IMG/VR virus record: IMGVR_UViG_3300013137_000037
Coordinates: 1-41,972 of that record
Strand: one strand, 5' to 3'
DNA: 41,972 nt
Source: a virus
Shown here: piece after piece, positions 1 through 41,972 of the stretch
Layout of the letters: each line of letters opens with the position of its first letter
Position numbering within the stretch: position 1 is the first letter of the stretch
The notes under the pieces: generated by a model
Told to the model about the DNA's origin: nothing
Seen by the model: only the letters and a program-made list of their open reading frames with translations
Database searches by the model: none
Program-made: the position numbers and the translations under genes

Positions 1-264
1 GAGGCGCGAGAATTGGCGCAGTCGATCGAAGACGAATGCTTCGACCCGTGGGAAATGAACAAAGAAAAGGGCCATTACGAAGGGTCGTTCGACGCACCAA
101 GAGCCGCCGCGCTGATTACCGCCTATTCGCGGACAATACCGAGGGCAATGCTAAAAGCACTTTGGAAAGCGGCCTATGACGAAGGAGGTATCCAACCGTT
201 TATAAGCAACCGAGACAGGGAAATTGCCAGGATCACTGAGCAATTCGGCTACCGCGTCGAGTAA
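1..264 (+). CDS. Hypothetical phage protein, 5' end outside window
   Basis: The frame is open from base 1, so the gene probably starts upstream; a TTG at 13 is the only start-like codon near the edge and has no convincing ribosome site. The C-terminal half has the pattern AAALITAxSRTxxRxML followed by a closing YGYxxE/FGYxxE. The same pattern recurs in the protein at 1292-1648, so the two are paralogues of one small accessory family. No catalytic motif is visible and I do not recognise a function. It lies in the GC-rich left arm, directly upstream of the gene at 271. Confidence 0.6.
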   Translation, partial: EARELAQSIEDECFDPWEMNKEKGHYEGSFDAPRAAALITAYSRTIPRAMLKALWKAAYDEGGIQPFISNRDREIARITEQFGYRVE

Positions 265-270
265 GGGGGA

Positions 271-582
271 ATGGAAATGACACTACAAGAAGCAAAGAAA
301 AAAACTAGGGCAGACGGATCGGTGAAGATCCTCCCCGGCGTATGGTTTGAAACTGGCACTTATGTCTTGAAAGAGACGGAAGCGTGGCACGATGCTGGTA
401 TGCCCGACGACTTTGGGGGTGGCTATACCTCAGCAGATATCATCCTTGACGAGATATACTGCAATACAGATAGCGGCGACTTTTCTTGTCCGACAGATGA
501 TGAGATAGTTGCCATGCTCAAGCAAGCAGAGGTTTCAATCCACGCGCCCGCGTGGGGCGCGACTATTATAATCAGACAGTAA
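271..582 (+). CDS. Hypothetical protein whose C-terminus is translated from a CRISPR repeat
   Basis: About 103 residues. ATG at 271 or 277 follows AAGGGGG at 263-269; the second ATG has the better spacing. The first ~87 residues look like an ordinary small soluble phage protein (WFETGTYVLKETEAW, then an acidic TDDEIVAMLKQAE stretch). The last ~16 residues, starting VSIHAPAWGAT, are the translation of the 32-nt repeat at 532-563; this peptide is a familiar artefact where type I-C repeats are read as protein. The repeat has therefore replaced or extended the original C-terminus, with the stop 19 nt beyond it. The protein could be functional with a foreign tail, or decayed. Function unknown. Confidence 0.55.
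   Translation: MEMTLQEAKKKTRADGSVKILPGVWFETGTYVLKETEAWHDAGMPDDFGGGYTSADIILDEIYCNTDSGDFSCPTDDEIVAMLKQAEVSIHAPAWGATIIIRQ
532..563 (-). CRISPR. Solitary type I-C-like CRISPR repeat
   Basis: On the minus strand the 32 nt begin GTCGCGCCCC and end GTGGATTGAAAC, the typical length and ends of type I-C repeats, including the 11-nt 5' handle of the mature crRNA. Inside is a perfect 7-bp hairpin, CGCGCCC / GGGCGCG, with loop CACGC. I found no second copy, no regularly spaced array and no cas gene in the window. It sits at the 3' end of the coding region 271-582, in reverse orientation to the surrounding genes. It may be a solitary repeat unit of the kind used as an RNA-based anti-CRISPR (Racr), a remnant of a mini-array, or a recombination scar. 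Identity as a repeat is strong; function is inferred. Confidence 0.85.
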
Positions 583-601
583 GAGAGGAGGAGGCCATAG
601 C

Positions 602-898
602 ATGAGCAATTACCCTTGGATCGACTGCACGGTCAAGATCGAGCATGACGGCCAGCCGCTCGATGTAACGATGCGTAAACCAGAAGGCGGGAGCAAATGG
701 GAATGTAAGACCATCCGCGTGCCATCGTCGTGCAAGAGCGACGCGCCGAGCGTGGGCATTTTCGACTGGCTCACGGTGCATACAAGTAAGGCAACGATGG
801 ACGAGATCGAACAGATTGCGCTCCGCGCAGTCATGGGCGACGGAGAAGCGCGCAAAGAAGCGGACGAAATAGAGAGATATGAGGAGGCTCATGGATGA
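602..898 (+). CDS. Hypothetical phage protein
   Basis: 98 residues with a strong ribosome site (GAGGAGGAGG, 587-596) before ATG 602. The N-terminal part looks like a small beta-rich domain (WIDCTVKIEHDG... WECKTIRVP); the C-terminal part is an acidic helix (ARKEADEIERYEE). The stop TGA overlaps the start of the next gene at 895. Not recognised; no motif supports a function. Confidence 0.6.
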   Translation: MSNYPWIDCTVKIEHDGQPLDVTMRKPEGGSKWECKTIRVPSSCKSDAPSVGIFDWLTVHTSKATMDEIEQIALRAVMGDGEARKEADEIERYEEAHG

Positions 899-1032
899 GT
901 GAAACCCTGTACGAGATCGTGGCGCTCAAGATGGTGACGAAGGAACGGCAAGGCCAGCTTTGGGGGGAGTCGGGAAAGAACCTGGTCGCGTATGTCGAAG
1001 CCCTCCGCAAAGAGCCGGAAGTCTCATTCTAA
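895..1032 (+). CDS. Small hypothetical protein (45 aa)
   Basis: ATG 895 overlaps the preceding TGA in an ATGA arrangement and is preceded by GAGGAGG (881-887). The product begins MSETLYEIVALKMV and ends KEPEVSF; it is short, mostly helical in appearance and has no motif. Its TAA overlaps the ATG of the next gene (TAATG), which supports translational coupling and a real gene. Confidence 0.5.
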   Translation: MSETLYEIVALKMVTKERQGQLWGESGKNLVAYVEALRKEPEVSF

Positions 1033-1295
1033 TGCGCAGGCCATACCTGATCGCCTTCACCGTGATCTTCCTTGCCCTCTGCGGTGCCGCCGCGTACCGG
1101 GCGACGCAACCCTACCAGATCACCGTGGATTACCCGCATAGCACGCTTTCCGAGATCGGGCTTTTCGTCTGCCTGCGCGTCGGGCCATTGCAGAGAACGC
1201 GTATGGCGTACTACGTGACGCCGCTTGAGTTTAAGAGCGATCTGATCGCGTGGAAGATGCGCGACGACGTGAAAGTAATGGAAGTGACGGAATGA
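1032..1295 (+). CDS. Small membrane-anchored hypothetical protein
   Basis: 87 residues from ATG 1032, chosen because it overlaps the preceding stop; a longer in-frame ORF from 960 would overlap that gene. The N-terminus, MRRP followed by ~16 hydrophobic residues (YLIAFTVIFLALCGAAAY), is a signal anchor or uncleaved signal peptide with two positive residues before it. The rest is a small beta-rich domain likely outside the cytoplasm. Function unknown. Confidence 0.5.
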   Translation: MRRPYLIAFTVIFLALCGAAAYRATQPYQITVDYPHSTLSEIGLFVCLRVGPLQRTRMAYYVTPLEFKSDLIAWKMRDDVKVMEVTE

Positions 1296-1648
1296 GCCAG
1301 ATCATCATCATCGATAGCGCAGAAGCGCTGGCGGAGCAGATACATCAGGAATACATCAAGAATCCGCTCGTCAACGTGAAACTTGCTGTTCTTAACTGCC
1401 TACATCCCATCGAGGTGCCGAGCGATGCGGTGGAGCTGGTCAAAATGATTCGATCAGGCTCACCGTTTTCTAGCGATGGAAACCCATATCTTTCTGACAC
1501 CGCCGCCGCCGCGCTGATCACTGCCCACTCGCGGACGGTGCTGAGGGTGATGCTCCATGACATCTACAGTTTATGGCCAAAGGATTATTTTACGCTTGAT
1601 AAAGGCATTGACGCGGCTATTGAAAAGTACGGCTACCACGCTGAGTAA
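1292..1648 (+). CDS. Hypothetical protein, paralogue of the 1-264 product
   Basis: 118 residues from ATG 1292, which overlaps the previous stop (ATGA). It begins MSQIIIIDSAEALAEQI and contains AAAALITAHSRTVLRVML and a terminal KYGYHAE, the same core as in the protein at 1-264. A third family member is not seen. The gene is GC-rich like its neighbours. No function recognised. Confidence 0.6.
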   Translation: MSQIIIIDSAEALAEQIHQEYIKNPLVNVKLAVLNCLHPIEVPSDAVELVKMIRSGSPFSSDGNPYLSDTAAAALITAHSRTVLRVMLHDIYSLWPKDYFTLDKGIDAAIEKYGYHAE

Positions 1649-1658
1649 GGGGGGAGAA

Positions 1659-2238
1659 ATGAGCAAGAAAGAAACCAAAGAATTTTTTAGGGTTTTAGGG
1701 GCTTGTAATGATGGTCAGGCGTGGGCCGAACAGGCAACTAGTCTTGAAACCGTGTGGAATACCTGCAAGCGCTCCGACTGGATGCTTTGGGCGCTTCGGC
1801 AGATCGGATTTCAGGATGATAGGAAAATGCGTCTTTATGCCTGCGCCTGTATCAGGAAAACTCCTCTTGCCGACGGCCACACGGCATGGGGATTTGCTTA
1901 CCGATGAGCGAAGTTGAAAGGCTATCGAGGTAGCCGAAATTTACGCCGAAGGAAAAGCAACGGCCGCAGCAAGGGCCGCCGCCTGCGCCGCAGCCTGGGA
2001 TGCAGCCTGGGCCGCCTGGGCCTGCACCGCAGCCTGGGATGCAGCCTGGGCCGCCTGGGCCTGCACCGCAGCTTGGGCCGCAGTTAGTGATACCACCTGG
2101 GCCGCCGCCTGGACTGTCGGCTGGGATGTAGCCTTGGATGCTCAAGCGGACATTTTACGCCAGTATATATCATGGGGCGAAGTTGAAACTGCGATTAAGG
2201 CATACCAGGAGAAACAAGGAGACCACGATGGAAATTGA
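1659..2238 (+). pseudogene. Broken Ala/Trp-repeat phage protein (RSDW family)
   Basis: Translation starts at ATG 1659 after GGGGGAG. The N-terminal half has ETVWNTCKRSDWMLWAL and RLYACACIRKTP, matching the intact AT-rich homologue at 36412-36972 (LEILWKTCVRSDWFLWVL, RKFACECVRRTP). At the GGGG run near 1886 one extra G moves the reading into a premature stop at 1905-1907. The original frame continues as DLLTDERS, then a TGA, then KAIEVAEIYAEGKA and a long Ala/Trp-rich segment (WDAAWAAWACTAAW) to TGA 2236. One indel and one nonsense codon are thus needed to restore a product of about 190 residues. It could be true decay or sequencing error. Confidence 0.65.
1990..2067. repeat. Exact tandem 39-bp repeat, two copies
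   Basis: Two perfect 39-bp copies (1990-2028 and 2029-2067) encode Ala/Trp-rich segments of the broken gene at 1659-2238. A shorter, diverged continuation follows. The exact identity points to recent slippage or a recombination-prone tract. Confidence 0.85.
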
Positions 2239-2515
2239 GGCTCGACTATTTGCTAGTATTTTGCTAGCAAAGACGCGAAAATCCTTTAGTGATGGATCAG
2301 TACAAATACTTGATGCCTACAGTGTGGAATCTGCCACAGACCTTATTGAATCCCGCGATGCAGCCATCCGCGCTGAAGCGGCAGAGGATGGAGCGATGGG
2401 TCTGCATATCTTTTTGCAGAATAGTTTTGATGCTAACGTGTTACAGCACATCACGCTAGAAGAGCTTAAAGACACTATTCGCGCCGTGATCTGCCACAAG
2501 GAGGTGGAAAAATGA
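2228..2515 (+). CDS. Hypothetical phage protein
   Basis: 95 residues from ATG 2228, preceded by AAGGAG at 2215-2220 and overlapping the end of the broken upstream gene. The product starts MEIEARLFASILLAKTRKSF and ends LEELKDTIRAVICHKEVEK. That last stretch is closely matched by the tail of the frameshifted gene at 3510-3660 (METLRAVICYKEVKG), so this C-terminal module is duplicated in the left arm. Function unknown. The stop overlaps the next start (ATGA at 2512). Confidence 0.6.
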   Translation: MEIEARLFASILLAKTRKSFSDGSVQILDAYSVESATDLIESRDAAIRAEAAEDGAMGLHIFLQNSFDANVLQHITLEELKDTIRAVICHKEVEK

Positions 2516-3513
2516 TCTGTAAAGAAATTCACTCGCAAGAGGAATACGAGGCTAACAAGGATTTTGGCGGAATCCTCGTCATCAAGTGTCAGGGAATCAT
2601 ACTCAGGGGGAACGCCAGCGCTGAACTCTGTGAGAACGCCAGCACTGAACTCTGGGGGAACGCCCACGCTGTACTCTGTGAGAACGCCAGCGCTATACTC
2701 AGGGATAATGCCCGAGCTGAACTCTGGGGGAACGCCAGCGCTGAACTCTGTGAGAACGCCAGCGCTATACTCAGGGATAACGCCCGAGCTGAACTCGGGG
2801 GGAACGCCCACGCTGTACTCAGGGAGAACGCCTGGGCTGAACTCAAGGAGAATACCCACGCTGAACTCTGTGAGAACGCCAGCGCTATACTCAGGGATAA
2901 CGCCCGAGCTGAACTCTGGGGGAACGCCCACGCTGTACTCTGTGAGAACGCCAGCGTCGAACTCAGGGAGAACGCCCACGCTGAACTCAGGGAGAATACC
3001 CGCGCTGTACTCAGGGAGAACGCCCACGCTGTACTCAGGGGGAACGCCAGCGCCGTGGCGCTCGATAATGCCTTCGCTCTTTTGTACGATCAGGCGAGTG
3101 CGAAAAAGTTAATGAACGCGACCGTCAAAAAGTACAAAGAGCGTGTCTATGACGCCAAAATCTTCGGCGCCATCACTGAACATCAGAAAGGAAAGATAGT
3201 GCTCTATAAGAGCGTGAATCCAGAAACGCTCTGTGACTTCCACACAGGTAAAATCAAATACGCCATCGGCACCGATGTCGAGTGTCCTGACTGGGATCCA
3301 GACCCCAACAGAGACTGTGGCGGAGGACTCCACCTCAGCCACACGGCTGCGAAGACTCAAGATTTCAACAGGGGCAAGATTCTCAAGTGCCTGGTTGACC
3401 CGAAAGATGTCGTTATCTATAGCGGCTCAATCGAAAAAGTCAGGTGCAGAAAGGTACATCCAATAGCCGTGGTTGATATTCACGGAAGAGAAATAATGGG
3501 AGGGGGAAAATGA
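2512..3513 (+). CDS. Octapeptide-repeat protein with conserved C-terminal phage domain
   Basis: 333 residues; ATG 2512 follows AAGGAGGTGG. After ~33 residues come 21 consecutive octads of the form N-A-x-A-x-L-x-x (for example NASAELCE, NAHAVLRE, NARAELWG), residues 34-201. Regular Ala/Leu spacing with Asn at turns suggests a parallel beta-solenoid, comparable in principle to pentapeptide or hexapeptide repeat folds; this is inference. The C-terminal ~130 residues are non-repetitive, with GKIKYAIGTDVECPDW, GGLHLS and KVRCRKVHPI motifs that recur in phage accessory proteins, to my knowledge of unknown function. A role such as structural spike, molecular mimic or scaffold is open. Confidence 0.7.
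   Translation: MICKEIHSQEEYEANKDFGGILVIKCQGIILRGNASAELCENASTELWGNAHAVLCENASAILRDNARAELWGNASAELCENASAILRDNARAELGGNAHAVLRENAWAELKENTHAELCENASAILRDNARAELWGNAHAVLCENASVELRENAHAELRENTRAVLRENAHAVLRGNASAVALDNAFALLYDQASAKKLMNATVKKYKERVYDAKIFGAITEHQKGKIVLYKSVNPETLCDFHTGKIKYAIGTDVECPDWDPDPNRDCGGGLHLSHTAAKTQDFNRGKILKCLVDPKDVVIYSGSIEKVRCRKVHPIAVVDIHGREIMGGGK
2611..3114. repeat. 24-bp tandem repeats encoding octapeptides
   Basis: Twenty-one 24-bp units, 20 of them starting with AAC or AAT for Asn. Copies differ mainly in the GAACTC/GTACTC/ATACTC core and in the TGTGAG/AGGGAT/TGGGGG ends, and several multi-unit blocks recur identically, so units have been duplicated and shuffled. The repeat keeps several other frames on both strands free of stops; those are shadows. 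Confidence 0.85.
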
Positions 3514-3660
3514 CTATGAACAAAGTCGCTGAATTGCTTATACCAGCAGGGGAGGATGCTGATAGGTGGCTTACAGAAGGGTTTGCCGAGGAATGACTTT
3601 CTGAAGATGCCCATGGAGACACTCCGCGCCGTGATCTGCTACAAGGAGGTGAAGGGATGA
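3510..3660 (+). pseudogene. Frameshifted small phage gene
   Basis: ATG 3510 overlaps the preceding stop and follows GGAGGGGG. It encodes MTMNKVAELLIPAGEDADRW and then stops at 3594-3596 after GFAEE. A one-base change near 3590 joins it to NDFLKMPMETLRAVICYKEVKG, ending at TGA 3658. That tail matches the end of the product of 2228-2515. The natural reading is one ~50-residue gene broken by a single-base deletion; a programmed frameshift is less likely since no slippery heptamer is evident. Confidence 0.5.
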
Positions 3661-3833
3661 AGATATCAGCAGCAATAAAAGGATGCGTGCAAGTCGGAGA
3701 GTATGAGTACCAAAATATTCTCAAAACATATCTTTTTGACAGCTCAACAAGCATTGACAACATCTTAAAGGTGACAGGTGAGAAAGACATTAGTCAGTGC
3801 AATTTAGCGCCAGTGGAGGAGGTGAAGAGATGA
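3657..3833 (+). CDS. Small hypothetical protein (58 aa)
   Basis: ATG 3657 is preceded by AAGGAGGTGAAGG and overlaps the preceding stop. The product starts MKISAAIKGCVQVGEYEYQN and ends APVEEVKR. No motif seen. Its own 3' end holds the GGAGGAGG ribosome site for the next gene, and the two overlap by 4 nt. Confidence 0.5.
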   Translation: MKISAAIKGCVQVGEYEYQNILKTYLFDSSTSIDNILKVTGEKDISQCNLAPVEEVKR

Positions 3834-4432
3834 GCGGAATGGACGACGCAGCGAATAGGCTTTGCCGAGAATTTGTTGATGCACAAAACAAGGAACGAAA
3901 AGCTGATAAAAGAAGGCCTGACAAAGTTGTATTTGAAAAAACGCCAGGCGGAAATCCAGAATCCTTAATGCACAAAGAGTACACTGGCGCCCAAATGCCT
4001 AACATGACGAAAGAGCAGCAGCAGATTGAGGCCGCAAAAGCGGCGATGGACAAGGCAACTCCTGGGCCGCTTGATGTGATATTTACTGGAACTATGGGCA
4101 AATACTTGGTAGAGAAAACAGAAGGCAGTGTACACAAACAGCTTGCCTATTGTGGGCTAGATGATGCGCTCCTATTCGCTGCCGCCCCCGCCCTTGCGCG
4201 CAGGGTGATTGAGCTGGAGGATCAGTTAAAGAAGTATGAACTAGCACTTGCAGAAACAGAAGCTCTTGTTTTTAGCCATGAAGGGCATATTACCAAACTT
4301 GAATCTAGTTTAGCCACGATTAAATCAGAATGTGCTGATAGGGCAGCACATTGGTTTCATAATTGGCCTATTACAATACTTGAATCGGAGTATGCTTCAC
4401 TTAGAGCGTTTATTATGGGAGAAGAAAAATGA
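3830..4432 (+). CDS. Hypothetical phage protein with ATPGPL module and C-terminal coiled coil
   Basis: 200 residues; start ATG 3830 is chosen over an upstream in-frame ATG at 3797 because it follows GGAGGAGGTGAAG and overlaps the preceding stop. Residues ~66-128 read QQQIEAAKAAMDKATPGPLDV ... DDALLFAAAPALARRVIELE in outline. This resembles the AxATPGPW...F.A.AP.....L..... arrangement of Ea22-like phage accessory proteins. The segment that follows (IELEDQLKKYELALAETEAL) looks like a coiled coil. GC content falls within this gene, so it spans the left-arm boundary. Exact role unknown. Confidence 0.6.
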   Translation: MSGMDDAANRLCREFVDAQNKERKADKRRPDKVVFEKTPGGNPESLMHKEYTGAQMPNMTKEQQQIEAAKAAMDKATPGPLDVIFTGTMGKYLVEKTEGSVHKQLAYCGLDDALLFAAAPALARRVIELEDQLKKYELALAETEALVFSHEGHITKLESSLATIKSECADRAAHWFHNWPITILESEYASLRAFIMGEEK

Positions 4433-4626
4433 CTAAATCAGAAATTGAATCATGCTCATTTTCTCGTGAAGGTTTTCTGCCCCATGTGAAAAGTCCTATA
4501 ATTTGGGGGATTAAAGGAAATGCAATGTGACCTCTTTGCTATCTAACAAAACCTAAAAGCGTGAGCAAGGAAGATTGGGAAGAATTTCTTGATGCTTTTG
4601 ATTTTACATTAAGGAAGAAAATATGA
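4429..4626 (+). pseudogene. Small phage gene interrupted by in-frame TGA
   Basis: ATG 4429 gives MTKSEIESCSFSREGF and runs to TGA at 4528-4530. The same frame continues for 31 codons (PLCYLTKPKSVSKEDWEEFL, then DAFDFTLRKKI) to TGA 4624, which overlaps the ATG of the next gene. Continuity of frame and natural-looking sequence on both sides point to one 65-codon gene with a nonsense change, probably GGA to TGA. Suppression is possible but other genes here use TGA as a normal stop. Function unknown. Confidence 0.5.
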
Positions 4627-4874
4627 GTGCTGATACTCCCTATGAACAAGTGGTTTTTTATAAATGTAAAAAATGTGGTGAAGAATATGATATTGATTCC
4701 TTAAAGATAGATGATGATTTAAAAATAACTTGTCCTATCTGTGGGGGAGTTCAAGGAAAGCATAAAAAGGAATGGAAGAAATTTGATAGAGGGGATTTCT
4801 TTATTCTTGGTTTCCTTATTGGAGGTCTTCTTACTTTATTTATATTTGATATGGTTATAAAGGGGATTATATGA
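4623..4874 (+). CDS. Zinc-ribbon membrane protein
   Basis: 83 residues. Two CxxC knuckles (CKKC near residue 15 and CPIC near 38) form a likely zinc ribbon. They are followed by a charged linker and one C-terminal transmembrane helix (FFILGFLIGGLLTLFIFDMV). The cytoplasmic ribbon would be anchored to the inner membrane. It overlaps the genes on both sides by 4 nt. A similar but reversed layout occurs in the protein at 7449-7661. Function unknown. Confidence 0.6.
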   Translation: MSADTPYEQVVFYKCKKCGEEYDIDSLKIDDDLKITCPICGGVQGKHKKEWKKFDRGDFFILGFLIGGLLTLFIFDMVIKGII

Positions 4875-5167
4875 ATGAATGGATTAGTGCTGATGAAAGG
4901 CTACCTGCTGAAACTGGTGATAAGGAGGATTATTTCAAGGAATATCTTGTTGTATGCAGAACAAAAGGTGGGGTACTCCCTGAAGGTTATTTTCAATCAG
5001 TTCATAAAGCACAATATCACTTTCCAGCAGAACCAGAACAGGATTTGATTGACATGGGTATTACTGATCATGGGTATACAGGATATTGGGAATTGCTAGA
5101 TGGTTTTACTATGGATATACCTTTTGATGTAGTATATTATATGGAAATTCCAAAAGTAAAAGAGTGA
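4871..5167 (+). CDS. DUF551-like protein
   Basis: 98 residues beginning MNEWISADERLPAETGD. The WISxxERLP start and later VVC..., Y..., W.L and final MEIP pattern follow the DUF551 family, short proteins common in phages and prophages and without a known activity. ATG 4871 overlaps the preceding stop. It is slightly longer than a typical DUF551 domain because of an insertion around HFPAEPEQDLIDMGITDH. Confidence 0.65.
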   Translation: MNEWISADERLPAETGDKEDYFKEYLVVCRTKGGVLPEGYFQSVHKAQYHFPAEPEQDLIDMGITDHGYTGYWELLDGFTMDIPFDVVYYMEIPKVKE

Positions 5168-5170
5168 AAT

Positions 5171-5314
5171 ATGTACTATGTTTACCATTATGGTGAAAGT
5201 GATCAGGAATTTGATACAAAAGAAGAGGCTTTAGAATATGTCAGGGAAAATGTAAGTGGTGGTGATTCTATTTATACATACTATTTTAGGTTTAATAAGG
5301 ATGGTACTAAATGA
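5171..5314 (+). CDS. Small hypothetical protein (47 aa)
   Basis: ATG 5171 lies three bases after the preceding stop region and the TGA at 5312 overlaps the next ATG. The product MYYVYHYGESDQEFDTKEEA continues to YTYYFRFNKDGTK. It is Tyr-rich with a short acidic helix between beta-like ends. Not recognised. Confidence 0.45.
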   Translation: MYYVYHYGESDQEFDTKEEALEYVRENVSGGDSIYTYYFRFNKDGTK

Positions 5315-6138
5315 ATGAACTTATCAAAATCTTGGGAACTATTGCTGCTGAAGCAGAGAAAGTTAGGAATATGGCACATGAAGCATTGACAAGTATTCCT
5401 AAAGAAGAATTTGATATAAAAAAAGTTGATACAAAAGATGGCAAAGTGTACAAAGATGGAAAATTTATAGGGAATATTAAAAAACTTCAATCTGTGCAAG
5501 ATTTTTGTAAGTCTAATAGATGCTGGGCAGCAATGGATGAGCAAGGGGGATGGCATCTCTTCTATGGCAAACCATTTTGCCACAATGGAGATTGGAAAGA
5601 AAAAAGCAAAACTTCAATTAAAGGGCTTCAGTGGGGATTTCCTGATGTAGACTATGACAAGTCACTTATAGCTCCTGATGGTAGGCTTATTCTCATTGAA
5701 GGGAAGAAACAAAAGAAACATAAAGCGGCAAAATTTAAGGCAGGGAAATGGTATAAGAATAAAAAAACAGGTGCAATGATTAAATGTGAAGGAATAAGTT
5801 CTGATTTTCTTGCTATTTATATATCTATTAATGGGCAGTCTGTACTATTTGATTATGATGACGCTTCCGATTGGTATGAAATGAAACATTATAATCCTGA
5901 CAAAAAGAAGAAAGAAGTTTTCAAGCGTGGTGAACCTATATTTGTATGGGATGACCCATGTTCAGATAAAGTACCAGCTATCATTAGATATGTTCATTCC
6001 TTTGATCCTTCTGCTGGAGCTGGAGTTTGGGCTTTTGATACGATGACTTATGGAGGTAGAGGGGCTTATTATAGAAGATACAGAAAATATGATCCTGAAC
6101 TTGTTGGTGTTCCAAGGAAAGATTGGCCAAAGGAATAA
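5311..6138 (+). CDS. Hypothetical phage protein with possible SH3-like domain
   Basis: 275 residues from ATG 5311 (ATGA overlap). An N-terminal helix (IIKILGTIAAEAEKVRNMAH region) is followed by a Trp-rich middle (CWAAMDEQGGWHLFYGKPF) and then FKAGKWYKNKKTGAMIKCEG, which looks like a small beta-barrel. The C-terminus has a basic linker (PDKKKKEVFKRGEPIFVWDD) and ends VGVPRKDWPKE. No catalytic motif is visible. The two beta-rich parts could be related SH3-like modules; this is only a guess from pattern. Confidence 0.55.
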   Translation: MNELIKILGTIAAEAEKVRNMAHEALTSIPKEEFDIKKVDTKDGKVYKDGKFIGNIKKLQSVQDFCKSNRCWAAMDEQGGWHLFYGKPFCHNGDWKEKSKTSIKGLQWGFPDVDYDKSLIAPDGRLILIEGKKQKKHKAAKFKAGKWYKNKKTGAMIKCEGISSDFLAIYISINGQSVLFDYDDASDWYEMKHYNPDKKKKEVFKRGEPIFVWDDPCSDKVPAIIRYVHSFDPSAGAGVWAFDTMTYGGRGAYYRRYRKYDPELVGVPRKDWPKE

Positions 6139-6140
6139 TT

Positions 6141-6335
6141 ATGCCTGATATAACTATGTGTATTGGCTATATTGTTATTGATGGGCATGAATTTATATGT
6201 CCACGTAGAGAACTGTGCTATAGGTACAAAGCAGAACCGACTCCACATTGGCAGGCCTATAGCACCTTTTATGATGTGAATGAAAAAGAACCTTGTAGTC
6301 ATTACGAACCTATAGGGAAAGAGGCTACACTTTAG
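6141..6335 (+). CDS. Conserved small Cys-rich phage protein
   Basis: 64 residues from ATG 6141, preferred over an in-frame TTG at 6123 because AAGGA lies at 6130-6134. It begins MPDITMCIGYIVIDGHEFIC and has CPRRELCYRYKAEPT, ...QAYSTFY and a final CSHYEP. This MPDITMCxG...CPxRxxCYRYxAxP layout is a recurring small phage protein, probably metal binding through its conserved Cys residues. Its role is not known. Confidence 0.7.
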   Translation: MPDITMCIGYIVIDGHEFICPRRELCYRYKAEPTPHWQAYSTFYDVNEKEPCSHYEPIGKEATL

Positions 6336-6374
6336 CTGATATAGTATAAATAATACATCTAGGTAGGTTACTAA

Positions 6375-6704
6375 ATGAGTCATTCTTCTTGGTGCAATAG
6401 AATGTATTTTTTGATGAAAAGCATGATGCCTGAAATAGAATTGGTGAATAGGTCAGTTACAACTACTTCAATATATTGTAAAACTCCTGATGGACATTCT
6501 CTGCGTATTGGTGATCATAGAGGCAAAGAGAAATACAGCTGTGAATGGAACCTTTCTCCAAATTCTTCTATAAATGGAATTTGGAGAAATGAGTTCAATA
6601 GGATAAATAAAAGGAGATATTGGAGATTCTATACTTCAAGCCCTGATAAACTGATAGAAAATATCAAAGAATCTAAAGAGAGGCCTATAAAAGCAAATTC
6701 CTAA
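6375..6704 (+). CDS. Hypothetical protein
   Basis: 109 residues from ATG 6375, preceded by AGGTAGG. The product starts MSHSSWCNRMYFLMKSMMPE and ends rich in Lys/Glu (IENIKESKERPIKANS). The middle (TTTSIYCKTPDGHSLRIGDH) looks like a small beta sheet. No known family recognised. The 40 bases before it hold only the ribosome site. Confidence 0.5.
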   Translation: MSHSSWCNRMYFLMKSMMPEIELVNRSVTTTSIYCKTPDGHSLRIGDHRGKEKYSCEWNLSPNSSINGIWRNEFNRINKRRYWRFYTSSPDKLIENIKESKERPIKANS

Positions 6705-6730
6705 CTATAATAAGTAAAGGAGGTAGAGAA

Positions 6731-6958
6731 TTGAGAAATTTATCTGAAGGCTCTTTACTTTTAATATTAGTAGTTCTTATGATCCCTACAAGTATTCTAA
6801 TTATACTAAAATGTATTTGCGAATATAAAATTTCTTTTATTTGGGTTTTATCGCCTTATTGGTTATTATTTAGTATTTTTTTCATATTTTATATATTTTA
6901 TTCTGCTACAAATAAGTTAAAGAAAGATCAAACAAATGATTCAGAGGAGAAAAAATAG
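6731..6958 (+). CDS. Small two-helix membrane protein
   Basis: 75 residues from TTG 6731, supported by AAGGAGGT at 6717-6724. Two hydrophobic segments (SLLLILVVLMIPTSILIIL and ISFIWVLSPYWLLFSIFFIF) predict two transmembrane helices, followed by a short charged tail (KLKKDQTNDSEEKK). Small membrane proteins of this sort in phages can act in lysis or superinfection exclusion, but nothing here proves either role. Confidence 0.5.
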   Translation: MRNLSEGSLLLILVVLMIPTSILIILKCICEYKISFIWVLSPYWLLFSIFFIFYIFYSATNKLKKDQTNDSEEKK

Positions 6959-6962
6959 TATT

Positions 6963-7436
6963 ATGGATAAAAGAAGCTGTGATTATGTAGTTGGGCAGGA
7001 TAATAAGGGAAAACCTATTTATTGCTCAGGAGATAACTATAAAACAATTGTAAGGTATCTTCCTAATGGGAGAAAATATGGAATAAAGAAAGGAACTAGA
7101 CTGTGTAAAGAGCATTATGATTTTATAGCAGATTGCTGTGATACAAGAGGAATAAATTTTTCAAGAAAAAAGGTTAGTAATGTACTAAGAAATAAAAAGC
7201 CTAAACTACCTAAACTGAATAAGCCTTCAAATAAAATTATGTATTATTTTGATGATAATAACTATACTTATTTACTTCTTATGACATCAGGGAACTTACC
7301 AAGAAAAGATGAAATAGTAACTATAAGAAATATTGATTATATAGTTAAGGAAATAAATTATCAGCTTGAATCTTTAGGGAAACCTGATATTATTAGAGTG
7401 TCCCTAGAGGAAATAAGAGAAATAAACTGTGATTAA
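6963..7436 (+). CDS. Hypothetical Cys/His-containing protein
   Basis: 157 residues from ATG 6963; an earlier in-frame ATG at 6936 lies inside the previous gene, while AGAGGAGAAAA precedes 6963. The N-terminal half has scattered CDYV, YCSGD, LCKEHYDF and DCCD, a plausible metal site like that of small phage Zn proteins. A basic Lys/Pro linker (KPKLPKLNKPSNK) leads to a C-terminal beta-rich domain. Function unknown. Confidence 0.5.
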   Translation: MDKRSCDYVVGQDNKGKPIYCSGDNYKTIVRYLPNGRKYGIKKGTRLCKEHYDFIADCCDTRGINFSRKKVSNVLRNKKPKLPKLNKPSNKIMYYFDDNNYTYLLLMTSGNLPRKDEIVTIRNIDYIVKEINYQLESLGKPDIIRVSLEEIREINCD

Positions 7437-7448
7437 GGAGATGAATAA

Positions 7449-7661
7449 ATGATAATTATAATTGGTTTTTCTATTTTATTTATCATAGGCCTTATATTCA
7501 CCCTTTCAATACCTTTTGCTTGCATTAGTGAAGCAAAGGATAATAAAGAAAAAGATTTATTGATAAGCCAAGGGAAACCCAAAATATGTGTACATTGTAG
7601 AAAGGAAGTTGACCCTGAAGCAACTATTTGCCCTTACTGTAGACACTATCCTTATTCTTGA
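7449..7661 (+). CDS. Membrane-anchored zinc ribbon
   Basis: 70 residues; ATG 7449 follows AAGGAGATG. An N-terminal transmembrane helix (MIIIIGFSILFIIGLIFTLS) precedes a cytoplasmic-looking CVHCRKEVDPEATICPYC zinc ribbon. The layout is the reverse of the 4623-4874 protein. It sits immediately upstream of the primase but nothing links it functionally. Confidence 0.55.
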   Translation: MIIIIGFSILFIIGLIFTLSIPFACISEAKDNKEKDLLISQGKPKICVHCRKEVDPEATICPYCRHYPYS

Positions 7662-7675
7662 TAGAAGGATGAATC

Positions 7676-8554
7676 TTGATTGATATAGTTAGAATACTTG
7701 ATGAATATGGAATAGATCACACTCCAATAGTAAGAGGCTGGGTAAATACTCGATGCCCTTATTGTGGAGATAGAAGTAATCATGGTGGCTTTACTGTATC
7801 AGGTAGTGTATTCAATTGCTGGAAATGTGGTCGGCATAATATTGAATATACTTTAAGAAGAATCCTTGATGTATCAAGTGATAGTTTACAAGATATTATA
7901 GAACGATACCAAACAAGATCATCTTTGCTTAATACTCAAAATAGAAGAAAAGCAAGTAAAGAATCAATAAAACTTCCAGGGGGAAGACTAGAAAAGGTAC
8001 ATCAACGATACCTTTTCAATCGAGGATTTGACCCTTTCTATCTGGAAAAGAAATACAAATTGCAAGGCACTGGCCCTGTAGGTGATTGGAAATTTAGAAT
8101 AATAATACCAATATTCTACAAAGGTAATTTAGTTTCCTTTCAAGGGAGATCAATACTTGATAATAATTCAATAAGTAGGTATAAGACCCTTGAAGTTGAA
8201 GATAGTGTAATATCAGCAAAAGATGTATTATTTAATATTGATTCTTGTATTTCAAATAAGATAGTGATAACTGAAGGCCCATTTGATGCTATGAGATTAG
8301 GTGATGGAGTAGCTTGTACATTGGGAACTGAAATGACTACTCAGCAAATAGAACTTATAGCATATCGTTTTTCTAAGGCAATATTCCTATTTGACCCTGA
8401 AACAAAAGCTCAGCATAGGGCAGAGAAGCAAGGCTCAGACCTTGCAGCATTAGGGCTAGAAGTAGATATAGCAGATCTTGAGCTTGATCATGATCCTGGT
8501 GATTTAACTGAAGATGAAGTAATATATGTTAGGAAAGAATTAAAATTATCATAA
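7676..8554 (+). CDS. DnaG-like primase (zinc finger plus TOPRIM)
   Basis: 292 residues from TTG 7676, with AGAAGGATG just upstream. It would make RNA primers on the lagging strand for the phage replisome. The N-terminus has a CHC2-type zinc-binding site, CPYC near residue 28 and CWKC near 49. A C-terminal TOPRIM region shows IVITEGPFDAM (glutamate of the first motif) and later FLFDPE with an acidic tail HDPGDLT. At 292 residues it is much shorter than bacterial DnaG (~600), lacking a C-terminal helicase-binding domain. The SNF2 and DnaB-type helicases encoded downstream are its natural partners. Confidence 0.85.
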   Translation: MIDIVRILDEYGIDHTPIVRGWVNTRCPYCGDRSNHGGFTVSGSVFNCWKCGRHNIEYTLRRILDVSSDSLQDIIERYQTRSSLLNTQNRRKASKESIKLPGGRLEKVHQRYLFNRGFDPFYLEKKYKLQGTGPVGDWKFRIIIPIFYKGNLVSFQGRSILDNNSISRYKTLEVEDSVISAKDVLFNIDSCISNKIVITEGPFDAMRLGDGVACTLGTEMTTQQIELIAYRFSKAIFLFDPETKAQHRAEKQGSDLAALGLEVDIADLELDHDPGDLTEDEVIYVRKELKLS

Positions 8555-8572
8555 AAGGAGAAGGAGCCTATT

Positions 8573-8806
8573 ATGGCAGATGATGATATGATTACTAAAC
8601 TTAGTTCAGAAATAATATCAGTTTATAGTGAACAAATAATTTTAACTTTTGAACAGCTTAAATCAAGTATCATTAAAGGCATTTTCTTGAATCCTTCTGT
8701 GCAGCAGACATCATTTAATAATGGTATAAATTATGCAATAAGTATAATTGATTCAAATATAAAAATATTGAAAGAATTAACTGACTCTATAAAAAAGGGT
8801 AAGTGA
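8573..8806 (+). CDS. Small hypothetical helical protein
   Basis: 77 residues; ATG 8573 follows AAAAGGAGAAGGAG. The product, MADDDMITKLSSEIISVYSE and onward, is predicted helical throughout, Ile-rich and acidic at its N-terminus. It lies between primase and SNF2 helicase and overlaps the latter's start, so it may belong to the replication operon. No recognised family. Confidence 0.5.
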   Translation: MADDDMITKLSSEIISVYSEQIILTFEQLKSSIIKGIFLNPSVQQTSFNNGINYAISIIDSNIKILKELTDSIKKGK

Positions 8807-11301
8807 TGAAAGAGGTTGATTACAATAAGCCTATACTTATTATTAGATTTTCAGGGGATAATTTCAAAGAGAATCTTGATTTCGTTAGAATGATAAAAGG
8901 TTCTAGCTATGTCATGTCAGGAAGATACTGGACAGCCCCTGCTTTGACTGAAACAATAGATAAGTTAATTAAATCAGGATGGTCATTTACTCCTACTGCT
9001 AAAGCTTTGCTTACTAAAAAAGAAAACATAGAAGTAACTATTGATGAAAACAAACTTAAAGGCTTATTCCCTTATCAGATAGAAGGGATAAAATGGTTAC
9101 AGAAATATAATGGTATAGGTATTGTAGGCGACGAAATGGGCTGTATCTCAAAAGATGCTATTGTAACAATAAATAGAGGGGGTGCAAGCAAAAAATTAAC
9201 CTTAGCTGATGCATATAAATTTTATGAGAATCACAAAGAAATTCCTCTAAAAATAAGAGGTCTTAAAGGGGATAGATTTGGCCTTATTGACTTGAAAGGC
9301 ATTTACTATAGTGGAATCAAAGAAGTATTTGAACTTGTAACTGAATCAGGAAAGACTATTAAAGCAACTTCTGACCATAAATTTTTATTGCAATCAGGTA
9401 TCTGGTCTGAACTTTCATCCATAAAAATTAATGATTATGTAACAGTTAATGGCAAAGAAACATGCAAAATGTGTGGAACAGATAAAAACATAATAACATA
9501 TGAATTTGCTAAATTCAAAGGGTATTGCAAAAAATGTATGTACAAGCATCTTAGGGATCAGTGGGATTATGATGAAAAAAGAATAATAGGGGATGATGGA
9601 TATATTTATGTAATTGGAAAGAAATATCATAATTTTCATAGGAAATCCACAACTGGCTCTTTATTACACTTAATAATAATGGAAGAGCATTTAGGAAGAG
9701 AACTAAAGAAAGATGAAGAAGTGCATCACATTAATGGTATCAGAAGTGATAATAGGATAGAGAATTTACAACTTGTTACTCGAAGTGAACACAGGAAGAT
9801 ACATAAGTCAGCAGAAAAATTTGGTGATTTCATTCACAAGTCAGGTTCTATAGTTATAACTATACCTAAATATGAAAAAATAGTTTTAATAAATAAAATT
9901 GGTTTCGAGGACACTTATGATGTTTCAGTTGAAGGGGAATACCATAATTTTATAGCAAATAGTTTTGTTGTTCACAACTGCGGAAAGACAGTACAGGCTA
10001 TTGGATATTGTAAGATAAACCCTAAGAAAAGGCCTGTATTAGTGATATGCCCTGCTTCAATTAAACTTAATTGGGCAAGGGAAATAGTTACTTGGTCAGG
10101 GGAAACTGATATAAATGTAATCTATGGTTCTAATCCTTATCCTTTACAGAAGAGTGATTGGTATATAGCTAACTATGATATTCTTGTAAAAAGAGGGGCA
10201 AAAGATAATAAAGGAAAAACTGTAATAGAAGGTTGGGCAAAAGAATTTGAAAAAATAGGGATAAAAGTTGTAATAGTAGATGAATGCCAATTTATTTCTA
10301 ATGAGAAGGCTCTTCGCACTAAAGCTGTAAAGTATCTAAATAAACATCTTAAAAATTGTAGTTTCATAGGATTATCAGGGACGCCTATTAGGAATAGGCC
10401 TAGTGAGTTTTTTACTATACTCAATCTTATTTCACCTGAGGTATTCCCTAATAGATGGAGATTTCTTAATAGATACTGTGCACCTCGATTTAATGGATTT
10501 GGCTGGTCTTTTGATGGGGCTTCTAATATAGAGGAACTTCATGAACTAATACAACCTTACATGATCCGTAGACTAAAATCAGAAGTTCTTTCTCAGCTTC
10601 CTCCTAAGATAAAATCAATAGTGCCTCTTGAGTTAGAAGAAGTAGCAAGAAAGAATTATGAAGATGCTGAGGGTGAATTTCAAGAATGGCTTGATAAAAA
10701 TTTGAATAACCTAAAGGCTCAACAAGATCAGATGGAGAAACTAAAACAACTTGCTTATCTTTCTAAGCGTAATTCAATGATGCAATGGATAGAAGATTTC
10801 CTTTCATCAGGGGAGAAACTTGTAATTTTTGCTTTCCATCACATTGCTATTGAGGATTTAGTTTCTAAGTTTAGGAACAATTGCGTAAGAATTGATGGAG
10901 GGACACCACAAAAAGAAAGGCAAGTAGCTATTGATAAATTCCAATCTGATCCTTCTATAAATCTATTTATTGGACAGATAACTGCAGCAGGAATAGGAAT
11001 TGATGGATTGCAGAATGTGTGCTCTAATGTAGTTTTCACAGAGTTAATGTGGACTCCATCAGATCATAGCCAAGCTGAAGATAGACTGCATAGAATGAAG
11101 AAAGATGGTAAGTATGAAAATCAAGTTACTGCTTACTATCTTATTGCTGTAGGAACAATAGAAGATCGCATTGTTAGGATGCTTACTTCAAAAAGCAAAA
11201 ATTTAGGGAAAATACTTGATGGAGAGGAAGTAAAATTCTTTGATAAAGAATCTACTGATTTGATTAGAAGTATTGCAAGTCAGTATAGGAGTAGGAAATG
11301 A
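8806..11301 (+). CDS. SNF2-type DEAD-like helicase interrupted by an intein
   Basis: 831 residues from ATG 8806 (a GTG at 8803 is equally possible); the mature extein is ~552 residues. It is an ATP-driven DNA translocase of the SNF2/SMARCAL1-like group, likely acting at forks or on annealed strands. The P-loop reads DEMG | CGKT after intein removal. Later come VICPASIKLNW, the Walker B variant VVIVDECQ, SGTPIRNRP, and the C-terminal motif VI region QAEDRLHRMKK. The N-terminal ~100 residues resemble the short accessory region seen before SNF2 cores. The intein occupies residues 113-391. Splicing is needed for an active ATPase site. Confidence 0.88.
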   Translation: MKEVDYNKPILIIRFSGDNFKENLDFVRMIKGSSYVMSGRYWTAPALTETIDKLIKSGWSFTPTAKALLTKKENIEVTIDENKLKGLFPYQIEGIKWLQKYNGIGIVGDEMGCISKDAIVTINRGGASKKLTLADAYKFYENHKEIPLKIRGLKGDRFGLIDLKGIYYSGIKEVFELVTESGKTIKATSDHKFLLQSGIWSELSSIKINDYVTVNGKETCKMCGTDKNIITYEFAKFKGYCKKCMYKHLRDQWDYDEKRIIGDDGYIYVIGKKYHNFHRKSTTGSLLHLIIMEEHLGRELKKDEEVHHINGIRSDNRIENLQLVTRSEHRKIHKSAEKFGDFIHKSGSIVITIPKYEKIVLINKIGFEDTYDVSVEGEYHNFIANSFVVHNCGKTVQAIGYCKINPKKRPVLVICPASIKLNWAREIVTWSGETDINVIYGSNPYPLQKSDWYIANYDILVKRGAKDNKGKTVIEGWAKEFEKIGIKVVIVDECQFISNEKALRTKAVKYLNKHLKNCSFIGLSGTPIRNRPSEFFTILNLISPEVFPNRWRFLNRYCAPRFNGFGWSFDGASNIEELHELIQPYMIRRLKSEVLSQLPPKIKSIVPLELEEVARKNYEDAEGEFQEWLDKNLNNLKAQQDQMEKLKQLAYLSKRNSMMQWIEDFLSSGEKLVIFAFHHIAIEDLVSKFRNNCVRIDGGTPQKERQVAIDKFQSDPSINLFIGQITAAGIGIDGLQNVCSNVVFTELMWTPSDHSQAEDRLHRMKKDGKYENQVTAYYLIAVGTIEDRIVRMLTSKSKNLGKILDGEEVKFFDKESTDLIRSIASQYRSRK
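9142..9978 (+). mobile_element. Intein with HNH endonuclease in SNF2 P-loop
   Basis: 279 residues. It starts with Cys (CISKDAIVTI) and ends with His-Asn before a Cys +1 extein residue (VVHN|C). Block B-like TSDHKFLL and the late FEDTYDVSVEGEYHNFIANS region are typical splicing blocks. Between them is a CxxC...CxxC ribbon (CKMC, CKKC) and an HNH-type homing nuclease core EVHHINGIRSDNRIENL. All residues expected for splicing and for homing are visible, so the element looks active. Confidence 0.9.
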
Positions 11302-11426
11302 AAAAACAGTTTTCTGTTACTATAATAGTAGAGAAGGCGTTTAGATATTCATCTTTGGAAACTGCTAAAAGAGCAGCTTTATCTTTTAGTGGAGTAATAT
11401 ATCCAATGACAAAGGTTGATATGTGA
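11298..11426 (+). CDS. Small hypothetical protein (42 aa)
   Basis: ATG 11298 overlaps the helicase stop and the TGA at 11424 overlaps the GTG start of the DnaB-type gene, so this tiny frame exactly fills the gap. The product starts MKKQFSVTIIVEKAFRYSSL. A beta-strand then helix pattern is visible; function unknown. Confidence 0.45.
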   Translation: MKKQFSVTIIVEKAFRYSSLETAKRAALSFSGVIYPMTKVDM

Positions 11427-14062
11427 AAATTAAAAAGATAGACTTGAACCCTGAAAAGAAAATATTAACTAATCTGATTGTATCAGATGATTTTGCTAGA
11501 CAGATAATGCCAATATTTATTCCTAATTATATGAAGTCTAGTTTCTGTAGAATTGTAGGTGATTGGATTCTAGAATATTATAATAATTTCAAATGCGCTC
11601 CTGGCAAGACTATACAAGATATTTATAGGGATAAAAGAGGGGCTGTAAGAGATGAAGAGGACAGCGATCTTATAGCTGATTTTCTTCTCAAACTCTCTAT
11701 AGATTATGAAAATTCTATTCCTTCTAATACTGAATATTCTGCTAGGCAAGCTGAACGTTATCTTAAAACAAGGTCAATAGAAGTTCTTATAGAAGATTTG
11801 CAAGATTCTGTACAGAAGAATGACCCTCTAACTGGTGAGCAGAGAATAACTAAATATAATAGGGTAGAAAGAGCGACTGGAGAAGGAGTTTCCTTAAAGA
11901 ATGATACTCAAGAGATTATTGATGCTTTTGATGAAGAAGAAGAACTTTTATTCAGGTTCCCTGGAGCAGTAGGTGAAGTAATAGGGGATTTGCATAGAGG
12001 TGATTTCTTTTCATTTATGGCGCCAATGAAACGAGGAAAATGCTTAAGTAAAGATAGTGAGATACTTTTATCATCAGGAGAAGTGGTTACAATAGAGAAT
12101 TTAGTTGGTAGGGAAAATATTGAGGCAATTTCTCTTAATGATGAAGGCAAATTTGAAATTTCTAAGGTAGGGGAAGTCTATGATAATGGTATCAAAAAAA
12201 TATATGAAGTTGTAACTCGAACAGGAAGGATGTTAAAAGTTACCTCAAATCATCCTTTATATTCTTTTGACAAAAAATGGATTTCAATAAATGAAGGCCT
12301 TTGTAAAGGTGATTTTATAGCAGTTCCTAGAAAAATAGATTTCTTTGGTAATGAAGAAATACCTATTGACCATGTTAGGATCATGGCATATTTATTAGCT
12401 GATGGCTGTTTAGGTGGAAGCACACCAACTTATACAAAATTAGATAAAAAAATGAAGAATGAGGTTATAAGAATTACAGAATCATTTGGTGATAAAGTTT
12501 TTGAGATAGATGAACTTTCAATAAGTTTATCAAAAGGTCATGGATGCCATGGCCCAGGTAAATCAAATATAAGCAAAATATTAGATTTATATAATTTTAA
12601 GCGTTGCAAATCCATTTATAAGGAAATTCCACCTATAATTTTCAGATTAAAGAAGGAACTTGTAAGGGAATTTCTTAGAATTTTATTTTCTGGAGATGGC
12701 ACAATTTATAAATTTGGAATTGAGTATGCATCAAGTAGCCCTGTTTTTATTAAACAAGTGCAACATCTTCTTATAAGATTTGGTATAGTCTCAAAAATAG
12801 ATTATTGTAATGGCAAATTCTGTAGTAATTTGTGTATCAGAGATTCTAAACATATTTTGAAGTATATAGATGAAATAGGCTTTTTTGGTAAAAAAGAAGA
12901 AAGGACTAAAGAGATTATTGAGGAAATTAAAGTTAAAAAGAGCAGAAGTTATCTTGATATAATACCAGGTTCTTATAGAGAAGTGATAAAGGAGAAGATA
13001 AGATCAAGATTGGGAGTGGATTTAGAAATAAAAGATTTCTTTATGTGGGCACCTAAAAATAATGGAAATATAACTTGTGACTATTTAAGAAAATTTAATT
13101 CATTGTTTTGTGATGAGGAAATAAGCATAATGCTTAATTCTGATATACTTTGGGACAAGATAATATCCATTAAATATGTAGGTGAAGAACATACTTATGA
13201 TTTAAGTATTCCTAAATATCATAATTTTATAGCAAATGATATCTGTGCACACAATACCTGGTATCTTTGGTATACAAGCGAAATAGCTATGAAGAAAGGA
13301 TTAAAAGTTGCCTTCTTTACAGGGGAAATGACTAAAAGACAGCTTATCCGTAGAGCTTGGAGATCAATAGTAGGCCAGCCTAAGACAGCAAGAACCATAA
13401 AAATACCTTACTTTGAAGAATCTCTTAAATCAAAAGGGAAGTTTGAAATAAAAGTGAGAGAAGAAGATAGAGAAGGTATAGATGTAAGCAAAATCAAAAA
13501 ACAGCAGATAAAAATGAAGAGAATGATTCGTAGTGGAGATATTAGGATAATACAAATTCCTGGCTATGAAACAACTGTAAAGGATATTGAAGCTCATCTT
13601 GATAATATGGAACATTATGATAATTATCTTGCTGATGTAGTAATAATAGACTATGCTGATCTTCTAATGGCAGATAAAAGGGCTGGCAATGAGCATAGGC
13701 ATCAGTTAGATAATATTTGGAAAGGTTTAAGGAGGATAAGCCAAAGTAGAAATATACTATTAGTAACAGCTTCTCAAACCGCTAAAGAAACCTTTGATAG
13801 GGATATACGAAGAGGAGATGCCGCTGAAGATATTAGGAAGATAGCTCATGTTACTGCTGCTGTAGGGATAAATCAAAAGCATAGTGAAATTGACAAAGGG
13901 ATAATAAGAATAAGCCAATTAGTAGTTCGTGAAGATAGACCTGTAACTGACCAAGCAGTAGTTCTTCAATGTCTTGATATAGGAAGGCCTTGTATTGATA
14001 GCAAGTTCCATAAAGATATGATACAATCAGAAGAACCGGCAAGAGAAGAAAGGAGGAAATAG
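11423..14062 (+). CDS. dnaB: DnaB-type replicative helicase interrupted by an intein
   Basis: 879 residues from GTG 11423; after removal of a 405-residue intein the extein is ~474 residues, the usual DnaB length. It is the hexameric fork helicase, unwinding DNA 5' to 3' and recruiting primase. The N-terminal helical domain covers ~150 residues. The RecA-like ATPase has its P-loop split (APMKRGK | T), then FFTGEMTKRQLIRRAW, Walker B VVIIDYADLL, the sensor-like LLVTASQTAKETFDRD, and a final VREDRPVTDQAVV. The P-loop Ala-Pro-Met differs from the canonical GxPxxGKT but keeps Gly-Lys-Thr. It starts inside the stop of the small gene before it. Confidence 0.88.
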   Translation: MKIKKIDLNPEKKILTNLIVSDDFARQIMPIFIPNYMKSSFCRIVGDWILEYYNNFKCAPGKTIQDIYRDKRGAVRDEEDSDLIADFLLKLSIDYENSIPSNTEYSARQAERYLKTRSIEVLIEDLQDSVQKNDPLTGEQRITKYNRVERATGEGVSLKNDTQEIIDAFDEEEELLFRFPGAVGEVIGDLHRGDFFSFMAPMKRGKCLSKDSEILLSSGEVVTIENLVGRENIEAISLNDEGKFEISKVGEVYDNGIKKIYEVVTRTGRMLKVTSNHPLYSFDKKWISINEGLCKGDFIAVPRKIDFFGNEEIPIDHVRIMAYLLADGCLGGSTPTYTKLDKKMKNEVIRITESFGDKVFEIDELSISLSKGHGCHGPGKSNISKILDLYNFKRCKSIYKEIPPIIFRLKKELVREFLRILFSGDGTIYKFGIEYASSSPVFIKQVQHLLIRFGIVSKIDYCNGKFCSNLCIRDSKHILKYIDEIGFFGKKEERTKEIIEEIKVKKSRSYLDIIPGSYREVIKEKIRSRLGVDLEIKDFFMWAPKNNGNITCDYLRKFNSLFCDEEISIMLNSDILWDKIISIKYVGEEHTYDLSIPKYHNFIANDICAHNTWYLWYTSEIAMKKGLKVAFFTGEMTKRQLIRRAWRSIVGQPKTARTIKIPYFEESLKSKGKFEIKVREEDREGIDVSKIKKQQIKMKRMIRSGDIRIIQIPGYETTVKDIEAHLDNMEHYDNYLADVVIIDYADLLMADKRAGNEHRHQLDNIWKGLRRISQSRNILLVTASQTAKETFDRDIRRGDAAEDIRKIAHVTAAVGINQKHSEIDKGIIRISQLVVREDRPVTDQAVVLQCLDIGRPCIDSKFHKDMIQSEEPAREERRK
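12041..13255 (+). mobile_element. Intein with LAGLIDADG endonuclease in DnaB P-loop
   Basis: 405 residues, from Cys (CLSKDSEILL) to His-Asn (CAHN) before a Thr +1 residue. Block B is seen as TSNHPLYSF, and the terminal splice blocks as EEHTYDLSIPKYHNFIAN. The central homing domain has two LAGLIDADG-type motifs, LLADGCLGG and LFSGDGTIY, both with the catalytic acidic residue. Unlike the SNF2 intein it uses a different nuclease family, so the two arrived independently. Confidence 0.9.
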
Positions 14063-15034
14063 ATGGTAATAATAGGAGCAGGATTGGCAGGAACTGCTGC
14101 CAAGAACTATTTTTCAAATAGGGGGGTTACAACCCTTGATTCTAGAAATAGTGAATCAGGTTGGTCACATAAAGCTCTGATGAGAATAAGAGACCCATCA
14201 TTAGGAAATTATTTAGGCTGTAAATTAAGAAAGATTAAAGCATATAAATGTATCTACTATGAAGGGAAAATTTATGATACTTATCAGCATAATCTTTCTA
14301 ATATGTATTCGATGAAAGTCTCAGGTTCTATTACAAATAGATCAATAGATAATCTTGGATGGGAAGAGCGATACCTTATGGAAGGAGAAATGAGTTCAGA
14401 AGGGATAAGTTTCAATAAGAAAGTAATATCAATAAAAGATAACAAAGTAATATGTGATGACAATTCTGAATACCATTATGATGAAATAATAAATACAATG
14501 CCTCTACCTGATATAGCAAAAGCATGTGGGATTAAAACAGAAGGCATTTTTGAAAAGAAAAGCAAAATAATAATTATTAAAATAATTCCTTTGCTTATAG
14601 AATCTGATGTTAACCAAACTGTTTATTTTCCTTCTTTATCTTATGGTCTTTATAGGGCAACTTTGCAAGGTAATAAGATAATTGCTGAAATAATACCTGA
14701 TGAAATAGGATTAGGCGATCATTGGCCTTCATTTTCCAAAGATTTGTTTAAGGTATTTGGGCTTTATTATAGTAAGTTATATGATAAAAACAATATAACT
14801 ACTTATTATCAGACTAATGGTAAAATAATGCCTATAAATAATGAATATAGGAAATATCTTATTCTTGAACTTACTGAACGATTTGGTATTTACTCTTTAG
14901 GCAGATATGCCACTTGGAGGAATATTACTTCTGAAGACATACTACCTGATCTTGAAAAAATATCTCAGCTTATGGAGATGGGAAAGTATGGAAGAAAATA
15001 TTATGGGAAAATCACCAATGGAGGGAATAGATGA
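14063..15034 (+). CDS. FAD-dependent oxidoreductase, amine-oxidase/mutase-like
   Basis: 323 residues from ATG 14063, with AGGAGG before it. The N-terminal Rossmann fingerprint VIIGAGLAGTAA marks dinucleotide (FAD) binding. A NTMPLPDIA stretch near residue 148 and the C-terminal GRYATWRNI resemble flavin amine oxidases or UDP-galactopyranose mutases (~370 residues), but it is shorter. Substrate is unknown. Position directly upstream of thyX, with a 4-nt overlap, suggests a flavin-linked step in nucleotide or base modification; a sugar role cannot be excluded. Confidence 0.6.
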   Translation: MVIIGAGLAGTAAKNYFSNRGVTTLDSRNSESGWSHKALMRIRDPSLGNYLGCKLRKIKAYKCIYYEGKIYDTYQHNLSNMYSMKVSGSITNRSIDNLGWEERYLMEGEMSSEGISFNKKVISIKDNKVICDDNSEYHYDEIINTMPLPDIAKACGIKTEGIFEKKSKIIIIKIIPLLIESDVNQTVYFPSLSYGLYRATLQGNKIIAEIIPDEIGLGDHWPSFSKDLFKVFGLYYSKLYDKNNITTYYQTNGKIMPINNEYRKYLILELTERFGIYSLGRYATWRNITSEDILPDLEKISQLMEMGKYGRKYYGKITNGGNR

Positions 15035-15792
15035 AAGTAACATTGATTAACTATACAAAAGATGCTGAAAGCCTTTTGATTTTCAGCAAAAAAACAAGAT
15101 TGTCTATGTCACCTGAAGGATATGAAGATATTAAAATTCTTCCTAAAAAGGCCAAAGAGGAAGAACTTAGATATGTATTTGGTACTATAGGAAGTAGCTG
15201 GGAATTTGTTGACTATGTTTTTCTTATAGAAGGTGTAAGCAGGGCTTTTACTCATCAAATTGTTAGACACAGGGTAGGAGTTTCTTTTGCCCAGCAAGCT
15301 ATGAGGGTAGTAGATGTATCAGATGGTTTTGATTATATATCTACAGGTAAATGTAAAAATAATAAAGTATATGATGGCACAATGGGTATTATTAAAGATC
15401 AGTATAAAAGGTTAGTTGATCAAGGAGTTGACATACAAGATGCTAGAGGGATATTGCCAACAAATATTTCAACAAATATTCTTGTTAAAATAAATCTTAG
15501 AGCACTTTCAGGGCTACTCAATGAAAGGCTTTGTTTTAAGGCTCAAGGTGAATTCCAAGAAGTAGCAAGAGAAATAAGAGATGAAGTCATGAGAATTCAT
15601 CCTTGGGCAGCACCTGTATTACAAGTTAATTGTGTGCAATATGGTGTCTGTAAATTCCCTAATTTCAAAGATTGCCCTTTAAGAGTAAAGGGTTTAGTGA
15701 AAGATTTTGATAGTAAAGCAATAGAAAAAGAATGGGAGAAAACTACACTTGAGGTGCAGCCTAAAGGAATGAAAAATGATAGGGCCAATTGA
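15031..15792 (+). CDS. thyX: Flavin-dependent thymidylate synthase ThyX, variant signature
   Basis: 253 residues from ATG 15031. ThyX makes dTMP from dUMP using FAD and methylene-tetrahydrofolate. The hallmark RHR occurs at residues 79-81 in HQIVRHRVGVSFAQQAMRV. The usual pattern is RHR, seven residues, then Ser; here that position is Gln and the next Ala, and one residue seems inserted. The C-terminal ARGILPTNISTN...LRALSGLLNERL fits the family, followed by a CVQYGVCKFPNFKDCPL Cys-rich tail. The changed signature could mean altered chemistry (for example hydroxymethylation) or simple divergence. Overlaps its neighbours on both sides. Confidence 0.82.
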   Translation: MKVTLINYTKDAESLLIFSKKTRLSMSPEGYEDIKILPKKAKEEELRYVFGTIGSSWEFVDYVFLIEGVSRAFTHQIVRHRVGVSFAQQAMRVVDVSDGFDYISTGKCKNNKVYDGTMGIIKDQYKRLVDQGVDIQDARGILPTNISTNILVKINLRALSGLLNERLCFKAQGEFQEVAREIRDEVMRIHPWAAPVLQVNCVQYGVCKFPNFKDCPLRVKGLVKDFDSKAIEKEWEKTTLEVQPKGMKNDRAN

Positions 15793-16543
15793 AACATATC
15801 TTTCAATAAATTCAAAAGTTATAAATGATGGCCCAATATATGGAGAATCTTCAAAATTCAAATTTGGGCCAAATGATTTCTGTGGAGAAGAAAGGCTTAA
15901 ATTTGACTCTATTTATGATAAAGCTTTCTATGAAAGAACATTAAAAAAATGTTTTAAGTATGGTAAAGAACTTACATGGAGAGAGTGGCTCACTGAATCA
16001 GGTTTCCCAATTATAAAATACAAATTTTATAAAAATAATCTGGTGGAATTGTCTGAGCATCTAAAGACAACAACAGTAAGACTAATGGGGAAAAACGATA
16101 ATCACTCATTCTTCTACCATTTATGTACACCAATTGTTGGACTTGATTCTTATCTTGATTATCTACTTGAATCATGGAGAGGGAATATAAGAAAAAGTCA
16201 GCCTATTTACTACTTCTCAATATTTGATTCATCATGGGTTCTTAATGATTTTATGAGGAACAAAGATCAGCCTAAAACAATTAGAACAGCATTTGCATGT
16301 TGTATGGCAATTTCATTTAGATGGTTGGTAAAAGAAAATATCCCTATGATTTCATTCATAATGAGGCACAATAATCTTGACCATCTTTATGAAGATATTT
16401 TTTCACCAATGGATATTCTTGGCTCTATATGTGATGAACTTTCTATACCAAAAGTAGGAATAGTTAGTTTGTATTCAGTTTCTACTGTAAAAGGTAAATT
16501 TATTGACAGTGCAAAGAAAATAATGGAGGCATATAATGGGTGA
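15776..16543 (+). CDS. Unknown protein, faintly ThyA-like
   Basis: 255 residues from ATG 15776, overlapping thyX by 17 nt. The second half has AFACCMAISFRWLVKENIPM, then IMRHNNLDHLYEDIFSPMDI. This order (Cys, a beta strand, then an Arg-Asn/Ser-x-D like element and an acidic helix) faintly recalls the thymidylate synthase ThyA core, where PCH...RSxD appears, but key residues are not convincingly matched. It could be a diverged pyrimidine hydroxymethylase or unrelated. Its place between ThyX and an Nmad1-like protein supports a nucleotide role. Confidence 0.4.
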   Translation: MIGPIETYLSINSKVINDGPIYGESSKFKFGPNDFCGEERLKFDSIYDKAFYERTLKKCFKYGKELTWREWLTESGFPIIKYKFYKNNLVELSEHLKTTTVRLMGKNDNHSFFYHLCTPIVGLDSYLDYLLESWRGNIRKSQPIYYFSIFDSSWVLNDFMRNKDQPKTIRTAFACCMAISFRWLVKENIPMISFIMRHNNLDHLYEDIFSPMDILGSICDELSIPKVGIVSLYSVSTVKGKFIDSAKKIMEAYNG

Positions 16544-16874
16544 AATCGAAGAACTTGAAATTAGGACAAGAGATACAGAAGTAAAGATTAGAAAATTCTT
16601 TGATGATTCTATTAAGACAATGGTTAAGAAAAATAAAGATAGGGGTGACTGCTGGAGAAATTCTGGACTTCTTGCTCAATTTATAGAAATTCATAGCATG
16701 TATTTCAGGTTGCGTAATCTTATTTATCTCAAAGGATGGCCAAATGAAGATATTGATGGATGGAAAGACCAAGTTAACAATGCTCTTGAAGATATGCGCA
16801 ATTTTACAGTTCTTGCACAAATATGTGTTGAAGAGAACAATTATAAAGGAATTGAAATAAATGAACATTTATAA
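16536..16874 (+). CDS. Nmad1/DUF1599-like nucleotide-modification-associated protein
   Basis: 112 residues from ATG 16536. The layout KDRGDCWRNSGLLAQFIEIH, then FRLRNLI, an acidic NNALEDMRNF and VLAQICVEEN matches the Nmad1 (DUF1599) domain: K..DYG.sWR...., D..iKi.Rl..L, .D.l.DL.NY.iLa. Nmad proteins were named from their clustering with DNA-base-modifying genes in phages. No enzyme activity is proven for them. Its neighbours (ThyX, radical SAM) fit that theme. It overlaps the radical SAM gene by 14 nt. Confidence 0.65.
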   Translation: MGEIEELEIRTRDTEVKIRKFFDDSIKTMVKKNKDRGDCWRNSGLLAQFIEIHSMYFRLRNLIYLKGWPNEDIDGWKDQVNNALEDMRNFTVLAQICVEENNYKGIEINEHL

Positions 16875-17880
16875 TAGCTCTAAATACAATAAAATTCTGA
16901 AATATTCTGATTCTATAAAAAATGGGCTTAGGAATTTCCCTGCAAGTATACAGGTTGCACTTACAGATTATTGTTTTAACAAATGCTATATGTGTGGTCA
17001 TTGGAAAAGAGAGAAAAAAGATATAATTGATATCAAAATTTTGAAGAATTTCATAAAATTTGGCAAGGTTAATGGACTTGAAACAATATGTTTTAGCGGA
17101 GGTGACCCATTTGCATTTGCAGATATCAATGAAATTATGAAATTTTGTGAAAATTTAGGATTAGAATATGGTTTTATCACAGCAGGTTATGTCCCTGATC
17201 ATGTTGATTTGGATTGCTTAAGGAATTCTAATTTTATAAGAATAAGCCTTGATTCAATCACAAATTATAGCAAATGCAGAGGCGGGATAGACATTGATAA
17301 TGTACTAAAATCAATAAAAAGACTTGATGGCAACAACATTAAAATTGGTTTTGGCATTACAGTTCATAGTTTGAATTTCAATGATATTGAAAATATTTTC
17401 AAATTTATCATCACACTAAACAATGTTGTAGAAGTAAGAACATGGCCAGTCCGTGGTGATTTTGCAAAAGCAATTGCTGATAGTGATTTCATAAAAATGA
17501 TTGATAAATACAATAACATTTTTATAGGAAAAGGGATTGATACTAATATAAAAGATTTACCTGATCATCTATTGAATGGAGAAATAAAGCCAAATTTCAA
17601 TCGTTGCATGATAGGTAAACTGCATGTATTCATAGGTGCAAACGGAGATATTTACCCATGTTGCATGATTGCAGGTGATTCAAAAGACCATGATTTTGGT
17701 ATCATATTAGGCAACATCAAAAATTTTGACATCACAGATTTTAATTCTAAAATTGAAGAGATAGCAAAAATAGGTTTTAAGAAAATGCCAGTATGCTGTA
17801 GAGATGATTGTACATCAAGATTATCAACTATCAACAAGGCAATAGAAGATATTATTGATTCAAAATGTGATTTTGTTTGA
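16861..17880 (+). CDS. Radical SAM enzyme with SPASM-like C-terminal cysteines
   Basis: 339 residues from ATG 16861. CxxxCxxC at C38, C42, C45 (DYCFNKCYMCGHW) binds the 4Fe-4S cluster that cleaves S-adenosylmethionine; SGGDP at 79-83 is the SAM-binding glycine motif. C-terminal cysteines at 249, 267, 268, 312, 313 and 317 suggest at least one auxiliary cluster, as in SPASM proteins that modify peptides or small molecules. In phage base-hypermodification clusters radical SAM enzymes act on modified thymidines; this is the likely setting here given ThyX and Nmad1 beside it, but substrate is unproven. Confidence 0.8.
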   Translation: MNIYNSSKYNKILKYSDSIKNGLRNFPASIQVALTDYCFNKCYMCGHWKREKKDIIDIKILKNFIKFGKVNGLETICFSGGDPFAFADINEIMKFCENLGLEYGFITAGYVPDHVDLDCLRNSNFIRISLDSITNYSKCRGGIDIDNVLKSIKRLDGNNIKIGFGITVHSLNFNDIENIFKFIITLNNVVEVRTWPVRGDFAKAIADSDFIKMIDKYNNIFIGKGIDTNIKDLPDHLLNGEIKPNFNRCMIGKLHVFIGANGDIYPCCMIAGDSKDHDFGIILGNIKNFDITDFNSKIEEIAKIGFKKMPVCCRDDCTSRLSTINKAIEDIIDSKCDFV

Positions 17881-17901
17881 ATTGCTGATGGAGGAATAAT
17901 A

Positions 17902-18255
17902 ATGGGTTGGATTGGAGTTGATCTTGATGGTACACTTGCTAAATTTGATGAATGGGAAGGGCCAACAAAAATAGGTTCACCTATCTTAAAGATGGCCAAG
18001 AGGGTAAAAGAATGGTTGAATAATGGATATGAAGTAAGAATAATCACCGCAAGAGTTTCAACAAGTAATCCTCAAAAAGATGGTGCCAAAGAAGCAATTG
18101 AAAGATGGTGCTTAGAAAATATAGGCACTATTTTGCCAGTATCTTCAGAAAAAGATTATGGAATGATTGAACTCTGGGATGATAGATGTGTAAGGGTTGA
18201 AAAAAACACAGGTGAAGTATTATCACTAAGGAATAATCCTAATGATAAACAATGA
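17902..18255 (+). CDS. HAD-like phosphatase
   Basis: 117 residues from ATG 17902, after GGAGGAATAAT. HAD motif I is VDLDGTLA with the nucleophile Asp and acid/base Asp; motif II is seen as IITAR; motif III-IV as LWDDRCVRV. Small HAD proteins with this WDDRCV ending are frequent in phages. The expected reaction is removal of phosphate from a nucleotide or sugar phosphate. Placed right after the radical SAM gene and before the polymerase, it may process a precursor of a modified nucleotide. It overlaps the polymerase start by 14 nt. Confidence 0.7.
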   Translation: MGWIGVDLDGTLAKFDEWEGPTKIGSPILKMAKRVKEWLNNGYEVRIITARVSTSNPQKDGAKEAIERWCLENIGTILPVSSEKDYGMIELWDDRCVRVEKNTGEVLSLRNNPNDKQ

Positions 18256-21200
18256 TTTTATACATTTGCATTGCCACAATGAGTTTTCACTTCTTGATGG
18301 TTTTGGTTCTGCTGAAAAATTTGCTGATAAAATTAAAGGGAATAGCCAATTAGGAATGGCTTTGACTAATCATGGCAACGTAGATGGAGCAATGAAGTTT
18401 CAGAATGCCTTTCAAGCAGCAGGTCTTATTCCAATACATGGTGCTGAACTTTATATAGTTAAAGATATAAACAATAAAGAGAAAGGTGATGTAAGAAGGC
18501 ATATTGTTACTCTTGTTAAAAATGAAATAGGATGGAAAAATCTTCTTAAAATGCTTACTATTGCTAATCTTGAAGGGTTCTACTATAGGCCTAGAATATC
18601 TCCGAAAATACTCCTTGAAAATTGTGAAGGGTTAATTATTACAACAGCATGTGCATCATCATTCTTGCATGATGAGTGGGGGAAGAAGCTATTCAAAGAC
18701 TTGAATGATGCAATAGGTAATGACTTATATGCTGAAATAATGCCTCACAATATTGAAGGACAAGAAGATACAAATAAACTTGCAATCTCATTTGCTGAAA
18801 AATTCAATAGAAAAATAATAGCAACAAATGATTGCCATTATATTGGGAAAGATGATGAGAAAGTACAAGAAGTTCTACTTGCTATTCAATCAAAGAAAAA
18901 ATGGAAAGACCCTAACCGATGGAGATTTGAAGCTCATGAACTTTATTTGAAAACAAGAGAAGAAATGCTATTAGCTTTTGCTAACCAAGGATGTTATAAA
19001 AGAAAATTTATAGAAAATACCCTTGACAATACAATTGAGATTTTTGACAAATGCAAAGACTTTAGGATTCCAAAAGTAAAGGTTGAACTACCAACTATAC
19101 CTGAACTTTCTTGTGGCAACATTACTTCTGCACAATTTATTAAAAAATTATGCAGGATTGGAATAAAAAATAAGATAATGTCAGATCCTGATAAAGCAAA
19201 AGATATTGACAAATATATTGATAGAATGAATGAAGAATTGGAAACAATTGAAAAGCAAGGATTTATTGAATATTTTTTAATAGTTTGGGAAGTGATAAAT
19301 TGGTGCAAATTAAATGACATCATGACAGGGCCAGGCAGAGGCAGTGCTGCAGGAAGTCTTGTTTGTTATTTGCTTAATATTACTAAAGTTGACCCTATTA
19401 AATTTAATTTACTTTTTGCTAGGTTTATATCGCCTGCTCGTATTGACTTGCCGGATATTGACAATGATTTCCAAGATAATAAAAGGCATCTTGTTGTAGA
19501 ACATTTCCAAAAAATATATGGTGAATATTTCGTTGCAGGAGTTAGTACATTTTTGACAATGAAAGGGAAAGGTGCATTAAGAGATGTTGCAAGAGTATTT
19601 GATGTCCCATTAAGTGATGTTAATTCTGCTTGCGCATCAATTGTTACTAGGTCATGGGGGGATTTTCGTTCATCATTTACTATAGAAGATGCTTTTGATA
19701 CTTTTGAGGATGGGAAAAAGTTCAAGGAAAAATACCCAAAAGTAACAGATATTGCAATTAAAATAGAAGGGCAAACAAGAGGTAAAGGGCAGCATGCAGC
19801 AGCGGTTTGCATCTCCTCTAATGACCTAAGAAATGGTACACGTTGCAACTTGCTCTATGGCTCTAAAATCCAAAGCAATGGTCAAAAAGATTTGCTTGTA
19901 AATTGGGACAAACATGACATTGAATCTTTTGGGCTTATGAAACTTGATATCCTTGGATTAAATGCATTGACAGTACTTAGTGAATCAAAAAATCTAATAA
20001 AAAAAAATCATGGAGTTGATGTTGATTATGAATCGATAAAACTTGATGATAAAGATGTTCTCCAAGAATTTTCAAAAGGGAATACAACAGGAATTTTCCA
20101 ATTTAATTCATTAGGATTAAAAAAGTTATGTTATGAACTTGGAATAGATGATTTCAAAATGCTATCACATGCAAATGCTCTTTACAGACCTGGAACATTA
20201 AAATCAGGAATGGTTGATGTTTTTGTTGCTAGGAAAAGAGGCCTTGAGAAATATAAAAGTGCTCATCCAATAATTGAAAAGTTGACAAAGGATACATTTG
20301 GTATTATTTTATATCAAGAGCAAGTTATGTTATTCATGTATGATCTTGCTGGCCTTGGTTGGAAAACTGCTGATTCAGTTAGGAAAGTAGTAAGTAAATC
20401 ACAAGGTGAAGAACAATTCAAAAAGTTCAAAGAAATATTTGTCAACGGCTGTTTGAATAAAAAAACTTTGCCTAGAGAAGAAGCTGAAAAACTTTGGGAT
20501 GACCTATCAACGTTTGGAACATTTGCATTCAATCTTTCTCATAGTGTTGCATATTCTGTTATTTCATTTTGGGAGATGTGGCTAAAAGTACATTACCCAA
20601 ATGAGTTTATCTGTGCAAGTTTAACATTTGGGAATGATAACAAGAAGTCAAGCCTTGTAGAAGAAGCAATACGATTAGGCCTAGATGTTAGGCCCCCTAA
20701 GCTAGGTAAATCACATTCCTCTTTGTGGATAGCAAAGGATAATATTCTATATGCCCCCTTTATAGAAATAAAAGGTATAGGGGAGGCTACAGCTATAAAA
20801 CTAGCAGGGGAAGGCAAGAGAGCACATTCAGGAGGATTCTTTGAATTAGAAGAGGCATGCCATGATGAAAATTTTGGTAGATTTGGTAACATACTTGATG
20901 ATATAAAGGCAGGATGTGATGAATCAATTAGTGATGAGGAAGCTGTAAAAATAAAAAAATATTTTAACTTCAGCCTATGCAAAAATCCTCTTTCTCGATA
21001 TGACTCAATAATGGATGTTATAAAGAAAGGAATAAAAATATCAAGAATAAAAGATGTTAATTGGTCTGAAAGAGATTATAGGTATAACTATTATTTTGGA
21101 GAGATAACTCAGATAAAATATTCATATAAGTCAAATCTTGATTCAAACAATACAGGAGGGGTTTATGGAGGGGTTTATGGCAACCTAAAAGATAAAGAAG

Positions 21201-21961
21201 GCTATTCTATGATAATTTTTGAGCCTGACCTCTATAATAGAAGAAAGGAAGAAGTTGAACATTGTTCAGGGGAATTTTCTATAGTAAGTTGCAATCATCC
21301 TAAGAAGGCTACTCATATTGAGTGTAGAGATATATGGTTTGGTAAGGATATGATGTCAGGGAATCTTGAAGGGCTTAATCTTAAACTCGCTAGAAAGGTA
21401 GAACCTATAATTGAACTCCCTCTTGATACTTGTAGCCTTTGCCCTCTTAAAGAAGAATGTACAAACCCTGTTCAGCCTTCTCTTGGTAAGTACAATATGA
21501 TGATTGTAGGGGAAGCCCCTGGAAAAGATGAAGATGCTTTAGGGGAAGGATTTATAGGGAAATCAGGAAGGCTATTGTGGGATTCTTTGAAAGAAAAAGG
21601 ATATAGAAGAAATATGTTCCATATAACAAATGTGGTTAAATGTTTCCCTTCTTCTACTAAAACCCCTACAAAAAGGCATATAAAATCATGCTCTAAATAC
21701 CTTGATAAAGAGATTGAAATAATAAAACCTTTTATTATTTTAGCATTTGGCAATACAAGTCTTAAATATTTTACAGATGAAGATAGTGGAATAATGTCTA
21801 AAAATGGGACTACTGAGTGGAATGAGAAAGCTAATGCTTGGATATGCTGGTGTATGCATCCTGCTTCAGTATTATATCACGAGGAGAATAGAACTATGTT
21901 TGATGAAGGTATTAAAAACTTTGCTAATAAAATCAGAACACTTGGAGGATTAGAAGAATGA
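18242..21961 (+). CDS. dnaE: DNA polymerase III alpha fused to family-4-like uracil-DNA glycosylase
   Basis: 1239 residues. An N-terminal PHP domain starts at HLHCHNE (8-14). The polymerase palm has GPGRGSAAGS, PDIDND with Asp405 and Asp407, and KLDILGL with Asp569, the three catalytic carboxylates of C-family enzymes. A thumb/finger region with ALYRPG and YQEQVM follows. After residue ~1060 comes an added domain: CSLC (1064/1067), GEAPGKDEDALGEGFIGKSG (1090 on), NVVKCFP and a second Cys 15 residues later, and MHPAS. These are the motifs and four cluster cysteines of family-4 uracil-DNA glycosylases. The fusion would join strand synthesis to uracil removal. It replaces the usual C-terminal OB/tau-binding part. 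Confidence 0.9.
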   Translation: MINNDFIHLHCHNEFSLLDGFGSAEKFADKIKGNSQLGMALTNHGNVDGAMKFQNAFQAAGLIPIHGAELYIVKDINNKEKGDVRRHIVTLVKNEIGWKNLLKMLTIANLEGFYYRPRISPKILLENCEGLIITTACASSFLHDEWGKKLFKDLNDAIGNDLYAEIMPHNIEGQEDTNKLAISFAEKFNRKIIATNDCHYIGKDDEKVQEVLLAIQSKKKWKDPNRWRFEAHELYLKTREEMLLAFANQGCYKRKFIENTLDNTIEIFDKCKDFRIPKVKVELPTIPELSCGNITSAQFIKKLCRIGIKNKIMSDPDKAKDIDKYIDRMNEELETIEKQGFIEYFLIVWEVINWCKLNDIMTGPGRGSAAGSLVCYLLNITKVDPIKFNLLFARFISPARIDLPDIDNDFQDNKRHLVVEHFQKIYGEYFVAGVSTFLTMKGKGALRDVARVFDVPLSDVNSACASIVTRSWGDFRSSFTIEDAFDTFEDGKKFKEKYPKVTDIAIKIEGQTRGKGQHAAAVCISSNDLRNGTRCNLLYGSKIQSNGQKDLLVNWDKHDIESFGLMKLDILGLNALTVLSESKNLIKKNHGVDVDYESIKLDDKDVLQEFSKGNTTGIFQFNSLGLKKLCYELGIDDFKMLSHANALYRPGTLKSGMVDVFVARKRGLEKYKSAHPIIEKLTKDTFGIILYQEQVMLFMYDLAGLGWKTADSVRKVVSKSQGEEQFKKFKEIFVNGCLNKKTLPREEAEKLWDDLSTFGTFAFNLSHSVAYSVISFWEMWLKVHYPNEFICASLTFGNDNKKSSLVEEAIRLGLDVRPPKLGKSHSSLWIAKDNILYAPFIEIKGIGEATAIKLAGEGKRAHSGGFFELEEACHDENFGRFGNILDDIKAGCDESISDEEAVKIKKYFNFSLCKNPLSRYDSIMDVIKKGIKISRIKDVNWSERDYRYNYYFGEITQIKYSYKSNLDSNNTGGVYGGVYGNLKDKEGYSMIIFEPDLYNRRKEEVEHCSGEFSIVSCNHPKKATHIECRDIWFGKDMMSGNLEGLNLKLARKVEPIIELPLDTCSLCPLKEECTNPVQPSLGKYNMMIVGEAPGKDEDALGEGFIGKSGRLLWDSLKEKGYRRNMFHITNVVKCFPSSTKTPTKRHIKSCSKYLDKEIEIIKPFIILAFGNTSLKYFTDEDSGIMSKNGTTEWNEKANAWICWCMHPASVLYHEENRTMFDEGIKNFANKIRTLGGLEE

Positions 21962-22392
21962 GAATGTTTGAAGAAATGATTGAGGCAGGAAAATTTGATT
22001 CAATGTTAGGGGATGAAGCTGATACAGGATATGCACACAATGGAACCTCTTTATCAGATTCAATTAGGGTATATCATTGTCTTATATGGCAGGAAGATAA
22101 TCGAAGATATTGCGGGTATCATGATTATCGCTTTTTAGGAAGGCTTGCAAAAAGAAAAAATGAGTTAGAATACATGGCAGTAGATAGAGTGAGAAAAAGC
22201 TTGATTATTCTTAAATATTTTAATTTAATAGATATTTCAAGTGAGAAAAAGGAGTGCTCAAATGGTATAATAGTTCTAAAATGGTGGAAACCTCTTAGAA
22301 AGAAAATGCTTGTAAAAGAAAGGATGGACAAGATGGCAAGAAGTCTTAAAAACAGCTATTATGATGATTATGGTAACGAGAGGGGGCTATAA
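21958..22392 (+). CDS. Hypothetical protein, possible winged-helix
   Basis: 144 residues from ATG 21958 (4-nt overlap with the polymerase). The middle, YRFLGRLAKRKNELEYMAVD... KYFNLIDI... IIVLKWW, has a helix-turn-helix then wing-like order reminiscent of replication-accessory winged-helix proteins. No decisive motif is present. Placement between polymerase and clamp suggests a replication accessory role. Confidence 0.45.
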   Translation: MRMFEEMIEAGKFDSMLGDEADTGYAHNGTSLSDSIRVYHCLIWQEDNRRYCGYHDYRFLGRLAKRKNELEYMAVDRVRKSLIILKYFNLIDISSEKKECSNGIIVLKWWKPLRKKMLVKERMDKMARSLKNSYYDDYGNERGL

Positions 22393-23456
22393 TGATTATT
22401 TCTAAATCTAAGATTATATCAGCTATGAAAAATGCACTTCCTGGTATTGATTCAGTTAGTCTTATTGAAGGTGCAGACACTTTTATATTTAGAAAAGGTT
22501 TTATACATAGTTATAATGATAGCATAAGTGTCACTACTCCTTTTGATATGGGAGAAGGGGTTGAATTTGTAGTAAAAGCAAAAGATTTTTATTCACTTAT
22601 TAGTAAGATGAAAGAAGATACTATAAGCCTTGAACTAAATGATAATTCTGTTATTCTTAAATGTGGAAAGGCTAAGGCTTCTTTTGTTCTTATGAAAGAT
22701 ACTATTGCTACTTCTGTAATGGCATTAAGTGAAGAGCAAAATAATTGGGAACCTTTGCCTGATAATTTTAAGAATAATCTTATTAAATGCATTATAAAAG
22801 GAAATCACTATTCAATAGCAGGAGTATATGTGTCTTCTGACATTATGTATTCTACTGATGGAATGAGAATAAACTCTTTTCATTTGAAATCTCCTATGAA
22901 GAAATTTTGGATAAGTGATTATGCTGCAGATAATATTCTTAAAATAGGGGAATTTAAGGAATACTGTTTATCAAAAAATTGGGTATATTTTAAGGATAGC
23001 AGCAATACAATTCTTAGTTGTAGGAAGCTTCCTGATGAAAAATATCCTGAAAGTTCTTTTGCTAATATTGTTCTTAGTCATAGTAAGAATGAAAAGGATT
23101 TAAGTAATAAACTGCCTGAAGGATTTATAGAAGCACTTAATAGGGCTGCATCACTTTCTATTAGCCTTAGCATCTATAATGCTGTTGAACTTATTTTTAG
23201 TAAAGATGAAATTGAAGTTTCTTCAGAAAGAACTTCAGGGTCATATTCTGAAAAGATTCCTTGGGAGAAGCCTTTTGAAGAAGAATTTGATCCAGTAAAA
23301 GTCTATGTAGATAGTTCTATGATTGAAAATGGTCTTTTCTATTCTAAAGAGTTTTATCTAAAAAGTATTAGGAGCAAAGGGGGGATTATTAAAACAAGGA
23401 TCGTATTTGGAGATGATGAAGGAGTGCATCTCTTAGGAACAATTGATAAGGAGTAG
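22392..23456 (+). CDS. dnaN: Sliding clamp (DnaN-like)
   Basis: 354 residues from ATG 22392, close to the ~366 of bacterial beta clamps. The protein would form a ring that tethers the polymerase to DNA. The pattern SVTTPFDM, then FVVKAKDFYSLISKMKED, ISLELNDNSVILKCGKAKASF matches domain 1 of DnaN, and repeated beta-rich segments follow (MYSTDGMRINSFHLK; ISLSIYNAVELIFSKDEIEV), consistent with three repeated domains. Clamp loader and polymerase genes flank it. Confidence 0.8.
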   Translation: MIISKSKIISAMKNALPGIDSVSLIEGADTFIFRKGFIHSYNDSISVTTPFDMGEGVEFVVKAKDFYSLISKMKEDTISLELNDNSVILKCGKAKASFVLMKDTIATSVMALSEEQNNWEPLPDNFKNNLIKCIIKGNHYSIAGVYVSSDIMYSTDGMRINSFHLKSPMKKFWISDYAADNILKIGEFKEYCLSKNWVYFKDSSNTILSCRKLPDEKYPESSFANIVLSHSKNEKDLSNKLPEGFIEALNRAASLSISLSIYNAVELIFSKDEIEVSSERTSGSYSEKIPWEKPFEEEFDPVKVYVDSSMIENGLFYSKEFYLKSIRSKGGIIKTRIVFGDDEGVHLLGTIDKE

Positions 23457-23459
23457 AAT

Positions 23460-23723
23460 ATGCTTAATAAATTAAGAGATGAAATACATCAAAATGCTAT
23501 TGACCATGGATTCTATGATACTGATGAAGATAGGCAAATTCTTGTTAAACTTATGCTTATTGTATCTGAATTAGGTGAGGCTTGTGAAGCTTATAGAGAA
23601 GGAAGGACTTCTGATCTCCCTCTTTTTCATAGGCAAAAAACTTTGGCTAAAGATTCAAATCTCAACCCTAATATAATATTTAACATGGATAAAAGAAATC
23701 CCCTCCTTCAGGTGGGGGTATAA
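23460..23723 (+). pseudogene. MazG-like pyrophosphohydrolase, 5' part, cut by insertion element
   Basis: From ATG 23460 the first ~77 codons read IHQNAIDHGFYDTDEDRQIL and LMLIVSELGEACEAYREG, the helix with the ELGE metal-binding motif of MazG-type NTP pyrophosphohydrolases. At about 23692 the frame runs into the left end of an IS200/IS605 element and stops at 23723. The second half of the same gene resumes at 25453. Such enzymes remove non-standard or excess NTPs; here the gene should be inactive unless precisely repaired. Confidence 0.75.
23700..23717 (+). repeat. Left-end hairpin of the IS200/IS605 element
   Basis: CCCCTCC and GGTGGGG pair around TTCA with one T-T mismatch. Such subterminal hairpins are recognised by the Y1 transposase for single-strand cleavage. 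It is the counterpart of the right-end hairpin at 25430-25449. Confidence 0.7.
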
Positions 23724-23797
23724 AAAATGAATAAAATATCATAACAGGTATAGACTATAATGATATAATCGGTTATATTAGTTATAAGGAAACCAAA

Positions 23798-24211
23798 ATG
23801 AACAAAGAGCTTGAGTCGTCTGGAAATGCAGTATTCTCACTTATGTATCATCTTATCATAGTGGTGAAGTACAGGAAGGATGTCTTCGTATCTGATGCAA
23901 TGGCAGGCAAATGCAAGGATATAATAACCCGTCTGGTACAGGAAGACGGAGAAGAGGTCGCGAGCATTGAATGCGGTACAGATCATGTTCATATTCTGTT
24001 TAAGGCAAACCCGTCTACCAGTCTGCCAAAACTTGTAAATGTTATAAAGGGTTGTTCTTCAAGGCTGTTACGGAAAGAATTCAGTGAGGAGCTTAAAAAC
24101 AAACTGTGGGGTGATTCATTCTGGTCTCCAAGTTATTATCTTGCCACTTCAGGAAATGTATCACTTGATACACTCATAAAATATGTAGAGAACCAGAGGA
24201 AAGGGCTGTAA
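23798..24211 (+). CDS. tnpA: Y1 transposase TnpA (IS200/IS605)
   Basis: 137 residues, the normal size. It cuts and rejoins single-stranded DNA at the hairpin ends and inserts the element at lagging-strand forks. The HUH motif is HVHILF (His63, His65); the catalytic Tyr is Tyr129 in IKYVENQ. ATG 23798 follows AAGGA. All active residues are present, so it looks functional. Confidence 0.92.
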   Translation: MNKELESSGNAVFSLMYHLIIVVKYRKDVFVSDAMAGKCKDIITRLVQEDGEEVASIECGTDHVHILFKANPSTSLPKLVNVIKGCSSRLLRKEFSEELKNKLWGDSFWSPSYYLATSGNVSLDTLIKYVENQRKGL

Positions 24212-24213
24212 TA

Positions 24214-25419
24214 ATGGGATACAGGACGTATAAATACAGGATATATCCAACAATGGAACAGTCCGTCTTAATCAACAAGACGATAGGTTCCGCACGCTTT
24301 GTATATAATATGCTTTTAGCAGACTGTATGAAGCAGTATAAGGAAAACGGTAGATCCAGTATAAAATCACCTGCTTATCTCAAGAAGGACTTTGAATGGC
24401 TGAAAGAAGTTGACTCGCTTGCGCTGTGTAATGCACAGATGAGCCTTAATTCAGCCTACAGAAAATTTTTCAGCAAACAGAATAAGTTCCCGAAGTTCCA
24501 TACAAAGAAAAGTTCATCACAGTCATACACAACCAATTGCATAAAAAATTCGATAAGAATTGAACACAATGGTCTTAAACTACCTAAGCTCGGATATGTC
24601 AAGACCGTATTCCACAGGTTCTGCCGTGGTACCATAAAGTCTGCAAATATATCACGAACCAAGACAGGAAAATATTTTGTATCAATACTAACCGAATATG
24701 ACAAGCCTGCAATAACTGAATCAAAAATGCACAATGCAGATATAGGCATAGATATGAGTTTTCATGGAGATTTTGCGGTATACAGTGACGGAACGAAAAC
24801 CAACTTCCCGAACTGGTACCTGAAGTCACTTGATAATCTTGCATATCTTAACCGTAAGTTTGCAAAGACAAAGAAAGATTCATGCAGCCACAGGAAACTT
24901 CATATGAGGATTGCCCGTGTATATGAGAAGTGCCCAAACCAGATGAAGGACTGGCAGGAAAAAGAGAGTCTTCGCATAGCATCCAATTTTGATATTGTAT
25001 CCGTAGAGGATATAAATATGCAGAATATGGCACGCATGAACCACGGGAAGAAGGTGCTGAATAACGGGTTCGGTGCGTTCAGAACAATGCTCGAACGCAA
25101 GACAAAGGAACATCTGGGAACGTTCGTTAAGGCTGATAAATGGTTCCCGTCTTCACAGATATGCCACATATGCGGATACCGAAACACTGTGACAAAAGAC
25201 CTGTCCGTTTATGATTATATATGTCCTGAATGCGGCACTCATCACAACCGTGATGTGAACGCATCAATGAACATAAAGATGTATGGTGAAATAGCTTCTG
25301 CTTCGGAAGTACTCACACCTATAAAGAGCGCCTGCGGAGGATGCTGTAAGACCTGTAAGAAGACGCACTGCGTTTTAGTACAGGCTGGTTCCAGTGATGC
25401 AGGTAAAGTTGCAGTTTAG
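24214..25419 (+). CDS. tnpB: RNA-guided nuclease TnpB (IS605)
   Basis: 401 residues from ATG 24214, two bases after tnpA's stop. TnpB is the ancestor-like relative of Cas12: it uses an RNA from the element's 3' end to cut matching DNA and keep the element. The RuvC residues are visible: Asp180 (DIGIDMS), Glu265 (VSVEDINMQ), Asp347 (HHNRDVNASMNI). The zinc finger is C317, C320, C337, C340 (CHIC...CPEC). All are intact, so the protein is likely active. Base composition is richer in GC than the neighbours, in line with recent arrival. Confidence 0.93.
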   Translation: MGYRTYKYRIYPTMEQSVLINKTIGSARFVYNMLLADCMKQYKENGRSSIKSPAYLKKDFEWLKEVDSLALCNAQMSLNSAYRKFFSKQNKFPKFHTKKSSSQSYTTNCIKNSIRIEHNGLKLPKLGYVKTVFHRFCRGTIKSANISRTKTGKYFVSILTEYDKPAITESKMHNADIGIDMSFHGDFAVYSDGTKTNFPNWYLKSLDNLAYLNRKFAKTKKDSCSHRKLHMRIARVYEKCPNQMKDWQEKESLRIASNFDIVSVEDINMQNMARMNHGKKVLNNGFGAFRTMLERKTKEHLGTFVKADKWFPSSQICHICGYRNTVTKDLSVYDYICPECGTHHNRDVNASMNIKMYGEIASASEVLTPIKSACGGCCKTCKKTHCVLVQAGSSDAGKVAV

Positions 25420-25455
25420 AAACTGCAAGCCCCTCCCTTCAGGAAGGGGTAGTTG
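25300..25455 (+). ncRNA. Putative omega (reRNA) guide scaffold of TnpB
   Basis: In IS605 elements the TnpB guide RNA comes from the 3' end of tnpB plus the right end; that stretch here ends with the hairpin 25430-25449 and GGGGTAGTTG. The guide would be the bases just beyond the element (25456 on). The 5' boundary is a guess; no transcript start can be seen. Confidence 0.4.
25430..25449 (+). repeat. Right-end hairpin of the IS200/IS605 element
   Basis: CCCCTCCC and GGAAGGGG pair around TTCA with one C-A mismatch. The hairpin is the TnpA recognition structure and lies at the 3' end of the presumed TnpB guide scaffold. Confidence 0.7.
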
Positions 25456-25614
25456 ACGGAATATGTCAAAGATACTTTTGAGGATGAGCTTGCTGATACT
25501 ATTATTAGGATTCTTGATCTGTGCGGCTATCTTGGTATTGATATTGATGAACATATAAATCTCAAGATGGCTTATAATAGAGAAAGACCTTATAAACATA
25601 ATAAGAAGGTATAA
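25453..25614 (+). pseudogene. MazG-like pyrophosphohydrolase, 3' part
   Basis: After the insertion element the frame resumes: TEYVKDTFEDELADTIIRIL, DLCGYLGIDIDEHINLKMAY and a terminal PYKHNKKV to TAA 25612. FEDELAD is the second metal-binding motif (ExxD) of MazG-like enzymes. Joined to the 5' part at the codon for Lys near 23691-23693, it gives an intact protein of about 130 residues. The fragment has no own ribosome site. Confidence 0.75.
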
Positions 25615-26544
25615 ATGAATCTTTATAATAAGCATAGGCCACAAACTTTTGAAGAGATGATTGGTAACTCAGTAGAACTTGAATCTTTACAAAATGAACT
25701 AAAGAAAGAGAATCACTCTCATGTATTCCTTTTCGCTGGCCCACAAGGAACAGGGAAGACAACTGTAGCAAGAATTGTTTCTTATTATTTAGGAGCTAAT
25801 GAACTTGATATAAGAGAAATTAACTCTTCAAATAATAGGGGTATTGATACAGCTAGAGAAATAATTGATCAGTCACGTCATCTTCCTATGTCTGGAGATA
25901 TTATAGCATATATAATTGATGAAGTCCATAAGACTACTAATGATTATCAAAATGCTATGTTAAAAATTCTTGAAGATACTCCAGAGCATGTATATTTCTT
26001 TCTATGTACAACCGATCCTCATAAACTTATAAAGCCTCTTAGGAGTAGATGTACAGAAATAAAATTTAGCCTTCTAACTGAACAGCAAATAATAAAATTA
26101 CTTAAAAGAGTTAGCAAGAAAGAGGAGTTTAGCCTTTCCCCTGATGTAGCAGAAGGTATATCAGGGTTATCTGAAGGATGCCCTAGAAAAGCCTTAGTAA
26201 TACTTGGTCAAATAATAGGACTTGATGAGGATAAGCAACTTGAGTTCATAAAATCAGGAGCAACTAGTGAAGAAGATAAGGAGGTAATTGAACTATGTAG
26301 AACATTGCTTAATGAAAAATCATCATGGAAAGAAATTGCTCGCATCCTAAAAGGACTATCTATTTCAGGTAAGCTTGATGATTCAGAAGGGGTTAGGTAT
26401 GCTGTATTAGGGTATATGAATGCTGTATTGACCAATGGCTCTAAACTTCCTAGAGCAGTTAGCACTATAGCTGCTTTCTCTGAACCTACTTATAATACAG
26501 GAAAATTCGGAATTACTATCGCTTGCTTAGCAGCAATTTCGTAA
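25615..26544 (+). CDS. Clamp loader ATPase (DnaX/RFC-like)
   Basis: 309 residues from ATG 25615. AAA+ motifs: Walker A GPQGTGKTT near residue 43, Walker B IIDEVHK near 101, sensor 1 CTTDP, and RSRC with the arginine finger. It resembles bacterial DnaX cores and archaeal/T4 RFC small subunits (~320 residues). It would open and load the sliding clamp encoded at 22392. No tau-like extension is present, and no second loader subunit is seen in the window, so it may act as a homo-oligomer or use host subunits. Confidence 0.87.
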   Translation: MNLYNKHRPQTFEEMIGNSVELESLQNELKKENHSHVFLFAGPQGTGKTTVARIVSYYLGANELDIREINSSNNRGIDTAREIIDQSRHLPMSGDIIAYIIDEVHKTTNDYQNAMLKILEDTPEHVYFFLCTTDPHKLIKPLRSRCTEIKFSLLTEQQIIKLLKRVSKKEEFSLSPDVAEGISGLSEGCPRKALVILGQIIGLDEDKQLEFIKSGATSEEDKEVIELCRTLLNEKSSWKEIARILKGLSISGKLDDSEGVRYAVLGYMNAVLTNGSKLPRAVSTIAAFSEPTYNTGKFGITIACLAAIS

Positions 26545-26577
26545 GTATGTAACTATAATAGTAATAGGAGAAAGATA

Positions 26578-27237
26578 ATGAGGTGTAGTGATATTGGCCT
26601 TCCTTATGGCCTAACCTCTTATGAAACTATTTATATAGCAAATAGACTAGGCCTAGAGCTAAAAAGGGGAAGGAATGGGACTGCTTTCACCCCTGAAGAG
26701 CTTACTATGCTAATTAAAGAGTTTGAAAGAGTTAAATATCTTAAAGAACATGGAATAATTGTATCAAGGAATGGAACAGTAATAAGTGGAGATATAAATG
26801 TAATATTGGATGCACCTCCTCCTGTCACTCCTATAAAGAGAGAGCCTAAACCTAAGCCTGAAAAGAAAGCTAAACTAGAAATAATAGAAGAAAAGAAGCC
26901 TGAACCTATTGAAGAACCCAAAGTAATTGAAGAACCAAAAGTAATTGAAGAACCCAAAGTAATTGAAGAACCAAAAGTAATTGAACCTATTAAAGTGCCT
27001 CTTTCCAAAGAAGAGATAGAGGATGCTGAACTTGAAAAGCATCTTGATCTTAAAGAAATAGCAAGAGCTAAAGAATTGAAGGAGAAGAATGTGGCTAAAG
27101 AGGAAAAAGAAGAAGAAGATTTTGATGAAAATTATGAAGAAGAACTTGATGACGAAGATGATTACGATGACGATGATTACGATGATGATGATGAGGAGGA
27201 CGATGATTACGATAATGATGAGGAGGATGATGAATAA
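26578..27237 (+). CDS. Hypothetical protein with Pro/Glu repeats and acidic tail
   Basis: 219 residues from ATG 26578 (AATAGGAGAAAG before it). The first ~80 residues look like a small domain (GLTSYETIYIANRLGLELKR and FTPEELTMLIKEFERVKYL). A linker contains four copies of EEPKVI (residues ~112-135), then a highly acidic tail of Asp/Glu. The first domain could be a helix-turn-helix DNA-binding module; the charged tail resembles those of single-strand-binding or DNA-mimic proteins. It stands between clamp loader and SSB genes, so a replication role is plausible but not shown. Confidence 0.5.
   Translation: MRCSDIGLPYGLTSYETIYIANRLGLELKRGRNGTAFTPEELTMLIKEFERVKYLKEHGIIVSRNGTVISGDINVILDAPPPVTPIKREPKPKPEKKAKLEIIEEKKPEPIEEPKVIEEPKVIEEPKVIEEPKVIEPIKVPLSKEEIEDAELEKHLDLKEIARAKELKEKNVAKEEKEEEDFDENYEEELDDEDDYDDDDYDDDDEEDDDYDNDEEDDE
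26911..26982. repeat. Four 18-bp tandem repeats
   Basis: GAAGAACCCAAAGTAATT alternates with the one-base variant GAAGAACCAAAAGTAATT, four units in all, encoding EEPKVI. The strict alternation of C and A at one position suggests that a 36-bp pair was duplicated. Confidence 0.85.
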
Positions 27238-27707
27238 TGAGCTACTCTGATGATATAAAAATAAATAGATTCAATCTGCCTAAAGAATGTTCAGAACATG
27301 CTAGCAGATATCACAATATAGCTGAACTTTTGGCAAATACTAAAAGTGATCTTAGTGATGCTGAGGATAAACTTAAACTTGTGATGTCTGAAAGAGAGCA
27401 GTCCTATCGTATAAATTGGAAAGATGATAAATGGGGGAAACTTTCAGAATCAGCAGTTAAGGCGAAAGTTGAATCCGATGAAGAAGTCCAAGATCAAAAG
27501 AAGAAAATTTCTGAATTGCAAAGAAATGTAAATGTATATGGTGCAGCAGAGAAAGCTTTTGAGCATAGGAAATCTATGCTTAATAATCTTACTTCTCTTC
27601 TTATTGGTAGCTTTTATGCTGCTCCTGAAGGAGGTAGGCAAGAAACAAGATCAACTGATAAAGAAAGAAGGTTAAGGGAACAGAGGAGAGAGATGAGCAA
27701 TGAATGA
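27237..27707 (+). CDS. Coiled-coil hypothetical protein
   Basis: 156 residues; ATG 27237 overlaps the preceding TAA. Heptad-like stretches (ELLANTKSDLSDAEDKLKLV; KKKISELQRNVNVYGAAEKA) predict a coiled coil, and the tail is basic with ...STDKERRLREQRRE. Its position just before the SSB and RecA genes makes a recombination-accessory role possible, but no known motif is present. Confidence 0.5.
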   Translation: MSYSDDIKINRFNLPKECSEHASRYHNIAELLANTKSDLSDAEDKLKLVMSEREQSYRINWKDDKWGKLSESAVKAKVESDEEVQDQKKKISELQRNVNVYGAAEKAFEHRKSMLNNLTSLLIGSFYAAPEGGRQETRSTDKERRLREQRREMSNE

Positions 27708-27873
27708 ATTAAATATTATACAGGTTTCATTTAGAAGAAAATTTAATCTTGGCAATTATGAAACCCTTGATATTGAATTGACTGCTACAATTGGTCCTGA
27801 TCAGAATCCACAAGATATTATTAAAGCTTTGGATAAAGAAACGGTTAAATACCGCAAATATAGAGATGATTAA
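27700..27873 (+). CDS. Small hypothetical protein (57 aa)
   Basis: ATG 27700 overlaps the previous gene by 8 nt, with GAGAGAGATGAG upstream. The product starts MNELNIIQVSFRRKFNLGNY and ends KYRKYRDD. Beta-rich; no family recognised. The next ribosome site follows its stop at once. Confidence 0.45.
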   Translation: MNELNIIQVSFRRKFNLGNYETLDIELTATIGPDQNPQDIIKALDKETVKYRKYRDD

Positions 27874-27883
27874 AGGAGTAGAC

Positions 27884-28987
27884 ATGTCAAACAAGAAGAT
27901 TCTTCAGAAAAGGTATGATGATCGAAACAAAGGAAGTTCTAGGATTCAGGCTCTTGATTTTAAGGGGAAGGAAATCACATTCTGGAAACCGAAAGCAGGT
28001 AAAAACTATCTCAACTTTCTTTATTATAAAATAGCTACTGAAAATCACCCTCTTGTAAAAAGTAAGGATGCAAATGTTGGGGATGAAGATTTCATACTTG
28101 ACTTTTGGGTTCATCAATATGTTGGCCCTTATAGCTGTGATATTATTTGCCCTAAGAAAACCTTTAATAAGGCTTGCCCTATTTGTGAAGCAGGTCAGAA
28201 GTATAGAGATGAAGGGAAAGATGATGAAGCAGGGAAGTGCCGGCCTACTCATAAAGCTGTCTATAATGTAGTTGATGAAATGGATAGGGACAAAGGTGTT
28301 CAGGTAGCTATCCTTTCCCATAAGAATTTCCAGCAGGAGATGATGGATGAAGCAGGTGATACTGGCGATGAAGAAGGTATCATAGATTTCCCTGATTTCA
28401 AAGAGGGGAAAGTTGTAAAATTTAGAGCAGAAGAGGAATCATTCAATAAGAATAAGTATTTTGAATTCAAATCATTCAAGTTTGAAGATAGGTCAGAACC
28501 TCTTAGCAAATCTCTAAAAGAACAGATTCTTAGCCTTGATGAATACATGGTTATTCATTCTTATGATAAAATACGTTCCCTCTTCTATGGAGATGATTCA
28601 GAAGATGAATCAAAAGATGAAATTGAAGATGAATCAAAAGATGAAATTGAAGATGAATTAAAAGATGAAATTGAAGATTATCCTCCAAAGAGTAGAAATA
28701 AAAAGAATGAAGAGGAGGAAAATGAAGAGGATGACATGCCTAAAAAGTCTAAGAATAAGTACAGAGATGAGAAAGAAGATGATGATGATGAGAAAGAAGA
28801 TGAGAAAGAAGATGAGAAAGACGAAAAAGATGATGAGGATAGCACACTAGAGTCAGCAAAGAAAGCTATTAAATGCCCACATAAGCATACTTATGGAAAA
28901 GATTGGGATCAGTTTAAGGAATGTGAAGACTGTGATATATGGGGCAATTGCGGTAAAGCTTCAAAAGTTTTGAGGGCTAAAAAATAA
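27884..28987 (+). CDS. Single-stranded DNA-binding protein (gp32-like)
   Basis: 367 residues from ATG 27884 (AAAGGAGTAGAC before it; a longer reading from 27791 lies in another gene). The N-terminal OB-type core has the zinc-site pattern DIICPKKTFNKACPICE seen in T4-gp32-like SSBs. It should coat unwound strands and recruit replication and recombination proteins. The middle and C-terminal part is very acidic (three DESKDEIE repeats and a long Lys/Glu/Asp stretch), as in SSB tails but longer. A last CxxC-like segment (CEDCDIWGNC) may bind metal. A terminator-like hairpin follows. Confidence 0.75.
   Translation: MSNKKILQKRYDDRNKGSSRIQALDFKGKEITFWKPKAGKNYLNFLYYKIATENHPLVKSKDANVGDEDFILDFWVHQYVGPYSCDIICPKKTFNKACPICEAGQKYRDEGKDDEAGKCRPTHKAVYNVVDEMDRDKGVQVAILSHKNFQQEMMDEAGDTGDEEGIIDFPDFKEGKVVKFRAEEESFNKNKYFEFKSFKFEDRSEPLSKSLKEQILSLDEYMVIHSYDKIRSLFYGDDSEDESKDEIEDESKDEIEDELKDEIEDYPPKSRNKKNEEEENEEDDMPKKSKNKYRDEKEDDDDEKEDEKEDEKDEKDDEDSTLESAKKAIKCPHKHTYGKDWDQFKECEDCDIWGNCGKASKVLRAKK
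28604..28675. repeat. Three 24-bp tandem repeats
   Basis: Units 28604-28627, 28628-28651 and 28652-28675 encode DESKDEIE (third: DELKDEIE). The third copy differs by one base. They extend the acidic region of the SSB and would change its length by slippage. Confidence 0.85.
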
Positions 28988-28994
28988 TTTAATC

Positions 28995-29030
28995 AAGAGG
29001 GGAAGAGAATATTTATTCCCTTCCTCTTTT
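28995..29030 (+). terminator. Candidate intrinsic terminator after SSB
   Basis: AAGAGG and CCTCTT form the base of an imperfect stem with inner GGAA/TTCC-like pairing and an AT-rich loop, followed by TTTT. It lies between the SSB and RecA genes and just before RecA's ribosome site. The bulges make it weaker than the one at 33192. Confidence 0.45.
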
Positions 29031-29043
29031 GGAGGATACTCTT

Positions 29044-30306
29044 TTGGCAAATGAAGATATTGAAGAAATTGAAAATACTATAAAGAACCCTATGAAAGAA
29101 GAGAAAAAAATATACTATGCAGGAACAGGGTGTGAACTTCTTGACCTTGTTGTTGGTGGTGGAGTAGGGAAAGGGTATCCATTTGGTAAAATAATAAATT
29201 TCGTAGGTGATAAAAGTTCAGGCAAAACTTTCCTTGCTATTGAAGTTATTGCTTCTGCCTATCATAAGTTTGGTGAAAAAAATCTAAAATGGATTTATGA
29301 TGATTGTGAATCAGGATTCTCTTTTAATACTGAACATCTTTATGGATTTCCAATAATTCCTTCTCTTCTTGAGGAACGCAGAAGATCATCAACAGTAGAA
29401 GATGCTTATGTAAATATAAGAGAATTTGCAGAAGGATTGAGAAAAAATCAGTTAGGAATTTATGTAATAGATTCTCTTGATGGCCTTAAATCTAGAGAAT
29501 CTAATGCTAGGGCTGATGAACGGTATGTAAGGGCTATCAATGAAAGAAAAGGAAAAATTCTTAAAAGCAAAATGCCAGGGTCGATGAATGTAGAGAAACC
29601 TAAATATCTTTCACAAGAGTTTTTCCCTAAACTTTCTGAAATAATAGGAAATACAAACTGCCTTCTTATTATCATATCTCAAGTAAGGCAAAATATTGAT
29701 CCAATGTCTTTTGAGAAATATGTTAGAAATGGCGGGAAGGCAATGGATTTCTATTGTCACACAGTCCTTTGGCTTGCTAATATAAGCAAGATAAAAAATA
29801 AAGGAAGAGCTACAGGTATTGTAGTAAAGGCTAGAACTACTAAATCAAAAACCCCAAGGCCTTATAGGGAAGGTTATTTTGAATTAAAATTTGATTACGG
29901 TCTTGACAATACTGCCACTTGTGTAGATTTCCTTTTTGATTTCAGGACTGGAAAGGGTGAACTAATAAAAGATGCCAAAGCTCCTTGGAAAGAAAACAAG
30001 GAAATGAATATAGCAAATCTAAAAGAATTTCTTGCTACTAATGGTATAGAACAGCAATATCGAGAAAATATTCACCCTAAGTTAAAGAAAAGTGAAGTTG
30101 TAACGTGGATTGAAGAGGAAGCTGATGAAGAGATAAGGAATAAATTCAAAGATGAGTTTTCTGATTCTCTTAGTAGGGAAACTCTAATAGAATATATTGA
30201 GGATAACAATTTAGTAGAAGAATTAAACAAGAGGGTAGAAGAGAAATGGGAAGCAATAGAATCAGCAATAGCGACAAAGAGAAAGCCAAAATACAGCACT
30301 CCTTGA
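29044..30306 (+). CDS. recA: RecA-like recombinase
   Basis: 420 residues from TTG 29044. An in-frame TTG at 29029 exists, but GGAGG at 29031-29035 fits 29044 and would lie inside the longer gene. Walker A is FVGDKSSGKTFLAIEV; Walker B is IYVIDSLDGL; a loop-2-like NIDPMSFEKYVRNGG and IIISQVRQN follow. It would form filaments on ssDNA for strand exchange in phage recombination-dependent replication or repair. It is longer than host RecA (~350), with an acidic C-terminal extension. SSB is directly upstream. Confidence 0.82.
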   Translation: MANEDIEEIENTIKNPMKEEKKIYYAGTGCELLDLVVGGGVGKGYPFGKIINFVGDKSSGKTFLAIEVIASAYHKFGEKNLKWIYDDCESGFSFNTEHLYGFPIIPSLLEERRRSSTVEDAYVNIREFAEGLRKNQLGIYVIDSLDGLKSRESNARADERYVRAINERKGKILKSKMPGSMNVEKPKYLSQEFFPKLSEIIGNTNCLLIIISQVRQNIDPMSFEKYVRNGGKAMDFYCHTVLWLANISKIKNKGRATGIVVKARTTKSKTPRPYREGYFELKFDYGLDNTATCVDFLFDFRTGKGELIKDAKAPWKENKEMNIANLKEFLATNGIEQQYRENIHPKLKKSEVVTWIEEEADEEIRNKFKDEFSDSLSRETLIEYIEDNNLVEELNKRVEEKWEAIESAIATKRKPKYSTP

Positions 30307-30320
30307 GAGAAGAATTAAAA

Positions 30321-30542
30321 GTGAGTACTGATACTCTCTATAGCTTCTGGAAAGGATACATGTCTTTGAAAATAAAAGGAGAAAAGGAAATAATACCTCT
30401 TTTAAGAAAACAAAACAGAGTTTATAATCAAGAGGCTAGTGATTATTTTGCTACTCTAGGTCTTGAACTTTTTTCTAAAGAATTTGTTGAAGAAGTAAAA
30501 GAAGAAAATAAGTTACAGAAGGAGCTAGAATTTGGCAAGTAA
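30321..30542 (+). CDS. Small hypothetical protein
   Basis: 73 residues from GTG 30321; an ATG at 30246 in the same frame would overlap RecA by 61 nt, more than is usual here. The product is helical and Lys/Glu-rich (MSLKIKGEKEIIPLLRKQNR, then EFVEEVKEENKLQKELE). No known family. Its start is uncertain. Confidence 0.4.
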   Translation: MSTDTLYSFWKGYMSLKIKGEKEIIPLLRKQNRVYNQEASDYFATLGLELFSKEFVEEVKEENKLQKELEFGK

Positions 30543-31026
30543 ATGGATTCCCTTTGATGCAAAAGAAAGGGAAGTGATTCGTAAAGCCTTAATCTCTTCA
30601 AAAGTAGATGCAAAAATATCTCAAAGAATAATCAAAAGACTCAATTCATCTGAAAAGAGGATTAAAGTATCAAGCTGCAAAGGGAAAGGAAGAGGATTAC
30701 AGCAGGAGGTATGTAGAAGAATATCAAATATTATAGGGATAGCTTTTGATAATGCTGATGATGAATGCGCTATACATTCGCGTGAAATGGGGCAATCAGG
30801 AGTTGATGTAATTCTCAGAGGGGAAGCCAGAAAGAAATTCCCATTCTCTATAGAATGTAAAAGTGTAGAACAAATTTCTTTTAGGGACTTTGTTAATCAA
30901 GCAAAAGCTAATTCAAAAGGAGGAGATTGGTTACTCGTTATCAAAACAAAATCAATTCCTGAGATTGTAGTTTGTATGTCTTGGAAAAAGTTTGAAGAAA
31001 TTTTCAAAGGAGAACATAGAAAATGA
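30532..31026 (+). CDS. PD-(D/E)XK-like nuclease (putative resolvase/endonuclease)
   Basis: 164 residues from TTG 30532, supported by AAGGAG at 30519-30524. The pattern SGVDVIL...KKFPFSIECKSVEQIS gives Asp then Glu-x-Lys with a beta strand between, the core of restriction-like or Holliday-junction nucleases. A role in cutting recombination intermediates with the adjacent RecA-like protein is plausible. An alternative is an RecB-type exonuclease fragment; no helicase partner is seen. Confidence 0.6.
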   Translation: MASKWIPFDAKEREVIRKALISSKVDAKISQRIIKRLNSSEKRIKVSSCKGKGRGLQQEVCRRISNIIGIAFDNADDECAIHSREMGQSGVDVILRGEARKKFPFSIECKSVEQISFRDFVNQAKANSKGGDWLLVIKTKSIPEIVVCMSWKKFEEIFKGEHRK

Positions 31027-31925
31027 AGAAACTGTTTATTATTTTGCTTGCTTTTATGATGGTTCTAGGAGTATCAGCACAGACCCTAAGTGGGTCAATT
31101 GAGTCTGGACTAAAGGTGGTGAACACTTCCACAGGAACCACAGTCCAGCATTTTAGTTGGGGTAATGGCGGTACAGGATGGGGAAAGGTGAAGCTGTCAG
31201 CAGTAAAGGATACTACTTCCCTTAATGTCCATTTCCTTACCTCAGATTCCCTTACTGTATCAGTTCCTGCCCTGTGGCTCACTCAGAGCTACTTTGAAGG
31301 GAAACTAGCTATCAGTATTGGAAAGATTGATGGTAGCCCATTTGGAACCCCGTATCAGGGATTTGGTGGAGTAGGCACTCAAGGCATCATGGCTGTAGGT
31401 ACTTTTGGTGATTTAGCTGTAGGTGCTTCTGTTCCTCTTAATAATGTAGCACAACCATTTAATTCACTGAGTGCATTTAAGGCTGGAGCATCATTTAGTT
31501 TGAAGTCTATAAATTTTGTAGCTTCCTATTATAATGCCGCTAGTCCTGTTATTTCTGGAGCAGTATCTGCTACAGTGGGTCAGTTCTGGATTGGTACTGA
31601 TATTCAGAATACTGCTGGTCTTACTACTATTTCACCTTATGTTGATTACACTAATAAAGCAGGGAACTTCAATGCGACTGTAGATGTGTGGACTGATACT
31701 GCTGATTTGGTAAAGAATTCTGAAACTGCCCTATGGCTCAACTATTGGTTTAAGCCTGAGTTCAGAGTGCTCGGTAGGATTATTTATACAGGAACAGGGA
31801 CAATCAAAACTAGGGAAGGTCTTGTTTTCAAGCCTTCTGCTACTACAGCCCTTCGTGCCCAAGTAGATTCAGATTGGACTACTAAAACGCATACACTTAA
31901 TGCGTATATATCTCAGAGTTTCTAA
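31023..31925 (+). CDS. Porin-like outer-membrane beta-barrel protein
   Basis: 300 residues from ATG 31023, overlapping the nuclease stop. The N-terminus is a Sec signal peptide (MKKLFIILLAFMMVLGVSA then Q). The rest shows alternating hydrophobic strands with Gly/Asn/Ser turns and few charged residues, and ends in Phe (AYISQSF), the outer-membrane-insertion mark of beta-barrel porins. It would make a channel in the host outer membrane. A phage-encoded porin could feed the sugar transporter encoded next. Codons are richer in GC than in the neighbouring permeases, so it may be a recent acquisition. Confidence 0.65.
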   Translation: MKKLFIILLAFMMVLGVSAQTLSGSIESGLKVVNTSTGTTVQHFSWGNGGTGWGKVKLSAVKDTTSLNVHFLTSDSLTVSVPALWLTQSYFEGKLAISIGKIDGSPFGTPYQGFGGVGTQGIMAVGTFGDLAVGASVPLNNVAQPFNSLSAFKAGASFSLKSINFVASYYNAASPVISGAVSATVGQFWIGTDIQNTAGLTTISPYVDYTNKAGNFNATVDVWTDTADLVKNSETALWLNYWFKPEFRVLGRIIYTGTGTIKTREGLVFKPSATTALRAQVDSDWTTKTHTLNAYISQSF

Positions 31926-31938
31926 AAGGAGTTTTTAG

Positions 31939-33177
31939 ATGAAGAAACTGTTTATTGCATTGCTTGCTTTTATGATGGTTCTAGGAGTATCAGCACAGAC
32001 CATCACCGTGTTGTATGAGGGTGTTACTACATTTAATGATGGCACTACTATCTTTTCAAGGGCTGAGAAGGAATTTTTTAAGGCTTACCCTAAAGCTAAG
32101 ATAAATTGGATAAAGATTGATTTGTCTGATGGCTCTACATTGACTATGGATGCTATGCTTGCTGCTGGTGAAGCACCTGATTTGTATATTGATTCACCTG
32201 TTAGGGCTTCCAAATACATGATTCCTGAGTTTGCTGCTGTGATGCCTAAAACTCTAGTAAATGTATTTACACCTTCATCTATATTTAATGTTGGTGGAAA
32301 GCCACTTGGGGTGCTTATCAATGGTGCTGCACAGGGTATGTGTATCAATCTGGATATTATGAAGGATATTGGTTTTACTGTGAAACCTGATTGGACTATT
32401 GATGATTTCCTGAAAATGGCTGAACTTGTGAAGCAGAGGTATAATGGAAAGAAATGGGCAACAGGTATGTTTGCTGCCAATCAGTCTGGTGATTATCTTA
32501 TCAATAACTGGTATGCTAGCTTTGGTGTGAAGTGGTATGAGAATGGTAACTATGATAAAGCCCTTGTAGCTAAGAATGGTGGGGCTAAGGTGTATGAGTT
32601 CTATCAATTGTTAGCTAAAAATGGTTATATCCCACCGAACGCTGCTATGCTCAATGATGATGATTATGCCCTTCAGTGGTCGCTAGGGAACTATGCCGCT
32701 ACTGCTTTCTTCCCTGGCTGGACTAAGCCCTATTTTAATACAGTCCTTCAGCAGAAACTGATTGATAAACCTTTTGAGTATGCCTTTGTACCATTCCCTA
32801 AAGCTAATCCTAAAATTGTTCCTGGAACTTATGTAAATGGTTCTGTGGCTATTATTCATAAAGGTACTGCCAGCAAAGAGGCTATGGTTGCTAAACTTGT
32901 TCAATGTATGAATACTGTAGAGATTGCTAGTTTGGTGGCTATTGAAAAAAATGTTGTAGCCAATGTACAAGGAGCAAAACTTCCTAATGATAAGTTTATT
33001 GCTCAGACTGCTGGTATTATGGCTAGTAATGGAATACATGATTTTGGATTGTCTGACAGAAGGTTCACTGAAAGGAGGGCGTTGCAGTTCCCTATTCTTC
33101 AACAGATTCTTAATTTCAAGTTGACTCCTCAAGAGGGGATTGAGAAATTTGAGAAAGCATTGAATGGTGTGAAGTAA
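31939..33177 (+). CDS. Sugar ABC transporter substrate-binding protein
   Basis: 412 residues; ATG 31939 follows AAAAGGAG. A signal peptide nearly identical to that of the porin is followed by a family-1 extracellular solute-binding fold: TITVLYEGVTTF, LAAGEAPDLYIDS, QSGDYLINNWYASFG, and FFPGWTKPYF...FVPFPKANP. There is no lipobox Cys, so it should be free in the periplasm, as in diderms. It would capture a sugar or oligosaccharide for the permeases at 33804 and 35187. A strong terminator follows. Confidence 0.82.
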   Translation: MKKLFIALLAFMMVLGVSAQTITVLYEGVTTFNDGTTIFSRAEKEFFKAYPKAKINWIKIDLSDGSTLTMDAMLAAGEAPDLYIDSPVRASKYMIPEFAAVMPKTLVNVFTPSSIFNVGGKPLGVLINGAAQGMCINLDIMKDIGFTVKPDWTIDDFLKMAELVKQRYNGKKWATGMFAANQSGDYLINNWYASFGVKWYENGNYDKALVAKNGGAKVYEFYQLLAKNGYIPPNAAMLNDDDYALQWSLGNYAATAFFPGWTKPYFNTVLQQKLIDKPFEYAFVPFPKANPKIVPGTYVNGSVAIIHKGTASKEAMVAKLVQCMNTVEIASLVAIEKNVVANVQGAKLPNDKFIAQTAGIMASNGIHDFGLSDRRFTERRALQFPILQQILNFKLTPQEGIEKFEKALNGVK

Positions 33178-33191
33178 TCTATTTGGTAATA

Positions 33192-33230
33192 ATGCTATGG
33201 CAAGAAAATTTCCTGCCATAGCATCTTTTT
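33192..33230 (+). terminator. Intrinsic terminator after substrate-binding protein
   Basis: An 11-bp perfect stem (ATGCTATGGCA / TGCCATAGCAT) with an 11-nt loop is followed by CTTTTT. It lies 15 bases after the binding-protein stop. This is a classic rho-independent terminator and may set high expression of the binding protein over the permeases. Confidence 0.85.
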
Positions 33231-33243
33231 GGAGGGTATTAGA

Positions 33244-33405
33244 ATGGATAAGTTTGACAAGTTCATTAAATATATTGATATGAAAATTGAAGAACTGGAT
33301 CACGAATTAACCAAACTTAAAGATCAAAGGGATTTCCTTTCAGCCATGAAAATAAGGGCACAGGCCTTTAGTGATGGTGATTGTGAAGGTGAGGTTTGGC
33401 CTTGA
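33244..33405 (+). CDS. Small coiled-coil protein (53 aa)
   Basis: ATG 33244 follows GGAGGG. The product begins MDKFDKFIKYIDMKIEELDH and is charged and helical with likely heptads, then GDCEGEVWP. Function unknown. It overlaps the next gene by 10 nt. Confidence 0.5.
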   Translation: MDKFDKFIKYIDMKIEELDHELTKLKDQRDFLSAMKIRAQAFSDGDCEGEVWP

Positions 33406-33794
33406 ACATCTTTACTATAAAGAAAGTTTTAGGCTATAGTATTGATCTTGAAGTACGAGTGTATAGTAGTGGGCAATCATTAAAAGTTGGTATCGAAAGA
33501 GCAGGATGGAAATTCGTACCTGGAACAAAAGCACAATTCTCTCCTTATTATGTAGAACATGATAAAATAACTGAAGATAAGGCTATCTTGTTTTTGTGTG
33601 AGAATTGGCTTACTATGAAGGTTATTTCACATGAATCTACTCATATAGCTTTCTGGATTTGTAAAATACATAAATTAGGCTTAAAGTTTGGGAAAGATGT
33701 TGATTCAAAAGAAGAAAAATTTGCATATATTCTTGGTGAAGTAGGAAGGCTACTGGTTCTTAATCTCCGTGATCTTGATTATTATAAGGAATAG
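33396..33794 (+). CDS. Small HExxH metallopeptidase-like protein
   Basis: 132 residues from TTG 33396, with AAGGTGAGG before it (the TTG at 33402 is an alternative). HESTH (within VISHESTHIAFW) is a zinc-binding HExxH motif, and a downstream acidic DSKEEKFAYILGEV could give the third ligand. Proteins of this size with HExxH are common in phages. Cell wall or SprT-like roles have been proposed for some; none is shown here. A related layout occurs at 41361. Confidence 0.55.
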   Translation: MALNIFTIKKVLGYSIDLEVRVYSSGQSLKVGIERAGWKFVPGTKAQFSPYYVEHDKITEDKAILFLCENWLTMKVISHESTHIAFWICKIHKLGLKFGKDVDSKEEKFAYILGEVGRLLVLNLRDLDYYKE

Positions 33795-33803
33795 GTTTAT
33801 CCA

Positions 33804-34631
33804 ATGATACCTTATCTTTTTTTGATACCTTCTTTAATTTTCTTTATTCTATTTGTAGCTTGGCCTATATATAAAGTAATAGAATTAAGTTTTTACCAGA
33901 CTAATTTTATAACAACTAAATTTGTAGGATTTCAGAATTATATTGATTCATTTTCTAATAGTATGTTTATAAGTTCATTTAGGAATTCAATATTTTATAT
34001 TATACTTCTTGTAATAGGGACATTAGTTGTATCTCTATCAATTTCTCTGATGATATTCAAACTTACAAAGAAATGGCATGATATTTCAAGAATACTTCTT
34101 TATATCCCTGTATTATCAGGCGGAATAATAATTGCTCAAGTCTGGAGATGGATATTCTCTAGTGATGGTATCATTAACTGGTTTCTTTCTTTATTTAATC
34201 TACCTGCCATAAACTGGTTTGCACAAGGACTAACTTCTATCCCTATAGTTGTTATGGTGGTTATTGTTTCATCTTTTGGCTCTTATGTTATAATAATACT
34301 TTCTTCTTTGACGAGTATTGATAAAGGAATATTTGAAGCAGCAATGATAGATGGGGCTAACGCTAGGCAGATAAGGAATAAGATAACTTTGCCCCTATTA
34401 GCTCCTACTATCGCTCTAGTGGGCCTCTTATCGATGATAGCAAGCATGCAAATTTTTGAGACTATCTATGCTTTAGTCCCTCAAGAATATGCCTATACTC
34501 CTACCTTTAGTATTTACACATTAGGGTTTAAGAACTCTAAATGGGGTATGGCTTCTGCACAGTCAGTTATACTCTTGCTCATAACGGTTGGACTGTCTAT
34601 ACTTAAACGAAAGGTGGAAAAACAACAATGA
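33804..34631 (+). CDS. Sugar ABC transporter permease, MalF-type
   Basis: 275 residues, six predicted transmembrane helices. The cytoplasmic EAA loop EAAMIDGANARQIRNKITLP contacts the ATPase. It matches MalF/UgpA-family inner-membrane permeases of family-1 sugar importers. ATG 33804 follows AGGTTTATCC, a weak ribosome site. Its partner permease is at 35187 and the binding protein at 31939. No ATPase gene was found in the window, so it would need a host ATPase or one encoded elsewhere. Confidence 0.85.
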   Translation: MIPYLFLIPSLIFFILFVAWPIYKVIELSFYQTNFITTKFVGFQNYIDSFSNSMFISSFRNSIFYIILLVIGTLVVSLSISLMIFKLTKKWHDISRILLYIPVLSGGIIIAQVWRWIFSSDGIINWFLSLFNLPAINWFAQGLTSIPIVVMVVIVSSFGSYVIIILSSLTSIDKGIFEAAMIDGANARQIRNKITLPLLAPTIALVGLLSMIASMQIFETIYALVPQEYAYTPTFSIYTLGFKNSKWGMASAQSVILLLITVGLSILKRKVEKQQ

Positions 34632-34774
34632 ATGATTTTTTCCTAAAGCCTCTTGATGAAAAAGATTTGAAAGAAGTTTCATTAGATGAAGCAAGAGAAT
34701 CTCTTATGAAAATAGCTAAAGATAATGGGAAAAAGAAAGAGAATGATAAAAATAAAAAAGTAGAGAAACCCTAA
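34628..34774 (+). CDS. Small charged hypothetical protein (48 aa)
   Basis: ATG 34628 overlaps the permease stop. The product MNDFFLKPLDEKDLKEVSLD becomes Lys/Asn-rich towards the end (KKKENDKNKKVEKP). Probably soluble; not recognised. It separates the two permease genes. Confidence 0.45.
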   Translation: MNDFFLKPLDEKDLKEVSLDEARESLMKIAKDNGKKKENDKNKKVEKP

Positions 34775-34972
34775 ATGATAGTAATAAGAGAAATAAAGAT
34801 GATTACTCTTGATGAAATGAATACAAGAGTTATAATGACTTTTGAAAATTCAAAAACAAATGAGATAAAATATTCAACTACTGAAGTCCATATTCCAATT
34901 TCAATAAAAATGATGAGATATATTCTTTGGAAAACTGAAAATGAATTAAAAGGGACATGGAGGAGATGGTGA
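34775..34972 (+). CDS. Small hypothetical protein (65 aa)
   Basis: ATG 34775 directly follows the previous stop. The product, starting MIVIREIKMITLDEMNTRVI, has beta-strand-like segments and a terminal helix; no motif. It overlaps the next gene by a few bases. Confidence 0.4.
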   Translation: MIVIREIKMITLDEMNTRVIMTFENSKTNEIKYSTTEVHIPISIKMMRYILWKTENELKGTWRRW

Positions 34973-35190
34973 AAATACATATTAAACCTGATGAGGTAAG
35001 TAGATTAGAAAAACTATTTGCTGCTGTAATAAAAAGTCTTAGAGAAGCTGAACCTAATAGCGGTATTTTTAATGCTAAAATGGAAACGAAATTTGATAGC
35101 ATTAGAAATGAAGAATTAGGGATAACTGAAGATATACCTAATGGCTGGTTTGAATTTGAAGTAAAAGGAACTTGGAAAGAAAAGAAATGA
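34966..35190 (+). CDS. Small hypothetical protein (74 aa)
   Basis: Start taken at ATG 34966 (or GTG 34969) because GGAGGAG lies at 34959-34965; the earlier in-frame ATG 34957 lies on that site. The product has a helical region (SRLEKLFAAVIKSLREAEP) then a beta-like tail (NGWFEFEVKGTW). No family recognised. It overlaps the start of the second permease. Confidence 0.45.
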   Translation: MVKIHIKPDEVSRLEKLFAAVIKSLREAEPNSGIFNAKMETKFDSIRNEELGITEDIPNGWFEFEVKGTWKEKK

Positions 35191-36005
35191 ATAAGCTATT
35201 CAAGTTTTTACTAATAATAATATTCATAGTTCTATTCATTCCTCTATACTGGATGGCTACAGGTAGCTTACAAGATTCTAGAGGCTTTATTGTGATGCCT
35301 CCAAGGATATTCCCTTTATCACCAAATTTAGATAACTATGCTTACTTATTAAAAGATGATATTGGAATATGGTTAAAAAATACTCTTATTGTTACTATTA
35401 GTACTGTTCTACTTTCAGTTTTTATTTCAGCAACAACAGGTTATTCATTCGCTATTTTTGATTTTAAGTTTAAGAAAATTATCTTTACTTTGTTCCTTAT
35501 CCCTATGATGATTCCTAGAATATCTCTAATAATACCTTTATTTGTTATTGTAAAAAATCTAAAGATACCTGGGACTTTGATGGCAGTAGTTCTACCTAAT
35601 GTGTTCTCCCCTTTAGGAATTTATCTTGCTAGAAATTATTTTCAATCAATACCTAAATCAATATTAGAATCTGCAAGAATTGATGGAGCAAGTGAATTGA
35701 AAATACTAAAATCTATTGTTATTCCTGTAAGTAAGCCTATAATTTCTGCTCTTTCTTTATTTTCAGCAATAGGAGCTTTACAGGATTATATATGGCAAAT
35801 GTTAGTTTTACAAAAACCTTTTAACCAAACTCTTCTTGTAGGGCTAATGAAAAAAACTATGGCAAGAGGAACTACTGAATTTAATATCAATCCTGTAGGA
35901 AGAAGTTTTGCAGCAGGAATTATTCTACTTCTCCCTTTGCTTATTATTTTCATCATAGCAAATAAGTATTTTACTGAAAGCCTTGGAGGGGCAGTTAAAG
36001 AATGA
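35187..36005 (+). CDS. Sugar ABC transporter permease, MalG-type
   Basis: 272 residues from ATG 35187 (a TTG at 35172 in frame is less likely). It starts with a transmembrane helix (LFKFLLIIIFIVLFIPLYWM) and has about six in all. The EAA-loop counterpart is ESARIDGASELKILKSIVIP, and it ends with YFTESLGGAVKE, typical of MalG/UgpE-type permeases. It would pair with the MalF-type protein at 33804. Three small phage-like genes lie between the permeases, so the operon is broken up. Confidence 0.85.
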   Translation: MNKLFKFLLIIIFIVLFIPLYWMATGSLQDSRGFIVMPPRIFPLSPNLDNYAYLLKDDIGIWLKNTLIVTISTVLLSVFISATTGYSFAIFDFKFKKIIFTLFLIPMMIPRISLIIPLFVIVKNLKIPGTLMAVVLPNVFSPLGIYLARNYFQSIPKSILESARIDGASELKILKSIVIPVSKPIISALSLFSAIGALQDYIWQMLVLQKPFNQTLLVGLMKKTMARGTTEFNINPVGRSFAAGIILLLPLLIIFIIANKYFTESLGGAVKE

Positions 36006-36202
36006 AACCATCAGAAATTGAAATTGGAGATATTTTTCAATCACTTGATCCAAGAGAAAATGGAAGAAGAGTAAGAGTAATATCAAAATTGAATTCAGGA
36101 AAGTTTTTGGTTTATAGTGAATACTCAAAAAGAATGTCATCAATATCACCTCATAATCTTTGCAAACAAAATAATAGGGGGTACTCAAAAATTGATTATT
36201 AA
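36002..36202 (+). CDS. Small phage protein with SH3-like fold (66 aa)
   Basis: ATG 36002 overlaps the permease stop. The product MKPSEIEIGDIFQSLDPREN then RRVRVISKL and SISPHNLC resembles short phage proteins of the form MKPSEIKVGDVYRDLDPR...GR.VRV. No activity is known. Common across phages of unrelated hosts. Confidence 0.55.
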   Translation: MKPSEIEIGDIFQSLDPRENGRRVRVISKLNSGKFLVYSEYSKRMSSISPHNLCKQNNRGYSKIDY

Positions 36203-36218
36203 AGGAAAACTTTGGTCA

Positions 36219-36425
36219 ATGTATAAGGCAATTGAAGATACTCTTTTTGGCAAAGAGAGCCATTCCTATTATCGCTATTCATTACCTTTTATTATACACG
36301 ATGAAGATGATAACAAATGGAGATTTGCTAAAGATAGTAAAATTAACTTATCAGAACCTTATAATACAGAAGAAGAAGCAATTGAAGCCTATAATAAGTA
36401 TAGAGGCCAAGATGGAAGAGTTTGA
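36219..36425 (+). CDS. Small hypothetical protein (68 aa)
   Basis: ATG 36219 follows AAAGGAAAAC; a longer in-frame reading from 36117 overlaps the gene before it. The product begins MYKAIEDTLFGKESHSYYRY and has an acidic end (TEEEAIEAYNKYRG) like small substrate- or nucleic-acid-contact proteins. Not recognised. Confidence 0.45.
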   Translation: MYKAIEDTLFGKESHSYYRYSLPFIIHDEDDNKWRFAKDSKINLSEPYNTEEEAIEAYNKYRGQDGRV

Positions 36426-36972
36426 TGTAAATCCTTGCAAAAATGGAGGATCATTCTGGTTTTCAACTCTTGATCTTGAAATATTGTGGAAAACTTGCGT
36501 TAGGTCAGATTGGTTTCTCTGGGTGCTTGAAAAAGGCCTATATGATAAACCTGATAAATTAAGAAAATTTGCCTGTGAATGTGTGCGTAGAACCCCTTAT
36601 GGAAATAAGAAATCTTGGAGCATTATTGAAAACCAAGATATAAAAAATACTGTTATCTGTACAGAACAATATCTTGAAGGGAGATGCAGTAAAGATGATC
36701 TAAAAAATAGTTCAATCATAGCCTTAGCATCTAACCCTAGTAAATATCATTTTGAATTATTTGTTCCTTTTGTATCTGATATAAGCATGGATTCTATACT
36801 TGTAGCCAAATATGTTTCTTGGGAGATGGCCCTTTCTTCAGGTGATCTTAGAAAAGGATTAGATTATCAAGCAGATTTTATACGAGAAATCATAGACCAT
36901 GATGATATGGAAAAATGCGCTCTTTACATAAGAAACAATCAGATAAAGCCTCCGATTGCTGGAGTAATATAA
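36412..36972 (+). CDS. RSDW-family phage protein, intact
   Basis: 186 residues from ATG 36412. The N-terminus has STLDLEILWKTCVRSDWFLW and KLRKFACECVRRTPYG, shared with the broken GC-rich gene at 1659-2238. The C-terminal half differs, lacking the Ala/Trp repeats. Similar proteins are common in phages with no known activity. Presence of one AT-rich intact and one GC-rich broken copy suggests separate origins. Confidence 0.6.
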   Translation: MEEFDVNPCKNGGSFWFSTLDLEILWKTCVRSDWFLWVLEKGLYDKPDKLRKFACECVRRTPYGNKKSWSIIENQDIKNTVICTEQYLEGRCSKDDLKNSSIIALASNPSKYHFELFVPFVSDISMDSILVAKYVSWEMALSSGDLRKGLDYQADFIREIIDHDDMEKCALYIRNNQIKPPIAGVI

Positions 36973-36989
36973 TAAGAAAGGAGAATAAC

Positions 36990-37835
36990 ATGACAATAGC
37001 GGTCATTACGGCGCGTGGAGGTTCAACAAGAACTCCTAATAAAAATGGCAGATTGTTCTGTGGAGTACCACTTTTAGCATGGTCTATCATACAAGCTAAA
37101 AATAGTAAAGAAATTGATGAAGTGTTTCTTACAACAGATTCAGAAAGATATGCAGAAATTGGAGAAAAATACGGTGCTAAAATAATAATGCGTCCTGTGC
37201 TTGACAATGGTATCACAGCTTCTGTAGTTTTTAAGCATGCTATAAATGTTATAGAAAATGAAGTAAAGCTAAAGTTTGATGATATTGTAACCCTTCTTCC
37301 TACTTCACCTTTGAAGTTGCCTGGGCAAATGGATAAGATGATACAAGAGTTTCATAAGAAAGGCTATGATACTATGACTACTGCTGCACCTATAAAAGAA
37401 ACTTTTGTCTTCAAAAATAAAAAAGGTTCATATTGGGATAGATTTAAGGAACATAGTTTAGGAAATTCTTATCAAGCTACAACAGTAGTATCTGATAAAT
37501 TCTGGAAATATTCAAGATTATGTGGAGGGTGGGGGATTACTACAAGAGATAAATACATAGAAACTGCCGAAGCACAGCCTCCTACTGACCTTGAAATAGA
37601 TTTGGCGGCAAGCAAAACCCCTGATAAAAAAACTATATGGAATTTTTTCCCTATAGGAGATTGGCAATGCTTTGAGATAGACTACCCTGAAGATTTTATC
37701 CTTTGCGAAGCTCTTATGGAATCATTTATCCTTAAAGGGAAAGGGCCAGAAGTGTATGGGCCTAATATCCCTAAATTTTTTGTCGAGAAAGCAATAGCAA
37801 GTAAGTATTCAGGAAATTCTGCTCAGCAAGGATAG
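36990..37835 (+). CDS. CMP-sugar synthetase-like protein (NeuA-like cytidylyltransferase)
   Basis: 281 residues from ATG 36990, after AAGGAG at 36978-36983. The N-terminus AVITARGGSTRTPNKNGRLF is the nucleotide-binding signature of acylneuraminate cytidylyltransferases, followed by LTTDSERYAEIGEKYG and LLPTSPLKLPGQMDKM, as in the family. It would activate a sugar (for example a sialic- or pseudaminic-acid-like acid) with CTP. It lies just before two DUF115/Maf-like genes, which are linked with such sugars, so a phage or host surface glycan is likely. The exact sugar is not evident. Confidence 0.72.
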   Translation: MTIAVITARGGSTRTPNKNGRLFCGVPLLAWSIIQAKNSKEIDEVFLTTDSERYAEIGEKYGAKIIMRPVLDNGITASVVFKHAINVIENEVKLKFDDIVTLLPTSPLKLPGQMDKMIQEFHKKGYDTMTTAAPIKETFVFKNKKGSYWDRFKEHSLGNSYQATTVVSDKFWKYSRLCGGWGITTRDKYIETAEAQPPTDLEIDLAASKTPDKKTIWNFFPIGDWQCFEIDYPEDFILCEALMESFILKGKGPEVYGPNIPKFFVEKAIASKYSGNSAQQG

Positions 37836-37839
37836 TTGA

Positions 37840-37998
37840 ATGAAAATTAGCAGGTACTTGTCAAGAATATGCAATCACGAAGCTGACCCTACTACAATTG
37901 AATATGATAAGAAATATGGTAGGAAAGCTTTATGTAAGAAGTGTGGAGAAAAGATATACTTAATTAACTTTGTAAAACCAAAGAAGGTAATGAAATGA
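37840..37998 (+). CDS. Small zinc-finger-like protein (52 aa)
   Basis: ATG 37840, five bases after the previous stop. It has RICNHEAD then LCKKCGEKIY, a CxH ... CxxC layout suitable for zinc. Function unknown; it overlaps the next ATG. Confidence 0.5.
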   Translation: MKISRYLSRICNHEADPTTIEYDKKYGRKALCKKCGEKIYLINFVKPKKVMK

Positions 37999-38177
37999 AA
38001 AACCCTCTTAAATTCACTAAGTGGTCTTTGCCTAGCGCTGATAATAAAATGATTGCACACACTATTTCTGATGTTCTTGTTGATATAATTGAAAGCGATA
38101 AAAAAGAAGGTATTGTGCATATTGATTCTAAAGAGAATGAAAAAATGATTGAAATTTTTATTCATCTTGAGAAATAG
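37995..38177 (+). CDS. Small hypothetical protein (60 aa)
   Basis: ATG 37995 overlaps the preceding stop; the frame ends at TAG 38175. The product, from MKNPLKFTKWSLPSADNKMI to EIFIHLEK, has a beta-rich end. No family recognised. Confidence 0.4.
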   Translation: MKNPLKFTKWSLPSADNKMIAHTISDVLVDIIESDKKEGIVHIDSKENEKMIEIFIHLEK

Positions 38178-38188
38178 GAGTCATATTT

Positions 38189-39607
38189 ATGCAAGAGAAT
38201 AGAATACAAACTGAAACTGAAATACAAACTAATTCAAAGTCATATAATGAAGGAACAATGGCTCGCCAGCTTATACATGAACAAGTAAATTCTGCTTATA
38301 ATCATCATATTATCATTAAGGCTTATAAGGATAAAAGAGCAAGAGATATTTCAGAAGAGCCACAAGCCCCTATTATAGAAGGTGAAAAACTCCCTGCTAT
38401 AATAATAGGTTCTGGCCCTTCTCTTGATAAATCTATTCAGTTTCTTAGAAATTGGAATGGAGGAATACTATGTACAACCTCTCATGCTAGGTCACTAATA
38501 CATTACGGTATTCAGCCAACTCACATTATAGCTCTTGACCCTTTCTGTACTTGGGAAGAAATTGATGGTATAGATTGGAGCAAGACAAGAACTAAACTAA
38601 TATGCCATCCTGGTGTCTGGCCTACCCTTATAGAAAATTGGCCTAATGAATTCATTCTTTATCTTGAAAACATGGGTGATCCAAATTCCTTTTATAGCAA
38701 TACACAGAAAAGAATGTATACAGTTAGAGAGGATCAAGGGAAAGGAATACGTGATCCAGTATTTAGATATGTCATAAGAACAAGTTTTGCTCTTTTTGCT
38801 TGTTCACCTCCTTTGCAATTATTTGCTGCTGAAAAATTAGGGTATGGAACTATATTCCTTTGTGGATGCGATTTTTCTTATCCTGATAATAAAGAAAGAT
38901 TTACAGAATATACCCTAAAGCCTGAAATATTAAAAAAAATAAGAGAAGGAGACATGCTTCCTCTTGACCCTACGCTTTATGAAAATGATGAAAATTGGAA
39001 CTCAATTTGGGCAAAGAATGAATTCCCTCTTAAAGACTTGAACCATGAAAGGATAATAATGACAAGCAATAATATCCCTTCAGAAAAGTTACATATTTAT
39101 TATAAAAAGAATTTTATGTCTGCTTGGAGGCTTTCAAATAAAACCATCTATACAACTGATCACGGGGCTATGTTTGAGATGCCATTTGCTGATATAAGCA
39201 AAGTAATAAAAAAACAAGGCCTTAAATTTAATCCTCAGCAGGAATGGTTCATAAGAAAAACTACTGATAAATATCTTTCTACAGTAGGATGCTATGTAAT
39301 AGAAGGGGATTCAGGGAAGATGTTTGTAGAATCTGCAGACCCCTCTAAAGAACTACCTAATCAAATGAAACTTATAAATCAGAATTATTACTGCCCTTCT
39401 TGCAAAAAACTCATAAGGATATCAGATGATAATGAACATGAAAAAGAAGAATGCCCAATATGCCATAGCAAAAACCCTGGACTTCTTCACAATGGTAAGG
39501 TTGATATTCAAAGCAATATGGAAAGAATAAATTCTTTTCTTCCTAAAAAAGAAAAGCCTAAAGGAAAGCCTTTAGTAAGACCTTTACAATTCAAACCTAA
39601 AAAATAA
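38189..39607 (+). CDS. DUF115/Maf-like protein, copy 1
   Basis: 472 residues; ATG 38189 follows AGGAGTCATATTT. The Rossmann-like signature PAIIIGSGPSLDKSI, then TTSHARSLIHYGIQPTHIIALD and later GYGTIFLCGCDFSYP, marks the DUF115 family, which includes motility accessory factor (Maf) transferases that attach nonulosonic acids to flagellin, and MptE-like pyrophosphokinases. The C-terminus adds a zinc ribbon (CPSCKKLI...CPICH). With the CMP-sugar synthetase just upstream, glycosyl transfer is the more likely role. Copy 2 is at 39738. Confidence 0.7.
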   Translation: MQENRIQTETEIQTNSKSYNEGTMARQLIHEQVNSAYNHHIIIKAYKDKRARDISEEPQAPIIEGEKLPAIIIGSGPSLDKSIQFLRNWNGGILCTTSHARSLIHYGIQPTHIIALDPFCTWEEIDGIDWSKTRTKLICHPGVWPTLIENWPNEFILYLENMGDPNSFYSNTQKRMYTVREDQGKGIRDPVFRYVIRTSFALFACSPPLQLFAAEKLGYGTIFLCGCDFSYPDNKERFTEYTLKPEILKKIREGDMLPLDPTLYENDENWNSIWAKNEFPLKDLNHERIIMTSNNIPSEKLHIYYKKNFMSAWRLSNKTIYTTDHGAMFEMPFADISKVIKKQGLKFNPQQEWFIRKTTDKYLSTVGCYVIEGDSGKMFVESADPSKELPNQMKLINQNYYCPSCKKLIRISDDNEHEKEECPICHSKNPGLLHNGKVDIQSNMERINSFLPKKEKPKGKPLVRPLQFKPKK

Positions 39608-39619
39608 GAGGGAACACTT

Positions 39620-39745
39620 ATGGATAAGACTTGTTCAACTTGCTTGAATAATAATGATGATGAACCAAATCTTATGTGCGATATATGCATCAATTGTGAC
39701 CAGTATGAGGAAAATAAAGAAATGATAGAGGAAAAAAATGAATAA
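39620..39745 (+). CDS. Small Cys-rich protein (41 aa)
   Basis: ATG 39620 follows AGAGGGAAC. Cys pairs CSTC and CDICINC suggest zinc binding. The acidic tail ends inside the next start region. Found between the two DUF115 genes. Function unknown. Confidence 0.45.
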   Translation: MDKTCSTCLNNNDDEPNLMCDICINCDQYEENKEMIEEKNE

Positions 39746-41135
39746 TATATTGGACACTGAAATACCTAATGCTAATAGTTTAAGGGTAACTGTTGATCAA
39801 TATAATGCAGCAACTTACGGTAAGCAGCTTGTCCATGAACAGCTTAATACTGCTGCTAATTGGAAAATAATAACTGATGCTTTTGAAGAAGGAAGAGCAA
39901 GAGATATTGCTGATGAAAAGAAAGCCCCTTTAATCAATGGTGAGAAAACACCTTATATAGTATTAGGCTCTGGCCCTTCTCTAAATCATTCTATAAAATT
40001 CCTTAGAAATTGGAAAGGTGGAATAATAGCCACAACTTCTCATGCCCTTTCTCTTATTCATTATGGTATCCAGCCAACACATATTGTAGTCCTTGATCCA
40101 TTTTGTACTTGGGATGAAATAAAAGGAGTTGACTGGAGTAAAACAAGAACTAAACTAATATGCCATCCTGGTATATATCCTGATATGATACAGAATTGGC
40201 CTAATGAAATGCTTCTCTATATTCAAAATAGTGGTAAAAATAGTTCTTTCTATCACGATATACAAAAGAAAATGTATACAAAAAGAGAGGATCAAGGGAA
40301 AGGAATAAGAAATCCTATTTTTAGATATTATATAAAAACTGAATTATCAATTTTTGCTTGTTCACCTCCTTTGCAATTATTTGCAGGCGATATGGTAGGC
40401 TATGGAAGAGCATTTCTTTGTGGCTGCGATTTTGGTTTCCCTGGTAATAAAGAAAGATTTGATGAGTGGATACTAAATCCTGAAACACGTGATATTGCTA
40501 ATTTTAGATACCCTAACGGCCTTGATCCTAATTGCAAAGATAATGACCCACAATGGGAGAAGTATTGGAAACAAAATAATCATCCTGATTATAAAGATAC
40601 TGATACAGCAATGATGAGTTCAAATGGCATAAAATCTGAAAGGGTTCATCTTTACTATAAGAAAAATTTTATAAGTGCTTGGAGATTGTCAAATAAAGAA
40701 ATTTATACTACTGATAAAGGTGCCATTACAGAAATCCCTTATACATCTATAGAAAAGATGGTGAAAAAACAAGGTCTAAATTACCCTAAGCAATCTGAAA
40801 ATATGATTATTAAAGCTACTGATGAGTACCTTTCTAAAGTTGATTGCTATGTAATAGAAGGTGATAACAAAGGGAAATTATTTCTTGAATCAGTTAACCC
40901 TATAGAAGAAGTATCTAATTTTATTGATAATCTTAATAGAAGATGGCTATGCCCTAAATGCAAAAATTCAATGTCTTCTAGTGATGATGTTGACTATAGT
41001 GAAAGCAATTGCTTAAAATGTGGGAACAAAGGACTAATAAAAGAAGGGGCTGTTAATAAAGAAAAAAACCTAAATAGAATAAAAGCCTTGGTAGACAAAA
41101 AAAATACTAAGGAGAAAGGAAATGGCATTATATAG
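39738..41135 (+). CDS. DUF115/Maf-like protein, copy 2
   Basis: 465 residues from ATG 39738, preceded by GAGGAAAAAA. Strongly similar to the protein at 38189 over its whole length: PYIVLGSGPSLNHSIKFLRN, TTSHALSLIHYGIQPTHIVV, LICHPGIYPDMIQNWPNEM, and GYGRAFLCGCDFGFPGNKER. It keeps the C-terminal zinc ribbon (CPKCKNSM...CLKCG). The pair came from a tandem duplication and has diverged, so they may use different acceptors. Activity is inferred only from the family. Confidence 0.7.
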   Translation: MNNILDTEIPNANSLRVTVDQYNAATYGKQLVHEQLNTAANWKIITDAFEEGRARDIADEKKAPLINGEKTPYIVLGSGPSLNHSIKFLRNWKGGIIATTSHALSLIHYGIQPTHIVVLDPFCTWDEIKGVDWSKTRTKLICHPGIYPDMIQNWPNEMLLYIQNSGKNSSFYHDIQKKMYTKREDQGKGIRNPIFRYYIKTELSIFACSPPLQLFAGDMVGYGRAFLCGCDFGFPGNKERFDEWILNPETRDIANFRYPNGLDPNCKDNDPQWEKYWKQNNHPDYKDTDTAMMSSNGIKSERVHLYYKKNFISAWRLSNKEIYTTDKGAITEIPYTSIEKMVKKQGLNYPKQSENMIIKATDEYLSKVDCYVIEGDNKGKLFLESVNPIEEVSNFIDNLNRRWLCPKCKNSMSSSDDVDYSESNCLKCGNKGLIKEGAVNKEKNLNRIKALVDKKNTKEKGNGII

Positions 41136-41331
41136 TTTTGAAGAAAGAAGGCTTGATACATCAAAAATAGTCAGCAAAGCGATAAAAGAAACTTTCGGTG
41201 ATATTTCTCCACTTACTGACCTTTATTACAAAGTTAGCAAACTAAATAAAGTTATCTGTGAAGAACTTGAATTTCAATCTCTTGTTTGGGAAGCTAAGAT
41301 TAAAAAGGAACTTGAAAATCAAAAAAAATAA
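41122..41331 (+). CDS. Small hypothetical protein (69 aa)
   Basis: ATG 41122 overlaps the preceding gene by 14 nt and has AAGGAGAAAGG upstream. The product MALYSFEERRLDTSKIVSKA is helical and basic/acidic at the end (KIKKELENQKK). No family recognised. Confidence 0.45.
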   Translation: MALYSFEERRLDTSKIVSKAIKETFGDISPLTDLYYKVSKLNKVICEELEFQSLVWEAKIKKELENQKK

Positions 41332-41360
41332 AGAGAATTATTGTAATAGGAGATTATGCA

Positions 41361-41681
41361 ATGAATAGAATTGAAATACCTGAATCATTTGAGCTATTTG
41401 GAAGGGAAATACAAGTTAATATAATCCCTGATCTTGCTATGGATACAGACGATATTGGAGAAGCAAAATTAAGATATGATGAAATAAGATTACAGAAAAG
41501 CACTGAAGGCTATCCAATATCAAGAGATAGGCAGATGCAATGCTATTATCATGAGCTAACTCACTTTATACTAAATGAAATGGATTATATATTTAGAAAT
41601 AATAAAGATGAAGAAAAATTTGTAAGTGCATTCTCTAGGCTTCTTTATCAAGCCATTAAAAGTGCTAAATATAAACTATAA
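41361..41681 (+). CDS. Small HExxH metallopeptidase-like phage protein
   Basis: 106 residues from ATG 41361 after AATAGGAGATT. The motif YYHELTHFIL gives HExxH, followed by NKDEEKFVSAFSRLLYQ with a possible third acidic ligand. The overall layout is like the protein at 33396 but sequence identity is low. Many phages carry such small proteins of unproven function. Confidence 0.6.
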   Translation: MNRIEIPESFELFGREIQVNIIPDLAMDTDDIGEAKLRYDEIRLQKSTEGYPISRDRQMQCYYHELTHFILNEMDYIFRNNKDEEKFVSAFSRLLYQAIKSAKYKL

Positions 41682-41697
41682 TAGAGGTAGGGAATTT

Positions 41698-41972
41698 ATG
41701 GGAATAGGATGGGTGATTAGGCAATTTATTACTGATTTTTTCGCTACTGAAGAAAAAGTCTATGGCAAATGGTATAATAAAAATGGAGAGCTTGTCATCC
41801 ATGCAAAAGAAGGGAGTATAACTTTACCTACTATTGATAGACCTCTTAAATGGAAAGTTAGTAAGAAAGGAAGATGCATTAAAGTTTGGAGCGATGGATT
41901 TGATTTCGACAAGATTGATTTTTCTTTAAGAAAAGATAAGCTATTCTTATATTTCAGGAGTACAGGTGAAGC
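41698..41972 (+). CDS. Hypothetical protein, 3' end outside window
   Basis: ATG 41698 follows AGAGGTAGGG. The frame is open to the end of the window: MGIGWVIRQFITDFFATEEK, then KVYGKWYNKNGELVIHAKEG, LKWKVSKKGRCIKVW and onward. A beta-rich pattern after an N-terminal helix. Not recognised; length unknown. Confidence 0.5.
   Translation, partial: MGIGWVIRQFITDFFATEEKVYGKWYNKNGELVIHAKEGSITLPTIDRPLKWKVSKKGRCIKVWSDGFDFDKIDFSLRKDKLFLYFRSTGE

What the first reader, a model, noticed from the sequence alone, without database searches (positions are those of the whole stretch)
532..563. Solitary type I-C-like CRISPR repeat in a phage gene: candidate RNA anti-CRISPR
Seen directly: a 32-nt element (minus strand begins GTCGCGCCCC, ends GTGGATTGAAAC) with a perfect 7-bp hairpin and the I-C 5' handle, present once, with no spacer, second repeat or cas gene. 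Established: some phages carry solitary repeat units that mimic crRNA repeats and trap Cas proteins (Racrs). Inference: this unit could bind host Cas5c or the Cascade complex. Caveat: the crRNA-sense strand is opposite to the gene direction, so an antisense transcript would be needed; the + strand RNA would keep the hairpin but not the handle.
Basis: partly seen in the sequence, partly recalled or inferred. Interest (0 to 1): 0.9.

Follow-up and report, generated by a model that had tools for sequence, protein, structure and literature searches.

The report
Lone CRISPR repeat in a phage
A phage carries one perfect, isolated copy of a bacterial type I-C CRISPR repeat between two small genes; phages are known to use such copies as RNA decoys against CRISPR, but this one faces the wrong way for the phage's transcription, so whether it works as a decoy is open.

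Summary
Window 532-563 (-) is exactly GTCGCGCCCCACGCGGGCGCGTGGATTGAAAC, present once, with no second repeat nearby. The same 32-mer forms arrays in dozens of genomes. The two such loci checked have Cas8c/Cas7c/Cas4c/Cas1c beside the array, so it is a real I-C repeat. A reversed decoy pattern finds nothing in 2.9 million viral contigs, while I-C consensus patterns find 90 stretches. Chance is excluded.

It is one of at least 54 distinct solitary I-C repeats collected here from viral contigs. As a class these lie at gene junctions, mostly in the sense of local genes (37 sense: 8 antisense, p=1.5e-5), which supports RNA-level function for the class. This copy is antisense, has no complete sigma-70-type promoter, and is read through by the last 17 codons of ORF 271-582. 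Removing the 32 bases lets that ORF run on to an ATGA overlap with the next gene, which suggests a precise insertion (suggestive only).

Best reading: a captured I-C repeat (solitary repeat unit), possibly a Racr that needs an antisense transcript. Racr function is not shown. New member of a known kind, in an atypical place.

The parts
532..563 (-). Solitary type I-C CRISPR repeat (crRNA sense on the minus strand): 7-bp stem-loop then the 3' GTGGATTGAAAC handle region
271..582 (+). 103-aa ORF without detectable relatives; its last 17 codons read through the repeat
   Evidence: codon statistics favour this frame for 271-531
564..605 (+). Putative original gene end: with 532-563 left out the ORF continues YYNQTVREEEAIA and stops at TGA 603-605, in a 4-bp ATGA overlap with the next start
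   Evidence: the same -4 overlap is used at 895, 1292 and 2512
602..898 (+). Next gene (98 aa, unknown), AGGAGG-type ribosome site between the repeat and its ATG
565..570 (-). TATAAT one base upstream of the repeat on the crRNA-sense strand; no -35 partner, and a start from it would fall inside the repeat, so a weak promoter candidate
   Evidence: sequence
1..264 (+). Paralogue of 1292-1648, on the left of the repeat (shows both flanks belong to one genome)
1292..1648 (+). Paralogue of 1-264, on the right of the repeat

Best explanation
A full-length type I-C repeat, taken from a bacterial CRISPR array, was inserted as an exact 32-bp unit at the junction between two small accessory genes of a phage with a T4-like replication module (identity and location shown; insertion inferred). 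If it works, it works like an RNA anti-CRISPR: an antisense RNA through 563->532 would fold the repeat stem, be bound and cut by host Cas5c at the base of the stem, and give a product that ends in the stem-loop and/or one that begins with the 5' handle, both competing with true crRNAs for Cas5c/Cas7c/Cas8c (inferred from RacrIC1 and RacrIF1). The identity as a solitary I-C repeat unit is near certain; the figure below is for the repeat-decoy function.
For: Exact match to array repeats of many genomes, beside I-C cas genes where checked. Chance excluded. Both flanks belong to one genome (paralogues on either side). At least 54 distinct viral solitary I-C repeats lie at gene junctions (26 of 55 within 80 nt of a start codon with a ribosome site) and keep the stem (53 of 54 with a standard or G-U pair at the variable stem position). 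Strong sense-strand bias of the class, 37:8, p=1.5e-5, points to function as RNA for the class. RacrIC1 and other solitary units inhibit CRISPR experimentally (PMC10651486).
Against: This copy is antisense to all surrounding genes, in the minority orientation of the class. No complete sigma-70-type promoter on the minus strand; the one TATAAT would start RNA inside the repeat. No known acr-like gene nearby. No spacer from the arrays held matches this phage above decoy level, and the host is unknown. The perfect identity to array repeats may mean only that the insertion is recent.
Confidence: 0.4

Rival explanations
1. A functionless scar: the repeat came in by recent recombination with a host I-C array and persists because it sits harmlessly at a gene end.
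For: Antisense placement, exact identity to host repeats (no drift), no convincing promoter, insertion that only changes the last codons of an orphan ORF.
Against: The class as a whole shows strand bias and stem maintenance, which neutral scars would not; similar units recur in many phages and are kept in related contigs (L109/L144, L133/L139, L096/L113/L141).
Confidence: 0.35
2. An anti-repeat: the plus-strand mRNA carries the perfect reverse complement of the host repeat and pairs with pre-crRNA, hiding repeats from Cas5c.
For: The plus strand is the coding strand here and 32 nt are fully complementary to I-C repeats; 8 of 45 orientable units in the class are antisense.
Against: Plus-strand RNA folds its own strong stem, which would compete with pairing; the class prefers the sense orientation; no precedent known to me for I-C.
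Confidence: 0.07
3. A DNA-level site: the repeat serves recombination or integration of phage DNA at host CRISPR arrays.
For: Named in the literature as an alternative role for repeat-like sequences in viruses (PMC10651486 discussion).
Against: No integrase found among the genes at 1-4 kb; the strand bias of the class argues for RNA.
Confidence: 0.08
4. Assembly artefact: a collapsed array or a graph join between phage and host array.
For: Metagenomic contig; two other contigs show a repeat between two copies of a spacer-sized sequence (L103, L086), the pattern such a join would give.
Against: The window has no flank duplication (longest shared flank string 5 nt). Paralogues and the same gene style lie on both sides, and the gap closes into a continuous ORF.
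Confidence: 0.1

Closest known systems
Solitary repeat units (SRUs) of viruses; the tested ones are RNA anti-CRISPRs (Racrs), e.g. RacrIC1 of a Bifidobacterium prophage (PMC10651486)
   Same: One full CRISPR repeat of a defined subtype in a phage, no second repeat, no cas genes, stem and handle intact
   Different: RacrIC1 is 11 nt downstream of an AcrIC5 gene and co-transcribed with it. This copy is antisense to its operon, overlaps an ORF end, and has no recognised acr neighbour or promoter
Viral CRISPR mini-arrays (PMC6858448, PMC11656645)
   Same: Host-type repeats carried by a virus without cas genes
   Different: Mini-arrays have one or two spacers between repeats; here there is a single repeat and no spacer
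Host type I-C CRISPR arrays (e.g. Thiorhodospira sibirica L038, a Bacteroidetes MAG L025)
   Same: Identical 32-nt repeat
   Different: No array, leader or cas genes

Membership tests
Type I-C CRISPR repeat | Sequence identical to repeats of arrays beside I-C cas genes | tested here: met
Solitary repeat unit (SRU) | Full-length match with no other full or partial repeat within about 100 bp | tested here: met
Solitary repeat unit (SRU) | Intergenic position (filter of the published search, not a functional criterion) | tested here: not met
   ORF 271-582 covers it, though only its last 17 codons, and it lies at a gene junction
Racr | Expressed as RNA in the crRNA sense | not testable with these tools
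   No RNA data; gene direction is opposite
Racr | Promoter within about 250 bp upstream of the unit | tested here: inconclusive
   No sigma-70-type site in 1-3000; a lone TATAAT abuts the repeat; host promoter type unknown
Racr | Host with a matching CRISPR-Cas subtype | not testable with these tools
   Host unknown; spacers of the arrays held do not match
Racr | Neighbouring acr gene (common, not required) | tested here: inconclusive
   No family hits for the small ORFs; acr genes are poorly covered by profiles
Racr | Inhibits CRISPR-Cas | not testable with these tools
   Needs an experiment
Viral CRISPR mini-array | At least two repeats and a spacer | tested here: not met

The most novel reading that the evidence does not exclude
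The plus-strand mRNA acts as an anti-repeat: an RNA fully complementary to the host I-C repeat that pairs with pre-crRNA and blocks Cas5c processing, an antisense counterpart of Racrs.
Probability: 0.07. Interest if true: 0.8.

Novelty: new member of a known kind. Interest (0 to 1): 0.35.

Why it matters
Solitary repeats are a recognised way for phages to disarm CRISPR, but the published survey masked ORFs and so would have left out units that overlap gene ends, like this one. The small census made here suggests that viral I-C solitary repeats are oriented with transcription, which supports RNA decoys carried inside operons. It also marks the antisense ones, such as this, as the cases that could tell neutral capture from function.

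Tried and rejected
Relatives of P0001 and of the next gene, sought for an empty site: none. Phages that share the 1292-1648 family (L160, L161) lack both P0001 and the repeat. Spacer matches to the window: best 23/25, at or near decoy level, rejected. Mini-array: no second repeat. Chance: rejected. Chimera of two genomes joined at the repeat: rejected by the paralogues on both sides. A break at the GC shift near 4 kb: the shift is gradual and runs through gene 3797-4432. Promoter enrichment upstream of the class: none by a sigma-70 scan. Plasmid records: no match to 440-700. A known RNA family: none at threshold.

Full report
What is there. The window is a single virus record of 41,972 bases. 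At 532-563, minus strand, lies GTCGCGCCCCACGCGGGCGCGTGGATTGAAAC, exact and once. The fold is not unusually stable for its composition (z -1.7); the case for a CRISPR repeat rests on sequence identity, not on the hairpin. The same 32-mer was found in 63 stretches of genome contigs, mostly multi-copy arrays. In the two loci checked, Thiorhodospira sibirica (L038) and a Bacteroidetes MAG (L025), the neighbouring genes are Cas8c, Cas7c, Cas4c and Cas1c. It is therefore a type I-C repeat.

Chance. I-C consensus patterns find 20 and 70 stretches in viral contigs; the reversed pattern finds none.

Surroundings. All likely genes in the window run on the plus strand and most have purine-rich ribosome sites. 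The first ~4 kb is 54% GC and holds small orphan genes plus an RIIB-like repeat protein. The rest is about 33% GC and holds helicase and DnaB-type genes with inteins, thymidylate synthase, DNA polymerase, a UvsX-like recombinase and a possible single-strand-binding protein. The change is gradual. The repeat covers part of the last 17 codons of ORF 271-582, which has no relatives in the searches made beyond the repeat-coded stretch itself. A paralogous pair (1-264 and 1292-1648; 42% identity in the alignment) lies on both sides, so the repeat is not a join between two genomes.

Insertion. The repeat starts at a codon boundary. Leaving it out, the ORF reads on for 13 codons and stops at TGA 603-605, a 4-bp ATGA overlap with the next gene. 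That junction type also occurs at 895, 1292 and 2512. By chance a frame would do this about one time in six (estimate: one frame in three times about one half for no earlier stop), so this is suggestive only. No empty site could be found.

The class. After removing arrays, contig ends and duplicates, 54-56 solitary I-C repeats remain in the viral contigs. 26 of 55 lie within 80 nt of a start codon with a ribosome site, 15 in the sense of that gene and 11 in the mirror orientation, the window among the latter. Against local genes within 5 kb, 37 are sense and 8 antisense (p=1.5e-5); other settings give p from 0.02 to 0.0002. The gene calls are crude (longest ORFs), but the test is symmetrical. 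The variable stem position keeps a standard or G-U pair in 53 of 54, as host repeats also do. Where sense genes directly downstream could be named they include a head decoration protein, a tail fibre and an SbcC-like protein, so the units ride in ordinary operons. This suggests that Cas5c could cut such decoys out of mRNA without a dedicated promoter (inference). The window copy is antisense and cannot use that route.

Interpretation. The solitary-repeat identity is near certain; the Racr function is possible (0.4) and untested. A neutral scar is nearly as likely (0.35). The published survey concentrated on intergenic units and treated intragenic matches as probable false positives (PMC10651486), so this one would have been masked.

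Limits. The host is unknown, no RNA data are available, and there are no close relatives. The orientation figures come from simple scripts of my own. The chance estimates are arithmetic.

Noticed in passing
L103:8700-8830 and L086:4810-4930: A solitary I-C repeat lies between two identical copies of a spacer-sized sequence (34 and 33 nt): protospacer-repeat-protospacer. Either an assembly-graph join with a host array, or real recombination at a spacer.
   Followed up: partly
viral loci L003, L071, L074, L093, L099, L107, L108, L112, L135, L136: Solitary I-C repeats sit 10-60 nt upstream of the start codon of downstream genes in the same sense, including head decoration, tail fibre and SbcC-like genes, i.e. 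in mRNA leaders.
   Followed up: partly
L091:6125, L093:358 and 955 (one 50-kb contig): Three dispersed solitary I-C repeats in one viral contig; two share about 22 nt directly upstream (ggtgatatcttcartatctgcg) but differ downstream.
   Followed up: no
L109:6902 and L144:3375: Two related phages keep the same repeat and upstream flank (97% identical), while the sequence directly downstream differs by inserted or lost stretches.
   Followed up: no
L015:3232 and L046:5064 (Desulforamulus putei): A solitary exact I-C repeat within a longer sequence (about 90 nt shared on each side as far as was shown) at two places of the same genome, as if carried by a mobile element.
   Followed up: no
window 1-4400 versus the rest: 54% GC accessory region grading into 33% GC replication genes, without a sharp break.
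   Followed up: partly
window 8803-14062: Two adjacent genes (SNF2-type helicase, DnaB-like helicase) each carry an intein with a homing endonuclease domain (HNH, LAGLIDADG).
   Followed up: no
window 2512-3513: Protein with about 20 tandem 8-residue repeats (NASAELCE-like) fused to a region similar to RIIB.
   Followed up: no
window 470-613, + strand: Plus-strand RNA around the repeat folds unusually well (z -2.8 to -4.2), pairing 505-520 with the start region of the gene at 602; part of this stem exists without the repeat.
   Followed up: partly
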